Source of the DNA: Porphyromonadaceae bacterium COT-184 OH4590 | Lineage (GTDB): Bacteria > Bacteroidota > Bacteroidia > Bacteroidales > Paludibacteraceae | Assembly: GCA_000768855.1 (NCBI GenBank) | Contig: JRAN01000052.1 | Location: forward strand, 62,001 to 126,000 | DNA: 64,000 nt | Direction: 5' to 3' | In this document: in pieces, positions 1 through 64,000 of the stretch | Layout: every line of letters begins with the position of its first letter | Position numbering within the stretch: position 1 is the stretch's first letter | Notes under the pieces: generated by a model | Told to the model about the DNA's origin: nothing | Databases searched by the model: none | What the model saw: only the letters and a program-made list of their open reading frames with translations | Made by a program: the position numbers and the translations under genes

Positions 1-25
1 AATATTATAAATAAACATTTACTAT

Positions 26-652
26 CTATTTTCGGCCGAAGTCGGCAGGAATTTCGCCCCATTGAGCGGTATCCCATTTTATGATTTTATTCTCGATTAC
101 ATTATTTTGTAGCCAACGCTCGGCACGACTTATGAGGTCAAAAACTTCGTCGTTACGGCTGTTCGGTTCAAGTTTTGTTTTGCATCTGCAATGCTTCACC
201 CATAATATGGCATTGCGACTGTCGGAGTAGATGTCGTACTTCCAGCCCTGCTGCTTACAGAGAGCCAATACGTGTACCAAAGCTAAAAATTCACCTATGT
301 TATTGGTGGCTTCGGGATATATCTTGCTATGAAAAAGCTCCACTCCACAATCTACCCAAACACCTCGATACTCCATTGCTCCAGGGTTGCCCCCACAGGC
401 AGCATCCACAGCAATAGCTCGATATGTAGGCTTGTCAGTAGCATTGAGAGAAACCCGTTTTGCCTCCTCATGTTTTGCCTTTCGGAAATCGGGTATGCCG
501 GCAGCAAAAGCATCAACTGCCTCCGACCGCGAGTCAAAACCTTTATATACGGCTCCCTCAAATTTATCTATCTGAGCCTTACAGCCCTCCCACGAATCGA
601 AAATACCGATATTACGCCCTTTCCACACTACATAATGTCTCTTTTTTGCCAT
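26..652 (-). CDS. rnhA: Ribonuclease H with N-terminal viroplasmin (RNA/hybrid-binding) domain
   Basis: This 208-aa cytoplasmic enzyme should cleave the RNA strand of RNA-DNA hybrids (primer and R-loop removal). Residues 4-50 form a caulimovirus viroplasmin-like module (YVVWKGRNIGIF, then GFDSRSEAVDAF), which in this family binds duplexes and raises affinity. Residues 76-205 are the RNase H fold. The expected acidic metal ligands are visible as D83 (AVDAACGGNP), E121 (NIGEFLAL), D144 (IYSDSRNA) and D204 near the C-terminus. The length is normal for the Bacteroidota form. The gene is transcribed away from parA, with a -7 box at 668-675. The left window edge lies only 25 bases beyond the stop, so its downstream neighbour is unknown. 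Confidence 0.93.
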   Translation of the reverse strand: MAKKRHYVVWKGRNIGIFDSWEGCKAQIDKFEGAVYKGFDSRSEAVDAFAAGIPDFRKAKHEEAKRVSLNATDKPTYRAIAVDAACGGNPGAMEYRGVWVDCGVELFHSKIYPEATNNIGEFLALVHVLALCKQQGWKYDIYSDSRNAILWVKHCRCKTKLEPNSRNDEVFDLISRAERWLQNNVIENKIIKWDTAQWGEIPADFGRK

Positions 653-667
653 ACCTGATTTTTTTTA

Positions 668-700
668 CAAAGGTAACACTTTTGAGAGATGTATAAACAA
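668..700 (-). promoter_or_regulatory. Putative Bacteroidota promoter of rnhA
   Basis: On the minus strand TACCTTTG (668-675) matches the Bacteroidota -7 consensus TAnnTTTG. A TTG at 698-700 lies 22 bases upstream, slightly longer than the usual 19-21. The start codon is 16 bases downstream of the box. Its position just before the gene is the main support. Confidence 0.5.
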
Positions 701-846
701 TAAGATAAAGCAAAGACATATTCAAACTTCTTATGAGCTATTAATCATACGGATTTATTGTTCCCCATTTTACTTTAAATTAATTTGTTTCATCTATTTA
801 TTAAATCTATAAAAAGAAAAAATACAGATATGTAAAATAAAAACAT

Positions 847-854
847 TAAATTTG
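847..854 (+). promoter_or_regulatory. -7 box upstream of parA
   Basis: TAAATTTG is a perfect TAnnTTTG match, 42 bases before the ATG at 897. No good -33 TTTG is seen. A TTG inside the box could be read as an early in-frame start for parA, but a promoter box is the better explanation. Confidence 0.55.
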
Positions 855-896
855 CAAATTAAATTCGAAAATCTTGTAAGAATAAACAATAACTTT

Positions 897-1664
897 ATGG
901 GAAAAATCATTGCATTGGCAAATCAAAAAGGTGGAGTGGGCAAAACTACCACAAGTATCAATCTCGCAGCTTCACTTGCATTGTTAGGAAAAAAAGTTTT
1001 GGTAGTAGATGCCGACCCTCAAGCAAACTCATCATCGGGTTTGGGTGTTGACGTAGCACAGGTAAAAACAACTATTTACGAGTGCCTCGTCGATTACATC
1101 GACCCACAAGAAGCAGTAATCAAAACAGATTTTGAGAATCTACACCTTATACCTTCTCATATCAATCTGGTAGGGGCAGAGATAGAGATGATAGAGATAA
1201 ACAACCGTGAAAAACGATTGAAAAACGTACTTAACATATTGCGTCCCTCTTATGATTTTATCCTCATAGATTGTGCCCCGTCGCTCGGCTTGATAGTGGT
1301 AAACTGTCTTACGGCAGCCGATAGTGTTATGATACCTGTACAGTGCGAATATTTTGCATTGGAAGGCATAGGCAAACTACTGAATACCATAAAGATAATA
1401 AAAAGCAAACTTAATCCTAATCTCAATATAGAAGGATTTTTACTTACTATGTACGACTCTCGTCTAAGATATGCCAATCAGGTAGCAAACGAGGTTCGCA
1501 GTCATTTCGACGAAATAGTATTCGATACTATGATTACCCGCAATGTAAAGCTGTCGGAGGCCACATCTTATGGGCAACCCATAATGGTTTACGATAAAGA
1601 ATCGAAAGGTTCGCAAGATTATATAAAACTCGCAAAAGAGTTGATAGAAAAGATTAAAGAGTAA
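897..1664 (+). CDS. parA: Chromosome-partitioning ATPase ParA (Soj)
   Basis: This 255-aa deviant-Walker ATPase works with ParB to segregate replicated origins along the nucleoid. The P-loop KGGVGKTT is at residues 11-18. Walker A' follows as VVDADPQ around residues 38-43, and the Walker B region reads FILIDCAPSLG. I chose the ATG at 897 because MGKIIALANQKGG is the conserved N-terminus. The in-frame TTG at 852 lies inside the -7 promoter box and would add 15 unconserved residues. parB follows after 58 bases, so the pair is probably one operon. Length and motifs are those of chromosomal, not plasmid, ParA proteins. Confidence 0.96.
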   Translation: MGKIIALANQKGGVGKTTTSINLAASLALLGKKVLVVDADPQANSSSGLGVDVAQVKTTIYECLVDYIDPQEAVIKTDFENLHLIPSHINLVGAEIEMIEINNREKRLKNVLNILRPSYDFILIDCAPSLGLIVVNCLTAADSVMIPVQCEYFALEGIGKLLNTIKIIKSKLNPNLNIEGFLLTMYDSRLRYANQVANEVRSHFDEIVFDTMITRNVKLSEATSYGQPIMVYDKESKGSQDYIKLAKELIEKIKE

Positions 1665-1722
1665 GGAAATAAATTTTACTTATATTCGAGTAGAACAAAA
1701 CAATAGAACAAGTCAATAAATA

Positions 1723-2598
1723 ATGAAAAAACAAGTATTAGGAAGGGGATTGAATGCTCTTATAAGCACAGAAGAGGTAAAAACAGATGGAAGCAGCATT
1801 ATAAACGAGATTGATATTGATTTTATAGAGGCAAACCCCAATCAACCGCGAACAGACTTCGACGAAGAGGCATTAGCAGAACTGTCGGACTCTATCAAAG
1901 AAAACGGCTTGATATCGCCCATAACACTACGCAAGATAGACGACTCTCGTTACCAGATTATAGCGGGAGAGCGTCGTTATAGAGCCTCTAAAATGGCGGG
2001 ACTTACAAAAATACCTGCCTACATACGCACTGCCGACGACGAGCAGATGCATATAATGGCTTTGATTGAGAATATTCAGCGAGCCGATTTGAATGCCATA
2101 GAGATAGCTCTGGGATACCAAAAAGCGATGAACGACTTCGACCTTACGCAAGAGAAACTAAGCGAAAGGTTGGGCAAAAAGCGTACTACTATTGCCAATT
2201 TCCTTCGACTTCTGAAATTGCCTGCCGAGATACAACTCGGACTAAAAGACAGAAAAGTGGATATGGGGCATGCGCGTGCCATTGCAGGACTCAGCGAGCC
2301 AACCAATCAGATTAAGGTATATGAGGCTGTAGTAAAAAACGGACTATCGGTACGAGCCACCGAAGCAATGGTAAAACAGATAGCTCTAAATAATGGAAAT
2401 ATAAGCGGCAAAGAGAAACCTCAAAAGTTTGTCTCCGAAGAGTACGACAATCTAAAAAAGGAGTTGTCGCAGCTTTTCAACACAAAAGTAAACCTGCAGT
2501 ACAACGAACAGGGAAAGGGCAAAATATCGCTATCCTTCGATTCGGACGATGATTTGATGAGAATAATGTCGATTTTGGATAAACTGAAAACAGATTGA
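1723..2598 (+). CDS. parB: Chromosome-partitioning protein ParB (Spo0J), CTPase and parS-binding
   Basis: This 291-aa protein binds parS sites near the origin, spreads as a CTP-dependent clamp and stimulates ParA. The N-terminal ParA-activating peptide reads KKQVLGRGLNALI (2-14). The ParB/Srx CTPase domain covers about 30-125, with GERRYRA at 82-88 and ENIQRADLN at 116-124. The helix-turn-helix (LTQEKLSERLGKKRTTIANF) starts near residue 141. The C-terminal 60 residues form the usual dimerisation region. The stop codon overlaps the TTG start of the next gene, which suggests translational coupling. No clear parS site was found nearby. Confidence 0.96.
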   Translation: MKKQVLGRGLNALISTEEVKTDGSSIINEIDIDFIEANPNQPRTDFDEEALAELSDSIKENGLISPITLRKIDDSRYQIIAGERRYRASKMAGLTKIPAYIRTADDEQMHIMALIENIQRADLNAIEIALGYQKAMNDFDLTQEKLSERLGKKRTTIANFLRLLKLPAEIQLGLKDRKVDMGHARAIAGLSEPTNQIKVYEAVVKNGLSVRATEAMVKQIALNNGNISGKEKPQKFVSEEYDNLKKELSQLFNTKVNLQYNEQGKGKISLSFDSDDDLMRIMSILDKLKTD

Positions 2599-3299
2599 AA
2601 ACTATTATTGCTACAATAATTTTAATAACATTATGTATTGTGCAATCTACAGCACAAAATACGGACATTATCATTGTCGACTCTATTGGCAGAGATGATA
2701 ATGATTTTGTTGTAGCCACACCTGATACTTCGTCAGAATCGAAATTGCAAAAGCTAATAGATATATCGCAAGAGTCTGAAAATGTAAAAAAAATTGACAA
2801 AAAAGATTTAGTAAAGTCCAAACTATTTATCCCCAACCCAAACAAAGCTATGTGGTATGGGCTGATCTTCCCGGGACTCGGACAGATATACAATCGCAAA
2901 TATTGGAAGCTGCCAATCGTATATGGCGGATTTGCCGCATTAGGATATGGTATAGGATGGAATCACAAACACTATGCCACTTACAAACAATACTATAGAG
3001 ATATTACTGATAACAACCCCAATACCAAAAGCTACGAAGAGCTCTATAAACATTTTGACCCAAGTGTAGTAACAGAGGCTCACTTGAAGGATATGATGGA
3101 CAATCTCAGAAGGTATAGAGATTTGTGTATAATAGGTTCTGTGGCTTTTTATGCCATAACAGTACTTGATGCATTTGTAGATGCATCTCTGGCAGACTTC
3201 GACATATCTCCGTACCTGTCACTAAAAGTGACTCCCACAATGTTGGAGACCAACAATAATTCAGCAAATTTGGCAATAAAGCTAAACTTAAAGTTTTAA
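2595..3299 (+). CDS. DUF5683 family exported/membrane protein
   Basis: This 234-aa protein is of a family common downstream of parAB in Bacteroidota; its function is not established. Residues 1-20 look like a signal peptide ending STAQ. A Ser/Asp-rich linker follows, then the conserved core MWYGLIFPGLGQIYNRKYWK (about residues 85-104) and hydrophobic segments (IVYGGFAALGYGIGW; LCIIGSVAFYAITVLDAFVDA) that are probably membrane-embedded. The start is TTG at 2595, overlapping the parB stop (TTGA); no ATG gives the signal peptide. The FPGLGQIYNRKYWK pattern resembles small TM2-like membrane modules. A role in envelope or division is inference from context only. Confidence 0.8.
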   Translation: MKTIIATIILITLCIVQSTAQNTDIIIVDSIGRDDNDFVVATPDTSSESKLQKLIDISQESENVKKIDKKDLVKSKLFIPNPNKAMWYGLIFPGLGQIYNRKYWKLPIVYGGFAALGYGIGWNHKHYATYKQYYRDITDNNPNTKSYEELYKHFDPSVVTEAHLKDMMDNLRRYRDLCIIGSVAFYAITVLDAFVDASLADFDISPYLSLKVTPTMLETNNNSANLAIKLNLKF

Positions 3300-3342
3300 A
3301 CAAAAAATAAAGTCTAATTGAGTAAAATTTGATTATTTTATT

Positions 3343-4629
3343 ATGATAAAAAAAAGCATTATATTATTACTGCTGGCAATTGTTTGCTTAAACAGTTTTG
3401 CTAAAGATGATAAAAATATTTGGGCATCTATACCACCTATAAATATTCCTGAGGATACATCGCTGATAGTACCTACCGACTACGAAAAAGCGGTACTGGA
3501 TATGATGAAATACTGGGCGTCGAACAAAATGACAATAGAACAGTGCGACCGCACTGAATTAACTCCAATATTTTACAGCGACAGCATCTATATATCACGT
3601 TTACAAAAACTACCTTACAGGATAGAGATGCCTTATAATAATGTAGTTCGACTTTTTATCAATAAATATGCCGAACGTATAAAACAGGTAGAGTATATGG
3701 TAGGATTAGGCGAAAGCTACTACTTTCCTGTTTTTGAGCATGCTCTGGCTAAATACGATTTACCAATGGAGCTCAAGTATCTACCCATAATCGAATCGGC
3801 TTTAAACTCAAAAGCTATATCAAGTGCAGGAGCCGGCGGATTATGGCAGTTTATGGTTGGTACGGGTAAAATATACGACTTGGAGGTAAACTCATTGGTA
3901 GATGACAGATTCGATCCGAAGAAGTCGTCGGATGCAGCAGCACGCTATTTGAGAGACCTGTACGCCATATACAACGATTGGCATCTGGTAATAGCCGCAT
4001 ACAATTGTGGACCGGGCAATGTGGCACGTGCCATAAGAAAATCGGGTGGAAAAACCGGATATTGGGATATATATCCTTATCTGCCGAGAGAAACTCGCGG
4101 ATATGTACCAATATTTATCGCAGCCAATTATATTATGAACTATTACAACAAACACAATATATGCCCTGCTAAACCTACATTTATTAAGACTACAGACTCG
4201 GTAATGGTATATAAACGAATGCATCTGAAGCAGATAGCCGAAATTCTAAAAGTTCCTATCGAAGAGTTGCGTTTTCTCAATCCACAGTACAAGCAAGATA
4301 TAATACCGGGCGATATTAAGCCATACTCACTTATTTTGCCTATGGAACAAATAGCTTTTTTCTCGACCAATATCGATTCGATATTGGCATATAATGCAAA
4401 CAATTTGCTAAGCAGACAGATTGTGGTAGAACCGGCAGAACGTTCGGGCAGTTCCAAAAGCAGAGGTACAAAAAGCAGAACATCGGGCAAGAAATACTAC
4501 AAAATCAAAAATGGTGACACTCTAAGTTCTATAGCCAGCAGGCACGGAACTACAGTAGCAAAAATAAAAAGAGCAAATGGTCTATCGTCCGATAGAATAA
4601 GAGCCGGACAAACCATTAAAATACCATAA
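3343..4629 (+). CDS. mltD: Membrane-bound lytic murein transglycosylase D-type, SLT plus LysM
   Basis: This 428-aa periplasmic enzyme should cleave peptidoglycan glycan strands to 1,6-anhydromuramyl products. A signal peptide covers residues 1-20 (LNSFAK). The SLT/goose-lysozyme-like domain spans about 115-290, with catalytic Glu151 in LPIIESALNSKA, then GAGGLWQFM and AAYNCGPGNVARA. A weak LysM-like repeat lies near 290-335, and a clear LysM (KIKNGDTLSSIASRHGTT, ending GQTIKIP) occupies 384-428, for glycan binding. The signal peptide lacks a lipobox cysteine, unlike E. coli MltD. It sits 43 bases after DUF5683 and completes a parAB-DUF5683-mltD group. Confidence 0.92.
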   Translation: MIKKSIILLLLAIVCLNSFAKDDKNIWASIPPINIPEDTSLIVPTDYEKAVLDMMKYWASNKMTIEQCDRTELTPIFYSDSIYISRLQKLPYRIEMPYNNVVRLFINKYAERIKQVEYMVGLGESYYFPVFEHALAKYDLPMELKYLPIIESALNSKAISSAGAGGLWQFMVGTGKIYDLEVNSLVDDRFDPKKSSDAAARYLRDLYAIYNDWHLVIAAYNCGPGNVARAIRKSGGKTGYWDIYPYLPRETRGYVPIFIAANYIMNYYNKHNICPAKPTFIKTTDSVMVYKRMHLKQIAEILKVPIEELRFLNPQYKQDIIPGDIKPYSLILPMEQIAFFSTNIDSILAYNANNLLSRQIVVEPAERSGSSKSRGTKSRTSGKKYYKIKNGDTLSSIASRHGTTVAKIKRANGLSSDRIRAGQTIKIP

Positions 4630-4663
4630 ACCCGGAGTTTGCCTGATATGAATGTTTTTTTTT

Positions 4664-4693
4664 AATTGTTGATATTTAAGCCAATCAACAATT
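4664..4693. repeat. 10-bp perfect inverted repeat after mltD
   Basis: AATTGTTGAT (4664-4673) and ATCAACAATT (4684-4693) are perfect inverses with a 10-base loop. A run of nine T's lies just upstream (4655-4663 region) rather than downstream on the plus strand, so it does not look like a standard terminator for mltD. It may act as an mRNA 3'-end hairpin. The 4630-4890 gap holds nothing else except the hutU terminator. Confidence 0.6.
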
Positions 4694-4830
4694 ATCAAGT
4701 ATTCCAAAACTCCAATCTCGTTTTCTTTGAGTTTAGGCAGGGACTGTTCGCCACAATGCAATATTGCAACATTCCAACAGCCTACATTTTATAATGCGGT
4801 ATATAGGTTAAATCTTTAAAAAAAACAAAA

Positions 4831-4858
4831 AGGCTACCTTTTTCACAAAAGATAGCCT
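4831..4858 (-). terminator. Rho-independent terminator of hutU
   Basis: AGGCTA/TAGCCT arms (4831-4836, 4853-4858) enclose a second CTTTT/AAAAG helix with a four-base loop. On the minus strand the hairpin is followed by a long T-rich tract (4815-4830), 33 bases after the hutU stop. Confidence 0.8.
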
Positions 4859-4891
4859 ACATAAACATGAAACAAACCTATTGTAAATAAG

Positions 4892-6895
4892 CTAAAAGGT
4901 CAATCCGTCTAAAATATTGTCATCTACGAGGTTTGGCATTGTTACTTCGAGGTTCGGGGTACGGCTCATCTCTCGTTCTATGGCAAACATGGCACCGCGG
5001 TTGCGAGCCCAGCTACGACGAGCAATGCCGTTGTTTACATCCCAAAGCAACATACTTTTTAGTCGTCGGTCGCTATCGTCGGAGCCATCGATAACCATAC
5101 CGAAGCCACCATTGATTACTTCGCCCCAACCTACACCGCCACCGTTGTGTATCGACACCCAAGTAGCGCCTCTAAAGCTATCGCCAATACAGTTGTGAAC
5201 AGCCATATCGGCGGTAAACGACGAACCGTCGTATATGTTCGATGTTTCGCGGTATGGCGAGTCGGTACCGGACACGTCGTGATGGTCGCGACCCAATACT
5301 ATAGGCGCCGATATTTCGCCACTCTTGATAGCCTTGTTGAAGGCTTCGGCTATCTTGGTACGTCCCTCCGAATCAGCATATAGTATTCTTGCCTGCGAGC
5401 CTACCACAAGGCGGTTTTTGTCAGCCTCTTTTACCCAGTGGATATTATCTTTTACTTGATTAACTATCTCTTTGGGAGCATCTTTGAGTATCTCCTCCTG
5501 TATTTGAGCAGCTATACGGTCGGTAATGGCAAGGTCTTCGGCTTTGCCCGAAGTACAAACCCAACGGAACGGGCCAAAACCATAATCGAAAAACATAGGT
5601 CCCATAATATCCTGAACATAAGATGGATATTTGAATCTGTCGCCATTCATTATGTCGGCACCGGCACGCGACGACTCCAGCAAAAAAGCATTACCGTAGT
5701 CGAAGAAGTACATTCCGCGTTCCGACAGTTGATTGATAGCCTTCACCTGACGACGCAACGATGCCTGCACTGCCTTTTTAAACTCTTCGGGCTGCTCTGC
5801 CATCATTCTATTCGACTCCTCATAAGAGTAACCCACAGGATAGTAACCGCCTGCCCAAGGATTGTGCAACGATGTCTGGTCTGAACCCAAATCAACAGCA
5901 ACATTGGCTTCGACAAGTTTTTCCCACAAATCGACCACATTACCCTGATAGGCAAATGAAACAGCCTCTTTTTTGCTCTGTTCCTCACGAACACGTGCAA
6001 TAAGCTTATCAAGGTCGGTATGAACCTCATCGACCCAGCCTTGTTCGTAACGCTTTTGCACTACCTTAGGATTTATTTCAGCAACAATAGAGACCACGCC
6101 CGAAACATTGCCCGCCTTAGTCTGAGCTCCCGACATACCTCCAAGCCCCGATGATACAAACAGCATACCGCGAATATCGGTCTGTCCCTCTTTCAGACGC
6201 ATACGGGCAGCATTCATTACCGTGATAGTGGTACCGTGTACTATACCTTGAGGTCCTATATACATATACGAGCCGGCAGTCATCTGTCCGTACTGCGTTA
6301 CGCCGAGAGCATTGAATTTTTCCCAATCGTCGGGCTTAGAGTAATTTGGTATCATTATACCGTTGGTAACTATTACACGAGGTGCATCTTTGTGCGACGG
6401 GAAAAGTCCCATCGGATGCCCGGAGTACATTACAAGTGTCTGTTCGTCGGTCATCTTCGACAAGTATTGCATTGTAAGGCGGTATTGAGCCCAATTCTGA
6501 AATACTGCACCATTGCCTCCGTATGTGATAAGTTCGTGAGGATGCTGTGCCACAGCATAATCGAGATTGTTGTTTATCATTAACATAATAGCTGCAGCTT
6601 GACAGCTTTTGGCAGGGTATTCATCGATTGGACGTGCCTTCATCTCGTAATCAGGACGAAAACGATACATATAGATTCTACCATAGCGTTTGAGTTCCTC
6701 GGCAAACTCCTCAGCAAGCTCCTTGTGGTGCTTTGCAGGAAAGTATCTCAATGCATTGCGTATAGCCAAACGCTTTTCGTCTTCCGACAAAATCTCTTTA
6801 CGTTTGGGTGCATGATTGATTGATGTGTCGTACTCTTTTTTAGGAGGAAGAATATCGGGAATACCCTCCGATACCTGTTTCTGGAAGTCTGTCAT
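4892..6895 (-). CDS. hutU: Urocanate hydratase (urocanase)
   Basis: This 667-aa cytoplasmic NAD+-dependent enzyme converts urocanate to 4-imidazolone-5-propionate, step two of histidine degradation. Family hallmarks are YGGNGAVFQNWAQYRLTMQYL, YSGHPMGLFPS, GSYMYIGPQGIVHGT, GLGGMSGAQTKA, TSLHNPWAGGYYP, and in the second half GFGPFRWVCTSGKAEDL, which carries the active-site cysteine, followed by RDHHDVSGTDSPYRET. The length fits the longer Bacteroidota-type urocanases (the E. coli-type enzyme is about 560 aa). It has its own -7 box and terminator. No hutI, hutH, ftcD or fchA gene is adjacent, so the rest of the pathway must lie elsewhere if present. Confidence 0.95.
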   Translation of the reverse strand: MTDFQKQVSEGIPDILPPKKEYDTSINHAPKRKEILSEDEKRLAIRNALRYFPAKHHKELAEEFAEELKRYGRIYMYRFRPDYEMKARPIDEYPAKSCQAAAIMLMINNNLDYAVAQHPHELITYGGNGAVFQNWAQYRLTMQYLSKMTDEQTLVMYSGHPMGLFPSHKDAPRVIVTNGIMIPNYSKPDDWEKFNALGVTQYGQMTAGSYMYIGPQGIVHGTTITVMNAARMRLKEGQTDIRGMLFVSSGLGGMSGAQTKAGNVSGVVSIVAEINPKVVQKRYEQGWVDEVHTDLDKLIARVREEQSKKEAVSFAYQGNVVDLWEKLVEANVAVDLGSDQTSLHNPWAGGYYPVGYSYEESNRMMAEQPEEFKKAVQASLRRQVKAINQLSERGMYFFDYGNAFLLESSRAGADIMNGDRFKYPSYVQDIMGPMFFDYGFGPFRWVCTSGKAEDLAITDRIAAQIQEEILKDAPKEIVNQVKDNIHWVKEADKNRLVVGSQARILYADSEGRTKIAEAFNKAIKSGEISAPIVLGRDHHDVSGTDSPYRETSNIYDGSSFTADMAVHNCIGDSFRGATWVSIHNGGGVGWGEVINGGFGMVIDGSDDSDRRLKSMLLWDVNNGIARRSWARNRGAMFAIEREMSRTPNLEVTMPNLVDDNILDGLTF

Positions 6896-6941
6896 ACTTG
6901 TGTAATTATTTATCGTTTATTATTCTAAAAAAATCGGACTT

Positions 6942-6949
6942 CAAAGTTA
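6942..6949 (-). promoter_or_regulatory. -7 box upstream of hutU
   Basis: TAACTTTG on the minus strand matches TAnnTTTG and lies 46 bases before the hutU ATG. No -33 TTG is seen at the normal distance. The rest of the 6896-7183 gap shows only AT-rich spacer and the cobB box. Confidence 0.5.
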
Positions 6950-7132
6950 ATAAATTTATTGCGAATGGACAGAAATATTTCTAATTTAATTCCATTTTTT
7001 AGGAGAAAAGCACAAAATAACAATACTTTCGTATACTAATTATTCTCTTCATAACATATAGACTACACTTATTCTTGTACCTAAACATTTGAAAAAATAT
7101 TATTATATGTAATTTAGGTTGAAAAAAAATTG

Positions 7133-7140
7133 TAACTTTG
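7133..7140 (+). promoter_or_regulatory. -7 box upstream of cobB
   Basis: TAACTTTG fits the Bacteroidota -7 consensus, 43 bases before the ATG at 7184. No -33 element is recognised. Confidence 0.5.
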
Positions 7141-7183
7141 GGAAATTACAATAATAATTCACATAAAACGACAACAAAACATA

Positions 7184-7870
7184 ATGAAAAATCTTGTAGT
7201 ACTAACCGGTGCAGGTATCAGTGCCGAGAGCGGAATATCCACTTTTCGCGATAGCGGAGGACTTTGGGAGCAATACAGTATAGAAGATGTAGCTACTCCC
7301 GAAGCTTGGGTCAAAAACCCTCAGCTTGTAACCGATTTTTATAATCAACGCAGAAAACAACTTCTTGAGGTAGAGCCAAACTATGGACATATTGGTTTGG
7401 TCGAACTTGAAAAATATTTCAATGTGCAAATAATCACACAAAATGTAGATAACCTGCACGAAAGAGCCGGTTCAAAAAACATTATTCATCTGCACGGTGA
7501 ACTTATCAAAGTACGTTCGGAGCGTTTCGAGAACATTATATACGAACTTAAGCCCGAAAACTATGAAATAAAAATAGGAGACAAATGTGAGAAAGGCTAC
7601 CAACTTCGCCCACATATAGTATGGTTTGGAGAGGCTGTACCAATGCTCGAACAAGCTGTTAAGATTACCGAAAAAGCCGATATTTTAGTGGTAATAGGCA
7701 CATCTCTTAATGTGTATCCGGCAGCTTCGCTTGTTCACTATACTCGTAGAGATACGCCTATTTATATAATCGACCCCAACAGTGTAGCCATCAACAATCC
7801 CAATTGGTATTATATTAAGAAGGGAGCTTCGGAGGGAATAAAGGACTTGATAGAGATATTGAAAGCATGA
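7184..7870 (+). CDS. cobB: NAD-dependent protein deacylase (sirtuin, CobB/SIRT5 class)
   Basis: This 228-aa sirtuin removes acyl groups from lysines using NAD+, giving O-acyl-ADP-ribose and nicotinamide. The NAD-binding motif GAGISAESGISTFRDSGGLW covers residues 9-28. TQNVDNLHERAG and the catalytic His104 (IHLHGEL) follow, then LRPHIVWFGE (141-150) and the GTSLNVYPAA NAD-binding loop. Y53 and R56 (FYNQRR) match the acyl-carboxylate pocket of class III sirtuins, suggesting desuccinylase activity. The two CxxC pairs that hold zinc in E. coli CobB are absent; only C135 remains. I believe this is common in Bacteroidota but did not check. It appears monocistronic. Confidence 0.93.
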   Translation: MKNLVVLTGAGISAESGISTFRDSGGLWEQYSIEDVATPEAWVKNPQLVTDFYNQRRKQLLEVEPNYGHIGLVELEKYFNVQIITQNVDNLHERAGSKNIIHLHGELIKVRSERFENIIYELKPENYEIKIGDKCEKGYQLRPHIVWFGEAVPMLEQAVKITEKADILVVIGTSLNVYPAASLVHYTRRDTPIYIIDPNSVAINNPNWYYIKKGASEGIKDLIEILKA

Positions 7871-7958
7871 TAAAGACTTATTGATAAAAGTTATAACTAA
7901 TTATATGTTATTTATCTATAGAGTTGGAAAACAAAAGGCTTAATTCCCTATTTTTTGC

Positions 7959-7966
7959 TAATTTTG
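7959..7966 (+). promoter_or_regulatory. -7 box upstream of def
   Basis: TAATTTTG matches TAnnTTTG and lies 33 bases before the def ATG at 8000. No clear -33 motif. Confidence 0.5.
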
Positions 7967-7999
7967 CACATTAATTTTAATATTTAATTGCTAAACCTG

Positions 8000-8557
8000 A
8001 TGATATTACCTATATTCTTATATGGCTCAAGCGTACTTAGAGAAGTGTCCAAGCCTATTGACAAAGATTATCCAAAACTAAAAGAACTTATCGATAATAT
8101 GTTCGAAACTATGTACAACGCAGACGGTATAGGGTTGGCTGCACCTCAGATAGGGCTTCCTATTCGTCTTTTTGTCATAGATATTTCTCCTCTTGATACC
8201 GAAAAAACTTTCGCAGAGCTAAAAAATTATCCAAAGACAAAAATATTTATTAATGCCGAGATAATCGAACGTTACGGTGATATGATCGTACACGAAGAGG
8301 GTTGTCTCTCGTTGCCGAACATTAACGAGAAAGTATCTCGTCCAGATAAAATCAAAATCAAATATTTGGACGAAAATTTCGAAGAACATCTCGAAGAGTA
8401 CGAAGGTTACTTTGCCCGTATCATCCAACACGAATATGATCATATTGACGGCAAAGTATTTACAGACCATATATCGCCTCTTAGGAAACAACTTATCAAA
8501 TCGAAGTTGACGGATATAGTAAAACGAAAAATGAACTGCAAATACAGATTTAAATAA
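8000..8557 (+). CDS. def: Peptide deformylase
   Basis: This 185-aa metalloenzyme removes the formyl group from N-terminal formyl-methionine of nascent proteins. All three motifs are present: GIGLAAPQ (43-50), EGCLSLP (100-106) with the metal-ligand Cys102, and QHEYDH (143-148) with ligands His144 and His148 and catalytic Glu145. I chose ATG 8000 because MILPIFLYGSSVLR is the family N-terminus; an in-frame TTG at 7988 adds only four residues. The processing protease gene follows after 49 bases but has its own -7 box. Unlike many bacteria, no fmt gene is adjacent. Confidence 0.96.
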   Translation: MILPIFLYGSSVLREVSKPIDKDYPKLKELIDNMFETMYNADGIGLAAPQIGLPIRLFVIDISPLDTEKTFAELKNYPKTKIFINAEIIERYGDMIVHEEGCLSLPNINEKVSRPDKIKIKYLDENFEEHLEEYEGYFARIIQHEYDHIDGKVFTDHISPLRKQLIKSKLTDIVKRKMNCKYRFK

Positions 8558-8571
8558 AATAAAAATTGTAT

Positions 8572-8579
8572 TATCTTTG
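8572..8579 (+). promoter_or_regulatory. -7 box upstream of the S41 protease gene
   Basis: TATCTTTG fits TAnnTTTG, 27 bases before the ATG at 8607. It contains the TTG that would otherwise be an alternative start of the protease gene. Confidence 0.5.
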
Positions 8580-8606
8580 TTCATAAACTTTTATAAAAAC
8601 ACAATA

Positions 8607-10220
8607 ATGAAAAAACTATTCATTTACAGTATATTTACGATTATTTCTCTTTCTCTGTTTTCGCAAGACAAATCCAATGATGGCAAGTACTATAATATTT
8701 TTCGTTCGTCCGATATTTACAATTCGGTATGGAGAGAGTTAGATATCAACTATGTCGATTCGCTTAACTACGAAAAGCTGAATGATGTCGCTATCAACAG
8801 CATGTTGCAACAACTCGACCCTTACACTATCTATATCCCTGAACAACAGGAAGAGAACCTACAGGCAATGACAACAGGTATGTACGGCGGTATAGGGGCG
8901 GTTATACAAAGATACAAAGACTATGTAGTAATATCCGAACCTAAATTCGGATTGCCTGCACAGAAAAACGGTATTTTAGCCGGCGATCAAATTATATCTA
9001 TCAACAACGAGAGCATGAAAGGGAAAAGTACTTCATATGTAAGTAACAAGTTGAAAGGGATACCCGGCACAGAAATAAAATTAAAATTACGAAGAAATGG
9101 AGAGAAAAAGCTGATAGAAAAAACTTTTTTGCGAGAAGTAATCCATATAAACTCCATTGATTATTATGGTATTTTGCAAGACAGCATCGGCTATATAGCT
9201 CTATCGGATTTTACCGACAAATCGTACAATGACTTCAAAACAGCATTGACAGAACTAAAAGACAAAGACATAAAAAAACTGGTTATCGACCTGCGCAATA
9301 ATGGCGGAGGATTGGTAAACGAGGCTGTAAACATCGCTTCTATGTTTTTACCACGCGGCACAACGGTTGTTTCAATGAAAGGCAAAAGTTCAAAAAATGA
9401 GAGAAAATACAAAACTCCTTTTGCTCCCATTATGCCTAACATTCCGATTGTAGTAATTATAAACGAAAATTCAGCTTCGGCATCCGAGATTATTGCAGGC
9501 GCCTTTCAGGATTTGGATAGAGCAACCATAGTGGGCGAACGAAGTTTTGGTAAAGGACTTGTACAGAGTATAAGGCAATTGCCCTATGGTGGTTATCTAA
9601 AAGTAACTACTGCCAAATATTACCTCCCCTCAGGGAGATGCATTCAATCAGTTGATTACGAAAATAATATCAGAGGCGAACGTCCCAAAACAATTCCCGA
9701 CAGCCTTACCAACAAATTTAAAACTCAACAGGGACGTACAGTCAGAGATAAGAGCGGTATTACACCGGACATTTTTGTTGAAGAAAAAAAAGGCAATTAT
9801 ATCTCATACTATCTATTTGTCGACAATATAATATTTGATTTTGCCACAAAATACTATTATTCGCACGAACGTATACCTTCTCCCGGTACATTTAAGCTTA
9901 CAGATGAGGAGTATAGTGATTTTATAGCTTTTGTAAAAAGCAAAAATTTCACATACAAACTCGAAAGTGAAAAAATGCTTACACAATTGCAAAAAATGGT
10001 AGAAACAGAAGGGTATATAGGCAAAACCGACTCAATTTTCAAACAGCTTACTCCTTTATTAAAAGCTGATGTAGAGAGAGATTTGCGAGATTTTCGCAAA
10101 GATATACAATACCTAATAGAGGCAGAGATAGTCAAACGATATTACTATCAAAAAGGGTATTCCGAATTCATTCTTCGTTACGACGAATGGGTAAGTAAAG
10201 CTTTGGAGGCTTTTAAATAA
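8607..10220 (+). CDS. C-terminal processing peptidase, S41 family, PDZ-containing
   Basis: This 537-aa exported serine protease cleaves substrates at their C-termini in the periplasm. A signal peptide covers residues 1-20 (SLSLFSQ). A short helical region (LDPYTIYIPEQQ) precedes a PDZ domain at about 88-165 (GMYGGIGAVI; GILAGDQIISINNESM). The S41 domain covers about 185-370: DLRNNGGGLVNEAV, then NENSASASE (288-294) with the nucleophile serine, and GERSFGKGLVQS with general-base Lys316. The C-terminal 150 residues are a helical extension common in Bacteroidota CtpA proteins. I start at ATG 8607 because it gives the signal peptide. It acts in envelope protein turnover; substrates are unknown. 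Confidence 0.93.
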   Translation: MKKLFIYSIFTIISLSLFSQDKSNDGKYYNIFRSSDIYNSVWRELDINYVDSLNYEKLNDVAINSMLQQLDPYTIYIPEQQEENLQAMTTGMYGGIGAVIQRYKDYVVISEPKFGLPAQKNGILAGDQIISINNESMKGKSTSYVSNKLKGIPGTEIKLKLRRNGEKKLIEKTFLREVIHINSIDYYGILQDSIGYIALSDFTDKSYNDFKTALTELKDKDIKKLVIDLRNNGGGLVNEAVNIASMFLPRGTTVVSMKGKSSKNERKYKTPFAPIMPNIPIVVIINENSASASEIIAGAFQDLDRATIVGERSFGKGLVQSIRQLPYGGYLKVTTAKYYLPSGRCIQSVDYENNIRGERPKTIPDSLTNKFKTQQGRTVRDKSGITPDIFVEEKKGNYISYYLFVDNIIFDFATKYYYSHERIPSPGTFKLTDEEYSDFIAFVKSKNFTYKLESEKMLTQLQKMVETEGYIGKTDSIFKQLTPLLKADVERDLRDFRKDIQYLIEAEIVKRYYYQKGYSEFILRYDEWVSKALEAFK

Positions 10221-10283
10221 ATAAACACACAAAATATATAGTTTATCCGCTTACTTGTAGTTGGTAGAGACTAGTTAATTCTG

Positions 10284-10315
10284 TTTTGTCAGTTATATAA
10301 AAAAGATTAATTTTG
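10284..10315 (+). promoter_or_regulatory. Promoter of kamE (-33 and -7 both present)
   Basis: TTTTG (10284-10288) and TAATTTTG (10308-10315) are separated by 19 bases, the canonical Bacteroidota arrangement. The predicted transcript start is about 90 bases before the kamE ATG. No cobalamin riboswitch-like structure was recognised in that leader. Confidence 0.72.
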
Positions 10316-10411
10316 CAGTTTTATCTTGGGGCATTACACCAACATTATCTTATATATTAGAGACCAATAGATTATACGACAAAAGAGTAAATAAAAAATT
10401 GAATTAAAAAT

Positions 10412-11200
10412 ATGAGTGGCGGATTATATTCAATGGAGGGAAAAGATTTTGACAAAACCCTCGATCTCACAAAGATTAAACCATACGGCGATACAATGAA
10501 CGATGGTAAGACTCAATTGAGTTTTACGCTTCCTGTAGTGTGTGGAGACGAAGCTGTTGAAGCAGCTAAACAGTTGATAAAAAAAATGGGATTTGAAAAT
10601 CCTCAAGTAGTGTTTTATAAAGAACTTACCGAGGGTTTTACTTTTTTCAACTGCTATGGCAGCTGTACACACAACGTAGATTATACCTCTATCCATGTAC
10701 CAAAAGTGGAAAGCAACGTTATGGATATGACAGAATGTGATGAGTACATCAAAGAACATATCGGGCGTAAAATAACAGTATTAGGGGCATCTACCGGAAC
10801 AGACGCTCATACCGTAGGTATTGATGCTATTATGAATATGAAGGGTTACGCCGGACACTATGGTCTCGAACGTTACGATATGATAGAGGCTATAAATATG
10901 GGTAGTCAAGTCGAAAACGAAGATTTTATAGCCAAAGCATTGGAAATAAAGGCTGACGCACTTCTTGTGTCGCAGACTGTTACACAAAAAGACGTGCATA
11001 TCCATAATTTGGTAAATCTTGTAGAACTTCTCGAAGCAGAGGGGCTAAGACACAAGATTATTCTTATTTGCGGAGGTCCGCGTATCACTCACGAATTAGC
11101 CAAAGAGTTGGGATACGATGCCGGATTTGGGGCTAATACGTATGCGGACGATGTAGCATCATACATTGCACAAGAGCTCGACAGAAGACTAAATTCTTAA
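10412..11200 (+). CDS. kamE: Lysine 5,6-aminomutase beta subunit (B12- and PLP-binding)
   Basis: This is the 262-aa beta subunit of adenosylcobalamin- and PLP-dependent lysine 5,6-aminomutase, which moves the terminal amino group of D-lysine or beta-lysine during lysine fermentation. An N-terminal dimerisation region (about 1-115) is followed by a Rossmann B12-binding domain. The DxHxxG motif is D131-A-H133-T-V-G136 in GTDAHTVGIDAIMN, where His133 is the cobalt ligand. Lys144 (MNMKGY) is at the same number as the PLP Schiff-base lysine of the Clostridium sticklandii subunit. GGPRITHELAKELGYDAGFG ends the B12 domain. The length is standard. The alpha subunit gene kamD, normally just upstream, is missing here, and the gene has its own promoter and terminator. 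Confidence 0.9.
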   Translation: MSGGLYSMEGKDFDKTLDLTKIKPYGDTMNDGKTQLSFTLPVVCGDEAVEAAKQLIKKMGFENPQVVFYKELTEGFTFFNCYGSCTHNVDYTSIHVPKVESNVMDMTECDEYIKEHIGRKITVLGASTGTDAHTVGIDAIMNMKGYAGHYGLERYDMIEAINMGSQVENEDFIAKALEIKADALLVSQTVTQKDVHIHNLVNLVELLEAEGLRHKIILICGGPRITHELAKELGYDAGFGANTYADDVASYIAQELDRRLNS

Positions 11201-11228
11201 GATTATGCACAACACATATTAGATACAC

Positions 11229-11260
11229 AAAAAGGGAATATATATTCCCTTTTTTATTTT
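11229..11260. terminator. Bidirectional terminator between kamE and the convergent gene
   Basis: AAAAAGGGAATA (11229-11240) and TATTCCCTTTTT (11243-11254) form a near-perfect palindrome with flanking A and T tracts, so it can terminate transcription in both directions. Confidence 0.85.
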
Positions 11261-11295
11261 GCTCAAATTTGATAGAGTATAATTTATATACAACT

Positions 11296-12477
11296 CTATC
11301 GTCTGTTTTTATATCTTAGAACTTTTAGAGCGTTGTATTTAAGCACATTTTCTAAACCTCCCACTATAAATTGAACTGTTATGGGATTGCCTGTAAAGTT
11401 GATTACTTTGTTCAATGAATAATCGACAATATTATACTTAGCTCTTAGTCCGAGATAAAAACTATTTTTTATATAATATCTATAGCCTAACCCAAAATTA
11501 ATATTGTATGTATATGTTGAAGCAGACTTGAGGTTTCTATATTTATCTTCATTCAACACATCAAAGCCATCAAAAGCAACTCCTCCTGTCAGTTGAATTT
11601 CGTGTCCATTTTTAGCATAAATATCTCTGCCCACTTCCAACCCTATATATCCACTAAAAAAATGATTTGTTAACTCTACAAAGTCATCTAATTTGGAACG
11701 TCTTCCATAATAATAATTGGCTGAGTTTAGAAATCTAATTGTCAAAGTGAGGTCATAGTTCATCTTTTTATGTTTTAACCCAAGCTGAAAACCTAATTCC
11801 GGGTGAACACCTAAAAGACTTAACCGACCGGTAGGAATCCATATTCCTGTAATCCAAGACATATGTCCTTCGACCATATTCAAATACTCGTTTACTACTT
11901 TTTTATATTGTATCGCCAAAGAGGAGTTCGAATAGGGCTTTGTCTGAAGTTTTTCAAATATACTATCGTTATTCTCACTATAAAACTCTGCCAAGAGATA
12001 CTCTGTCTGCCCGGGTTGGTATTGATTAATCAGGCTATTTGCCAAATATTGTGTGTATCTATCAAAACCTTTACCTATAGGCACAAAACCGTAATAAGAG
12101 TTGTTATCTTCGTATTGATAGTAATTAGAAGTCTTTATTACATTAATTCTATTTTTATAATTAAATATATTAGAGAGCATGACTTCATCTACCGACCATT
12201 CTTTAAAGCTATTTTCTTTTAAAGCCAATAATATTTTTGCTCTGTATATAGGTTCTCTCATGCCACATTTACTCTCCCAATATTCCAAAAGTAGTCTTGC
12301 GGAGTCAAGTTCGTTTTGTTGCATATATTTTACAAAATATAGTCCACTACTACTGGCTATATCCGAGCAAGTCAATTGCCTTTTTACAGACATTATATCA
12401 TCAAAGTTTTGTCCCAATATCAATCCATTAACAAAAGAAACACATAATATTGTCAGTACTATTTTTTTTACACACAT
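11296..12477 (-). CDS. Exported protein with probable C-terminal outer-membrane beta-barrel; unknown function
   Basis: I do not recognise this 393-aa protein. Residues 1-23 are a signal peptide (ILCVSFVNGLILGQ). Residues 24-200 look helical and TPR-like (ELDSARLLLEYWESK; YLANSLINQYQPGQTEYLLAEFY). From about residue 210 there are alternating aromatic/hydrophobic strands typical of a small outer-membrane barrel (SWITGIWIPTGRLSLLGVHP, LGFQLGLKHKKMNYDLTLTI, TYNINFGLGYRYYIK, YLGLRAKYNIVDYSL). The C-terminus (LRYKNRR) lacks the usual final aromatic. No -7 box is seen before it and it stands alone between terminators. It could report envelope state or anchor something; nothing supports a specific role. 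Confidence 0.75.
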   Translation of the reverse strand: MCVKKIVLTILCVSFVNGLILGQNFDDIMSVKRQLTCSDIASSSGLYFVKYMQQNELDSARLLLEYWESKCGMREPIYRAKILLALKENSFKEWSVDEVMLSNIFNYKNRINVIKTSNYYQYEDNNSYYGFVPIGKGFDRYTQYLANSLINQYQPGQTEYLLAEFYSENNDSIFEKLQTKPYSNSSLAIQYKKVVNEYLNMVEGHMSWITGIWIPTGRLSLLGVHPELGFQLGLKHKKMNYDLTLTIRFLNSANYYYGRRSKLDDFVELTNHFFSGYIGLEVGRDIYAKNGHEIQLTGGVAFDGFDVLNEDKYRNLKSASTYTYNINFGLGYRYYIKNSFYLGLRAKYNIVDYSLNKVINFTGNPITVQFIVGGLENVLKYNALKVLRYKNRR

Positions 12478-12512
12478 CTATTCTTTCTGAAAACATTAAA
12501 AAATATACGATA

Positions 12513-12550
12513 AAAAAGAGACCTGTCATTATTTGAAAAAATCTCTTTTT
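12513..12550 (-). terminator. Terminator of the thiolase-reductase operon
   Basis: AAAAAGAGA (12513-12521) pairs with TCTCTTTTT (12542-12550) around a 20-base loop, followed on the minus strand by a T tract. It lies 21 bases after the reductase stop. Confidence 0.7.
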
Positions 12551-12570
12551 ATAATAAACTAAATTATATA

Positions 12571-13314
12571 TCAAATAGTAATACCACCATCGACACTAAT
12601 AACAGTACCATTGATATAGGCAGCATCATCCGATGCCAAAAATGCGTATGTCGCAGCTATCTCCTCAGGTAGTCCGAGACGACGTACAGGCACCTTATCT
12701 TCCATCGACTTAAGCACTTCGGCAGGCATCTTCTTTACCATTTCGGTAAGGATAAAACCGGGTGCCACGGCGTTAACCGTTACACCTTTTTTGCCAAGCT
12801 CTTTTGCCATAGTTTTGGTCATACCCACAAGTCCAGCTTTGGTAGCAGCATAGTTGGTCTGTCCAAAATTACCGTACAGGGCTACCACCGACGAAGCATT
12901 GATGATACGTCCCCAATTCTGCTCTACCATAATATCGGCAGCACATTTGGCACAGTTGAAAACGCCCGTAAGATTAACGTCTATCACCTGTTGCCAAAGG
13001 TCGGGAGTCATCTTTTTTAGTGTTGCGTCACGAGTGATACCGGCGTTGTTGATAAGCACATCGTATCTACCAAACTGCTCTACAACCTGCTGCGAAGCTC
13101 TTTCGACCTCCACAAATTTCGAGGTATTGACCTTTATGAAAGTAGCCTCCACACCCAAGGCCTTTATTTCGGCTATTGTTTCGGCTCCTTTTGCCTCGTT
13201 CAAATCCCATACCACAACCTTTGCTCCCTCTTGTGCAAAACGCAGTGCTGTTGCTTTGCCGATACCATCGGCTCCACCTGTTACTACTACTACCTTATCT
13301 TTTAGTCCTTTCAT
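12571..13314 (-). CDS. SDR-family 3-oxoacyl reductase (acetoacetyl-CoA reductase or FabG-like)
   Basis: This 247-aa short-chain dehydrogenase should reduce 3-oxoacyl thioesters with NAD(P)H. The cofactor motif TGGADGIG is at 12-19, NNAG at 89-92, and the catalytic set is Ser141/142 (INASSVV), Tyr155 and Lys159 (YAATK). The C-terminus ISVDGGITI is typical of FabG/PhaB. It lies 20 bases after the thiolase gene. That pairing (as in phaA-phaB) favours acetoacetyl-CoA as substrate over acyl-ACP; this is inference. I start at MKGLKDKVV; a longer frame reaching into the thiolase gene is unconserved. Confidence 0.88.
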   Translation of the reverse strand: MKGLKDKVVVVTGGADGIGKATALRFAQEGAKVVVWDLNEAKGAETIAEIKALGVEATFIKVNTSKFVEVERASQQVVEQFGRYDVLINNAGITRDATLKKMTPDLWQQVIDVNLTGVFNCAKCAADIMVEQNWGRIINASSVVALYGNFGQTNYAATKAGLVGMTKTMAKELGKKGVTVNAVAPGFILTEMVKKMPAEVLKSMEDKVPVRRLGLPEEIAATYAFLASDDAAYINGTVISVDGGITI

Positions 13315-13334
13315 CTTTTTATTGTTTTTAGGTG

Positions 13335-14522
13335 TTAAAACATATTTTCTATTATAATCGCTGTGCCTTGTCCCCCCCCGATACATAATGTTGCCAAGCC
13401 GTTTTTGACATTGCGACGACGCATTTCATATATAAGCGAAGTAAGGATTCGAGCTCCCGATGCACCTATGGGGTGTCCCAGAGCGATGGCTCCGCCATTT
13501 ACATTCACTATTTCGGGGTTGAGCTTGAGGTCGCGTACTACAGCTATACTCTGTGAAGCAAACGCCTCGTTAGCCTCGATAAGTTCGAGTTCTTCAACCT
13601 TCATACCTGCCATTTTAAGAGCTTTTTCGGTAGCATACACAGGTCCATAGCCCATTATCTGTGGGTCTAAACCTGCTGTGCCGTATGCTTTGATACGTGC
13701 AAGCGGTTTAACGCCTAAATACTCGGCTTTCTCTGCCGACATAACCACCAAAAAAGCAGCTCCGTCGTTGATACCCGATGCATTGCCGGCTGTAACAGTA
13801 CCATCTTTTTTGAATGCAGGACGAAGCTTAGCTAACGCATCGAGAGTGGTGCCGGCACGCGGGAACTCGTCTGTATCGAATATCTTGGGGTCGCCTTTTT
13901 TTTGAGGAATAACAACAGGTACAATCTCGTCTTTAAACCTACCTGCTTTCTGAGCCGCTTCACAACGTTGCTGACTTGCAAGAGCAAATTGGTCTTGCTC
14001 CTCACGTGTGATGTTCCAACGTTCGGCAATATTTTCAGCTGTCATGCCCATATGCACATGCGAAAAAGCTTCTGTAAGCCCGTCTTTTATCATCGAATCG
14101 ACAATCTGTCCATCGCCCATACGATACCCATTACGAGCATTGGGCAATAAATAAGGTGCATTGGTCATACTTTCGGTACCACCGCAAAGCACCACGTCTG
14201 CATCGCCTGCTTTTATCATCTGAGCAGCAAGCGAAACACTACGCAAGCCCGAACCACAAACAATATTTATCGAAAAAGCGGGTCTCTCCACAGGGATACC
14301 TGCGTGAACAGCTACCTGACGAATAACGTTTTGTCCGAGACCAGCCCCAAGTACATTACCTGCTACCACTTCGTCGATTTGGTCGGGCGTGATACCCGCA
14401 CGGCTGATTGCCTCTTTTGCCGCTATTACACCGATTTCGACCGCTGACATACCTGCCAACGAACCGTTGAAACTGCCTATGGGCGTACGTGCCGCCGAAA
14501 CTATTACAACTTCTTTACTCAT
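13335..14522 (-). CDS. Acetyl-CoA C-acetyltransferase (thiolase II)
   Basis: This 395-aa enzyme interconverts two acetyl-CoA and acetoacetyl-CoA. The catalytic residues are Cys89 ([10 protein letters not shown]), His350 ([12 protein letters not shown]) and Cys380 ([10 protein letters not shown]). [26 protein letters not shown] and [13 protein letters not shown] are also thiolase signatures. The length and single-domain layout fit the biosynthetic, tetrameric type. It is the first gene of a two-gene operon with the reductase and has a -7 box at 14609-14616. In a lysine or butyrate fermenter it would split or form acetoacetyl-CoA; kamE 2.1 kb away makes a lysine link possible but not shown. Confidence 0.94.
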
Positions 14523-14829
14523 AATATTATAATGATTTTATTTTAAAATTGATACTCTGATATATATATATTGCAATGTTGTATGCGTTCAAAACGAAAA
14601 CGCACCTGCAAAGTTAATATTTTTTTGCTTGACAATTCTTTATTGTGAATTTTATTATATCTCTGCTGTATTAATAATTTTAAACATCTTGTAAGTGAAG
14701 CTATTTTATTGATATTAGATATTACTTTTCCGAACCCATTTATTTACAATATCGTAAAAAAAGATATGCCTTGCGACACATCCTTTACAACAATTAAATT
14801 ATTCAACATTTAGGTCAATCAGTAATGGG
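14523..14829. other. Intergenic region, thiolase to recQ
   Basis: This 307-base AT-rich spacer contains the thiolase -7 box TAACTTTG on the minus strand (14609-14616), 87 bases before the gene. A TTG lies 16 bases upstream of the box, shorter than normal. In the remaining 14640-14829 I see no ORF, RNA fold or repeat. Confidence 0.5.
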
Positions 14830-17010
14830 TTAATTACCTACTTCCGACAAAAACTTAATTCTGACAAGCCTTACCTCCTCGCGAGAGTAATCGTTCTCTC
14901 CAAGATAGTCTATAGCAGCATCTATATTGTCTGTTTCTGCCTTATTTTTAAAATAGTCAAAAGCCTCCTCTATCATCTCTGCGTCCATTACCTCTTCGAG
15001 GAAATAGTCGATATTTATCTTCGTGCCCGAAAACACAATAGCATCTATCTCATTGAGCAATTCGGGAAACTCTATGCCCTTTGATATTGCCAAGTCATCG
15101 AGAGCCACTTTGCGGTCGATAGCCTGAATGATTTCAAGTTTCAATTTCGATTTGTTGGCAACAGTTTTTATTCTAAGGTCTTCGGGACGTATTATATCAT
15201 TCTCTTTTACATAACGAGCTATAACATCAATAAACTCCTGTCCGAAATTTTTGGCTTTACCTGCACCTACACCCGGCACATTCTGCAATTCGTCCAAAGT
15301 AATAGGATATGTGGTACACATAGCCTCCAACGATGGGTCTTGAAATATGGCAAATGGAGGCAGATTGAGTTTTTTAGAATATTTTTTTCTTAAATCTTTT
15401 AATATAGAAAAAAGTTCTGCATCCAAAGCAGACGAACCTCCTCCGCCTTTTGCAATAACATCTACATCTACATCTTCGTTGAACTCTTCGTCTTGAGCCA
15501 CCATAAACTCTCGAGGATGCTTCAAAAACTCCTTACCTTGCTTCGTTATCTTCAATATACCATAGTTTTCTATCTTTTTGGTAATATATCCATCTATTAT
15601 AGCTTGACGAATTACCGGTTGTAACAATTTTATTTCATCGTTATTTACGGAATTAAACAACTCCAATTCATCGAAATGATAAGCATCTGTCTCAACATTC
15701 TCTTTTCCTGTAAGAATATCAATGATGACCTCTGCTTTGAACTTACCTCCAAGGGTAGATATCAACTCTAAAACTGCACATAATAAATCTTTTGCGTCTG
15801 TCATATTTGGGGGGTGTAAACAATTATCACAATTACAACAATTATCTATAGTATACTCTTCGCCAAAATAGTGTAGGAGCATCTTGCGTCGGCAAATCGA
15901 ACTCTCCGCATAAGAAGCCGCCTCCAACAGCAACTGTTTGCCTATCTCTTGCTCCGAAATAGGCTTGCCTTGCATAAACTTCTCCAATTTCTGCAAATCT
16001 TTTCTATTGTAGAATAATATGCAATTGCCCTCGCCTCCGTCTCTACCAGCTCTACCAGTCTCTTGATAATATCCTTCAAGACTTTTCGGAATATCATTAT
16101 GGATAACATAGCGAACATCGGGCTTGTCGATACCCATACCAAAGGCAATGGTAGCCACGATAACATCGCATTTTTCCATCAAAAAGAAATCCTGATTTTG
16201 ACTTCTTACTGCAGCGTCCAGCCCCGCGTGATAAGGCAAAGCAGATATACCGTTGACACACAACGACTCTGCCAACTCCTCCACTCTTTTGCGACTAAGG
16301 CAATACACTATACCCGATTTGGAGCCTTGACTTTTGATATATTTAATAATATCTTTTTCAACATTCTGCGTCTTCATCCTCACCTCATAATATAGATTTT
16401 CTCTATTAAATGATGACTTAAAGACAGTAGCATTATTCATATCAAGTGTTTTCTGAATATCTTGCTGAACTTTTGGTGTAGCCGTTGCTGTGAGGGCGAT
16501 AATAGGAGCTTGTCCTATACGATTGATTATCTGCCTAATACGTCTATACTCCGGACGAAAGTCATGTCCCCATTCTGATATACAATGAGCCTCATCAATA
16601 GCATAAAAAGATATTTTTATCTTCTGTAAAAACTCTACATTCTCATCTTTTGTAAGCGATTCGGGAGCTACATAAAGTAGCTTGGTTTTGCCTGCCAAAA
16701 CATCTTTTTTTACTTCTTCTATTTGGTCTTTTTTCAAAGATGAATTCAGAAAATGGGCAATAGAGGCAAACTCCGAAAAGGTACGGATAGCATCTACCTG
16801 ATTTTTCATAAGAGCTATAAGAGGCGAAATCACAATAGCCACCCCATCTAACAACTGTGCCGGAAGTTGATAGCATAGCGACTTGCCACCACCTGTTGGC
16901 ATAAGTACAAAAGTATCTTTGCCCGCAAGCACGTTATTGATGATAGCCTCCTGATTGCCTTTGAAGGTATCAAACCCAAATTTCTTTTTTAACTCCTCCG
17001 ATAAAATCAA
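14830..17010 (-). CDS. recQ: ATP-dependent DNA helicase RecQ
   Basis: This 726-aa 3'-5' helicase acts in recombination and fork repair. Walker A TGGGKS is at 39-44 and DEAH at 139-142, followed by the aromatic-rich loop (HDFRPEYRRI). The second RecA domain includes GYYQETGRAGRDGGEG. A zinc region (CRRKML through CNCDNCLHPP) follows near 375-405, then the RQC winged helix and an HRDC domain (about 530-610), with about 110 extra C-terminal residues seen in Bacteroidota RecQ. The start must be TTG at 17010: a stop lies five codons upstream and no ATG is available before the conserved KKFGFDTFKGNQE. Confidence 0.96.
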   Translation of the reverse strand: MILSEELKKKFGFDTFKGNQEAIINNVLAGKDTFVLMPTGGGKSLCYQLPAQLLDGVAIVISPLIALMKNQVDAIRTFSEFASIAHFLNSSLKKDQIEEVKKDVLAGKTKLLYVAPESLTKDENVEFLQKIKISFYAIDEAHCISEWGHDFRPEYRRIRQIINRIGQAPIIALTATATPKVQQDIQKTLDMNNATVFKSSFNRENLYYEVRMKTQNVEKDIIKYIKSQGSKSGIVYCLSRKRVEELAESLCVNGISALPYHAGLDAAVRSQNQDFFLMEKCDVIVATIAFGMGIDKPDVRYVIHNDIPKSLEGYYQETGRAGRDGGEGNCILFYNRKDLQKLEKFMQGKPISEQEIGKQLLLEAASYAESSICRRKMLLHYFGEEYTIDNCCNCDNCLHPPNMTDAKDLLCAVLELISTLGGKFKAEVIIDILTGKENVETDAYHFDELELFNSVNNDEIKLLQPVIRQAIIDGYITKKIENYGILKITKQGKEFLKHPREFMVAQDEEFNEDVDVDVIAKGGGGSSALDAELFSILKDLRKKYSKKLNLPPFAIFQDPSLEAMCTTYPITLDELQNVPGVGAGKAKNFGQEFIDVIARYVKENDIIRPEDLRIKTVANKSKLKLEIIQAIDRKVALDDLAISKGIEFPELLNEIDAIVFSGTKINIDYFLEEVMDAEMIEEAFDYFKNKAETDNIDAAIDYLGENDYSREEVRLVRIKFLSEVGN

Positions 17011-17075
17011 TTTTAATAAAAGTATTTAATAGTTACTAACTTGATATTTCCTAAAATTTTTCTAAAAACTTTGTG

Positions 17076-17109
17076 CAAATGTACTACATTTTTATTTTCA
17101 TAAAGCAAA
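17076..17109 (-). promoter_or_regulatory. Putative promoter of recQ
   Basis: On the minus strand TACATTTG (17076-17083) matches the -7 box, and TTTG (17106-17109) lies 22 bases upstream. It sits 65 bases before the TTG start of recQ. Confidence 0.55.
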
Positions 17110-17160
17110 TTTATAAATAAAATTTCGTTTACAACCAAAAAATGAAAAATATATTCGCTA

Positions 17161-17655
17161 TTATTTAGTTTTAAATGCAAAATGCTTTTGTGCAAAAAAA
17201 CTAAAAGCCGTTGTAATCAAAGTATTCAACATTTGCGAAGGAGTGGGATAGATACCCAAAATTTCGACAAAAAGCTTTAATCCCCAGTAATTTACCAATA
17301 CACAAGCAGTTACCACACTTAAATAACGTGGCACTTGCACTCGTTTTTTCAACGAAGAGGTCGAAAAACTCACATAGCGATTCAACCAAAATCCGCTAAC
17401 AAAAGTAATTGCAAACTGTATAAAAAACGCTGCTATATGAGGCTTAAAAACAATAATACCCAAATCGAGATTCTCTTTTTGCAACACAAAATTGTACAAA
17501 AACCAATATAAAATCCAGCTAAACAAAGTGTTGGTTGCACCACATACTCCATAAATAAAAAACTGTTCGGAACACAATCTTTTAAATGGCGGATAAAATA
17601 TGATGACAAATTGCCTCACTCGCTCGGCAATTCTATAATTAATCGAATTATGCAT
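17161..17655 (-). CDS. GtrA family membrane protein
   Basis: This 164-aa, four-helix membrane protein belongs to the GtrA/DPMS1-like family, thought to help translocate or handle polyprenol-linked sugars for surface glycan modification. Hydrophobic segments lie near residues 34-54 (YGVCGATNTLFSWILYWFLY), 72-92, 112-132 and 140-158. FWLNRYVSF and AQKHFAFKTK are the family's conserved loop and C-terminal motifs. Family members often sit beside glycosyltransferases, but none is adjacent here. The gene is alone, with TAATTTTG at 17692-17699 as a likely -7 box. Confidence 0.85.
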   Translation of the reverse strand: MHNSINYRIAERVRQFVIIFYPPFKRLCSEQFFIYGVCGATNTLFSWILYWFLYNFVLQKENLDLGIIVFKPHIAAFFIQFAITFVSGFWLNRYVSFSTSSLKKRVQVPRYLSVVTACVLVNYWGLKLFVEILGIYPTPSQMLNTLITTAFSFFAQKHFAFKTK

Positions 17656-17691
17656 AAATATTGTCTTTACCTCTATTTGAAATTAATTTAG

Positions 17692-17699
17692 CAAAATTA
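17692..17699 (-). promoter_or_regulatory. -7 box upstream of the GtrA gene
   Basis: TAATTTTG on the minus strand fits TAnnTTTG, 36 bases before the ATG. No -33 TTTG at 19-22 bases. Confidence 0.45.
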
Positions 17700-17754
17700 G
17701 CACAATTTTTTCAATTGTGTTCTTATACAACAAATAGATATAATCAACTGTATA

Positions 17755-18600
17755 TTATTTAGTTGCCTTATTTTGCACTTTTATATCATCTACAAAAATC
17801 CATTTTCCACTTTTCAGACGATATGCATTGACCGAAAAATCGGGTCCGTAGGACACAACCTTACCCTCCTCTATCTCCATAGGCGAAAGATTATCAAATT
17901 CGAGTTGTTTTTTATCCGCATTATATCCGAGATACATAGCCACACGGCTATCAAATTCAAACACTACTCTGCCTCTCGTTACTTTGATATTTTTTCGATA
18001 ACGTTCGCTATACTCCTTTTTTTCAAAAACAGGAAAACCAAATATTGGTTCAAGGTCATAAAAATTAAGCACATCAATAACTTTCTGATTGGCTACCTGC
18101 CTGTTACGTAAGCCGAGCAGTACGTACAGTGTCTGTTTATCAACCTTAAAAGGGATAATATCATAATACAAAGCCCCATACCAGTTGTCGGTATAATATA
18201 GCTGCTGCTCAACTACCCCTTCCGTAGAAGATATTTTTTTCATCGAAAAAAAATATCCGTCAGACTTCTGAAATACCACATTGTATATAGTTTGTCCTTT
18301 AAGAGGCACCATCCAAGAGTACACAGCCACAGCATAGTCGGCAGCCACCACCTTACCGATATAACGTACACTGTCAAATGGTAAAGCAAACGAATTATTT
18401 TGCCGAAGCACTCCCTCCAACACAGCATAAACCGAATCGTTGAGAGTAATCCTGTTTTTATCGTTTTCCTCTTTAATTATTTTTTCAAACAGAGTGTTTA
18501 TCTTCTCCACATAACACTTATTATCAGCTATTTGAGCACATATTATATTATTACCCCAAAATGCAAAATTTATAAGTAATATTAATATTCTAAAATTCAT
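17755..18600 (-). CDS. Exported protein of unknown function, coupled to malQ
   Basis: I do not recognise this 281-aa protein. Residues 1-22 are a signal peptide (LILLINFAFWGNNIICAQ); the cysteine is not in a clear lipobox. The rest is soluble and mixed alpha/beta, with SVYAVLEGVLRQNNSFALPF, a region of aromatic strands (QQLYYTDNWYGALYYDIIPF) and a C-terminal SYGPDFSVNAYRLKSGKWIF. Its start codon overlaps the malQ stop by four bases (ATGA), so the two are translationally coupled. Despite that, one product is exported and MalQ is not, so a shared pathway is uncertain. It resembles conserved Bacteroidales secreted proteins in style only. Confidence 0.78.
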   Translation of the reverse strand: MNFRILILLINFAFWGNNIICAQIADNKCYVEKINTLFEKIIKEENDKNRITLNDSVYAVLEGVLRQNNSFALPFDSVRYIGKVVAADYAVAVYSWMVPLKGQTIYNVVFQKSDGYFFSMKKISSTEGVVEQQLYYTDNWYGALYYDIIPFKVDKQTLYVLLGLRNRQVANQKVIDVLNFYDLEPIFGFPVFEKKEYSERYRKNIKVTRGRVVFEFDSRVAMYLGYNADKKQLEFDNLSPMEIEEGKVVSYGPDFSVNAYRLKSGKWIFVDDIKVQNKATK

Positions 18601-20729
18601 CTTTTATTAGTTATTATCAATTGTTTAAGTGTTTCATTAAAATCTTTTTTCTCCAAAATATCTTCCAAAAATAGATGCATACGGTAATTCCAAATATGGT
18701 GAGGATTTTCGGGGTAGTTGATACGCTCTTGTTCGAGATTTTCAGCTATAAACATTTCATCTATAGCCATATAGTCTTGCATAGGCAATATTACCCACAT
18801 CGCATCAGAGGCAAAAAGTGAAGATAATATTTTTTTAGCAATATCGGATGTGTAGAGTTTTGGGGCATTGCCGTCAAGCATAAGCACATCATTATAAAAA
18901 CGTTGTGTTTTACTCTCATCTTCTCCCCACCACATTCTGAGAGTAGAGGTATCATGCGTACCTGTAGAGACGACCGAATTGTAGGGTACTTTAGCTATAT
19001 CTACAAACTCACGCCCAAACTCTTTGGGCATACGCAATATTTCGAGCGAAAGAATATTGAGTCTCCGCATTACATAAGGCACTGAGGCTGGTACCATTCC
19101 CAAATCTTCACCGCAGACGAGCATATTGGTAGTTTCAAGCATTTCGGGAAGTTTCTCCAAGGCACTTCGAGTCCAAAACTCATTATGACGACAATAAAAA
19201 TAGTCGTCGTACAGTCGGTCGAATGCCTTACGTTGCTCATCGGTAAGCTTTTGATAAACACCTGTTTTGCAAGCCATTATACGAGGATGGTAGTACGACT
19301 GCTTATATGGGTCTTCGATAAACAGAATGTCGGTGGTCGGCGTTTTGATTTCATCCCGATAAAACATTGTATTACTTCTGTTTATCGTTATACCACAAGC
19401 CTCTATCTCCTCTTTACTTAAAGGCAACGATGGTGAAAAGTAACCCAACAATCCGCTTTTGAATGGCTGAGGTATCTCCCATATACGGAAAAATCCCAAG
19501 ATGTGGTCGATACGAAAGGCATCGAAAATCTTACCAATAGAGCCAAAACGCTCACGCCACCAGCGGTAGCGGTCTTTTGCCATATTAGCCCAATTGTATG
19601 TCGGGAAACCCCAATTTTGCCCTTCTTCCGAAAAATCGTCAGGCGGAGCACCTGCCTGTTTGTCGACATTAAACAGTTCGGAATAACGCCAAACATCAAC
19701 ACTATATCGCCCTACTCCCACAGGCAAATCGCCTTTTAACAAAATAGAACGAGCATTTAAATACTCTTTAGCTTCTCTAAGTTGCTCAAAAAGATGATAT
19801 TGAATAAAGTAATAAAACTCCACTCGCTCAGCATTATCCTTGGCGTATTGTTTAACTCTTTTGTGGTCGTATCGAGAATATTCGCCCCAACTATCAAATT
19901 GGCAACTACTAAAATCTTCTATTAAGCAACGAAACACAGCGTATGGCATAAGCCAACTGTTAGCCTGCTCAAACCGGTGTAATAGCTTCGCTGTTTTAAT
20001 CCAAGCATCACTATAAGCACGTTGCTCTAAGTATATATGTCTCAATACTCTTAGCTTCAATTGCAAAACTTCGGAGTAGCTTACTTTTGGCATGGCGTCA
20101 AGCAACAGACGCTTCTCATTTATATCATTTTGCAAATCCGAGTGAGTTACTTCACATATTTTTTCGACATTTAAGTAAATCGGATTTAGAGCATCGACCG
20201 AAACAGAGCGATAAGGATACGAATCACTATCGCTCATTGTTATATTTGTATCGTTTATAGGCAGTATCTGTATCAGTTTTTGTTGCGTTAAACTGCACCA
20301 ATCAGCAAGGGTACAAAGGTCGGTAAACTCACCAACGCCCCAGCCATTCTTGCGCCTAAGCGAAAACACAGGAATAGCCACACCTGCTCCGTGCCACGTG
20401 AGTGAACCACGAAAAGCCACTCTAATTCGGCTATTCGGTGCTGTCGTCTCTTTTGTTAAAGTACGGTTAAAACCATCTTCCCAAAGGGTTATTTGATTTG
20501 TGCTGCTGTCGAAGAGTACAAACTTATACTCGAAATATTCGGGTAGCATATCGTAGTCGAGGATTATACTCCACGAGCGAAACCCTACTTTATTCATTCT
20601 TACAGGAATATCCCAATCCCCAAGCATTCTGCACGACCCAACGATACCGACATTAATACCTTCGTCTATCGGCTGATAGTCGAGGCAGAATGTAATAGTG
20701 CTGTGTGGTGTGGTTATATTTTTTTTCAC
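18597..20729 (-). CDS. malQ: 4-alpha-glucanotransferase (amylomaltase), CBM20 plus GH77
   Basis: This 710-aa cytoplasmic enzyme transfers maltooligosaccharide units in glycogen or maltodextrin metabolism. An N-terminal CBM20 starch-binding domain covers about 9-105 (GSCRMLGDWD). The GH77 barrel begins at HGAGVAIPVFSLR (113). Nucleophile Asp408 (FRIDH), acid/base Glu541 (CGEDLG) and Asp593 (GTHDTS) are present. Bacteroidota MalQ proteins usually carry two CBM20 modules and are near 890 aa; this one has one. The start is GTG at 20729. It follows mazG by 50 bases and overlaps the next gene by four. Confidence 0.93.
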   Translation of the reverse strand: MKKNITTPHSTITFCLDYQPIDEGINVGIVGSCRMLGDWDIPVRMNKVGFRSWSIILDYDMLPEYFEYKFVLFDSSTNQITLWEDGFNRTLTKETTAPNSRIRVAFRGSLTWHGAGVAIPVFSLRRKNGWGVGEFTDLCTLADWCSLTQQKLIQILPINDTNITMSDSDSYPYRSVSVDALNPIYLNVEKICEVTHSDLQNDINEKRLLLDAMPKVSYSEVLQLKLRVLRHIYLEQRAYSDAWIKTAKLLHRFEQANSWLMPYAVFRCLIEDFSSCQFDSWGEYSRYDHKRVKQYAKDNAERVEFYYFIQYHLFEQLREAKEYLNARSILLKGDLPVGVGRYSVDVWRYSELFNVDKQAGAPPDDFSEEGQNWGFPTYNWANMAKDRYRWWRERFGSIGKIFDAFRIDHILGFFRIWEIPQPFKSGLLGYFSPSLPLSKEEIEACGITINRSNTMFYRDEIKTPTTDILFIEDPYKQSYYHPRIMACKTGVYQKLTDEQRKAFDRLYDDYFYCRHNEFWTRSALEKLPEMLETTNMLVCGEDLGMVPASVPYVMRRLNILSLEILRMPKEFGREFVDIAKVPYNSVVSTGTHDTSTLRMWWGEDESKTQRFYNDVLMLDGNAPKLYTSDIAKKILSSLFASDAMWVILPMQDYMAIDEMFIAENLEQERINYPENPHHIWNYRMHLFLEDILEKKDFNETLKQLIITNKR

Positions 20730-20779
20730 TCAGAATAATTATATAAGTATCTCTACTACAATTTTGTTTATATGCAAAA

Positions 20780-21568
20780 TCATCTGCGTTTGATATGCTT
20801 TGCCTCTTCCCAAATATCGTTCATTTCGTTGAGTGACATACTTTTGAGTTGTTTGCCTTGCTTTATAGTCTTGTCTTCGAGGTATTCGAAACGCGATATA
20901 AACTTACGGTTGGTCGTCTCCAACGCATTTTCGGGGTTTATTCCATATAGACGTGCTGCATTGATTAGAGCAAAAAAGATATCGCCCATTTCGGCTTCCA
21001 TTGCTTGAATGTTTCCATTTTTCAACTCTTGTCCAAACTCATCTATCTCCTCTTTTACCTTATTCCAAACCTGCTCTTTTTCGTCCCAGTCGAAACCTAC
21101 AGATGCAGCTTTGTCCTGAATTCTGTTCGCCTTAATCATAGCAGGCAAGGCAGAAGGCACTCCGCTAAGAACTCGTTTGTTACCGTCTTTCTCTTTGAGT
21201 TTGAGCTCCTCCCAATTTTGTTTTACCTCTTCCGAAGTCTCGGCACTTACATTGCCATATATGTGCGGATGGCGGAAGATAAGTTTTTCGACAAGCGTAT
21301 CGCAGACATCCTTTATATCAAAATCGCCTGTCTCGCTACCCATTTTTGCGTAAAAAACCACGTGTAACAACACATCACCAAGTTCCTTTTTTATCTGTGT
21401 CATATCGCATTTATGAATGGCATCGGACAACTCAAAAGCCTCCTCTATGGTATTATTTCGTAATGAAAGGAAGGTCTGTTTTTTGTCCCAAGGACATTTT
21501 TCTCTTAAATCGCTCATCACATCAAGCAACTTAGAGAACGAAGCCAAAATCTCATCTTTTGAGTGCAT
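20780..21568 (-). CDS. mazG: Nucleoside triphosphate pyrophosphohydrolase MazG
   Basis: This 262-aa enzyme hydrolyses (d)NTPs to NMP and pyrophosphate, cleaning aberrant nucleotides. It has two MazG domains in the E. coli arrangement. The N-terminal repeat has CPWDKKQTFLSLRNNTIEEA (24-43) and KKELGDVLLHVVFYAKM. The C-terminal repeat has VGFDWDEKEQVWNKVKEEID and EAEMGDIFFALINAARLYGI, with EExxE and ExxD metal-binding patterns in each. The length matches the family. It is the first gene of a probable mazG-malQ-hypothetical run and has a -7 box at 21596-21603. Confidence 0.95.
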   Translation of the reverse strand: MHSKDEILASFSKLLDVMSDLREKCPWDKKQTFLSLRNNTIEEAFELSDAIHKCDMTQIKKELGDVLLHVVFYAKMGSETGDFDIKDVCDTLVEKLIFRHPHIYGNVSAETSEEVKQNWEELKLKEKDGNKRVLSGVPSALPAMIKANRIQDKAASVGFDWDEKEQVWNKVKEEIDEFGQELKNGNIQAMEAEMGDIFFALINAARLYGINPENALETTNRKFISRFEYLEDKTIKQGKQLKSMSLNEMNDIWEEAKHIKRR

Positions 21569-21595
21569 CTATATCAAATTATATTTATTAGAATA

Positions 21596-21603
21596 CAAAG
21601 ATA
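21596..21603 (-). promoter_or_regulatory. -7 box upstream of mazG
   Basis: TATCTTTG on the minus strand fits TAnnTTTG, 27 bases before the ATG. No convincing -33 element. Confidence 0.5.
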
Positions 21604-21862
21604 CGATATTTTATCGTAATCTGTAGGGGACAATATCAAATCATACAAGTTAAAAAAAGTTCATATGAGGTCTCAGGATTTGCCATTTACTACTGATTGT
21701 TATTTTAAAACGAATATTTACGGTATGAGTGAAGAATATTTATATTAATTTCAAGTATTCCTCGCTTAATACTCCAATACAAAGAGCTATTGGACATAAA
21801 ACAAACAATAATTAGAGAGTCTACTGCCTAACACACTACTATTATCATCTGTACAAAACAAA
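21604..21862. other. Intergenic spacer, mazG to rpmD
   Basis: About 260 AT-rich bases with no ORF that looks real. A short inverted repeat TCCAATA/TATTGGA lies at 21773-21779 and 21788-21794. This is where rplO and secY would be expected if the spc operon continued; neither is present, not even as a fragment I can recognise. Confidence 0.5.
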
Positions 21863-21893
21863 AGGTGCAGAAAAAATAACTTTTCCTACACCT
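21863..21893 (-). terminator. Terminator of the rpsH-rpmD operon
   Basis: AGGTG and CACCT arms (21863-21867, 21889-21893) with an inner AAAA/TTTT helix form a hairpin followed on the minus strand by TTTTGTTTTG. It lies about 34 bases after the rpmD stop, so the operon really ends here. Confidence 0.7.
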
Positions 21894-21926
21894 CCTCACT
21901 ATGAAAAAACTGATTTACTTATTAAT

Positions 21927-22103
21927 TTAGTCCAATATTTTTACCAAATGATGAACTGTTTTTACCATTCCCATTATTGCCGGGGTATCATCGTGTTCCA
22001 CTATTTGGTTCATTTTGTGCAATCCAAGTGCATCTAAAGTACGCTTTTGCACGGCAGGACATTTAATTCTACTTTTTACCTGTTGAATTCTTATTTTAGC
22101 CAT
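21927..22103 (-). CDS. rpmD: 50S ribosomal protein L30
   Basis: This is a 58-aa protein beginning MAKIRIQQVKSRIKCP and containing RTLDALGLHKMNQ and a C-terminal GMVKTVHHLVKI, all typical of bacterial L30. A strong ribosome-binding site (AGGAGG) precedes the ATG at 22103. It is the last gene of the five-gene operon, 18 bases after rpsE. In most bacteria rplO follows directly; here a terminator does. Confidence 0.94.
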   Translation of the reverse strand: MAKIRIQQVKSRIKCPAVQKRTLDALGLHKMNQIVEHDDTPAIMGMVKTVHHLVKILD

Positions 22104-22121
22104 AAAATTATCCTCCTAAGA

Positions 22122-22640
22122 TTAACCATTAAACACTTTAGTTACCGATATACCGCGATTTTGAGCCACAGTAGCAGGATCTCTGAGTTCACACAAGGCT
22201 TCGAAAGTAGCTTTCACCAAGTTGTGAGGATTCGACGAACCTTTTGACTTGGCCAAAATATCTGTAATACCCACACTCTCCAAAACGGCACGCATAGCAC
22301 CACCTGCTTTTACACCAGTACCATGTGAAGCCGGTTTTAGCAATATGGTAGCACCACCGAAGTGTGCTGTCTGTTCGTGAGGGATAGTTCCTTTGTGTAC
22401 AGGCACTTTAATAAGGTTTTTGCGAGCCGCCTCTGTACCTTTTTGCATAGCAGCAGCCACTTCACCTGCCTTTCCAAGCCCCCAGCCTACAATGCCGTTT
22501 TTGTCACCAACCACAACAATAGCTGCGAAACTAAAAGTACGTCCCCCTTTTGTTACCTTTGTAACACGATTTACGGCTACCAAACGCTCCTCTAATTGGG
22601 CATCTGCTTCAATATTTACTCTATTTTTATATTCTGCCAT
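22122..22640 (-). CDS. rpsE: 30S ribosomal protein S5
   Basis: This 172-aa protein helps set decoding accuracy. The S5 N-terminal RNA-binding domain covers about 10-75 ([20 protein letters not shown], then [14 protein letters not shown]) and the C-terminal domain has [20 protein letters not shown] and [12 protein letters not shown]. Length and motifs are normal. It lies 6 bases after rplR and 18 before rpmD within the operon. Confidence 0.97.
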
Positions 22641-22646
22641 AATTTC

Positions 22647-22991
22647 TTAAAATTTTAAACCATTTTTACGGGCAGCTTCGGCTAACTCCTTAATTCTGCC
22701 GTGATATAAATAACCGCTGCGATCGAATACCACAGATTGAATACCTGCCTCTTGGGCGTTTTTGGCGATAAATTCACCCACTTTTGCAGCTTGTTCTTTT
22801 TTGTTCATCTTATCTTTGATAATCAAAGATGAAGCAGAAGCAAGAGTCTTACCAGCAACATCATCGATAACTTGTGCATAAATCTGCGAGTTGCTTCTGA
22901 ATACCGACAAACGAGGTTTTTCGGCTGTTCCTGAGATTTTATTTCTTATGTGAGCTCTTATTTTAGCTCTTCTTTCTATTTTTCCTACCAT
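22647..22991 (-). CDS. rplR: 50S ribosomal protein L18
   Basis: This 114-aa protein binds 5S rRNA. Motifs include [38 protein letters not shown] and the C-terminal [20 protein letters not shown]. Length is standard. It follows rplF by 21 bases. Confidence 0.97.
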
Positions 22992-23012
22992 AATTTACTT
23001 AGTTTTTAACGA

Positions 23013-23564
23013 TTATTTGCTTGCTGTTTTACCTGCTTTTTTGCGAACAACTTCACCTTTAAACAATACTCCTTTACCTTTGTAAGGTTCAGGTTTACGG
23101 AAAGAGCGAATTTTTGCACATACTTGCCCAAGCAATTGTTTATCGGCACATTCAAGTGTAATCAATGGATTTTGGTTACGCTCTGTAACTGTTGTAAGTT
23201 TGATTTCGTTTGGTAGTTGCAAAAATATATTGTGCGAGAAACCTAATGACAACTCTAATATCTGACCCTGATTTGAGGCACGGAAACCCACACCTACAAG
23301 TTCTAACGTTTTGGTATAACCGGTCGAAACACCTGTTACCATATTCTGAACCAATGCACGATAAAGACCGTGATTTGATCTATTTTGAGGCAAATTGTTT
23401 TGACGCACAAAAGATATTGAGCCATCTTCGATTTTAACTTCGATACTCGGATCTACCTTTTGAGACAATTCGCCTTTAGGTCCTTTTACTGTCACAGTGC
23501 CTTTGTCGGCAGTTACAGTTACTCCTGCGGGAATTTTAATGGGTAATTTACCAATTCTTGACAT
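23013..23564 (-). CDS. rplF: 50S ribosomal protein L6
   Basis: This 183-aa protein lies near the factor-binding region of the large subunit. It begins MSRIGKLPIKIPAGV and ends with the conserved PEPYKGKGVLF region and a lysine-rich tail. I use the ATG at 23564, which has a GGAGGA ribosome-binding site; 20 codons of upstream open frame overlap rpsH and are not conserved. It lies 16 bases after rpsH. Confidence 0.96.
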   Translation of the reverse strand: MSRIGKLPIKIPAGVTVTADKGTVTVKGPKGELSQKVDPSIEVKIEDGSISFVRQNNLPQNRSNHGLYRALVQNMVTGVSTGYTKTLELVGVGFRASNQGQILELSLGFSHNIFLQLPNEIKLTTVTERNQNPLITLECADKQLLGQVCAKIRSFRKPEPYKGKGVLFKGEVVRKKAGKTASK

Positions 23565-23580
23565 AGATAATCCTCCAAAA

Positions 23581-23976
23581 TTAATAAACGTAACACAATA
23601 CTTCTCCGCCAACTTCCATTGCACGAGCCTCTTTATCGGTCATCACACCTTTAGAGGTAGAAATAATAGCAATGCCTAATCCGTTAAGTACTCTCGGCAT
23701 ATCTTTGTACCCAACATAACGACGAAGACCCGGAGTAGACACTCTGATAATCTTCTTAATAGCGTTAACTTTGTTAACGGGATCATACTTCAAGGCTATT
23801 TTTATAGAGCCTTGCGGACCTTCATCAATGAACTTGTAATTCAAGATATAGCCCTTCTCAAATAGCACTCTTGTAATCTCTTTTTTGAGATTAGAGGCCG
23901 GAATCTCTACCACACGGTGCTTTGCACTAACGGCATTTCTCACCCTTGTTAAGTAGTCTGCAATAGGATCTGTCAT
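23581..23976 (-). CDS. rpsH: 30S ribosomal protein S8
   Basis: This 131-aa protein binds the central domain of 16S rRNA and in other bacteria represses its own operon. It starts [16 protein letters not shown] and ends with [20 protein letters not shown] and LCYVY. It is the first gene of the operon: no rpsN, rplE or rplX lies upstream, and a -7 box is found about 110 bases before it. The leader holds a small CCCC/GGGG hairpin (about 23999-24016) that might be a regulatory site; this is untested. Confidence 0.96.
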
Positions 23977-24087
23977 AAAACAATTAATTTTAATTAACCC
24001 CCTCTAAGTGGGGCAATATTTAGTTAATATTCAGTTATCTATTATATGATATAGTGTTATTAGATAGCACCATCACAAAATAGGGTA

Positions 24088-24095
24088 CAAAGTTA
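24088..24095 (-). promoter_or_regulatory. -7 box of the rpsH operon
   Basis: TAACTTTG on the minus strand matches TAnnTTTG. It implies a leader of about 105 bases before rpsH. No -33 TTTG at the normal spacing, so strength is uncertain, but no gene lies upstream that could drive the operon by read-through. Confidence 0.5.
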
Positions 24096-24182
24096 ATACT
24101 TTTTTTTGATTTAGAAAAATATTTTACAAAATAATTTTGGGTAGACAATCGAATTCAAAATTATATAATATTATTTTTAAAT

Positions 24183-24223
24183 AAATAAAGACTGTCGACT
24201 AATAAAGCCGAGAGTCTTTATTT
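24183..24223 (-). terminator. Terminator of the T9SS-cargo gene
   Basis: AAATAAAGACT (24183-24193) pairs with AGTCTTTATTT (24213-24223); the minus-strand 3' side is T-rich. It lies 26 bases after the stop codon. Confidence 0.75.
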
Positions 24224-24248
24224 TCAAAGTCAATTTTACAAAAAATGT

Positions 24249-25262
24249 TTATTTCACAACCTCAATTTTACTTGACATATTGCCTACCCTTATAATATAT
24301 TTTCCCATAGGAATGGTAGAAACATCTATTGCAGTATTAGTTTGTAATATTTTATAGGTTGCCACAACACTGCCATTAATGCTTATTATATTCATAGTAT
24401 GCCCTATGTATTTTTCGGGTATCTCTATATTCATTATTTTATTAACAGGGTTTGGATACACCTCCAATTGACTATTCGAACTGTTTGGAGTACAGATATC
24501 TGTAGTATATCCATCATATTCAATCTCATCTTCATCAGGATTACTATAATCTGGATAAGCGTAAACCACCCATTTTTTTGATTTCATTTTATCTACGACT
24601 TCCTTAGAGCATATATTTTTTTCTATATCACGTAAATCTACTACATAAATATTTCCTGCATCCTGTTCTTTCCCGTCTATCATTTGAGATCTGTCTACAA
24701 TAGCTTCAGCAATATTTTTAAATGCTTCTTGAGATAAATTGTTCAAAAAAATACTCACTTTGTAAAGTTTTTGTTTATTCGAAAAATCTAACTCAGTCAA
24801 TTCATTATTGTTACAATGTAAATATTTAATATTATCAAGATTAGTTAAGTTTAGACTGGTTAGTTTGTTTTTAGATACATTAAGGGTTGATAAACTAGGG
24901 CATTCTGTTACGTCTATCGAAGTAAGTTCCTGATTGATAGCTAAAAAGTATTTTACATCACCATACACAGTAATAGTTTTGGATGATTGTGTATGTTTTA
25001 TTATATTAGGACCTGTATATATTTGTTCTTGTTCATCATATTTACCATTGCTATTCCAATCTATCCAAGTTTTACCATCATAACCTGGTTTCAAAAAGTT
25101 AGTAATAACAACAAGCTCCCAAGAACCGTTTTCTCTACTGGTAGTAATTGTTATTTTACTACCATCTGTAGTATAACTACCCTGCTGTGCATACCCTAAA
25201 CTAAAAGAGGTTGTTAATAAGCACAAAATAAAACTTCTAAAATTAAATAGTTGTGTTTTCAT
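24249..25262 (-). CDS. Secreted LRR-type protein with C-terminal T9SS sorting domain
   Basis: This 337-aa protein should be exported by Sec and then moved to the surface by the type IX system. The start ATG 25262 gives a signal peptide (about 1-25, ending GYAQQ). A domain with WIDWNSNGKYDEQEQIYTG resembles calcium-binding turns. Four short leucine-rich repeats follow (ELTSIDVTECPSLSTLNVSK; LTSLNLTNLDNIKYLHCNNN), of the internalin-like 21-residue kind. The last 75 residues are a type A sorting domain: QLEVYPNPVNKIMNIEIP, then GKYIIRVG and terminal KIEVVK. Its ligand is unknown. It has its own promoter and terminator. Confidence 0.86.
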   Translation of the reverse strand: MKTQLFNFRSFILCLLTTSFSLGYAQQGSYTTDGSKITITTSRENGSWELVVITNFLKPGYDGKTWIDWNSNGKYDEQEQIYTGPNIIKHTQSSKTITVYGDVKYFLAINQELTSIDVTECPSLSTLNVSKNKLTSLNLTNLDNIKYLHCNNNELTELDFSNKQKLYKVSIFLNNLSQEAFKNIAEAIVDRSQMIDGKEQDAGNIYVVDLRDIEKNICSKEVVDKMKSKKWVVYAYPDYSNPDEDEIEYDGYTTDICTPNSSNSQLEVYPNPVNKIMNIEIPEKYIGHTMNIISINGSVVATYKILQTNTAIDVSTIPMGKYIIRVGNMSSKIEVVK

Positions 25263-25306
25263 CTTTATTAATAAGTTTTTAGTTAATAAAAAAAATATTT
25301 CGACGG

Positions 25307-25338
25307 CAAATTTATATTTTTTTTCATCACAATGCAAA
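25307..25338 (-). promoter_or_regulatory. Promoter of the T9SS-cargo gene
   Basis: On the minus strand TTTG (25335-25338) and TAAATTTG (25307-25314) are separated by 20 bases, the canonical Bacteroidota spacing. The ATG at 25262 is 44 bases downstream of the box. Confidence 0.7.
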
Positions 25339-25447
25339 AAAAATACAATATTTATTTGCATTTTTAAACATTATAACACAACATACTGCCGATAAAATCT
25401 TGATAGAGATAGCCTTAAAAAAGATATCTAAAAATACCTAAGAATCC

Positions 25448-26950
25448 CTAACAGCTGTTTATATCAGATATGATTTTTTCTTTTGGGACAAGTTCGGAAG
25501 CCGTAGATATGGCACTTACTATAACACCAAGCATACCATGCGAATTTATATTTTGCCCTGTAAAATAAAAGTTTGGAATCTTTGTTCTCTGAGATATACG
25601 CGTCTGCATTGGCAAATTTTTATCTTTTATCACTCCATACATTGCACCCTCTACCGTTGCCGTATAATCGCGATATGTCAAAGGAGATGAGGTGTAATAG
25701 TTGGTTATACAATCTTTTATACCCGGAAAATGTTCGTTGAGTTTGTTTATTATCTTTTCTGCACACTCGCGTTTAAACTCCTCATAATCCTCACCTCGCT
25801 TACCTACAGTAGAATTTTCCCATTTACGGACGCAATCGTAGCTCATATAGGTCATTACCTCAGCGCCTTGGGCATATTCATTATCTGTATCGATAGCTTG
25901 ATGTATATAAAAATAGTTCAAAGGAAATTGTTTCAAATCATACTTTTCCAACCCAATAGCTTCTTCATTTTCGTAAAAATAAAAGTTATAGTTACTGTAT
26001 TTTACACTATTTTTTTTGAAAACGAGAAAAACGGTAAAGTTTGATATCGAATTTTCGATACTTGCGATACGTTGCCGATAGACATTCCGAAGCAGTGGCG
26101 ATGCTATCTTGTTTATAGTTACTTGAGGGTGAATATTGGAGATAAAATAGTTGGCTTCGAAAGTTCTGCCATCTTTCAATCGAATTTTGGTCATTCTCTT
26201 TTCGTCGCAAACGAACTCCTCTACTTCTGCTTTTTTATATATTTTCCCGCCGAGATTCTCTATTGATTTTGCAAGAGAAAAAGCAACCGAATCGCTTCCT
26301 CCAACAATACGATATGCCGACTGAATGTAGAAATTATTGAGGTGTGCCTGTACATAGACGGGAGTCTTGTCCCATACCCCTGCATAGAGAAACATATTGG
26401 CTGCAAGCACTTTACGAAGCTTTGGATTGTCCGTACAAGAGTCTATAAACTCATTGAATGAGGTGGCAAATATATCTTTATCCACTACCACATCAGGATT
26501 GACATTTTGCAGATTGTATATAAAAGAGGCATCAGCAATCTCTTTTATCTTATTGGCATATAATCGAATATCAGATTTATTATTGGGAAATTTTTCGGCA
26601 AGCGTATCTACAAAATTATCTATTCCATTAGCATATTTATATATATCACCACCAATAGATATCACATCAAAACCATCTCTATCAAGCGACGAGATTTTAA
26701 CATCATTGAGCAGATTGAGATATTTAAAGAACTTGTGCATAATCTGCCCTTCATCCAAAGAGCCGACATAGTGCATTCCCGTATCAAACTTTATTCCCTT
26801 TCGGGTAAATGTCTGCAGACAGCCTCCTATTTGATGATTTTTTTCGAAGATAGATACCTTGTATCCGTTTTTGGCAAGTATATATCCACAAACCAAACCT
26901 CCAAGTCCGCTGCCTGCTATAATGACATCGCCCTTGTATTCTGCCTCCAC
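25448..26950 (-). CDS. FAD-dependent oxidoreductase, phytoene desaturase / retinol saturase-like
   Basis: This 500-aa flavoprotein belongs to the CrtI/RetSat amine-oxidase-like group. The dinucleotide motif IIAGSGLGGLVCG (10-22) is followed by FEKNHQIGGCLQTFTRKGIK and DTGMHYVG. The C-terminal FAD motif is NFYFTGQNINSHGMLGVIVSA. The substrate cannot be read from sequence; relatives in Bacteroidota are usually annotated only as NAD(P)/FAD-dependent oxidoreductase, and no carotenoid genes are nearby. The start is GTG at 26950, since a stop lies five codons upstream with no ATG between. It follows the coiled-coil gene by 27 bases. Confidence 0.85.
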   Translation of the reverse strand: MEAEYKGDVIIAGSGLGGLVCGYILAKNGYKVSIFEKNHQIGGCLQTFTRKGIKFDTGMHYVGSLDEGQIMHKFFKYLNLLNDVKISSLDRDGFDVISIGGDIYKYANGIDNFVDTLAEKFPNNKSDIRLYANKIKEIADASFIYNLQNVNPDVVVDKDIFATSFNEFIDSCTDNPKLRKVLAANMFLYAGVWDKTPVYVQAHLNNFYIQSAYRIVGGSDSVAFSLAKSIENLGGKIYKKAEVEEFVCDEKRMTKIRLKDGRTFEANYFISNIHPQVTINKIASPLLRNVYRQRIASIENSISNFTVFLVFKKNSVKYSNYNFYFYENEEAIGLEKYDLKQFPLNYFYIHQAIDTDNEYAQGAEVMTYMSYDCVRKWENSTVGKRGEDYEEFKRECAEKIINKLNEHFPGIKDCITNYYTSSPLTYRDYTATVEGAMYGVIKDKNLPMQTRISQRTKIPNFYFTGQNINSHGMLGVIVSAISTASELVPKEKIISDINSC

Positions 26951-26977
26951 TATGCGATTGTTATTTTAGAATTGATG

Positions 26978-27883
26978 TTATTTTGGCAACGAAAAATCGG
27001 CTGAACCTATAAGATGCGAATCTACAAATATATCAACTCTATAGGAACCTTTGATAAGAGTCTCATTAACTGTCCAGTACACAGTCTGAGAAGTCTCTAT
27101 GCCCGAATATTCAAAATTCTTTTTTGCAGAATAGACAATATTTTTATTTTCGTAAAAGAATGTGTCCGAAGATTTTGTAAACAACACATCTTTATTAGGA
27201 TTCACTATTCTGATATACACCGTTTTTTCGCCAACATTGGCAGTGATATTTTTAGATATAGTAAACGAGATTTTTACTACATCGGCTCTACTTAATCGAG
27301 TTGTTTTTTTGCCATTTTTGGTCTGTAGCTCTACCGCTATATTTCTTGCTTCGAGCTGTGCCGCACGCATAACTTTTTCTGTCAAGTTTTCGTTGCGTAG
27401 CGACAATGTATCCACTCTTCGCGATGCCTCTTGAAACTTGCGATTAACCTCCACGTTTTCTGTTTTTAGTTGAGTATTTGCCTTGTTCAAAGAGTCAACC
27501 TGAGCTATGTAGTATGTCAATACCTTACGAACGGTAGAAAGCTCATTTTTTAACTCGTTTATTCGTTTTACATTGGTTGCTTTGGTTGTTCGCAACTCTT
27601 CAAGCAAAAGCTGAACTCTCTTTTGCTCATTATTAAGTTTTTTAAGTATAGAATCATTATTAACCTGCAAACTAAACCCCTCCAAATCATTAGACAAGGT
27701 AACATAGTCTTGCTCGAGCTGAGTTTTGTTCTGTTCCATTTGCTCTTTTTCATACGAAAATTGTTCTAAAATTTCGTCTCTTTCTTTTTTAGCACTGTTC
27801 AATTGATAAGCTAAAAAACCTATCAAACCTGCCAATATTACAATGGCAATTATACCTACTGTTACTAAAACTTTCTTATTCAT
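26978..27883 (-). CDS. Membrane-anchored coiled-coil protein, unknown function
   Basis: This 301-aa protein has an N-terminal transmembrane anchor (residues 4-27, VLVTVGIIAIVILAGLIGFL). A long coiled coil covers about 30-175, rich in E, K, Q and L heptads (EEILEQF..., KRVQLLLEELRTT, VDSLNKANTQLKTENVEV). A C-terminal beta-sandwich-like domain (about 195-300) has VVKISFTISKNITANVGEKT and YRVDIFVDSHLIGSADF. This design is common in conserved Bacteroidota proteins of unknown role. It may organise the envelope or division site. It has its own -7 box inside the upstream gene's 3' end, and probably also read-through from that gene. Confidence 0.8.
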   Translation of the reverse strand: MNKKVLVTVGIIAIVILAGLIGFLAYQLNSAKKERDEILEQFSYEKEQMEQNKTQLEQDYVTLSNDLEGFSLQVNNDSILKKLNNEQKRVQLLLEELRTTKATNVKRINELKNELSTVRKVLTYYIAQVDSLNKANTQLKTENVEVNRKFQEASRRVDTLSLRNENLTEKVMRAAQLEARNIAVELQTKNGKKTTRLSRADVVKISFTISKNITANVGEKTVYIRIVNPNKDVLFTKSSDTFFYENKNIVYSAKKNFEYSGIETSQTVYWTVNETLIKGSYRVDIFVDSHLIGSADFSLPK

Positions 27884-27915
27884 AACTTTCTATTTTTTTT
27901 AAATTTTACGACCGA

Positions 27916-27923
27916 CAAAATTA
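27916..27923 (-). promoter_or_regulatory. -7 box upstream of the coiled-coil gene
   Basis: TAATTTTG on the minus strand matches TAnnTTTG and overlaps the last bases of the DciA-like gene. It is 32 bases before the coiled-coil ATG. Confidence 0.4.
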
Positions 27924-28226
27924 TAAAAAAACAATATTATCCACAAATTTTATTCCGATTTCTTTATTAATTTTTTCTATAATATTCGATTTCTGTAGTA
28001 CCAAATTCAATTTCAGAGGAGCTGATGATACTTTTACAATCATTACTCCGTCTCTGTTTTTTACTTCTGTAAAGTAGCTACACACCACATCTCCCAACAC
28101 CTGTGGCAGAATAGTCGAAGCAATATCTTTTTCTATAAAACTACGATAAAATTCATCTCCACATTCCAATCTTAACGACTCTATTATAGCTTGCTTAGAT
28201 ATTTTTATTGGTTCTGTTTTTTTCAT
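27921..28226 (-). CDS. DUF721 / DciA-like protein
   Basis: This 101-aa protein is of the DUF721 family. DciA, a family member, loads the replicative helicase DnaB in bacteria without DnaC. The conserved frame is ILPQVLGDVVCSYFTEVKNR followed by GVMIVKVSSAPLKLNLVLQK and a C-terminal VDNIVFL. It is close to the usual size of the Bacteroidota form. It lies 10 bases after the EEP nuclease gene. A helicase-loader role is inference from the family; Bacteroidota members are not well studied. Confidence 0.82.
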   Translation of the reverse strand: MKKTEPIKISKQAIIESLRLECGDEFYRSFIEKDIASTILPQVLGDVVCSYFTEVKNRDGVMIVKVSSAPLKLNLVLQKSNIIEKINKEIGIKFVDNIVFL

Positions 28227-28236
28227 AAAAGCAATT

Positions 28237-29256
28237 TCATTTTAATATCAAATCGACCAATACGGGCAAGTGGTCACTATAACCATTGTTATACCTCATA
28301 CCGATGTAAGTGCGAAATGGGCGTTTACCTACTATTTTGTCGTCTTCCAATAGCCAATCGGGAGCAAAAACTCTTACTTTATCTTCCAAAACCGTAGTTT
28401 TACTTTCATTACTCAACAGTGCCCCCGATACAATTATTTGGTCTAACATATTCCATTGGTCTCTATGACGGTAAGAACCTATATTGGACTGTTTATGAAG
28501 TTTATATGTCAAATTATAAAGATTATTGTTTGTTACTTTACCATCATTGGGCAAAGGGTTGGCGTCTAAGGTTATCCTTATCGAATGGTTATCGGGCATA
28601 TCATTAAAGTCGCCGACAATCACTATTTTGGCTGCATTGCTAATAGCAAACAGACTATCACAGGCATTTCTCAACCGTCCCGCAGCCGCCACTCTTCGCT
28701 CTTCGCTCTCCAATTCCCCTCCAAGTCGCGAAGGGAAGTGATTTACAAAGACATGCAACGTATCTCCATTGGTTAATTTACCGCTTGCGTATAGAATATC
28801 TCTCGTAGTAACCACTGTATTAGGCAATTGCACAGAGATAGGTCGAGAGTTTATCAACCTAAACTTATCCGGCAAATATAGCAAACCGACATCAACACCT
28901 CGCGCATCGGGCGATTCATAGTGAACTATTCGATAATCAAGGTTTTTCAGCCCCGTTTTATGAGTGAGCTCGTACAGAACATTATAGTTTTCTATTTCAC
29001 AAAGCCCTATCAAAGCGGGTGGCTCCCACTCTCCGGAGGCAACTATAACCTTCGATATATTATAAAGTTTCTGACGGTATCGCTCATAAGTCCACCCGCG
29101 ACTACCTCCATACAGATACTCTCTATCATTATACAGAGAATCGTCTTTATTATCAAACAAGTTTTCGACATTATAAGTCATTATCTTTATCTTATCCTGT
29201 GGAAATAGACAATGAGAGAATGTTAAAAACAAAAATATTACATATATAAACCTCAT
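28237..29256 (-). CDS. Exported endonuclease/exonuclease/phosphatase family protein
   Basis: This 339-aa protein has the EEP (DNase I/exonuclease III-like) fold and a signal peptide (1-18, FLFLTFSHCLFPQ). Motifs are MTYNVENLFDN (about 26-36), GLCEIENYN with the metal-ligand Glu, VFVNHFPSR, VIVGDFNDMPDNHS and the terminal GYSDHLPVLVDL with the catalytic His. Related Bacteroidota proteins are annotated as endonucleases; the substrate could be extracellular nucleic acid or a phosphoester. It has a -7 box at 29279-29286 and leads the run into the DciA-like gene. Confidence 0.88.
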   Translation of the reverse strand: MRFIYVIFLFLTFSHCLFPQDKIKIMTYNVENLFDNKDDSLYNDREYLYGGSRGWTYERYRQKLYNISKVIVASGEWEPPALIGLCEIENYNVLYELTHKTGLKNLDYRIVHYESPDARGVDVGLLYLPDKFRLINSRPISVQLPNTVVTTRDILYASGKLTNGDTLHVFVNHFPSRLGGELESEERRVAAAGRLRNACDSLFAISNAAKIVIVGDFNDMPDNHSIRITLDANPLPNDGKVTNNNLYNLTYKLHKQSNIGSYRHRDQWNMLDQIIVSGALLSNESKTTVLEDKVRVFAPDWLLEDDKIVGKRPFRTYIGMRYNNGYSDHLPVLVDLILK

Positions 29257-29278
29257 ATCGAAAACATATAATTTAGCA

Positions 29279-29286
29279 CAAAGGTA
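29279..29286 (-). promoter_or_regulatory. -7 box upstream of the EEP nuclease gene
   Basis: TACCTTTG on the minus strand fits TAnnTTTG, 22 bases before the ATG. No -33 element at 19-22 bases. Confidence 0.45.
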
Positions 29287-29339
29287 ATATTTTTTTAATA
29301 ATTTGTATTTTGTAATGTTTTACATAAAATATCGAAAAA

Positions 29340-29366
29340 AACGAGTTATTTTATCAATAACTCGTT
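29340..29366 (-). terminator. Terminator of the TraB/GumN gene
   Basis: AACGAGTTATT (29340-29350) and AATAACTCGTT (29356-29366) pair perfectly around a five-base loop. On the minus strand six T's follow. It lies 19 bases after the stop. Confidence 0.85.
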
Positions 29367-29385
29367 GATATATTTTTATCTAAAA

Positions 29386-30267
29386 TTACTTTCTAACAGG
29401 CTCTACTTTATATCCAAGTCGCTGCAGTCCGGAAAGTAAGCCTACCTCTCCTACAAGATGGAGGCAACCCACAGCAACGAAAGTACTTTTTTTCGACATA
29501 ATGGCAGGTAGCTGTTCTAACCAATTCTTGTTGCGATTATCTATTAAAGCCATTTGCTGATCTGCACTCATCGGGCATATATTATGCAACTGTGTCGACA
29601 GACCTTTAAAGTCTGCTTTACGATAATTTTTAGCCATATTCTCAGCATAATCTTTGTTCCTTAACATACACAACAGGTCGTTAGCCTGACGAGAAAGGGA
29701 AGACGATTCGAATAATAGGGCTAATTGGTCTTGTACTTGTTCCAAACCTATCACCGGAAGTCCTTTCTTTATTGCCTGTTGCTGAAACCAAACATCGAAT
29801 GCTTCGTCAGGTTTTACGTTAGGAAACATCTTTTGGTGTATATTTGCAGAATAAAGTGTATTTACCATAGCAGGCTTCAATGCCGCAAACGTCTCTAATC
29901 CGGCACCAAACAATGCCTTCAGCTGTTCGTCAACAAATGCGTAATCTTCTTTGGACAGCAACATCTGCCAAGTGGTGTCTTGTGGCATCATACTTGCTGC
30001 CTGCATCGCAACGGCTATATTAGCCATATCGCTCATTATAAGTTCTACTACCACCTGTTCGCTCAAGTCGAATGCCTTTTTTAATCCAGGCACACTATCC
30101 AAAAAACTAAGTGGGAAAATATGATGCGTGCCAAACACATATGATGGCTTCTTTAGCCCATTGCCCGATATTTTCCACAATAATGCACCTGTTTTTTCAC
30201 TATTTTTTTGTGCCGATACCGAACCAACCCAAAGTGCCAGCATCACCAACAACAATAACTTCTTCAT
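29386..30267 (-). CDS. TraB/GumN family exported protein
   Basis: This 293-aa protein belongs to the TraB/PrgY/GumN group, related to Tiki proteases. The start ATG 30267 gives a signal peptide (about 1-20, LALWVGSVSAQ). The core begins LLWKISGNGLKKPSYVFGTHH, with the GTHH motif, then EQVVVELIMSD with the conserved Glu, and ends with VAVGCLHLVGEVGLLSGLQR. GTHH, the Glu and GCLHL are the predicted metal site of the family. Substrates in Bacteroidota are unknown. It has a well-placed promoter and a terminator, so it is monocistronic. Confidence 0.88.
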   Translation of the reverse strand: MKKLLLLVMLALWVGSVSAQKNSEKTGALLWKISGNGLKKPSYVFGTHHIFPLSFLDSVPGLKKAFDLSEQVVVELIMSDMANIAVAMQAASMMPQDTTWQMLLSKEDYAFVDEQLKALFGAGLETFAALKPAMVNTLYSANIHQKMFPNVKPDEAFDVWFQQQAIKKGLPVIGLEQVQDQLALLFESSSLSRQANDLLCMLRNKDYAENMAKNYRKADFKGLSTQLHNICPMSADQQMALIDNRNKNWLEQLPAIMSKKSTFVAVGCLHLVGEVGLLSGLQRLGYKVEPVRK

Positions 30268-30298
30268 AATTAATACCATATTTTTTTTTAATAATTTA

Positions 30299-30330
30299 CA
30301 AAGATAATAATTTTTAGTTTTTTAAGCAAA
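30299..30330 (-). promoter_or_regulatory. Promoter of the TraB/GumN gene
   Basis: On the minus strand TTTG (30327-30330) and TATCTTTG (30299-30306) are 20 bases apart, a full Bacteroidota promoter, 31 bases before the ATG. Confidence 0.68.
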
Positions 30331-30446
30331 CAAAAGCGTAATAGCCAAAAGCATTTAGCGAAAGAAAATAAACTTATTGCAATTGATTTCATATAAAAAC
30401 TTAACTAACAATCCGAGTTGATAATTTTACGAACTTAATACAAATA

Positions 30447-30484
30447 AAAAAGGGATTGGCTTTTTTATCGGTCAATCCCTTTTT
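30447..30484 (-). terminator. Terminator of acpP-fabF
   Basis: AAAAAGGGATTG (30447-30458) pairs with CAATCCCTTTTT (30473-30484) around a 14-base loop, with T's downstream on the minus strand. It lies 20 bases after the fabF stop. Confidence 0.85.
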
Positions 30485-30503
30485 GTTAAATTTTATTACT
30501 CAA

Positions 30504-31760
30504 TCAAATCTTTTTTACAATAATACTTGCATTGTGTCCGCCAAAACCAAATGTATTTGACAGAACTGCTCTAACGGTACGCTTTTGGGCTGTATTGAAT
30601 GTTAGATTTAGGTTATAATCTATTTCTTCGTCTATATCGTCTGCGGCGTGATTGATTGTAGGCGGTATTATATCGTTTTGAATAGACAACACCGAAATAA
30701 TAGCCTCAATAGCACCTGTAGCACCGAGTAGGTGTCCTGTCATAGACTTTGTAGCACTAATATTTAATTTATATGCATGGTCACCGAATACGTTTTTGAT
30801 AGCCTTCAACTCCGACACGTCGCCCAAAGGTGTGGATGTGCCATGAACATTGATATAGTCTATATCGGTCGGTTGCATACCTGCGTCTTCCAATGCATTA
30901 CGCATTACCATCTGTGCTCCGTAACCTTCCGGGTGTGGGGCTGTTAGGTGGTAAGCATCGGCACTTAGACCTCCTCCCACAAATTCGGCATATATTTTGG
31001 CTCCACGTGCCTTGGCATGTTCGTACTCTTCGAGCACAAGACAACCTGCTCCTTCGCCCAATACAAAACCATCGCGAGACTTGGAGTAGGGGCGAGAAGC
31101 CGTCTCGGGGCTGTCATTGCGAGTAGACAGAGCATGCATAGACGAGAAACCGCCTATACCTGCCGCACATACTGCCGCCTCCGAACCTCCCGCCAAGATA
31201 ACATCGGCTTTGCCGAGTCTTATGTAGTTGAATGCATCTACCAAAGCATTAGTAGATGACGCACAAGCCGACGTAGTGGTAAAGTTGACACCTCTAAAAC
31301 CGTATTTTATTGATATCATACCCGGAGCTATATCGGCAATCATTTTGGGAATAAAAAATGGGTTGAACCTCGGTCCCATCTCTCTATTGGAAAAATATCC
31401 CTCCATCTCCTGCTCAAAAGTGATAATGCCACCTATGCCAACTCCGAAGATTACACCTATTCGGTCTAAATTCAGTTTGTCTGTTTCAAGCTTGGCATCT
31501 TCTACAGCTTGTGTAGCAACTGCCATGGAATATTGCGTATATAAATCCATCTTGCGAGCCTCTTTGGGCTCAATATATTGATTTGGGTCAAACCCTTTTA
31601 CCTCACAAGCAAATTTAACCTTGAACTTTTCGGTATCAAAACGTGTAATAGGTCCTGCTCCACTTCTCCCTTTGACAACGCCGTCCCAGAATTCTGAGAC
31701 GGTGTTACCAATAGGGGTAATAGCGCCGAGACCGGTTACTACTACTCTCTTTAACTCCAT
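30504..31760 (-). CDS. fabF: 3-oxoacyl-[ACP] synthase II (KAS II)
   Basis: This 418-aa condensing enzyme extends acyl-ACP with malonyl-ACP in fatty acid elongation. The nucleophile is Cys166 (TTTSACASSTNA), with the two His in NVHGTSTPLGD and SMTGHLLGATGA, and the C-terminal NTFGFGGHNASI. Length is typical. I use the ATG at 31760 (MELKRVVVTGLG). It begins 8 bases after acpP ends, so acpP-fabF is one operon, the common arrangement in bacteria. Confidence 0.97.
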   Translation of the reverse strand: MELKRVVVTGLGAITPIGNTVSEFWDGVVKGRSGAGPITRFDTEKFKVKFACEVKGFDPNQYIEPKEARKMDLYTQYSMAVATQAVEDAKLETDKLNLDRIGVIFGVGIGGIITFEQEMEGYFSNREMGPRFNPFFIPKMIADIAPGMISIKYGFRGVNFTTTSACASSTNALVDAFNYIRLGKADVILAGGSEAAVCAAGIGGFSSMHALSTRNDSPETASRPYSKSRDGFVLGEGAGCLVLEEYEHAKARGAKIYAEFVGGGLSADAYHLTAPHPEGYGAQMVMRNALEDAGMQPTDIDYINVHGTSTPLGDVSELKAIKNVFGDHAYKLNISATKSMTGHLLGATGAIEAIISVLSIQNDIIPPTINHAADDIDEEIDYNLNLTFNTAQKRTVRAVLSNTFGFGGHNASIIVKKI

Positions 31761-31768
31761 ATACAAAT

Positions 31769-32005
31769 TTATTTAATGGCTGCTTCAATATGCGAAATGG
31801 CTTCGCCTACTGTTGAAATTTTGGATGCGTCTTCTTCTGCTATTTGAATTCCGAATTCTTTTTCAAATTCCATAATCAATTCAACAGTGTCCAAAGAGTC
31901 CGCTCCAAGGTCATTTGTGAAAGAAGCTGAGTTAACTACTTCTGCTTCAGATACTCCTAATTTACCTACAATAATGTCTTTTACTTTTTGTGTTACTTCT
32001 GACAT
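31769..32005 (-). CDS. acpP: Acyl carrier protein
   Basis: This 78-aa acidic four-helix carrier holds the growing acyl chain on 4'-phosphopantetheine attached to Ser37 in the motif [12 protein letters not shown]. The start ATG 32005 gives [12 protein letters not shown], the normal N-terminus. A longer frame from a TTG at 32059 is rejected because that TTG is inside the -7 box. It is the first gene of acpP-fabF. Confidence 0.97.
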
Positions 32006-32323
32006 AATAAAATAAAAAAAATTAGTTAATACTTTAAATTTACTTTTTTGGTACTGCAAAAGTAATACTTTTTTGATTTATCGATTTTTATTTTTACCAA
32101 AAAAAAGACAAAAATGCACACTAAGCTCATATTTGAGCACAAATAATGTTATTAAAAATTATTAAATACTTGTTTGTTACATCTTTAATAAATATTAAAA
32201 TTTAGCAAAGCTATATTAAACAATGTTAATAACTTCCACACAAAAACAAAACAATTTGATTATCAAAGCATTTTACAAAACAATCTTTTTTATTAATTTT
32301 GCGAAAAATTTAATTTAAAATAG
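32006..32323. other. Divergent promoter region, acpP and fabB
   Basis: This 318-base AT-rich region separates two divergent fatty acid genes. It holds TACTTTTG on the minus strand (32057-32064, acpP, 51 bases before ATG) and TAATTTTG on the plus strand (32294-32301, fabB, 22 bases before ATG). The 230 bases between are rich in A and T runs with no clear -33 boxes or operator palindrome. Confidence 0.5.
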
Positions 32324-33541
32324 ATGAGAAGAGTTGTTATAACAGGAGTTGGCATATACTCTTGTATTGGTAAAAATATAGAGGAGGTCGCAAAATCGCT
32401 GTATGAGGGCAAATCGGGTATAGGTATTGAACCCGAACGTTCGGAATATGGTTACCGCTCGCCACTAACAGGCATTGTGGAGAGACCCAAGCTGAAAGGT
32501 GTCTTAGACCGTCGTCTAAGAATAGGACTTGCCGAAGAGGGCGAATACGCCTATATGGCTACTTTAGAGGCTTTTGCTAACGCAAAAATAGATTTGGATT
32601 ATCTCGAAAATAACGAAATGGGTATATTCTATGGAAACGATTCATCGGCTAAAGCAGTAATAGAGGCTAACAATATAGCTATGGAAAAGCGAGACACTTC
32701 GTTGATTGGTTCGGGAGCTATTTTCCAGTCGATGAATTCCACCGTTACAATGAATTTATCTACAATATTCAAACTTAGAGGAGCCAATATGACTATCTCC
32801 GCTGCCTGTGCAAGTGGCTCACATTCAATCGGATTGGGCTATCTATTTATAAAACAAGGATTACAGGATTTGGTTTTGTGCGGAGGTGCACAAGAGACTA
32901 ATCTATACTCTATGGGTAGTTTCGATGCTCTGGGGGCTTTCTCCACACACATAGCCGACCCGACAAAAGCCTCGCGACCGTTCGACAAGTCACGTGACGG
33001 ACTTATACCAAGTGGAGGCGCTGCATCACTTGTGCTCGAAGAGTACGAACATGCCAAGACTCGTGGAGCCAATATATTAGCAGAGGTAGTAGGGTATGGC
33101 TTTTCGTCCAACGGACTTAATATTTCGCAGCCAAGCCCCGAAGGGTGCAATGCAGCTATAGACAGAGCATTAGCCGACGCCTCTCTAAAAGCCAATTCAA
33201 TAGACTATGTCAATGCACACGCAACATCGACGCCACAAGGCGACGCTGCGGAAGCTGTTGCTCTAGACAACATATTTTCGCCCTATAAGACACCAATATC
33301 TTCGACCAAATCTATGACCGGACACGAGTGCTGGATGGCAGGTGCCAGCGAGATAGTATATTCGATATTGATGATGAAAAACGATTTTATTGCTCCAAAT
33401 ATCAACTTTGAGTCACCCGATGAATATTCTAAAAATCTAAACATTATTACCACCACCAAACAAAAGCGGTTGAACACAATATTGTCAAATTCATTTGGTT
33501 TTGGGGGCACAAACAGCGCTCTGATAATCAAAACGATATAA
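32324..33541 (+). CDS. fabB: 3-oxoacyl-[ACP] synthase I-like (FabB type)
   Basis: This 405-aa condensing enzyme has Cys162 (SAACASGSHSIG), His299 (NAHATSTPQGD), Lys329 and His334 (STKSMTGHECWMAGASE). It resembles E. coli FabB more than FabF in the GSFDALGAFST, EYEHAKTRGANILAEVVGYG and C-terminal SNSFGFGGTNSALII regions. FabB enzymes elongate at the branch to unsaturated acids in proteobacteria; whether that holds here is unknown, since no fabA-like gene is present. WMAG replaces the SLGA-type sequence after the second His. It faces away from acpP-fabF. Confidence 0.85.
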   Translation: MRRVVITGVGIYSCIGKNIEEVAKSLYEGKSGIGIEPERSEYGYRSPLTGIVERPKLKGVLDRRLRIGLAEEGEYAYMATLEAFANAKIDLDYLENNEMGIFYGNDSSAKAVIEANNIAMEKRDTSLIGSGAIFQSMNSTVTMNLSTIFKLRGANMTISAACASGSHSIGLGYLFIKQGLQDLVLCGGAQETNLYSMGSFDALGAFSTHIADPTKASRPFDKSRDGLIPSGGAASLVLEEYEHAKTRGANILAEVVGYGFSSNGLNISQPSPEGCNAAIDRALADASLKANSIDYVNAHATSTPQGDAAEAVALDNIFSPYKTPISSTKSMTGHECWMAGASEIVYSILMMKNDFIAPNINFESPDEYSKNLNIITTTKQKRLNTILSNSFGFGGTNSALIIKTI

Positions 33542-33564
33542 CACCACAAGGCTATAAACAAACG

Positions 33565-33596
33565 AAAAACGGAACTATTTACACAGTTCCGTTTTT
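33565..33596. terminator. Bidirectional terminator between fabB and the acyltransferase gene
   Basis: AAAAACGGAACT (33565-33576) and AGTTCCGTTTTT (33585-33596) pair perfectly around an 8-base loop. A-tract and T-tract flanks allow use on both strands. Its right arm lies inside the last codons of the acyltransferase gene (stop at 33579-33581). Confidence 0.85.
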
Positions 33597-34403
33597 GTGT
33601 AATTCGAGTCCATATACTATTTCCCGAATATCTTGAGCTATAGCGTAATCACTTTTATTCCTTCCGAGCAAGTCGATAGAGATAGGTTTTCCCACTGTTA
33701 TGTCTATTTTTTTACCTTCGTATTTAAACATTTCACGTGGAAAAAGTATCAACTCTATATTGCTTTTAATACCTATTTTTTTGCGAAAATTAGAAAATTT
33801 CAAGAAAAACTCCGAACTCTGTCCCGAACAGAACACTGGCACTATAGTTCTTCGGTGCAATCGTGCTTTGGTAACAAACATTTTTTTCCATTCAGGGTCT
33901 TGCACCTTGCCGTTAGTACGACGCGATATACCACCTGAGGGGAACAAAATAATGTGATTATCTGAAACAAAGAGGTTTTCTATGGCTTCCATTTTGACTC
34001 TATCCTGCCTGTTGCCACCAACTGTAACAGGTATAAATATATCTTTCAACGGAGGTATATAGGTCAGTATTTCGTTTGTTATAAAGTTGATTTTACCCTC
34101 AAACATCATATTTAGATGTTTACCCATAGCTAAGGCTTCTAATGCTCCCAGCGGATGGTTCGACACAAATACAAGTTTATTATCTTTTGGGATATTCTCG
34201 AGTCCCTTAATATCGGTTTTAATTTTAAGTTCCTCAAGTACTTTTTCGGCAAAGGCAATACCTTTGTGTTGCTCTCCGTATTTTTCAATAATATAGTTGA
34301 TACGCTTGAGGCAGATTATTTTTTTTATCAACCAAAATACTATTTTAGGAATTTTTTTGTCTGTTTTTGTTTTTGCAATAGACTCAATGTCAATAATATC
34401 CAT
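33579..34403 (-). CDS. Lysophospholipid/ornithine-lipid-type acyltransferase (PlsC-like)
   Basis: This 274-aa protein is of the LPLAT superfamily, the group often labelled putative hemolysin or 1-acylglycerol-3-phosphate acyltransferase. The acceptor motif is SNHPLGALEA with His83; the usual Asp is replaced by Glu89. The second motif is LFPSGGISRR (FPxG). PVFCSGQSSEFF and KIDITVGKPI follow, as in the hemolysin-like group. It is probably a peripheral membrane enzyme using acyl-ACP. It starts 52 bases after ftsK and is likely cotranscribed. Its 3' end overlaps a terminator. Confidence 0.83.
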   Translation of the reverse strand: MDIIDIESIAKTKTDKKIPKIVFWLIKKIICLKRINYIIEKYGEQHKGIAFAEKVLEELKIKTDIKGLENIPKDNKLVFVSNHPLGALEALAMGKHLNMMFEGKINFITNEILTYIPPLKDIFIPVTVGGNRQDRVKMEAIENLFVSDNHIILFPSGGISRRTNGKVQDPEWKKMFVTKARLHRRTIVPVFCSGQSSEFFLKFSNFRKKIGIKSNIELILFPREMFKYEGKKIDITVGKPISIDLLGRNKSDYAIAQDIREIVYGLELHKNGTV

Positions 34404-34455
34404 TACTCTTATTTATTTACTCTTTTTCACAATAAATTATGCAGTATCTCTTTTT

Positions 34456-36978
34456 TTAACTGTTTAGAAGTTTTTCGAGTTCATACTCTGTTGGTATCAG
34501 TACCTGACGAGGTTTTGAGCCATTGATAGGACCTACTATACCTGCCGCCTCAAGTTGGTCGACAATTCGTCCGGCACGATTAAATCCGATTTCGAACTTA
34601 CGCTGAACATTCGATGTCGACCCCTGTTGCGTAGAGACCACGAAACGAGCGACATCTTCGAACAGGCTGTCCCTTTTTGCTGGGTCAAGCTCTTTTTTAT
34701 CGGTACCGCCTTCTGCAAAATCGGGTTCGGGCAGAGGAAAAGCACTCGGATACCCTTGTTGATTACCAATAAAATGTACAATATTCTCTACCTCAGGAGT
34801 ATCCACAAAAGCACACTGTACACGAGTCGGTTCGTTACCTTGCGAAAACAACATATCGCCACGCCCTATAAGTTGCTGAGCCCCCGAGCCATCGAGAATA
34901 GTTTTGGAGTCAACTCCTGACGATACCTTAAAGGCAATTCTTGCAGGGAAGTTGGCTTTGATAACACCTGTAATTATATTTACAGACGGGCGTTGCGTAG
35001 CAATCACCATATGTATGCCCACAGCACGAGCAAGCTGAGCTATACGAGCAATAGGCATCTCCACATCTTTGCCTGCGGTCATTATCAAATCGCCAAATTC
35101 ATCTACTATAACCACAATATAAGGCAAATATCTATGTCCTTTTAGAGGATTCAGATGACGCGATATAAACTTTTCATTATACTCTTTTATATTTCGCGAA
35201 TGAGCCATTTTAAGAAGGTCATAACGACTATCCATCTCTTTACAAAGCGAATTTAATGTCTGTTTAACTTTCTCTACATCGGTTATAACAGGCTCTTGTT
35301 CGTCTGGTAATTTAGCCAAAAAATGCCTTTCAATATCTGCATAAATATTAAACTCAACCTTTTTGGGGTCTATAAGCACAAATTTTAGTTCCGAAGGATG
35401 TTTTTTGAACAAAAGTGAAGTAATAATTGCATTAAGTCCTACGGATTTACCCTGCCCTGTGGCTCCTGCTACCAAGAGATGAGGCATTTTACACAAATCA
35501 AACATAAACACTTCGTTGGTAATAGTTCTTCCCAAAGCAACAGGCAAATCGTATGTCGATTCCTGAAATTTTTTAGAAGCAATAGTAGCATACATACTAA
35601 CTATCTGCGGTTTGGAGTTGGGCACCTCTATACCAATAGTGCCTTTGCCGGGGATTGGGGCTATAATTCTTATACCTGTTGCTGCCAACGACAACATTAT
35701 ATCGTCGGCAAGGTTGCGTATCTTATTGATTCTGACACCATCTTCGGGCACTATCTCGTATAATGTTATAGTCGGACCAATAGTTTCATAAATCTTTTTA
35801 ATACCTATACCGAACTTTTGAAGAGTCTCTACTATTTTTTTGCGGTTAGCTGCTTTTTCTTCCTCATTCTGAGAATTGTCGCTTACAGGATAGTCTGTTA
35901 ACAAGGGTTTGTCCTTATACTTATCGTAAAATCTAGGTATCATATATTGAGACAAATCTTTTCGAGGGTTGTAAGGTTCTGTATCTACAATACCGTGTTG
36001 GTTTTCTTCATCTTCGATGATAACAATTGCTCCATCGTCAGAATCACCAAGCTCCTCTATTATCAACTGGCCCTCATCAGTATTAATCTCGACAAAAAAA
36101 TCATTGTCGGCACCGTTGTTTTTATTTGGAGTAACCTCTATTATAGTTGGATTAGAGGTATTTTGTCTGTTTTTATCCTGCTGTTTCCAATCTTCAGGAA
36201 CAATTTCATCGCCTATTTTTACACTATCTACACTATCTGTATTAGGTTTGTAGGTATCTTTACTGCTTTTGTCGCCCGACAATGAAAATATTTTTTTGTC
36301 AGAGAGATTACTATATATTTTCTTAAAAAACGGGATAGTACCGCTAATTGCCAAAGTCGCAAAAATAACACCCGACCCCACTATAACCAACAATGCACCC
36401 AATTTGCCAAGATTGGCAGACAACCAATCGTTGAAAGAGATACCAAAATCGCCTCCAAATCTTATAAACGAATCTTCAATAAAACTATCAAGCACAAAAG
36501 CTAATAATAGTGAAGTCCATATAGTGAGAAAAATAAAGAACAAGAACGACTTCCAAATAGATATTTTTTTGACACCAAACAGTCGTAATGAGCAGACAAA
36601 TCCAAAGGCACACAAAAAAAACACACCCAGACCAAGCCAATTATTAATCATATATTCCGACATTACAGCGCCACGATACCCTGTAATATTATCAGCCTTC
36701 ACCTGTATTTTGAGCAACTCTTTTTTTATATTTTGTAGCTCTTTTTTATCGGCATCGGTCAGTGGTGCATGGCTTTTTTTATCCACATACTCCTGTTTTT
36801 TGGTGTTATATTCGGCAACAACGCTTTGGTCGGCTTTACCCGAATATAAAAACGATATCAATGCAAGACTTACATAAATGGTTAAGAAAAATAACACAAC
36901 CCCAACAATGAATTGCACTGTTTTGTCTCTAAAAAAATCGACAATATATACTTTCTTGTTAGTTGATTTTTTTGCCAT
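34456..36978 (-). CDS. ftsK: DNA translocase FtsK
   Basis: This 840-aa septal motor pumps DNA and activates XerCD at dif during division. Four membrane helices lie near 21-45, 113-133, 142-163 and 190-213, with a charged periplasmic loop 48-100. An acidic linker covers about 235-370. The alpha-beta motor follows, with Walker A GATGQGKS at 505-512 and VVIVDEFGDL as Walker B. RPSVNIITGVIKANFPARIA is conserved. A C-terminal gamma winged helix (about 770-835, RKFEIGFNRAGRIVDQLEAA) recognises KOPS. A -7 box lies at 37016-37023. Confidence 0.96.
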   Translation of the reverse strand: MAKKSTNKKVYIVDFFRDKTVQFIVGVVLFFLTIYVSLALISFLYSGKADQSVVAEYNTKKQEYVDKKSHAPLTDADKKELQNIKKELLKIQVKADNITGYRGAVMSEYMINNWLGLGVFFLCAFGFVCSLRLFGVKKISIWKSFLFFIFLTIWTSLLLAFVLDSFIEDSFIRFGGDFGISFNDWLSANLGKLGALLVIVGSGVIFATLAISGTIPFFKKIYSNLSDKKIFSLSGDKSSKDTYKPNTDSVDSVKIGDEIVPEDWKQQDKNRQNTSNPTIIEVTPNKNNGADNDFFVEINTDEGQLIIEELGDSDDGAIVIIEDEENQHGIVDTEPYNPRKDLSQYMIPRFYDKYKDKPLLTDYPVSDNSQNEEEKAANRKKIVETLQKFGIGIKKIYETIGPTITLYEIVPEDGVRINKIRNLADDIMLSLAATGIRIIAPIPGKGTIGIEVPNSKPQIVSMYATIASKKFQESTYDLPVALGRTITNEVFMFDLCKMPHLLVAGATGQGKSVGLNAIITSLLFKKHPSELKFVLIDPKKVEFNIYADIERHFLAKLPDEQEPVITDVEKVKQTLNSLCKEMDSRYDLLKMAHSRNIKEYNEKFISRHLNPLKGHRYLPYIVVIVDEFGDLIMTAGKDVEMPIARIAQLARAVGIHMVIATQRPSVNIITGVIKANFPARIAFKVSSGVDSKTILDGSGAQQLIGRGDMLFSQGNEPTRVQCAFVDTPEVENIVHFIGNQQGYPSAFPLPEPDFAEGGTDKKELDPAKRDSLFEDVARFVVSTQQGSTSNVQRKFEIGFNRAGRIVDQLEAAGIVGPINGSKPRQVLIPTEYELEKLLNS

Positions 36979-37015
36979 TTACAGTTTATTATACAATTAT
37001 CCAAAAACGGAAATA

Positions 37016-37023
37016 CAAAGTTA
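37016..37023 (-). promoter_or_regulatory. -7 box upstream of ftsK
   Basis: TAACTTTG on the minus strand fits TAnnTTTG, 37 bases before the ATG. No -33 TTTG at the usual distance. Confidence 0.45.
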
Positions 37024-37073
37024 ATAAAAAATAGTTTACTTCTCGGTCGTATGTATCTATATCATTAATAATA

Positions 37074-37104
37074 AAAATAGTCTCTAAAAATATGAGACTA
37101 TTTT
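37074..37104 (-). terminator. Terminator after tRNA-Ala
   Basis: AAAATAGTCTC (37074-37084) pairs perfectly with GAGACTATTTT (37094-37104) around a 9-base loop, followed on the minus strand by TTTTTATTATT. It lies about 50 bases beyond the tRNA 3' end. Confidence 0.8.
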
Positions 37105-37154
37105 ATACAATAATACATTCTTTCGTAAATAGTTAAGAAAACAATGTGTTTTAG

Positions 37155-37228
37155 TGGAGATTAGGGGAATCGAACCCCTGACCTTTTGACTGCCAGTCAA
37201 ACGCTCTAGCCAACTGAGCTAAACCCCC
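37155..37228 (-). tRNA. tRNA-Ala (anticodon GGC)
   Basis: The 74-base cloverleaf reads on the minus strand: acceptor GGGGGTT paired with AATCTCC, D arm GCTC...GAGC, anticodon stem TTTGA/TCAAA with loop CTGGCAG giving anticodon GGC, and T arm AGGGGTTCGATTCCCCT. The G3:U70 wobble pair, the alanine identity element, is present, and the discriminator is A. The 3' CCA is not encoded. The anticodon reads GCC and perhaps GCU codons. Confidence 0.95.
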
Positions 37229-37238
37229 AAAAGTTTTG

Positions 37239-37246
37239 CAAAAGTA
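37239..37246 (-). promoter_or_regulatory. -7 box of tRNA-Ala
   Basis: TACTTTTG on the minus strand fits TAnnTTTG and ends 10 bases before the tRNA, consistent with a very short leader. Confidence 0.5.
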
Positions 37247-37347
37247 ATATTTTTTTTTGGAATAAATATATTTACTACGATATTTTTGTCTATTAAAGTT
37301 ATTTTTTTCGAGGATAGCCTTATAAGTTCACAAATCACCCTAAAAAT

Positions 37348-37377
37348 AAAAAGCCACAAAGCAAACCGTGACTTTTT
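37348..37377 (-). terminator. Probable terminator of the M16-like gene
   Basis: AAAAAG-C-CAC and GTG-A-CTTTTT arms (37348-37357, 37368-37377) form a stem with one mismatch and a 10-base loop, 31 bases after the stop. Confidence 0.6.
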
Positions 37378-37407
37378 ACTCAAATGAAAAAAACTTTCAA
37401 CACACAT

Positions 37408-38865
37408 TTATCTCTCTTTTTGCATAGATACTTCGAAAACATTTTCGGAAGCCACTAATTTGTCAAGAGTTTCTCTTATGCTTTCCAAAGTAATATAGTC
37501 TATCCAGTCTCTATATTCGTTTATATAATCTCTGCCATACATATAATATCTAACAAGAGACGATGCCCAATATCCGTTATCTTGTACATCTTTGTCAAAT
37601 TGGTCAAACATACTCTCTTTTGCCTTGATAAAATCCTCGCTCGAAGCTCCTTCTTTTACAAGTCTCTGTACCTCTTCTTTAACCAGTCTTACTACCGCCT
37701 CACGAGCTTTGGGGTTGCAATTAAATTGAATGCTCAACACTCCTTCCTCTGTAGGATATTTGCTTATCCACGTTTTTACTTCAAGAGGACTTGCTCCTTT
37801 TGCCTTTTCCATAATGCGATATTTGGCTATATACTCAATTATATGCATATTTATCAAGTTAGTCCAACTGTATTCCATTGGTGCATAATATCTGATTGTA
37901 TTGGTAGATATGTCCATACCGACATTAGTGACAAATCTCGAAGTATAAGGTCCTTTGGGATGGTCGTTTCCTTGTTTTGAGTACTCTTCTGCTTTACCTT
38001 TTGGCAAAGAACCTAACCAAGTGCATATCAATTTTTCGGTTGCAGCATCTTCCGGATCAATATTGCCGGTAAAAACAAATACAAAATCGTTGGCAGAAGA
38101 AAATCTTTTGTTAAATATATCCAAAACTTTGTTATAGTTTACATTATTAAGCATCTCTTCATTAAGAAGAGTAGTGCGTTTGTCGTAAGAAGTCCACTTC
38201 ATCAAAAGAGAGTCGGCAAAAACTTTTTGCTGATTGCTTGCTCTACTTGAGGCCTCATTACGCAATCTTTGCATAGAGGTATCAAAAGCATCTGCATCCT
38301 CGTGTGGTTTTTGAAAGTTAAGATAAATCAACTGCAACATTGTCTCAAAATCCTGTATAGACGAACGCCCGCTGAGATTCTCTGTTTGTTCGTCCAACGA
38401 AGCCTCTACTTTAGCTGTTTTGCCTCCAAGTATCTGCTGTAAGTTGGCATAAGATAAATCAGATCGTCCATTGGTTTTCATAATTTCATTAAGTGCATAA
38501 GCAGAAGGCAAATCGCCCAATGATACTTTGCTATAACCTCCCAAAGAAGAAGCTTCAAAAACAATCTCATTATCTTTGTAATCGGTAGGTCTTAACACTA
38601 CCACCACATCATTACTCAACGTCCATTCCGTAGTTCCGAACGATATTGATCTAAGACGTTTTTTCACACTGCCAGACTGGGGGCGCTTATGTACAAGCCT
38701 TGTTGGAGCCTGAAAATTATCGACAGGAACATCCACAGTACTACTTGCTATTTCTTTTGTTATTATTGAGCCATTTTTTTCGCTTACATCATTGAATGCA
38801 ATGCTATTATGTGCAGATATACTAACTGACATGGTCAAAAATAATGCTAAAAATAAGTGTTTCAT
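37408..38865 (-). CDS. M16 (insulinase-like) C-terminal half protein, exported, no catalytic motif
   Basis: This 485-aa protein has a signal peptide (1-18, LTMSVSISA) and a low-complexity stretch up to about 70. The remainder matches the second, non-catalytic half of Bacteroidota M16 zinc proteases: EWTLSNDVVVVLRPTDYKDN, LQQILGGKTAKVEASLDEQT, DFETMLQLIYLNFQKP, FVFVFTGNIDPEDA and the final ENVFEVSM. The HxxEH zinc motif and the whole N-terminal half of the usual 900-plus-residue protein are missing. There is no sign of a frameshift, and it keeps its own signal peptide. It may be an inactive partner, as in M16B heterodimers; no active partner is in the window. Confidence 0.82.
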   Translation of the reverse strand: MKHLFLALFLTMSVSISAHNSIAFNDVSEKNGSIITKEIASSTVDVPVDNFQAPTRLVHKRPQSGSVKKRLRSISFGTTEWTLSNDVVVVLRPTDYKDNEIVFEASSLGGYSKVSLGDLPSAYALNEIMKTNGRSDLSYANLQQILGGKTAKVEASLDEQTENLSGRSSIQDFETMLQLIYLNFQKPHEDADAFDTSMQRLRNEASSRASNQQKVFADSLLMKWTSYDKRTTLLNEEMLNNVNYNKVLDIFNKRFSSANDFVFVFTGNIDPEDAATEKLICTWLGSLPKGKAEEYSKQGNDHPKGPYTSRFVTNVGMDISTNTIRYYAPMEYSWTNLINMHIIEYIAKYRIMEKAKGASPLEVKTWISKYPTEEGVLSIQFNCNPKAREAVVRLVKEEVQRLVKEGASSEDFIKAKESMFDQFDKDVQDNGYWASSLVRYYMYGRDYINEYRDWIDYITLESIRETLDKLVASENVFEVSMQKER

Positions 38866-38915
38866 ATACTTTATTATTAATTTACTTTTAATCTGAATTT
38901 TTATCTTACAGACTA

Positions 38916-38923
38916 CAAAATTA
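38916..38923 (-). promoter_or_regulatory. -7 box upstream of the M16-like gene
   Basis: TAATTTTG on the minus strand fits TAnnTTTG, 50 bases before the ATG. No -33 TTG at 19-22 bases. Confidence 0.45.
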
Positions 38924-39027
38924 TAAAAAAATTTAAATTCCAGACATTTTTTTTATCTTTTTTTTGATTTACATATTTTATTATATAAATAAAACATTGT
39001 TATACTCGCAAATAGTGTGTTAATTCA

Positions 39028-39066
39028 AATGGCTATCTTTTATTATGTTCTACAAAGATAGCCATT
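39028..39066 (-). terminator. 13-bp perfect hairpin after rpoC
   Basis: AATGGCTATCTTT (39028-39040) pairs perfectly with AAAGATAGCCATT (39054-39066). No T tract follows on the minus strand, so it may be a 3'-end stabiliser or a factor-dependent terminator rather than a simple intrinsic one. It lies 22 bases after the rpoC stop. Confidence 0.6.
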
Positions 39067-39088
39067 ATCACAAACAAATATTAAATTC

Positions 39089-42000
39089 TTAAACAATTTC
39101 TCCTGTCAGTTCATCGAAATCCGTTACTACCATACTTGTTTCGTGTAGCTTGTCGTATTCCTCTTTGGTCATAACAATAATCTTGTCGTACTGACGAAGC
39201 CCCGTACCTGCGGGTATGCGATTACCTACGATAACGTTCTCCTTCATACCTTCGAGTTTATCGACTCTGCCGTTGATAGCTGCTTCGTTCAAGACCTTGG
39301 TAGTCTCTTGGAAAGATGCAGCAGACATAAAGCTGCGAGTCTGCAACGCTGCACGAGTGATACCCTGCAATACAGGTGATGAGGTAGCAGGCACGGTATC
39401 GCGTGTTTCGACCAGACGGAGGTCTTTACGTTTGAGCGACGAATTCTCCTCTCTCAAGCGACGAGCCGTAACCATCTGTCCCGCTTGGAAGTTGGTAGAG
39501 TCACCAGCGTCGGTTACAACCTTTGTTCCCCAAATCTTATCGTTTTCCTCCATAAAGATATGTTTATCAACAAGCTGTCCTTCGAGAAAGTGAGTGTCTC
39601 CGGGTTCGTTTATCTGTACCTTGCTCATCATCTGACGAACGATAATCTCGAAGTGTTTATCATTGATTTTCACGCCCTGCAAGCGGTAAACGTCCTGTAT
39701 CTCATTAACGATATACTCCTGAACAGCGGTCGGTCCTTTAATAGCCAAGATGTCGGAAGGAGTGATAACTCCGTCGGAAAGCGGAATACCCGCACGAACG
39801 AAGTCGCCCTCTTGTACAAGTATCTGTTTCGATAGAGGTACGAGATATTTTTTCTCCTCACCTGTCCGTGAGGTAACGGATATTTCGCGGTTACCACGTT
39901 TGATTTTACCGAACGATACTTCGCCGTCGATTTCGGCTACCACAGCAGGATTACTTGGATTGCGAGCCTCAAACAACTCTGTAACACGAGGCAACCCTCC
40001 TGTGATATCACCCGCTTTACCTTGAGCCCTTGGTATTTTTACCAAAATATCACCAGCTTTGATATCCTGCTTGTCGTCCACCACAAGATGAGCCGATACA
40101 GGCAAGTTGTAGGTACGAAGTATATTTTTGTTCTTATCCAAAATATGTACCGAAGGAGTTTTGGTTTTATCCTTGCTTTCAGTAATAATTTTCTCTTTAA
40201 GACCTGTCGATTCGTCCGATTCGGTTTTGTATGTAACACCCTCAATAAGAGAGTCGAAATCGGTTTTACCAGAAGCCTCCGATACGATAACGGCGTTGAA
40301 TGGATCCCAATCGCAAATTAAATCTCCCTTTTTCACTTCAGAACCCGCTTTAAAATACAATTTGGCTCCATAAGGGATAGACTGTATTGTCATTGCTATC
40401 TTTGTATTCGGGTCGATTATTCTCATCTCGGTCTGACGCGACACCACCACCTGATACTGTTTGCCCGCAGCATCGAAAGTATCAACGGTACGTATTTCAT
40501 CTATCTCCAATATACCGTCATAGCGAGAGATGATTTTTGATTCGGCTGCTATATTCGATGCAATACCACCGACGTGGAATGTACGAAGTGTAAGCTGTGT
40601 ACCGGGTTCTCCTATAGATTGAGCAGCTATTACTCCTACTGCTTCTCCCTTATTAACTAACAGACCGTTAGACAAATTACGTCCATAACATTTTGCACAG
40701 ACTCCAAGGCGTTGTTCACAAGTCAATACCGAACGTACTTCTACACGTTCTATTGAAGCTTTTTCGATTTCGGCTGCTATTTTTTCGTCTATTACCTCTC
40801 CGGCAGGCACTATCACTTCGTTAGTCTTAGGATTACGAACATCATGAACCGTTACACGTCCCAATATTCTTTCACCCAAAGTAGAGATTACCTCCTCTTT
40901 GTTTTTCAGCTCGGTAACGGTAAGTCCTCTCAATGTACCGCAATCTTCGGCAGTGATGATAACATCGTGCGACACATCGACCAAACGACGAGTAAGATAA
41001 CCCGCATCGGCGGTTTTAAGAGCCGTATCAGCCAGACCCTTACGAGCACCATGAGTAGAGATAAAGTACTCCAACACGCTTAGACCCTCTTTGAAGTTAG
41101 CCAAAATAGGGTTTTCGATAATCTGTCCGCCCTCTGCGCCTGCCTTTTGGGGTTTAGCCATAAGACCACGCATACCCGAAAGCTGACGTATCTGCTCCTT
41201 ACTACCACGAGCACCTGAGTCGAGCATCATATAAACAGAGTTGAAACCTTGTTTGTCGGCAACGAATTTTTTCATCAACACATCGGTAAGTTGTTTGTTT
41301 ACACGAGTCCAAACGTCGATGATTTGGTTGTAACGCTCATTGTTGGTGATGAAACCCATATTATAGTCGCTTACGATTTTGTCCACCTCGTCGTAACCGG
41401 CTTTTACCAGACTCTCTTTTTCGTCGGGTATAATTACGTCGAAAAGGTTGAACGACAGACCACCTTTGAACGCCATTTGATAGCCAAGGTTTTTAATATC
41501 GTCAAGGAATTGAGCCGTTTTAGCCACTCCCGCATTTTCTATTACATTACCAATAATATCTCTAAGCGATTTTTTGGTAAATAGTTCATTAATAAACAAT
41601 ACCTCTTTAGGACGATATTTATTTACAACAATACGTCCAACAGTAGTGTCTTTAATTATTCTTGTTATCACATTACCCTCTGCATCGTACTCTTTTACAC
41701 GCACATTCACTCTTGCATGAATATCTACTTTACCTTCATTAAGGGCTATTTCGGCCTCTTCCGGTGAAGCAAAGATCATACCCTCACCTTTGGCACCGGG
41801 CAACTCTTTTGTTATATAATATAGTCCAAGCACCATATCTTGCGAAGGAATAGTGATAGGAGCACCATTTGCGGGATTCAAAATGTTGTGCGAACCGAGC
41901 ATAAGAAGTTGAGCCTCTAATATAGCTTCGTTACCCAATGGAAGGTGTACTGCCATCTGGTCTCCGTCAAAATCGGCATTGAAAGCTGTACAAGCAAGCG

Positions 42001-43393
42001 GATGCAGCTGAATAGCACGTCCCTCAATCATCTTTGGCTGAAACGCTTGAATACCTAAGCGGTGCAGCGTTGGAGCACGATTGAGTAATACAGGGTGACC
42101 TTTCATCACATTTTCGAGTATGTCATAAACGACAGGATCTTTGCGGTCAATAAATTTCTTTGCCGACTTCACTGTTTTTACTATTCCACGCTCTATTAAT
42201 TTTCTAATAATAAAAGGCTTGTAAAGTTCTGCTGCCATCTCTTTGGGCAAACCGCACTCACCCATTTTCAACTCCGGACCAACGACAATAACCGAACGAG
42301 CCGAGTAATCAACACGTTTACCCAAGAGGTTCTGACGGAAACGCCCTTGCTTACCTTTCAGGCTTTCAGAAAGCGATTTAAGTGGACGAGTAGAGTCGGC
42401 TTTTGCCGCAGCTGCCCTTCTCGAGTTATCGATAAGACTATCTACTGCCTCTTGTAACATACGTTTTTCATTACGAAGTATTACCTCCGGTGCTTTTATC
42501 TCGATAAGGCGTTTTAGTCGGTTGTTTCTAATTATTACACGACGATAAAGGTCATTTAGATCCGAAGTGGCAAATCTGCCCCCATCAAGAGGAACAAGAG
42601 GACGCAATTCGGGAGGTATCACAGGTAACACTGTCAGTATCATCCATTCAGGTTTATTCGGCACTTTCGAAGCACGGAACGATTCTATTACATGAAGTCG
42701 TTTGAGAGCCTCTGCTTTGCGTTGCTGCGATGTATCCGTATCTGCCTTATTACGAAGTTCGTAAGACAGTTTATCCAAATCCAAACGCATAAGCATTTCA
42801 CGGATAGCCTCAGCACCCATTTTGGCAATAAATTTATTTGGGTCGCTATCTTCGAGCAAGTAGTTGTCTTTGGAGACTTTTTCCATAATGGCAAGATATT
42901 GATCTTCGTCGAGGAGGTCGCCTACAGCAATTCCATCTTCGTTGTCTGCCAAAGCACCGAGCTGTATTACCACATATTTTTCATAATAAACTATGGAATC
43001 CAACTTTTTGGTGGACATACCCAAAAGGTAACCTATTTTGTTTGGCAATGAGTGAAAATACCAAACATGAGCTACCGGAACGGCAAGCTGAATATGTCCC
43101 GAACGTTCGCGTCGTACCTTTTTTTCGGTAACCTCTACTCCACAACGGTCACATACTATGCCTTTATAACGAATACGTTTGTATTTGCCGCAATGACACT
43201 CATAATCACGAACAGGTCCAAATATTCTTTCACAGAAAAGTCCATCACGTTCGGGCTTATAAGTACGATAGTTGACCGTTTCGGGTTTGGTAACCTCACC
43301 ATTTGAATTTTCCAAAATCTCTTCAGGCGAAGCAAGACTAATTGTAATTTTCTTTAAATTACCCTTTATCTTAGTATCTTTTTTTACTGCCAT
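39089..43393 (-). CDS. rpoC: DNA-directed RNA polymerase subunit beta-prime
   Basis: This 1434-aa protein forms one jaw of RNA polymerase and carries the catalytic magnesium site NADFDGDQM. The N-terminal zinc site is seen as [20 protein letters not shown] and CDRCGVEV. The bridge-helix region reads [19 protein letters not shown]. The second zinc site follows as [16 protein letters not shown] with CGTLRG. The C-terminal part has the conserved [13 protein letters not shown]-like [11 protein letters not shown]. Length matches Bacteroidota RpoC. It is separated from rpoB by a membrane-protein gene, which is unusual; the gap to that gene is 48 bases. Confidence 0.98.
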
Positions 43394-43441
43394 AAGTATT
43401 ATTTTATATTTTTGTATATATGAAATGTCTATTATTAAAAA

Positions 43442-43894
43442 CTATTTAAGAGTGTACATTTTGCGTATGTAATATATTGGAACGATAAAAATAAGAGCAA
43501 TAATAAAATAGAATGCCCAAGAGACCATATCGTCATATTTTTCTAAAAAACAAGCAGATGTTATATTGGCATACAAAAATGAAAGCATTATTAAAAACTT
43601 AATTCTTATAATTATTTTAAGTCCCAAAGTATAAAGTGTTTCTCTATTCTGGTCTGTTACAGGAATAGGGAAATTAAAAATCTGTGGTTTTCTTTGTAAA
43701 AAAGACAGAGCAATGTATGTAATAATGGCTACAGATGTCATAACCAAAACGATAGTTTTATCTGCAATCTCTGCATCTTCGCTTACATTACTATAAAAAA
43801 TGATAGGAGTAATTATTGTTGCCAATAGTGCTAATACAGACATAACTTCCAAGATGCGGTCAGGCAAAGATATTTTTATTTTTTGCAAAAACAT
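43442..43894 (-). CDS. DUF1648-like small membrane protein between rpoB and rpoC
   Basis: This 150-aa protein has four predicted membrane helices: about 14-36 (LEVMSVLALLATIITPIIFY), 47-66, 96-113 (IKFLIMLSFLYANITSACF) and 124-143. The middle reads LSFLQRKPQIFNFPIPVTDQNRETLY, which resembles the FNYPVKITEEN region I remember from Bacteroidota DUF1648 proteins; the assignment is from memory and uncertain. No function is known. It lies 106 bases after rpoB and 48 before rpoC, same strand, so it must be cotranscribed with rpoC unless a promoter lies inside. A ribosome-binding site is weak (AAACAAAAAATG). Confidence 0.8.
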   Translation of the reverse strand: MFLQKIKISLPDRILEVMSVLALLATIITPIIFYSNVSEDAEIADKTIVLVMTSVAIITYIALSFLQRKPQIFNFPIPVTDQNRETLYTLGLKIIIRIKFLIMLSFLYANITSACFLEKYDDMVSWAFYFIIALIFIVPIYYIRKMYTLK

Positions 43895-43945
43895 TTTTTG
43901 TTTTATTACTTTATTTATTATCTAATAAATACATAAAATATGTTT

Positions 43946-43993
43946 ATAATTGGTTGGATAATAGACATAATCACCTACTATCCAACCAATTAT
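43946..43993 (-). promoter_or_regulatory. 15-bp perfect hairpin just after rpoB
   Basis: ATAATTGGTTGGATA (43946-43960) and TATCCAACCAATTAT (43979-43993) pair over 15 bases around an 18-base loop. It begins 8 bases after the rpoB stop. No T tract follows on the minus strand, so an RNA-processing or attenuation site is more likely than full termination. Confidence 0.65.
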
Positions 43994-44000
43994 TAATCAA

Positions 44001-47000
44001 TCAATCCAGTTTTACACTCAGACCCAAACCTCGCAATTCGTGTAGAAGAACGTTGAACGATTCCGGCAATCCGGGTGTCGGCATAGGTTCGCCTTTTACA
44101 ATAGCCTCATAAGTCTTAGCTCTACCCACAACATCATCGGACTTAACTGTCAATATCTCTTGCAAGATATTCGAGGCACCAAATGCCTCCAATGCCCAAA
44201 CCTCCATCTCTCCAAAACGCTGTCCTCCAAACTGAGCCTTACCGCCGAGAGGTTGCTGAGTGATAAGCGAATACGGACCTATTGAGCGTGCATGCATCTT
44301 ATCATCAACCATGTGTCCGAGTTTGAGCATATAGATAACACCAACAGTAGCCGGTTGGTCGAAACGTTCACCTGTACCTCCGTCATAAAGGTATGTTTTA
44401 CCATACTCAGGTATACCTGCTTTTTCTGTCCATTCACTTAAATCTTTAAGATTTGCTCCATCGAATATAGGTGTAGCAAACTTAACTCCCAATTCTTTGC
44501 CTGACCATCCGAGTACAGTTTCGAAAATCTGTCCCAAATTCATACGTGAAGGCACTCCAAGAGGGTTAAGTACTATATCAACAGGCGTACCGTCGGCAAG
44601 ATATGGCATATCCTCCTGTTTTACTATCTTAGATACAATACCTTTATTACCGTGACGTCCCGCCATTTTGTCGCCCACACGTATTTTACGTTTTTTGGCA
44701 ACATATACTTTGGCGAGCTGTATTATACCCGATGGCAACTCATCACCGATAGATAGGTTAAACTGTTTACGTTTAAGTTCTGCATCATACTCTTTGTACT
44801 GACGAAGATAGTTGATTACAATTTGACGAATTTGGGCATTGCGTTTTTCGTCAGTTGTCCATTTGTTAAGTTGAGCAACAGTGTAATCTATATCCGAAAG
44901 CAATTTCTGTGTGAATTTGCTACCCTTTGGAATAAGCTCTGTACCGAGTATATCTTTTACTCCCTGCGACGATTTTCCTTCTGTAACCTTTATCAGTTTA
45001 TCCACAAGCACCTTTTTGAGAGCTGCTGCCTTACGATTGAACTCCTCTTTGAGAGCCTCCATTTCTATCTTTTCTTCGGCTTTCGACTTTTTATTCTTTA
45101 CAGCCTTAGAGTACAACTCTCTACCGATAACAACTCCGCTCAACGACGGCGATGCTTTTAGCGATGCATCTTTTACATCGCCTGCTTTATCGCCAAAGAT
45201 AGCACGAAGGAGTTTCTCCTCAGGTGTTGGGTCGGTTTCGCCTTTGGGAGTGATTTTACCAATCATAATATCGCCCGGCATAATATATGCTCCGAGACGA
45301 ATGATACCATTTTCGTCTAGGTTTTTGGTAGCATCTTCCGATATGTTTGGAATATCAGCTGTAAGCTCCTCCATACCTCGCTTGGTTTCACGCACTTCGA
45401 GCGAATACTCCGATACATGAACAGAGGTAAATATATCTTCGCGTACCACCTTTTCGTTGATAACGATAGCATCTTCATAGTTATATCCTTTCCAAGGCAT
45501 AAAGGCAACTTTCAGATTTCTACCCAAAGCAAGTTCGCCATTTTGAGTAGCAAATCCCTCAGTAAGTATCTGTCCTTTGGTTACTCTATCGCCTTTGCGT
45601 ACCAATGGATGAAGGTCAATAACAGTATCTTGGTTGGTACGTTGGAATTTAGGCAGTTTATACGTCTTTGTCGAACCTACAAAGTTTACAAACTCTTCCA
45701 ACTCGGTTCTGTCGTATTTTATGGTTATAGTTTTTGCATCCACATACTCCACTACTCCGTCAGCTTCAGCCATTATTTGCGTTCTTGAGTCGCTAATCAT
45801 CTGACGTTCGATACCTGTACCCACAATAGGAGCTTCAGGTCGAAGAAGAGGCACTGCCTGACGCATCATATTCGAACCCATAAGAGCACGGTTGGCATCG
45901 TCGTGTTCGAGGAATGGTATAAGTGCTGCGGCAAGCGATGCTATCTGCTGAGGAGCTACATCCATAAGCTCCACTTGCTCCGGTGCTATTACAGGATAAT
46001 CGGCATCGCGACGTGATTTCACTCTGTCGAGAATAAACTTGCCATTGTCGTCGAGAGGAGCGTTGCCCTGAGCAATAAATTTACCCTCTTCGTCTTCGGC
46101 AGTTAGGTATATAACATTGTTCGGGTCGTTATCAACGACACTCTCATCCACCTTGCGGTATGGTGTCTCGATAAAGCCGAGAGAGTCTATTTTTGCGAAT
46201 ATACATAGCGACGAAATAAGTCCTATGTTCGGACCTTCCGGTGTTTCTATCGGACATAAACGTCCATAGTGTGTATAATGCACATCGCGAACCTCAAAAC
46301 CCGCTCTGTCGCGGCTAAGACCACCGGGACCAAGAGCCGAAAGACGACGCTTGTGAGTGATTTCAGCCAATGGATTTTGCTGGTCCATAAACTGCGAAAG
46401 TGCATTTGTGCCAAAATATGTATTGATAACGGAAGAGATAGTTTTTGCATTGATAAGGTCAATCGGCGTAAATACCTCGTTATCACGCACATTCATACGC
46501 TCACGGATAGTTCTTGCCATACGAGCCAAGCCGACTCCGAACTGTGCATAAAGTTGTTCGCCGACAGTACGCACACGACGATTGCTCAAGTGGTCAATAT
46601 CATCAACTATTACCTTTCCGTTGATGAGTTCGATTAGATATTTTATTATTTCGATAATATCCTCTTTTGTTAGCACTCTCACCTTTGGGTCGGTTGTCAA
46701 ACCCAACTTACGATTGATACGATAGCGACCTACTTCGCCGAGGTCATAACGTTTTTCGGAGAAAAACAGACCATAAACCAAATCGCGAGCAGAGGCATCA
46801 TCGGCAGGTTCTGCATTACGCAATTGCCTATATATATGAATAATGGCTTCTCTTTCTGTATTTGAGGGGTCTTTTTGTAGTGAGTTGTATATAATGGTAT
46901 AATCGTTTTTCGACGCATCTTCTTTGTGAATAAGTATCGACTGGGCACCTGAATCTACTATCAACTGTATGTGCTTGTTTTCGAGTACCGTTTCGCGTTC

Positions 47001-47813
47001 GATAAGCACTTCGGTACGCTCAACTGTTACTACCTCACCTGTAGCATCGTCCACAAAGTCTTCGACCCAAGGTTTTACTACGCGGGCAGCGAGGGTGCGA
47101 CCCACATATTTTTTCAAATTTGTTTTATTGGCTTTTACCTCTTCGGCAAGACCGAAACTTTCGAGGATGTCCTTGTCGGTCTCAAAACCAATAGCACGCA
47201 ACAATGTGGTAACAGGCAATTTCTTTTTTCTGTCTATATATGCGTACATCACATTGTTGATGTCTGTGGCAAACTCTATCCAAGAACCACGGAATGGTAT
47301 TATTCTTGCCGAATACAATACCGTATTGTTGGTGTGTACCGACGAACCGAAGAATACACCGGGAGAGCGGTGGAGCTGCGATACAATCACTCTTTCGGCT
47401 CCATTAATAACAAAAGTTCCCTTTTCGGTCATATATGGAATGGTTCCCAAATAAACATCTTGCACAACAGTAGCAAAATCTTCGTGGTCTGGGTCGTTAC
47501 ACTCCAATCGCAATTTCGCTTTTAGAGGCACGCTATAAGTCAAACCGCGGGCTATACATTCGTCAACCGTGTATCTCGGAGGGTCAACGAAATAGTCAAG
47601 AAAGTACAGTGTAAAATTGTTTCTTGTATCTGAAATCGGGAAGTTCTCGGAGAAAACCTTGTACATTCCCTCGTTTTTTCTCTTTTCTGTTTGTGTATCG
47701 AGTTGAAAAAAATCTCGAAACGATTTTAGCTGCACCTCCAAAAAATCGGGATAAGGGAATTGATTTTTTGTGGTAGCAAAACTAATTCTTTGGGTTTCAG
47801 CTTTTTGCGACAT
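44001..47813 (-). CDS. rpoB: DNA-directed RNA polymerase subunit beta
   Basis: This 1270-aa subunit holds the rifampicin pocket and part of the catalytic centre. Recognisable parts are [31 protein letters not shown] and [20 protein letters not shown] (rifampicin region), [33 protein letters not shown] and the C-terminal [20 protein letters not shown]. The rifampicin-region residues I can read are the wild-type ones (D in FMDQQNP, H in THKRRL, S in RRLSAL). Length fits the phylum. An attenuator-like terminator lies between rplL and this gene. Confidence 0.98.
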
Positions 47814-47857
47814 GTTTATTTTAAAATTATTGAACTTATTGTTTTTAACGGAAAAAA

Positions 47858-47883
47858 GGTTTAGGGGTTTTATCCCCTAAACC
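47858..47883 (-). terminator. Attenuator-like intrinsic terminator between rplL and rpoB
   Basis: GGTTTAGGGG (47858-47867) and CCCCTAAACC (47874-47883) form a 10-bp perfect GC-containing stem with a six-base loop. On the minus strand it is followed directly by TTTTTT. It lies 25 bases after the rplL stop and 44 before the rpoB ATG. In E. coli a partial terminator occupies the same place and lowers rpoBC expression relative to L7/L12. Confidence 0.82.
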
Positions 47884-47908
47884 GTAAGCCTGATAGAACA
47901 GGGAAGGT

Positions 47909-48283
47909 TTATTTGAGTTCAACCTCAGCGCCTGCTCCTGTAAGTTGCTTTTGGAGTTCGTCGGCTTCCTCTTTCGATACGCCTTCTTTAACTTTAGAAG
48001 GAGCTGCATCTACTATGTCTTTAGCTTCTTTCAAGCCAAGACCGGTAAGCTCTTTCACCAATTTAACAACTGCAAGTTTGTTTGCACCTGCCGATTTCAA
48101 TACAACGTCGAAAGATGTTTTTTCTTCAACAGCTGCAGTGGCAGCAACAGGACCGGCAGCAACAGCAACAGCTGCAGCAGCAGGTTCTATACCATATTCA
48201 TTTTTTAAAATTTCGGCTAATTCGTTTACTTCTTTTACTGTAAGATTAACCAATTGTTCTGCAAAAGCTTTTAAATCTGCCAT
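47909..48283 (-). CDS. rplL: 50S ribosomal protein L7/L12
   Basis: This 124-aa protein forms the multimeric stalk that recruits GTPase factors. The N-terminal dimerisation helix region ([20 protein letters not shown]) is followed by an alanine-rich hinge (36-55) and the C-terminal domain with [37 protein letters not shown] and a final GAEVELK. Length is standard. It is separated from rplJ by 121 bases and followed by an attenuator. Confidence 0.98.
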
Positions 48284-48404
48284 ATTATTGATTTTGTGTT
48301 TTTTAAATTATTAAATTAATTTGTTTTTTTAAGACTGTCGTCGTTTTGTTTATTATTAATTATTGATGTTGAGACAAACAGCCTATTTTTTATTAAAAAT
48401 ATAA

Positions 48405-48932
48405 TTATTCCCTCTCAGACAAAGTTTTAACAATACCCGAAAGTTTATTTCCTCCACTTTGGAGGGCAGAAACGACGTTCTTAGCAGGCGATTGCAACAA
48501 TCCGATGATATCGCCGATAAGTTCGTTTTTGCTCTTGATATCAATAAGCGTATCAAGCTGATTAGCACCTACATAGAAACACTCTTCGACATAAGCAGCC
48601 TTAAGTACAGGTTTTTGAACAACCTTTCCATTACCGACAAAGTCTTTAATCAATTTTGCAGGTGCATTACCTGTATTCGACAAGAACAGTGCAGTATTCA
48701 ATTTAAGGGCATCGCCGAATTGTGAAGCATCAATTCCAAGATTTTCGAAAGCCTTTCTCAACAAAGTATTTTTAACGACAAACATTTTGATGTCTTGCTT
48801 TGAGCATTTTCTACGCAAATTGCTTACTTGCTCGGCATTCAACCCTTGTGCGTCGGTAAGATAATACGATGAGTAAGATTTTAAGGTCTCCTCAATTTTA
48901 GCAATCATAAGGGTTTTATCTTCTTTTCTCAT
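48405..48932 (-). CDS. rplJ: 50S ribosomal protein L10
   Basis: This 175-aa protein anchors the L7/L12 stalk to 23S rRNA. It contains SYYLTDAQGLNAEQVSNLRR near residues 16-35, KMFVVKNTLLRKA and the C-terminal helix region (LLQSPAKNVVSALQSGGNKL) that binds L12 dimers. Length is typical. A good ribosome-binding site (AGGAGG) precedes the ATG. In other bacteria L10 represses its own message; no such site could be identified here. Confidence 0.97.
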   Translation of the reverse strand: MRKEDKTLMIAKIEETLKSYSSYYLTDAQGLNAEQVSNLRRKCSKQDIKMFVVKNTLLRKAFENLGIDASQFGDALKLNTALFLSNTGNAPAKLIKDFVGNGKVVQKPVLKAAYVEECFYVGANQLDTLIDIKSKNELIGDIIGLLQSPAKNVVSALQSGGNKLSGIVKTLSERE

Positions 48933-48959
48933 TTTGAATTCCTCCTAATTTTTAAAAAG

Positions 48960-49655
48960 TTATTCGTCTATACTACGAGTATCAATTTTAATACCGGGAC
49001 TCATTGTAGATGAAAGATAAACGCTCTTCACATAAGTTCCTTTCGCTGATGTAGGCTTAAGTTTCATTATTGTTGACATAAATTCGCGAGCATTGTCCAC
49101 GATTTTGCCTTCATCAAACGAAACCTTACCGATAGAAGTATGAACTATACCGTATTTATCAACTTTAAAGTCGATTTTACCCTGCTTAACCTCAGCAACA
49201 GCTTTACCGACCTCCATAGTAACAGTGCCCGATTTCGGATTCGGCATAAGACCACGAGGACCTAAAACACGACCCAAAGCACCTATTTTACCCATAATGG
49301 CAGGCATAGTGATGATAACATCAATATCTGTCCAGCCACCTTTGATTTTTTCGATATAATCATCTAACCCAACATAGTCGGCTCCGGCTTCTTTAGCCTC
49401 TGCCTCCTTATCGGGAGTACACAATACCAAAACTCTTGTTTGTTTACCTGTTCCGTGAGGCAACGACACCACGCCGCGGACCATTTGGTTCGCTTTACGA
49501 GGGTCAACCCCAAGACGCACGTCAATATCTACAGAAGAATCGAACTTGGTAAAAGTAATCTCTTTTACAAGTTTAGCCGCTTCTGAGAGAGAGTATGCTT
49601 TCCCCTCTTCAATTTTCTCGAACGCCAACTTTTGATTTTTTGTAAGTTTACCCAT
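48960..49655 (-). CDS. rplA: 50S ribosomal protein L1
   Basis: This 231-aa protein forms the L1 stalk at the E site and in other bacteria represses the rplK-rplA message. It begins [15 protein letters not shown] and has [45 protein letters not shown] and the C-terminal [17 protein letters not shown]. Length is normal. It lies 27 bases from both neighbours. Confidence 0.98.
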
Positions 49656-49682
49656 TTCTTTTTTTCAATTGAAGATTAAAAA

Positions 49683-50126
49683 TTAAACATTTTCGGGAAA
49701 TTCACCTTTAACAGTAATACCCATACTTCTCGCAGTACCTGCTACCATTGTCATAGCAGATTCTAATGTAAAACAGTTCAAATCGGACATCTTGTCGGCG
49801 GCAATAGTTTTTACCTGTTCCCAAGTTATCTCAGCAATCTTTTTACGGTTTGGCTCAGCCGAACCGCTTTTTGCCTTGGCAAGCTCGAGCAACTGCACTG
49901 CTACCGGCGGATTCTTCACAATGAAAGTGAAGCTCTTGTCCGAATAGTACGTAATAACAACAGGTAGGACTTTACCAGCCCTCTCTTGAGTTCTGGCATT
50001 AAATTGCTTACAGAAATCCATAATATTCAAACCCTTGGAACCCAATGCAGGACCCACCGGAGGTGAAGGATTAGCCGCCCCACCTTTAATCTGTAATTTA
50101 ATAAAACCAGCAATTTCTTTTGCCAT
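49683..50126 (-). CDS. rplK: 50S ribosomal protein L11
   Basis: This 147-aa protein binds the GTPase-associated centre of 23S rRNA. It begins [20 protein letters not shown] and has [42 protein letters not shown] and a C-terminal [14 protein letters not shown]. It is the first gene of the operon and has its own promoter 190 bases upstream. secE and nusG, which precede rplK in most bacteria, are absent; the neighbouring unit is a divergent glycan cluster. Confidence 0.98.
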
Positions 50127-50318
50127 AATTCTCTTTTGTTATTATTATATAAATATTTCATACCTGAAAGAATATCCCTGAGCGTAACCTCAAAAACAAC
50201 TTTCAAACCATTTGCTTCAATACGCGCAAAAGTGGAAGCAACACGCACATCTTTAATCATTTATGTTACATAAAAGCAACTAAACAACCGCAAATACTCT
50301 CTATTTATAGAAAGCGTG
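50127..50318 (-). promoter_or_regulatory. Structured 5' leader of rplK-rplA
   Basis: About 185 bases lie between the predicted transcription start and rplK. A 7-bp perfect hairpin, TTGCTTC (50212-50218) with GAAGCAA (50235-50241), and a smaller TTTCA/TGAAA hairpin nearer the gene can form. An open frame from 50260 crosses the region but overlaps rplK out of frame and is not protein-like. A site for feedback by L1 is the obvious guess but not shown. Confidence 0.45.
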
Positions 50319-50349
50319 CAAAGGTAATACATTTTTTTTATTCCACAAA
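50319..50349 (-). promoter_or_regulatory. Promoter of the rplK-rpoC operon
   Basis: On the minus strand TTTG (50346-50349) and TACCTTTG (50319-50326) are 19 bases apart, the textbook Bacteroidota layout. It should drive rplK, rplA, rplJ, rplL, rpoB, the membrane ORF and rpoC. Confidence 0.78.
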
Positions 50350-50421
50350 ATATTTTTGAATTAAAAACCGACTTTTGAGGATTAAACCCAATTTTACATA
50401 TACACATAATAATATATTTTA

Positions 50422-50429
50422 TATCTTTG
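50422..50429 (+). promoter_or_regulatory. -7 box upstream of the glycan gene cluster
   Basis: TATCTTTG fits TAnnTTTG and lies about 100 bases before the first glycosyltransferase ATG. No -33 TTTG at 19-22 bases. No long antitermination-type leader gene (such as an UpxY or NusG homologue) is present upstream. Confidence 0.5.
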
Positions 50430-50530
50430 CAAAATTATATTTTATTGACAAAAAACAACAAACTGCAATACTAATTGTTTGCATACCAAATAATTATCAA
50501 ACGACATTTTATTTTAAAGATAATTGAAAT

Positions 50531-52129
50531 ATGACACCTGCTGTATCTGTTTTAATGCCCTGCTACAATAATGCTACTTACGTGGCTGAAGCTATTGATA
50601 GCATGTTGAATCAAACCTTTACCGATTTCGAGTTGATTATATTAGATGATTGTTCTTCGGACAACTCGGCGGAGGTTATCAAAGGCTTTACCGACAAACG
50701 CATTGTTTATCACCACAACGAACAGAACACAGGACTTGCCAACAACCTAAATATCGGCCTACAAATGGCTCGGGGTAAACTTATTGCACGTATGGACGGA
50801 GACGATATTTCGCTACCCGAAAGACTGCAAACGCAAGTTGATTTTCTCGAAGCACACCCCGATATAGACCTATGTTCGTGCGGTATGGAGATGTTCGGCA
50901 AAGACAACAAAGTGTGGCTACGAGAACCCAACCCCGAAGATGTAAAAATAACGATGCTTTTCTACTCGCCCATACTGCACGCTTCAGCTATGTGGCGTAG
51001 GGAGGCGTTCGACCGACACGGATTAATATATCGTCAAGAGGCGTTCCCTGCCGAAGATTACGACCTGTGGGCGAGAGCTGTGGCAAGCGGTTGCCGTTTG
51101 GCAAACATTCCCCAAGTACTTTACCGCTATCGTATTCATGGCGAACAGGTTACAAAAACCGATGATAGAGCCGCCATTCACAATAGAGAAATCAAAATCA
51201 GATATTTACAACAGTGTATGCCGTCTCTCTCAGCAATCGATTGCGAGCGTTGTGTCGATAATTTCTTAAAACCATTGGAGAGTTCGGCAAAAAATATTAA
51301 AGAACAAAAGGATCTCTATAGGGCTATAATTAAGGCAAACGAGAATGATAAGTTTTTTGACCACAATAGGCTGAAAACCAAATTAAAACGATTTTATCAA
51401 AACATACTCGTAACACAATTCGAAACAGAAACTTGTTCAGTATCAAAATTATGTTACTCATTCGATTTAAGGCTAAAACAGCTTATACTATTATTATTCC
51501 CTTATATTCAAATGATTAAACACAAAAACTTATCTTTTACAAAAACTTTCCGCTTGTGGCTTAAAATGCAACCTCCAAAAAGAAATTTTATGGTTGTGCA
51601 TCGCAAGACAGGCTTAAATATTGCAAAAAGTGCAAAAATATATGTTGCTAATGGTAAATTGACTATCAACAAAAGTTGGTCGAAAGGCGACCCTTTTGCA
51701 AGCTATCTATTTATGGCTGAAGATGCAATATTAAAAGCAGAGGACAGTTTCGACATATACTCGGGAGCAAAGATTTATATAAACCGAGGGGCACAACTAT
51801 CTTTGGGCGGTGGCTATATCAATCACAATGTAAATATCAGTTGTTTTAAGAAAATAGAGATTGGTAAAGGTGTAGTGATTGGCGAAAATGTAACCATACG
51901 AGACAGCGACAATCACAATATAGTTGGTTCGACCAAAGCATTTACACAACCTATAAAGATAGGTAATCATGTATGGATAGGGTTAAATGTTACTATTCTC
52001 AAAGATGTAACCATCGGTGATGGAGCTATAATAGCAGCTGGCTCAGTAGTAACTAAAGATGTACCTCCGCATAGCATAGTGGCAGGAGTACCTGCAAAAG
52101 TAATAAAAGATAATGTACAATGGAGATAA
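50531..52129 (+). CDS. Fusion: GT2 glycosyltransferase plus left-handed beta-helix acetyltransferase
   Basis: This 532-aa protein joins two enzymes. Residues 1-225 are a GT2 domain: [41 protein letters not shown] with the DxD-like metal site, and [10 protein letters not shown]. Residues 225-340 are a linker with a hydrophobic patch. Residues 345-532 are hexapeptide repeats ending in [17 protein letters not shown] and the CapG/maltose acetyltransferase signature [14 protein letters not shown]. The histidine expected of this class is in [10 protein letters not shown]. It would add a sugar and O- or N-acetylate a glycan. It is the first gene of the cluster and overlaps the next by 10 bases. Confidence 0.9.
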
Positions 52130-53139
52130 GCATTAAAGAAACTTCAGTATTTAAAGGGATTGCTATCTGTTTGATGTTATGGCATCATTTATTTCATAAT
52201 ACATTAGAATTTGGAATCATATCGAATCATATTGGTATATTTGGCAAAGTATGTGTTAGTTTTTTCCTTTTTTTAAGTGGTTATGGATTAGCTAAGCAGT
52301 ACGATAGATTTGCCTCTAACAGACTAAGATATTCTCTTATATTTTTAGTTAGAAAATTGGCCAAATTTTTTATGTCATATTGGTTTGTTTTTTTTATAAT
52401 TATAGGAATTGGATTGTTGTTGGGAAGAAATCTGTCTGAGGCTTATCCAAATCTAAACCAATACAAAAGCCTAATACTAGATTTTTTGGGGCAAATGGGT
52501 TACAGTTCATACATACCTACTTGGTGGTTTAATAAGTTGATTATACAGCTCTACATGCTTTTTCCTTTACTTCTTACACTCTTTTCTCGAAAATGGATTG
52601 GTTTTGTGGCTCTGATTATATTGGGAATAATAGAACAATTTTCATTGATAAATATATTTTCTGTAATTGAAGGGGGAATATTTGCCTTTTGTTTAGGTAT
52701 ATTTATTGCAATTTTTCCTGTAAATATAAAAAAATCATTGCCGGTTGTCTTAATTTTTACGGCTATTATTATCACTCTAATAATCATACGATTTAACCTC
52801 TCTAATATACGTTTTACCTTAATAGATACTCTTTTCGTTGCAACATTCGTCGGATTGTTCAAGACATTTTGTTTTTCTCACTACTCTTTCCCTATACTTG
52901 CCTATTTGGGAAAGCACTCTGCCAATATGTACATGATTCATAGCTTTTTTATAATGATGTTTCCGCTATTTTGCTATCAAACCAATGTGCCAATTTTTAT
53001 ATTCTTGATTTTATTGATTGTTTCACTTCTATCAAGCATTATTGTAGATAAAATTCGTATAATATCTATGTACAGTTTTTTAGAGGACAAAATTATTAAA
53101 CATATAACATTAAAACTCTTTAAATATCATCAAAAGTAA
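52120..53139 (+). CDS. Acyltransferase 3 family membrane protein (O-acetylase type)
   Basis: This 339-aa protein has about ten membrane helices and belongs to the acyltransferase 3 (OafA/NodX/WecH) family, which moves acyl groups to extracytoplasmic sugars. The N-terminus [15 protein letters not shown] carries the conserved histidines of helix 1. [15 protein letters not shown] and the R-containing loop after it are also typical. A second conserved region reads [20 protein letters not shown]. It overlaps the fusion gene by 10 bases, so the two acetylation functions are made together. Confidence 0.88.
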
Positions 53140-53145
53140 AAAGTT

Positions 53146-53153
53146 TAACTTTG
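53146..53153 (+). promoter_or_regulatory. Internal -7 box before the second GT2 gene
   Basis: TAACTTTG fits TAnnTTTG, 31 bases before the ATG at 53185. No -33 element; could be an internal promoter or chance. Confidence 0.3.
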
Positions 53154-53184
53154 TATTTTATAAACTCCAAAAGTCAATAAGCAA

Positions 53185-54147
53185 ATGAAATTGTCAATAA
53201 TAATCCCTGTATATAACGTTGAACAATACCTTTCCAAGTGTTTGGATTCCGTATTAGAACAGTCGTATAAGGCTGACTACGAAGTGATTTGCGTAAACGA
53301 CGGCAGTACTGACAGCAGTTTGGCTGTTTTAGAAGATTATGGAGAAAAATATGATAAGATAAAAATAATAAATCAGGTAAACAGTGGGCTTAGCGAGGCA
53401 CGCAATGCAGGATTAAGAGTAGCAAAAGGTGACTATGTATGGTTTGTTGATAGCGATGATTGGATAGAGCACATAGCTTTAGAAACACTACATAAAAACA
53501 TTGATAAAGAAGAAATTATATGTTTCAATGGCAAACGATATTTCGAAGATGGCACTAAAGAGACACCTGATGAGGGAATTGATATTATAAATATTTCGGG
53601 ATGGGAGTATTATAATCGTTATGCCCTTCAATCAAGGAAATTTCACTTTGTTTGTGTAGTACTTCGAGTGTATAAACGTGAGTTTTTACTGTCGAATAAA
53701 CTGTTTTTCGCATCTAGAATATACCATGAAGATAACCTATTTACACCCATAACCTTGTATAAAGCAACTATAGTAAAGTCGATACCCGACTCTCTATATC
53801 AATACCGTATTCGTGCAGGTAGTATAACACAAAACATTAACTTCAAACACATTACCAACACTATAACTATTGCCAACCGCCTTGCAGAGTTTTTTATACC
53901 CAAAACAGATATTGACAAAACGGTAGTTTACCGCGAAATAGCCGGAGAGTATTTCTCCGCCTTTCTGCCTGAACGGGCAAAAGCATATGGATTTGATTAT
54001 AAAAAAGTTAACTCTCTTATAAATTGGGAGAGTTACCGAACAGTAAGCCAATATCCAAGACACAAAAGGATTTACAGGCTAATCAGCATAAGTCCGAAAT
54101 TGTTTCATTTATATTTGAAATTGGAGAAAATCATTAAAAATAGATAG
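53185..54147 (+). CDS. GT2 family glycosyltransferase
   Basis: This 320-aa cytoplasmic or peripheral enzyme should transfer a sugar from a nucleotide donor to the growing glycan. The GT-A fold is seen as LSIIIPVYNVEQYLSKCLDS (3-22), VNDGSTDSS, GLSEARNAGL and the DxD-type site VDSDDWIE near residue 92. A conserved IYHEDNLFTP (the acid motif region) lies near 180. The C-terminal part is helical and positively charged. Sugar specificity cannot be read. It follows the acyltransferase gene by 45 bases. Confidence 0.92.
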   Translation: MKLSIIIPVYNVEQYLSKCLDSVLEQSYKADYEVICVNDGSTDSSLAVLEDYGEKYDKIKIINQVNSGLSEARNAGLRVAKGDYVWFVDSDDWIEHIALETLHKNIDKEEIICFNGKRYFEDGTKETPDEGIDIINISGWEYYNRYALQSRKFHFVCVVLRVYKREFLLSNKLFFASRIYHEDNLFTPITLYKATIVKSIPDSLYQYRIRAGSITQNINFKHITNTITIANRLAEFFIPKTDIDKTVVYREIAGEYFSAFLPERAKAYGFDYKKVNSLINWESYRTVSQYPRHKRIYRLISISPKLFHLYLKLEKIIKNR

Positions 54148-54196
54148 GAACGACATGTCATCTTATAAGTATTAAAACTAAAAACACACTAAAGAA

Positions 54197-55162
54197 ATGT
54201 TCTCAATAATAATACCACTATACAATAAAGCATCTTATATCAAGAAAGCTATCAACAGTGTATTAGCTCAAACTTTTAATGAATTTGAGGTGATAGTGAT
54301 TAATGATGGCAGCATAGACAACTCATTAGAGGAAGCAAGTCAGATTGTTGATAGTCGACTGAAAATTATAACACAGGAAAATTCGGGTGTTTCTATTGCT
54401 CGTAATAATGGGGTTAAACTGGCTAAACACCCTTACATCTGTTTCTTGGATGCCGACGATTGGTGGGAACCGACCTTTTTGGAGGAGATGCACCAACTTA
54501 TAGAAAATTACCCCAATGCAGGTATTTACGGCACAAACTACTACATAGTAAAAAACGGCAAAAACCGTATAGCTCCCATCGGAATTCCGGAAGGATTTAA
54601 GTACGGCGAAATAGACTACTGCCAAGTATATGCCAAAACATTGTGTATGCCTTTGTGGACAGGGGCTGTATGTATCCCTAAATCTGTTTTCGATGAAGAA
54701 AAAGGTTTTAAGCCGACTCTAAAACTCGGCGAAGATTTCGACCTTTGGATTCGGGTGGCAATAAAACACAAAGTGGTATTTTTGAACAAACCTTTAGCCT
54801 TTTACAATCAAGATGTAGAGATGGCATATAGAGCTGTGGGAAACCATAAATTTTACAACCAAGATGAACATTTTTTATTTAACTTGGATTATTTACATCA
54901 GTATGAAGAAAGCAACAAAAACTTGAATTATATATTAGATAAATTTAGACTTTTATTGTTACCTTATTATTTGAATAAACAAAGACGAAATGATGCAAAA
55001 GAACAGCTTCAAAAAATTGATTGGTCAAAACAATCTAAAAAGGCAACCATAATATATAATCTACCCATCTTTTTACTAAAAATAGGGTTCATAATTATTC
55101 AGTATTTGGGTAATATAAAGAACAATATTAACAAAAAAATACAAATCAATAAAAAAACATGA
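54197..55162 (+). CDS. GT2 family glycosyltransferase
   Basis: This 321-aa protein has the GT2 layout: FSIIIPLYNKASYIKKAINS (2-21), INDGSIDNS, SGVSIARNNGV, and the metal-binding FLDADDWWEP near residue 93. KLGEDFDLWIRVA near 180 holds the acid motif. The C-terminus is lysine-rich, suggesting membrane association. It overlaps the next gene by four bases (ATGA). GC content falls noticeably by eye in its last third and stays low in the next gene. Confidence 0.92.
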   Translation: MFSIIIPLYNKASYIKKAINSVLAQTFNEFEVIVINDGSIDNSLEEASQIVDSRLKIITQENSGVSIARNNGVKLAKHPYICFLDADDWWEPTFLEEMHQLIENYPNAGIYGTNYYIVKNGKNRIAPIGIPEGFKYGEIDYCQVYAKTLCMPLWTGAVCIPKSVFDEEKGFKPTLKLGEDFDLWIRVAIKHKVVFLNKPLAFYNQDVEMAYRAVGNHKFYNQDEHFLFNLDYLHQYEESNKNLNYILDKFRLLLLPYYLNKQRRNDAKEQLQKIDWSKQSKKATIIYNLPIFLLKIGFIIIQYLGNIKNNINKKIQINKKT

Positions 55163-56142
55163 ATTATTCGGTTGTAATTAGAACATTAGGCAATGGAGGA
55201 GAAAAATATAAAAAGTTAATTCACTCTATAGAGAAACAAACCATTACTCCCAAAGAGATAATTGTGGTATTACCTTATGATTATAAGTTAGACTATAAGT
55301 TAGGCAATGAAAAAATAATATACTGTAAAAAAGGAATGGTTAATCAGAGAGTCGTCGGTATAAATAACGCTGATAGCAAATACATTTTAGTATTAGACGA
55401 TGATATTTCTTTTGACAATTCTTTTGCAAAAAAAATGCTTGAATGCATACAAACCACAAATGCTGATGTGATATGTCCAAATTCTAATGAAATATTAGAC
55501 TGGAAGTTATCTCACAAAAAAACACTTATAGAAAATATCAAAATTATCAAACATTTTTTACTTGGTAATCGTTTGTTTCATAAAAAATCGGAATATGCAA
55601 TAAAGATTATAGGTACAGGGGGGCACAGTATTAAATCCAACATGAATATAAATGAATATTATCTTTCACAAAGTGGTAATTTTCAATGTTTTTTCATAAA
55701 AACAGAAAAAGCAAAAGAAATTCAATTTGAAAAAGAGGCATGGGTAGAAGCCACTCAATATGCCATATATGATGACCAAATATTCTTCTATAAAGCATTT
55801 TTATTAGGACAAAAGATTATCTTTGCACCGCAGATCAAATATACACACTTAGATGGAGGAGCTGGCAGAATAAACACTAATAAAAATGATAGATTTTATA
55901 GAAAACTATATGGTAATACTCGTAACAGAACTCTGTTTTGGCGAAGATTTCTTTATTTACCCTCAAACAATTTATCTAAGTTATGGCTTTCAATATGTTA
56001 TTTCTATGCTACTATCAACACAATATTAATTTATTCGCTTCCTAATATATTATTGCCCAAACATTTATATTTAATAAATAAAGCAATATTAAAAGGAATA
56101 AAGGAGGGTTTTACTTATATGTTTGAAAATAAAATGCAATGA
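55159..56142 (+). CDS. GT2-like glycosyltransferase, very AT-rich
   Basis: This 327-aa protein is a divergent GT2: NYSVVIRTLGNGGEKYKKLI at the N-terminus, PKEIIVVLPYDYK, then VLDDDISFDNS near residue 75 as the metal site. A region TQYAIYDDQIFFYKAFLLGQ near 200 corresponds to the acid motif. It lacks the usual YN/ND pairs, so it could belong to a distinct group. It is much more AT-rich in its codons than the genes before 54.9 kb, suggesting recent acquisition. It overlaps both neighbours by four bases. Confidence 0.85.
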   Translation: MNYSVVIRTLGNGGEKYKKLIHSIEKQTITPKEIIVVLPYDYKLDYKLGNEKIIYCKKGMVNQRVVGINNADSKYILVLDDDISFDNSFAKKMLECIQTTNADVICPNSNEILDWKLSHKKTLIENIKIIKHFLLGNRLFHKKSEYAIKIIGTGGHSIKSNMNINEYYLSQSGNFQCFFIKTEKAKEIQFEKEAWVEATQYAIYDDQIFFYKAFLLGQKIIFAPQIKYTHLDGGAGRINTNKNDRFYRKLYGNTRNRTLFWRRFLYLPSNNLSKLWLSICYFYATINTILIYSLPNILLPKHLYLINKAILKGIKEGFTYMFENKMQ

Positions 56143-57248
56143 AAGTAGCATATCTTTTCGGTTCATTAAATAGAGGTGGTTTAGAGACACTTATGCTGGA
56201 TGTATGTCAAAATATTTGCAAGGAAGATTTTAATGCAATAGCATTTTACCGCAAAGGCGGCGCTTTGGAACAGGATTTTATCAAAACCGGGGTACCTTTT
56301 GTCTATTTACCTGTAAGTAAAAATATTTTTAAATACCTGTATAAGCTAAGAAAATCAATTATTTCCAATAAAACAGATATTGTACACGCACAACAGCCTA
56401 TCGATGCCATTTTTGCACAGCTCGCCTGTGTCGGTACAAAAGTAAAAGTTGTACTGACTTTTCACAGGTTTGATTATAATGACAATAAAGCAATAATAAA
56501 ATATATAATCCGCAGAACGGACAAAAATATATTTGTCAGCAATTATCAGAGACAGTATTACAATGAAAAGTATAGGCTAAATAACTCCAAACAGAACATT
56601 ATCTACAATGGTATAAATTTTGACAAATTAAAAAATATCGATAATAATCAAAGTATACCATTAAGAGAAGAATTAAAACTGCCTCACTCTACCCTATTGT
56701 TCGGTATGGTAGGCAACTTTAATATAGGTAGAGACCAAATGACAGTATGCCGTTTTTTGAAGCTTCTCAACGCACATAACATTGATTTTCATTTTATTTT
56801 TATAGGTAAAAAAGTGGAGAACGAACCATATCGTTATGACCATTGTGTAGAGTTTTGTCAAACCAACGAGTTAAGCCATACAGTTAGCTTTCTCGGTGTT
56901 CGCAACGACGTGCCTCAGATTCTAAACCAACTCGATGCCTTTGTCTATGCCACCGACCATGATACTTTCGGTATTGCAGTAGTAGAAGCCATTGCAAGCA
57001 GTACTCCGGTATTTGTAAATGATTGGGCAGTAATGAAGGAGATTACCCAAGAGGGAAAACTCGCTATGTTATACAAAACCAAAGATGAAAACGATCTGCT
57101 CGAAAAATTTATATTATTTTTGCAAAATAAAAAAAACATAAAAAAACAAGCCGAAGAGAATGCTCGTATTGTCAGGGAACAATACAGCATAAAAAAGCAT
57201 ATTGAAAACACAAAACTGCTATATAAAAAACTGATAGACAAGCCATAA
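56139..57248 (+). CDS. GT4 family glycosyltransferase
   Basis: This 369-aa GT-B retaining enzyme has MKVAYLFGSLNRGGLETLML at the N-terminus (glycine-rich acceptor loop), VHAQQPIDA, and IYNGINFDKL. The C-terminal nucleotide-sugar site reads LDAFVYATDHDTFGIAVVEA (E-x7-E type) followed by SSTPVFVNDWAV. Length is usual. It may add hexose or HexNAc; nothing more can be said. It is translationally coupled to the preceding gene. Confidence 0.93.
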   Translation: MKVAYLFGSLNRGGLETLMLDVCQNICKEDFNAIAFYRKGGALEQDFIKTGVPFVYLPVSKNIFKYLYKLRKSIISNKTDIVHAQQPIDAIFAQLACVGTKVKVVLTFHRFDYNDNKAIIKYIIRRTDKNIFVSNYQRQYYNEKYRLNNSKQNIIYNGINFDKLKNIDNNQSIPLREELKLPHSTLLFGMVGNFNIGRDQMTVCRFLKLLNAHNIDFHFIFIGKKVENEPYRYDHCVEFCQTNELSHTVSFLGVRNDVPQILNQLDAFVYATDHDTFGIAVVEAIASSTPVFVNDWAVMKEITQEGKLAMLYKTKDENDLLEKFILFLQNKKNIKKQAEENARIVREQYSIKKHIENTKLLYKKLIDKP

Positions 57249-57251
57249 CTA

Positions 57252-58664
57252 ATGCTCAACTATTTTCCAAAATATTTCACCTCAAAAGCCATCACGCTAT
57301 ACTTTATTGCGTTAATTGCCATATCTGTGGCTTTTAGTCAATATAGTATGAGTGCATTGTGGATAGTCTTCGGAATGGTCGAAGTAGTGAGCTTTTTCTA
57401 TTTTGTAAATATTTTAACAAAACGTTGGTCTTTACTACCCGAAAAGCTGTTTATCAAACGGTTGTTCACTTCTGCTCTGTTTTTGCGTTTGGCATGGGTA
57501 GTGTTTAGCTACTTTTTCTACCAAGCTATGACAGGACAACCCTTTGAATTTGAGGCTGCAGACGCCATCGGTTATCACGGGAACGGAGAGTGGGGCGCTA
57601 TCAATTTCAAAAAAGGCAATTTCAATCTTCCTGCCATATTTGGTTGGCTGGAGGTGTCTGATATGGGTTATTCCACATATCTGTCTATTTTATATGTAAT
57701 TACGAACAACAGTATAATTATAACACGTTTAATAAAAGCTATTTTAGGGGCTTGGACGTGTGTGATTATTTACAAAATATCCCTTCGCAATTTTGGCGAC
57801 AATGCGGCTCGTATTTCGGCTATAATCTGTATGTTATGGGCAAATTTTATCTATTACACAGGGTTGCATCTCAAAGAGACGGAGATGATATTCCTTGTAG
57901 TTGTATTCATAGAGCGAGCCGACTTTCTTCTACGGGCTAATAAAATCACATTACGCAATCTGATTGCTCCTATACTAATAGGAGCAATGCTATTCACATT
58001 TCGTACAGTCTTGGGTGTTACCGCACTATTTTCGCTACTAACTGCCCTGATGCTTGTTTCGTCGAAGTCTATAAAAAAGCGATGGAAACGTCCCCTGATA
58101 ATAGTATGGTTGGCTGTTGCCGTATCCTACTTCATGGGTGGACGTATAGCTACCGAAGTCGAAGAGGTGTGGGCAAACCGAACCGACAACCAGAGGACCT
58201 CTATGGAGTGGCGAGCAGGACGTCAGGGGGGCAACAAGTTTGCCAAACATATGAGTGCTGCGATATTTGCCCCTGCTATCTTTGCTATTCCTGTACCTAC
58301 TATGATACATTTAGATGGGCAAGAAAACCAACAAATTATACACGGAGGAAACTATATAAAAGAGATTTTGGCTTTCTTCTTATTGTTTGCATTTATTGTG
58401 GTTATCAAAAACAAAAAATGGCGTGATGTCTCTATCTTAGAAGCTTTTCTGTTGGGTTATTTAATAATAATCGCTTTTAGTGCTTTTGCCCAATCCGAAA
58501 GGTTTCATCTACCGGCTATGCCTTGTTATATCATATTGGCGGGTTATGGCATAAGTAATATTACCGATAAACAAAAGAAATATTTTAACCGGTATATGGT
58601 AGTACTGTTTGTAATTATCGTAGCGTGGAACTGGTTTAAACTTGCAGGTAGAGGATTGGTTTAG
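57252..58664 (+). CDS. Multi-pass membrane protein, GT-C/polymerase-like
   Basis: This 470-aa protein has about ten to eleven membrane helices. An acidic patch in the first external loop, FEFEAADAIGYHGNGEWG (about 98-115), resembles the ExD/DxD-bearing loop of GT-C enzymes that use polyprenyl-phosphate sugars. A later external loop (about 290-330) is charged (ATEVEEVWANRTDNQRTSME). It could be a GT-C glycosyltransferase or an O-antigen polymerase (Wzy-like); Wzy proteins are too variable to decide. It starts 4 bases after the GT4 gene. Confidence 0.7.
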   Translation: MLNYFPKYFTSKAITLYFIALIAISVAFSQYSMSALWIVFGMVEVVSFFYFVNILTKRWSLLPEKLFIKRLFTSALFLRLAWVVFSYFFYQAMTGQPFEFEAADAIGYHGNGEWGAINFKKGNFNLPAIFGWLEVSDMGYSTYLSILYVITNNSIIITRLIKAILGAWTCVIIYKISLRNFGDNAARISAIICMLWANFIYYTGLHLKETEMIFLVVVFIERADFLLRANKITLRNLIAPILIGAMLFTFRTVLGVTALFSLLTALMLVSSKSIKKRWKRPLIIVWLAVAVSYFMGGRIATEVEEVWANRTDNQRTSMEWRAGRQGGNKFAKHMSAAIFAPAIFAIPVPTMIHLDGQENQQIIHGGNYIKEILAFFLLFAFIVVIKNKKWRDVSILEAFLLGYLIIIAFSAFAQSERFHLPAMPCYIILAGYGISNITDKQKKYFNRYMVVLFVIIVAWNWFKLAGRGLV

Positions 58665-58697
58665 GTAATATTTGAGAATTAAATGTAATATGGCAAA

Positions 58698-59621
58698 ATG
58701 AGAGTATTAATAGTTTGCAGCAAAAATTCGGGTAATATAGCACCATTTATAATAGAGCAGGTCGAGGCACTAAATCATCTTGGCATAGAAACCGAATACT
58801 TCACTATTAAACAAAAAGGTGTAATAGGATATCTAAAGAGTCGAAAATCACTACTTAAAACGATAGCCAATTACAAACCTGATTTACTGCATGCTCACTT
58901 CGGGCTATCCGGACTTCTGGCTAACCTACAACGCAAAGTACCTGTTGTTACCACATATCATGGCAGCGACATTAACAACAATGCCATATTTAGGTTTTCG
59001 AAATGGAGTATCAGACTATCGTCTTATAATATTTTTGTATCGAAAAAAAACTACGATAAGGCAGCAAAAAAACACCTCAAAGCAACCGTAATACCTTGTG
59101 GTGTCGATACAAACACATTTTTCCAAATAGATAAAATAGAGGCTCGACAACGAATGGGCTTAGACCTCGACGAACATTTGGTACTATTCTCTAGCTCTTT
59201 TAAAAATAACGTAAAAAATCCCGAATTGGCTAAAGCAGCGGTACAGAAGTTGGGTGGCATACGACTTATCGAACTTGCAGGCTATAGTCGGCAAGAAGTG
59301 GCATTATTGATGAATGCAGTCGATGTGTGCCTTATGACAAGTCATACCGAAGGTTCACCCCAATTTATCAAAGAAGCTATGGCGTGTGGCTGCCCGATTG
59401 TATCGGTCAAAGTGGGCGATGTAAGCGATGTTGTAGGAGACACTCACAACTGTTTTATAACAGATTACAAAGCAGACGAAATTGCAGATAAATTACAGAT
59501 AGTTATGAGCAATAACCAGAGAAGTAATGGCATAGACAAGATAACATCAATGAGATTAGATAAAATATCTATTGCCAATAGAATATTCGACGTTTATAAA
59601 ACAATTACTCAAAACCGGTGA
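58698..59621 (+). CDS. GT4 family glycosyltransferase
   Basis: This 307-aa protein is a short GT-B enzyme. The N-terminal part has MRVLIVCSKNSGNIAPFIIE, LLHAHFGLSGLLANL and VVTTYHGSDINN; the C-terminal part has TVIPCGVDTNTF, then CLMTSHTEGSPQFIKEAMAC and GCPIVSVKVGDVSDVVG, the E-x7-E donor site. It overlaps the FemAB-like gene by four bases, so the two are coupled. Confidence 0.93.
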   Translation: MRVLIVCSKNSGNIAPFIIEQVEALNHLGIETEYFTIKQKGVIGYLKSRKSLLKTIANYKPDLLHAHFGLSGLLANLQRKVPVVTTYHGSDINNNAIFRFSKWSIRLSSYNIFVSKKNYDKAAKKHLKATVIPCGVDTNTFFQIDKIEARQRMGLDLDEHLVLFSSSFKNNVKNPELAKAAVQKLGGIRLIELAGYSRQEVALLMNAVDVCLMTSHTEGSPQFIKEAMACGCPIVSVKVGDVSDVVGDTHNCFITDYKADEIADKLQIVMSNNQRSNGIDKITSMRLDKISIANRIFDVYKTITQNR

Positions 59622-60634
59622 TGACACATACTTTACCGATTGACGACATAGATATAAACGATTGGAGAGAGTTAGTACAAAACTCCTCTACGACATCCTA
59701 TTTCCAAACACCCGAATGCTATGAGTTTTTTCGTTCCTTATCTTTTTTAGATACATTTGGTTGGGCCGTTTATACAAATGGTACAATTAAAGGTTTGGTA
59801 TGCGGTTATATAACGGCAAACGGCGGAAAAATCAAGCAATATTTGTCACGTCGTGCCGTTATACACGGAGGATTATTATTGGCGAAAGATGTTAAAGACG
59901 ATGAAATATCTGTTTTGCTGGCTATGTTGAAAAATGATATTAAGCACAAAATTATATATTTAGAGATAAGGAATAATAATGATTATTCAAAATACAGACA
60001 TATATTCAGCAGAGAAGGATTCGAGTACAAACCTCATCTTAATTACATTGTGGATACCTCTGTAAATATTTCAAAAATCCGAGAACAATACAGTGAAAGC
60101 AAAAAAAGACAAATACGCAAAGCTAAAGAGCAAAATGTAACATGCCTTCTCACTAATAATCAAGACGATATCGATACGTTCTATAAACTTTTATACAAAT
60201 TGTATAAAACAAAAATAAAAAAACCGCTTTTCCCGAAAGAATTTTTTGATAATTTTGTAAAAATATCTAATTCTCATCTTTTTGTAGTAAAAAAAGATAA
60301 AACAATAATAGGTGGCATTGCATGTGTTGCATTAACTAACAAAGTATTATACGAGTGGTTTGTCTGTGGAGATACGGTAAATTTCAATCGCTTGTATCCG
60401 TCTGTTGTTGCAACAAACTCGGCAATCGAATTTGCTTGTAATAAAGGCTTTGAGAAGTTCGATTTTATGGGAGCAGGCAATCCCAACGAGAGTTATGGAG
60501 TGAGGGAGTTTAAAGGCAAGTTCGGAGGCAACCTCGTAGAGTACGGACGATTTATTTACATAGCCAACTGCACACTTTATAGATTAGGTAAAACTATTAT
60601 TAACAAACGATTATTGTTTACAAAAAATAAATAA
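59618..60634 (+). CDS. FemAB / GNAT-like acyl- or aminoacyl-transferase
   Basis: This 338-aa protein has the double-GNAT FemAB/FemX fold: NSSTTSYFQTPECYEFFRSL (substrate pocket), YIVDTSVNISKIREQYSESK followed by KKRQIRKAKEQNV, VVKKDKTIIGGIACVALTNK, and the C-terminal LYPSVVATNSAIEFACNKGF then DFMGAGNPNESYGVREFKGK. Classical FemAB proteins move amino acids from tRNA to lipid II; in glycan clusters, relatives probably acylate or aminoacylate sugars. Which donor is used cannot be told. It is the last gene of the tightly coupled block. Confidence 0.86.
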   Translation: MMTHTLPIDDIDINDWRELVQNSSTTSYFQTPECYEFFRSLSFLDTFGWAVYTNGTIKGLVCGYITANGGKIKQYLSRRAVIHGGLLLAKDVKDDEISVLLAMLKNDIKHKIIYLEIRNNNDYSKYRHIFSREGFEYKPHLNYIVDTSVNISKIREQYSESKKRQIRKAKEQNVTCLLTNNQDDIDTFYKLLYKLYKTKIKKPLFPKEFFDNFVKISNSHLFVVKKDKTIIGGIACVALTNKVLYEWFVCGDTVNFNRLYPSVVATNSAIEFACNKGFEKFDFMGAGNPNESYGVREFKGKFGGNLVEYGRFIYIANCTLYRLGKTIINKRLLFTKNK

Positions 60635-60740
60635 ATTGATTTTCAAACACCAAAATACATGTGTATTTACTATTAAAATAATAATGAAAAAGTCTCTTTG
60701 AGATTTAAATTTAAAGAAAAATAAAATTAAATATTTAATT

Positions 60741-61889
60741 ATGAAAAAAGGAGCAATTGTTTTAGAAGGGCATATACAAGGGTTATCAAATACACGATCT
60801 TTAGGAGAATTGGGTATCCCTGTCTATGTAATTGACAAAAATTACTGTTTAGCACAATTTTCAAAATATTGTAAAAAATACTTTCGTTCACCAAGTTTTC
60901 AATCTGAAGAGTTTATAACATTTTTGATATCAATCGCGAAAAAATATCAACTTAAAGGCTGGATGCTTATCGCCAGTAATGATCACATAGTAGAAAACTT
61001 GTCCATTAATTATGACAAATTAGCCCCTTATTTCAAGATGCTTGTACCACATAAAGATAATATTTACAATATTATAAACAAAAAAAAACTTATGGAGTTA
61101 GCAGAAAAAAGTGGAACAAATACTCCTGCAACATGTTACCTTAATAATATAGAAAATGCAAGAAAATTTAGATTTCCATTACTTATAAAAGGAAATCTCG
61201 GATTATCTTTCTACAAAATTATACATAATAAAGCTATTCAAGTTAACAATATTGAAGAATTAGAAATAGTAGTAAATAAAGTTTCTGATGTTACAAATGA
61301 TTTTATGATACAAGAATTGATTCCATATGATAGAAACAATAAAGTAGTATCTTTTACCTGTTTTGCAGAAAAAGGAGAAATCAAAATATATTGGATGGGA
61401 CAAAAGATACGTGAGCATCCTATAAAATACGGAACAGCAACAAGCAGTCAGAGTATTATAATACCCGAAGTTTTAGAATCAGCCAAACCTTTGATTGCTT
61501 CTTTAAATTACACAGGTGTTTGTGAAATAGAATTTATTTACGATTGCCGTGACAATGTTTATAAGTTAATCGAAATCAACCCCAGAACTTGGTTGTGGGT
61601 TGGTCTAGCAAAAGCATGTGGAATTGATTATGCGAAAATAATGTATAACTACCTTATGCATATACCACAAAAATACACACAAGAATATAAATTAGAAGTA
61701 AAATGGATCAATTGGTTTACAGATATTATTTATGGCTTTATAGCTATAATAAAAAAACACATTTCTATAAAAGAATATTTCTCATCTTTAAAAGGGAAAA
61801 AAATAAATGCAATATGGACTTGGAACGATATATTGCCTGGTGTTATTTTCCCTTTTATGTTATTATATATAATAATAAAAAGAAGATAA
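60741..61889 (+). CDS. ATP-grasp carboxylate-amine ligase
   Basis: This 382-aa ATP-grasp enzyme should form an amide or peptide bond through an acyl phosphate. An N-terminal Rossmann-like part (GAIVLEGHIQGLSNTRSLGE) is followed by the lid/ATP domain: KKKLMELAEKSGTNTPATCY, FPLLIKGNLG (lysine for ATP), MIQELIPYD, and C-terminal VCEIEFIYDCRDNVYKLIEI then NPRTWLWVGLA, with the metal-ligand Glu and Asn. The last 60 residues include a hydrophobic helix (GVIFPFMLLYIIIKRR). It starts a very AT-rich pair with DUF354 and lies 106 bases after the FemAB-like gene. Confidence 0.88.
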   Translation: MKKGAIVLEGHIQGLSNTRSLGELGIPVYVIDKNYCLAQFSKYCKKYFRSPSFQSEEFITFLISIAKKYQLKGWMLIASNDHIVENLSINYDKLAPYFKMLVPHKDNIYNIINKKKLMELAEKSGTNTPATCYLNNIENARKFRFPLLIKGNLGLSFYKIIHNKAIQVNNIEELEIVVNKVSDVTNDFMIQELIPYDRNNKVVSFTCFAEKGEIKIYWMGQKIREHPIKYGTATSSQSIIIPEVLESAKPLIASLNYTGVCEIEFIYDCRDNVYKLIEINPRTWLWVGLAKACGIDYAKIMYNYLMHIPQKYTQEYKLEVKWINWFTDIIYGFIAIIKKHISIKEYFSSLKGKKINAIWTWNDILPGVIFPFMLLYIIIKRR

Positions 61890-61893
61890 ATAT

Positions 61894-62985
61894 ATGAATA
61901 TATTAGTTGATATTGGACATCCTGCACATGTACATCTTACAAAAAATTTGATCAAGGAACTTATTAAAAAAGGACATCATGTTATTATTACTGCTAAAAC
62001 TGTTCCTATTATAGAAAGATTATTAAAAACAGAATCTTTAGATTATATTTTATTAGGGAAAAAAGGAAAATCAATTGTATCAAAAATACTTCACCAAATA
62101 AAATTTGATATTAAGATACTATGGATATGCATTAAACATAAAATTAACATTGGCACAGGAGTTTCTGCCTCTATAACAAGAATTTCTCGTCTATGTAAAA
62201 TGTCATCAATAAATTTAGATGATGATGATGATGAGGTGCAATCTATAATGGTTAATTTTTCGCATCCATTCACAGATATAAGACTAACCCCATCTGCTAT
62301 AATAGGACATAGAAAATCAAAAAGAGCTCTTTTTTATGAAGGTATTCATGAATTAGCTTATCTTCATCCAAATAGATTCACTCCCAATGAGAAAGTTATA
62401 CAAGAAATTGGTCTGAGTAAAAAAGATCGTTTTTTTATAATGCGTTTTGTTACTTTTAATGCATACCATGATGCAAATCATAAAGGTTTATCTTTTGAAC
62501 AAAAGAAAAAACTTATAGATCTATTAAGTGAATATGGAAGAGTAATCATAACTTCAGAATACCCAATTGAAACAGAATTTGAAAAATACCGACTACCTAT
62601 TCCTCCCGAAAAAATACATTCTTTAATGTATTTTTCTACTTTATTCATAGGAGATAGTCAAACTATGACATCCGAAGCAGCTATTATGGGAGTTCCTGCT
62701 TTTAAATGTAATACTTTTGCAGGTATATTATCCGTACCAAACGAATTAGAGAACAAGTATCATTTATGTTACGCTTATACACCAGAAGATTTCGATAAAC
62801 TATACAATCATATAAAAGAGTTACTTCAACAACCAGATTTTAAAAAAGAGTGGCTTTTTAAAAAAGAACAATTTATTGCCGACAAAATAGATGTTACAGC
62901 CTTTTTGGTATGGTTTATAGAAAACTATCCCGAAAGTGCCAAGATAATGAAAGAAAATCCCGATTACCAATTTAAGTTTAGATAG
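61894..62985 (+). CDS. DUF354 family protein (GT-B-like fold)
   Basis: This 363-aa protein begins MNILVDIGHPAHVHLTKNLI, the hallmark of DUF354, a family related in fold to UDP-GlcNAc 2-epimerase and MurG. GTGVSASITRISRLCK and a DDxxE-like site made of five aspartates and a glutamate (about 109-114) follow. Then come RFVTFNAYHD and the C-terminal SLMYFSTLFIGDSQTMTSEA, and VPAFKCNTFAG. Activity is not established for the family; a glycosyltransferase role is likely. It starts 4 bases after the ATP-grasp gene and ends directly against the next ATG. Confidence 0.87.
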   Translation: MNILVDIGHPAHVHLTKNLIKELIKKGHHVIITAKTVPIIERLLKTESLDYILLGKKGKSIVSKILHQIKFDIKILWICIKHKINIGTGVSASITRISRLCKMSSINLDDDDDEVQSIMVNFSHPFTDIRLTPSAIIGHRKSKRALFYEGIHELAYLHPNRFTPNEKVIQEIGLSKKDRFFIMRFVTFNAYHDANHKGLSFEQKKKLIDLLSEYGRVIITSEYPIETEFEKYRLPIPPEKIHSLMYFSTLFIGDSQTMTSEAAIMGVPAFKCNTFAGILSVPNELENKYHLCYAYTPEDFDKLYNHIKELLQQPDFKKEWLFKKEQFIADKIDVTAFLVWFIENYPESAKIMKENPDYQFKFR

Positions 62986-63789
62986 ATGGATTTTACGATA
63001 AAAACATATGAACGACTGTTAAAAAGCTTTTTGACAAATGGTTATTCGCTTATAACATATCAACAATATTGTAAGCAAAAACCCGAAGGAAATTTCGTTA
63101 TACTTAGGCACGATGTAGATGAAATAGCCAATAATGCACTGAAAATGGCTAAAGTAGAGCATCGCTTGGGTATAAGTGCAACATACTATTTCCGAATCGT
63201 AAAGCAGAGCAACCAACCTAACATTATCAAAGCAATATCCGCGCTTGGACATGAAATAGGCTACCACTATGAGGATTTAGCTTTTACCAAAGGCGATTTG
63301 CAACAAGCTCGCAAAACTTTCGAGAAAAATCTCACCTATTTTAGAGAATTTTATCCTGTTTGCACTGTCTGTATGCACGGCAGTTCTACCTCAAAATACG
63401 ACAATCGTGAGTTTTGGCGGGCATTCTCCCTTAGCGATTTCGGGTTAATAGGTGAACCTTATCTTACTACCAACTTCAAAGACATTTTTTACTTTACCGA
63501 CACAGGTTACGCTTGGGATGGAGGCAAATATGCTGTCCGCGATATAGTAGAAGATAGCTTCGGAATTTCGTTCCACTCGTCAGATGAGATAATAAGAGCG
63601 GTTGAGAAAGGCGACTTTCCACCACAATGCCTGATGCTGGCTCATACCTTATGGAGCGATAACATTATGCAATGGACATTATTGCACATACGAGAATTTA
63701 TCCGTAACAATCTTAAATACTTAGCCATGCGCAATAAGTTTTTGCATAACATATATGGGAGAATGGTAAAAGCATATTGGAAAAGATAA
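62986..63789 (+). CDS. Polysaccharide deacetylase-fold (NodB/WbmS-like) protein
   Basis: This 267-aa protein has the metal-dependent deacetylase pattern: FVILRHDVDE (36-45), with Asp pair and His; GHEIGYHYEDLAF, where a His and Asp/Glu complete the metal site; and CMHGSSTSKYDN. There is no signal peptide, so it works in the cytoplasm, as proposed for WbmS-type enzymes of O-antigen loci. It may deacetylate an amino sugar, exposing an amine for the ATP-grasp or FemAB-like enzyme; that is inference. Its ATG follows the DUF354 stop with no gap. Confidence 0.85.
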   Translation: MDFTIKTYERLLKSFLTNGYSLITYQQYCKQKPEGNFVILRHDVDEIANNALKMAKVEHRLGISATYYFRIVKQSNQPNIIKAISALGHEIGYHYEDLAFTKGDLQQARKTFEKNLTYFREFYPVCTVCMHGSSTSKYDNREFWRAFSLSDFGLIGEPYLTTNFKDIFYFTDTGYAWDGGKYAVRDIVEDSFGISFHSSDEIIRAVEKGDFPPQCLMLAHTLWSDNIMQWTLLHIREFIRNNLKYLAMRNKFLHNIYGRMVKAYWKR

Positions 63790-63894
63790 ACTCATTTCCA
63801 AAACAGTATTGCCAGTATTATTCAAATAGACACACAAACAAATTGAAAATGAAATCACTAATCATCAAAACATAAACCACTATAAATCAAACAA

Positions 63895-64000
63895 ATGAAG
63901 GATTTTTTACCATTAGAAAAACAACCTCTTCCCAATCACAAGGAACGTAATTTCTTTAAAGCCTGTCGCTTATCGGCTAAAGAACACGGATATAAAGGTT
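63895..64000 (+). CDS. Start of a gene cut by the right edge
   Basis: An ATG at 63895 opens a frame of 35 codons that reaches the window end without a stop (KDFLPLEKQPLPNHKERNFF then KACRLSAKEH). It lies 105 bases after the deacetylase gene on the same strand, and is probably part of the cluster. The visible part is too short to assign a family. Confidence 0.6.
   Translation, partial: MKDFLPLEKQPLPNHKERNFFKACRLSAKEHGYKG

Follow-up and report, generated by a model that had tools for sequence, protein, structure and literature searches.

The window, the whole stretch of 64,000 nucleotides analysed here from Porphyromonadaceae bacterium COT-184 OH4590, contains an operon of the O-antigen/exopolysaccharide type whose 3' end consists of genes for a FemAB-like transferase, an ATP-grasp ligase, a DUF354 protein and a deacetylase. 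These four genes and the two preceding them are:

57252..58664, + strand: PMT_2/GT22-like membrane protein, 470 aa (weak Pfam similarity, 0.006, below cut-off)
58698..59621, + strand: GT4 glycosyltransferase (Pfam Glyco_transf_4, 4.8e-16)
59618..60634, + strand: FemAB/GNAT-type transferase, VimA-like (Pfam FemAB PF02388, 2.4e-11)
60741..61889, + strand: ATP-grasp carboxylate-amine ligase, PRK12767/CPSase type (Pfam CPSase_L_D2, 3.2e-5)
61894..62985, + strand: DUF354 protein, GT-B-fold enzyme, 363 aa (PF04007, 5.3e-17)
62986..63789, + strand: CE4/NodB-type deacetylase, VimE-like (CE4 by profile and predicted fold)

The last four genes, all on the + strand, are separated by gaps of 106, 4 and 0 bases. 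The first of these gaps, between FemAB and ATP-grasp, is AT-rich, and no terminator-like match was found in it. Directly 5' of FemAB lies the GT4 gene, and the ends of the two overlap; FemAB may start at GTG 59618 or, equally likely, at ATG 59621, which shares TGATG with the upstream stop. In the gene order of relatives GT4 again neighbours FemAB, and the cluster of the 470-aa membrane protein was seen in 16 loci, with PMT-GT4-FemAB as the recurring order (GT2, GT4, PMT, UDPGDH, DegT, Wza and Wzc are our own cluster labels, for which representatives alone were scanned). A neighbour of about 590 aa gave no Pfam match.

The window's deacetylase on its own obtained a Pfam score of just 0.065, below the cut-off. 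A profile of 66 relatives reached CE4 structures (7y51, 7.2e-5; PgdA 2c1g, 1.8e-4), and the predicted model matched PplD (Z 12.1, rmsd 3.1, 174 aligned positions), IcaB (Z 11.6) and WbmS (Z 10.5). Because the profile matches CE4 structures and the model CE4 enzymes, we assign the protein to NodB/CE4. A preliminary description of this DNA had rightly called it NodB-type and had placed the four genes and their gaps exactly, as rechecking of the coordinates confirmed. Residues H42, D43, D45, H89, H94, D172, W177 and H220 are invariant in 66/66 relatives, and the HDVD-type motif and the first His of HxxxH are likewise kept in every one. In the HxxxH motif typical of CE4 enzymes, however, all 66 lack the second His, position 98 being L, M, V, F, I or W. 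No obvious signal peptide was seen on the deacetylase.

The DUF354 protein scored 62.4 bits against PF04007 (cut-off 22), and its predicted model matched UDP-GlcNAc 2-epimerases with Z 20-23, indicating a GT-B fold. The window protein had no NCBIfam match up to E 0.1 that would place it in the WecB family, and the DUF354 profile aligned to one WecB over 37 columns only, with a probability of 5, alike as the folds are. A role as plain 2-epimerase is further weakened because WecB-type genes neighbour DUF354 in many loci. The connection to the deacetylase is close: in two loci of one genus (L088, L090) both are fused into one 640-aa protein (DUF354 at residues 3-361, deacetylase at 387-638), and in 20 of 25 adjacent pairs the gap is -4 to +15. 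DUF354 is thus a core partner of the deacetylase, which is new; a literature search on DUF354 returned mostly title-prefix matches such as DUF3540.

Among 83 gathered Bacteroidota loci, FemAB, DUF354 and deacetylase occurred together in 32, and all four families in only three (the window, L074 and L075), the ATP-grasp of L074 belonging to a different Pfam family, ATP-grasp_3. The fixed four-gene module put forward in the preliminary description is therefore not supported; its expectation of co-occurrence held for FemAB, DUF354 and deacetylase and failed for ATP-grasp as a constant fourth member. From the window's own family, 54 of 61 deacetylase places were gathered, all but that of the window itself and six at which the match was partial; excluded as well were three weak members of the phylum-sample set of 21 genomes, four genomes from two further searches whose matches were partial, split or weak, and L067, which duplicates the contig stretch of L005. 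L116, with a broken deacetylase frame, is counted in the 83 and gave no anchor for the neighbourhood alignment. In the phylum sample (n = 296), DUF354 was present in 21 genomes, the deacetylase in 15 and both in 11 (p 1.3e-11, computed, like all co-occurrence p values, without regard to the relatedness of genomes). In all 11 of these 15 deacetylase-bearing genomes, the window's included, the pair lies on the same contig within 6 kb. Within the own family (n = 101) the deacetylase was found in 57 genomes, FemAB in 58 and both in 53 (odds ratio 103), while DUF354 was found in 44, 38 of them with the deacetylase (odds ratio 12.7). The association goes beyond chance, as the occurrences of the families correlate strongly between genomes and the same order and spacing return in other loci, and FemAB, DUF354 and deacetylase constitute a recurrent module.

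A FemAB/GNAT-like transferase beside a CE4 deacetylase resembles, by enzyme type, VimA and VimE of the Wbp/Vim pathway, by which P. gingivalis and T. forsythia make their linking sugar (available text of PMC7468200 and PMC13086638). There, the CE4 enzyme VimE carries out the deacetylation and VimA, which is FemAB/GNAT-like, the addition of Ser or Gly, and the resulting sugar anchors type IX secretion (T9SS) cargo; this chemistry was tested (available text of PMC7468200). Hence, with the pathway in print since 2020, the core cannot be called undescribed, as it had been; the chemistry suggested at that time, deacetylation and then aminoacylation of one sugar, is right in kind, being the VimE/VimA logic, and not new. 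The preliminary description had drawn no link to T9SS or Wbp genes. Neither DUF354 nor ATP-grasp is named as a gene of the pathway in the available text of PMC7468200 and PMC13086638. We set aside an identity of DUF354 with VimF on size and annotation, VimF being a larger protein of 47 kDa annotated as 'glycosyltransferase type 1' (available text of PMC3663753). The pathway yields a 2-N-aminoacyl uronic acid in amide bond to cargo C-termini.

The window's FemAB protein matched its Pfam family with 43.6 bits (cut-off 24), and from its sequence we propose that it transfers an aminoacyl group to an exposed sugar amine. It also matches Acetyltransf_6 (GNAT; Pfam, 1.4e-9), as would suit an acyl-CoA/acyl-ACP acyltransferase that, together with the deacetylase, swaps the acetyl group for another acyl group while ATP-grasp acts elsewhere. 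In line with this, the same slot in L074 holds a gene of cluster 45 that we take to be ketoacyl-synthase-III-like; beside it lie ATP-grasp and a gene that clusters with a HAD hydrolase gene of L075. Such an acyltransferase is nevertheless quite improbable, given that the PDB matches of the FemAB profile are FemA, FemX and an aminoacyl-tRNA-dependent peptide synthase, and that exchange of VimA turned Ser into Gly (available text of PMC7468200).

The window's genome encodes a WbpD-WbpB pair on the window's contig (C48:55443-57032; WbpB 6.5e-114 to 3oa2, WbpD-like protein 3.1e-69 to 3mqg) and two UDP-sugar dehydrogenases that are candidates for WbpA (L127:13915-16534), and in many relatives a UDP-GlcNAc 2-epimerase adjoins the deacetylase, all of which resembles the Wbp/Vim pathway. 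No WbpE-type aminotransferase (DegT-type match) was found in the stretches searched for it, C48 and C16:1-20000. Genes nearby for sugar transferase, aminotransferase and acetyltransferase had first suggested diNAcBac synthesis, an idea that we dropped in favor of Wbp-type genes. In 53 own-family loci the deacetylase neighbours were WbpD-type in 14, WbpE-type in 13 and WbpB-type in 8; two or more of WbpB/D/E were nearby in only 13 of the 53, many of which are cut by contig ends. The genome also has the T9SS translocon SprA (2925.6 bits) and, on the window's contig, a T9SS tail (TIGR04183, 33 bits vs cut-off 23; L128:16809-18347). SprA occurs in 96/101 own-family genomes vs 57/101 for the deacetylase, so that the distribution of the module does not follow that of T9SS; T9SS being near universal in the family, its presence is uninformative as a correlate. 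This mismatch, the missing second HxxxH His, the failure to find WbpE in the stretches named, the few Wbp neighbours and the export genes described next weigh against our preferred reading, given below.

The patchiness of the module would fit an ordinary decoration of the repeat unit, in which one O-antigen or exopolysaccharide sugar receives an amino acid or acyl group and proteins are not anchored. The module closes an operon of glycosyltransferase-type genes, an initiating sugar phosphotransferase lies 3' of the deacetylase in 31/73, and export genes adjoin the module in L006, L007 and L047; these are presumably Wza/Wzc-type, which suggests an exopolysaccharide. However, the same genome has Wbp genes and T9SS, and the enzyme pair is used for T9SS linkers in print (available text of PMC7468200), so that we regard mere repeat-unit decoration as possible and somewhat unlikely.

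Other known systems share parts of this arrangement. In L006 an amidotransferase gene accompanies FemAB, DUF354 and deacetylase; its product matches, below cut-off, TIGR03108, the family of WbpS (available text of PMC7468200), which speaks for the Vim-type reading. XrtA/PEP-CTERM exopolysaccharide loci have a TIGR03019 FemAB, a deacetylase and a TIGR03108 amidotransferase, and their set of FemAB, deacetylase, amidotransferase, sugar transferase and export genes is found in L006; the window's FemAB, however, is far under the curated TIGR03019 cut-off (1.7e-7; 30.6 of 260.35 bits) and its deacetylase is of another branch. Mycothiol and bacillithiol triads consist of a glycosyltransferase, a deacetylase and an amino acid ligase and follow the same logic of glycosylation, deacetylation and aminoacylation, but with other enzyme families and to make a thiol, whereas the genes here would yield a polymer sugar.

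The window's ATP-grasp protein lies above the Pfam cut-off for CPSase_L_D2. E262, E264, E278, N280, P281 and R282 are invariant in six sequences; E and ExNxR residues of ATP-grasp enzymes bind Mg/ATP. Among the first 24 loci, ATP-grasp and FemAB were mutually exclusive, the window excepted. We dropped the idea of alternatives, because FemAB is present in each of the four own-family genomes in which ATP-grasp matched strongly (E < 1e-70) and because ATP-grasp adjoins FemAB in L135. ATP-grasp is an optional, accessory insert between FemAB and DUF354, and its association with this module is new. Literature searches gave no paper joining DUF354, ATP-grasp, deacetylase and polysaccharide, none on FemAB, ATP-grasp and exopolysaccharide and none on ATP-grasp and type IX secretion; matches pairing deacetylase, ATP-grasp and DUF354 look unrelated by title. 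In three other genomes ATP-grasp is followed by a phosphatidylserine-decarboxylase-like enzyme. The FemAB/DUF354 slot might be a cassette of variable content by which the linking chemistry is rewritten, with DUF354 as dedicated linking-sugar transferase and an ATP-grasp that may ligate an amino acid, perhaps by joining it to a uronic carboxylate or in the form of phosphoserine; the decarboxylase-like enzyme, where present, would convert the ligated amino acid to a simple amine. We regard this reading as unlikely. If it were true, Bacteroidota would therefore have several unrelated routes to the amine that receives the cargo C-terminus.

Our preferred reading, to which we give a probability of roughly 0.55, is a module of the Vim type for the synthesis of an aminoacyl-sugar, with DUF354 and ATP-grasp added and anchoring of T9SS cargo as its use. 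The deacetylase would act in the cytoplasm, stripping a (di)acetamido sugar of its N-acetyl group, and FemAB would move an amino acid, probably from aminoacyl-tRNA, to the freed amine. DUF354 would act on the same sugar by transferring it to a lipid-linked glycan or, less likely, by epimerisation, and ATP-grasp may be an accessory ligase altering the substituent. By analogy with P. gingivalis and T. forsythia, the free amine of the amino acid would be where the C-termini of T9SS cargo become attached to the surface glycan. Use in T9SS is plausible, and we infer it, like every reaction and the amino acid, from the observed gene content, order, fusion, families, folds and co-occurrence and the Wbp and T9SS genes.

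These data tie DUF354, a family of unknown function, to a VimE-like deacetylase by fusion and synteny, and carry the Vim-type enzyme pair beyond oral pathogens to the window's family, where both enzymes are encoded in 53 of the 101 genomes sampled. In Prevotella intermedia, the T9SS linking sugar likewise bears an amino acid, being an N-alanyl-dHex, but is made without VimA and VimE, the alanine transfer being called unknown (available text of PMC11969387). The ATP-grasp enzymes are candidates for linker chemistries of this kind, and may thus bear on the gap stated there.

The four genes proposed in the preliminary description as a glycan decoration module were recovered at their assigned positions, in one direction and with gaps of 106, 4 and 0 bases:

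59618-60634, + strand, FemAB-like transferase
60741-61889, + strand, ATP-grasp enzyme
61894-62985, + strand, DUF354 protein
62986-63789, + strand, predicted deacetylase

They end a polysaccharide-type gene run starting at 50531 in the window. Judged from sequence alone, this run appears to include GT2-type genes and an acyltransferase-like membrane protein; a Pfam scan added a 470-residue membrane protein and a GT4. Past the window end, the same strand carries a hexapeptide acetyltransferase and, a short way downstream, a second, ordinary deacetylase:

L003:6697-7644, same strand, beyond the window, polysaccharide deacetylase (PF01522, 2.6e-20)

In L074 and L078, too, a similar protein comes after the module (L-numbers denote DNA stretches fetched from Bacteroidota genomes). 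Elsewhere in the window's genome, a ~590-residue protein without Pfam match (L134:12194-13990, contig C16) adjoins SprA, and its cluster (cluster 7) also neighbours deacetylase and sugar-transferase genes in many relatives.

The window deacetylase stayed under the Pfam cut-off (0.065), and a profile built from 66 relatives reached CE4 deacetylases. Structure comparison of its predicted model (mean pLDDT 76, built with four sequences) matched PplD (Z 12.1, rmsd 3.1, 174 aligned), IcaB (Z 11.6, rmsd 3.4, 173 aligned) and WbmS (Z 10.5, rmsd 4.1, 182 aligned). H42, D43, D45, H89, H94, D172, W177 and H220 are kept in 66/66 relatives. Because the second His of HxxxH is missing in all 66, deacetylase activity is a prediction. 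Residues 1-34 align to what is the C-terminus in ordinary CE4 chains, which suggests a circularly permuted CE4 fold.

DUF354, the part of the core that had been passed over, exceeds its Pfam cut-off (5.3e-17) and occurs once in the 2.39 Mb genome (E 0.001). Its sequence profile reaches MurG (1.7e-6) and WecB (4.1e-5). The predicted model (pLDDT 71, weak at 109-152) has a GT-B fold, with UDP-GlcNAc 2-epimerases as top matches (Z 20-23), one of them a UDP-2,3-diacetamido-glucuronic acid 2-epimerase at Z 21.4 (rmsd 4.5, 312 aligned). In the SEA..GxP segment, E261 and G266 are kept in 61/61 sequences, consistent with putative nucleotide-sugar binding. A glucuronyl-C5-epimerase-like protein, assigned by PF06662 in L052 and by clustering in the other seven, repeatedly lies beside DUF354 or ATP-grasp (L052, L055, L057, L060, L063, L064, L065, L066), which hints at uronic-acid polysaccharides.

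Among 296 genomes sampled across the phylum, DUF354 occurred in 21, the deacetylase in 15, FemAB in 10 and ATP-grasp in 29. Deacetylase and DUF354 co-occurred in 11 (p 1.3e-11), or in 10 without the window's genome (p 1.4e-10), both values ignoring relatedness and incomplete genomes; every such pair lay on one contig, less than 6 kb apart. The 101 genomes of the own family, Paludibacteraceae, gave 44, 57, 58 and 13, respectively; 53 of them carry both deacetylase and FemAB. FemAB, DUF354 and deacetylase recurred together (32 of 83 loci, gathered for holding deacetylase or DUF354), whereas all four families together were rare (3/83). The usual order is PMT-GT4-FemAB-x-DUF354-(WecB)-deacetylase-initiating sugar transferase (cluster labels). 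The deacetylase directly follows DUF354 in 23 of 73 cases, and two more, from two genomes of one genus, are fused to it:

L088:9383-11305 and L090:8238-10160, DUF354-deacetylase fusion, 640 aa, with a separate second DUF354 and a FemAB gene upstream

ATP-grasp is an accessory part. The window copy (CPSase_L_D2, 3.2e-5, over the cut-off) retains its Mg/ATP residues. Strain H1 (L005) has its nearest relative (85%) and that of DUF354 (88%); there the two genes share an operon with WecB and deacetylase that stands alone, outside any polysaccharide cluster. The window deacetylase, by contrast, is closest to L074 (73%) and L078 (71%), against 43-44% for H1; the window locus is therefore a mosaic. 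In L074 the ATP-grasp slot is taken by an ATP-grasp of another family, a member of a HAD-type cluster and a putative ketoacyl-synthase-like gene. In three genomes from two families a phosphatidylserine-decarboxylase-like gene lies beside ATP-grasp and DUF354 genes:

L065:7711-8529, PF02666 E 1.1e-38; ATP-grasp, decarboxylase, DUF354, deacetylase
L066:11216-12025, PF02666 E 3.7e-35; ATP-grasp, DUF354, decarboxylase, DUF354, deacetylase
L135:2329-3138, PF02666 E 4.8e-36; FemAB, ATP-grasp, decarboxylase, DUF354, UDP-sugar dehydrogenase

This gene raises the question of whether the linker carries a decarboxylated amino acid.

One study reports 2-N-seryl-3-N-acetylglucuronamide in P. gingivalis and 2-N-glycyl-3-N-acetylmannuronic acid in T. 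forsythia, amide-bonded to T9SS cargo C-termini, both made by WbpA/B/E/D, VimE (a putative CE4 deacetylase) and VimA, which matches TIGR03019 and whose swap changed serine to glycine (PMC7468200). The window FemAB (2.4e-11, over the Pfam cut-off), whose profile finds FemA, FemX and an aminoacyl-tRNA-dependent peptide synthase, likewise matches TIGR03019, at 1.7e-7 but far below cut-off. Its contig carries a WbpD-WbpB pair ~64 kb off, two UDP-sugar dehydrogenases and one protein with a T9SS tail; SprA lies on a different contig. The main rival is repeat-unit decoration without protein anchoring, since the module is patchy (deacetylase in 57/101 family genomes) where T9SS is near universal (96/101), at least two Wbp genes lie nearby in a minority of loci (13/53), and in L006, L007 and similar loci the module sits with export genes. 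Given the TIGR03019 match and the Wbp, dehydrogenase, T9SS-tail and SprA genes, the deacetylase/FemAB core would work like VimE/VimA and is a candidate member of their pathway. For deacetylase and FemAB the chemistry first proposed was right in kind, though already described for VimE/VimA (PMC7468200).
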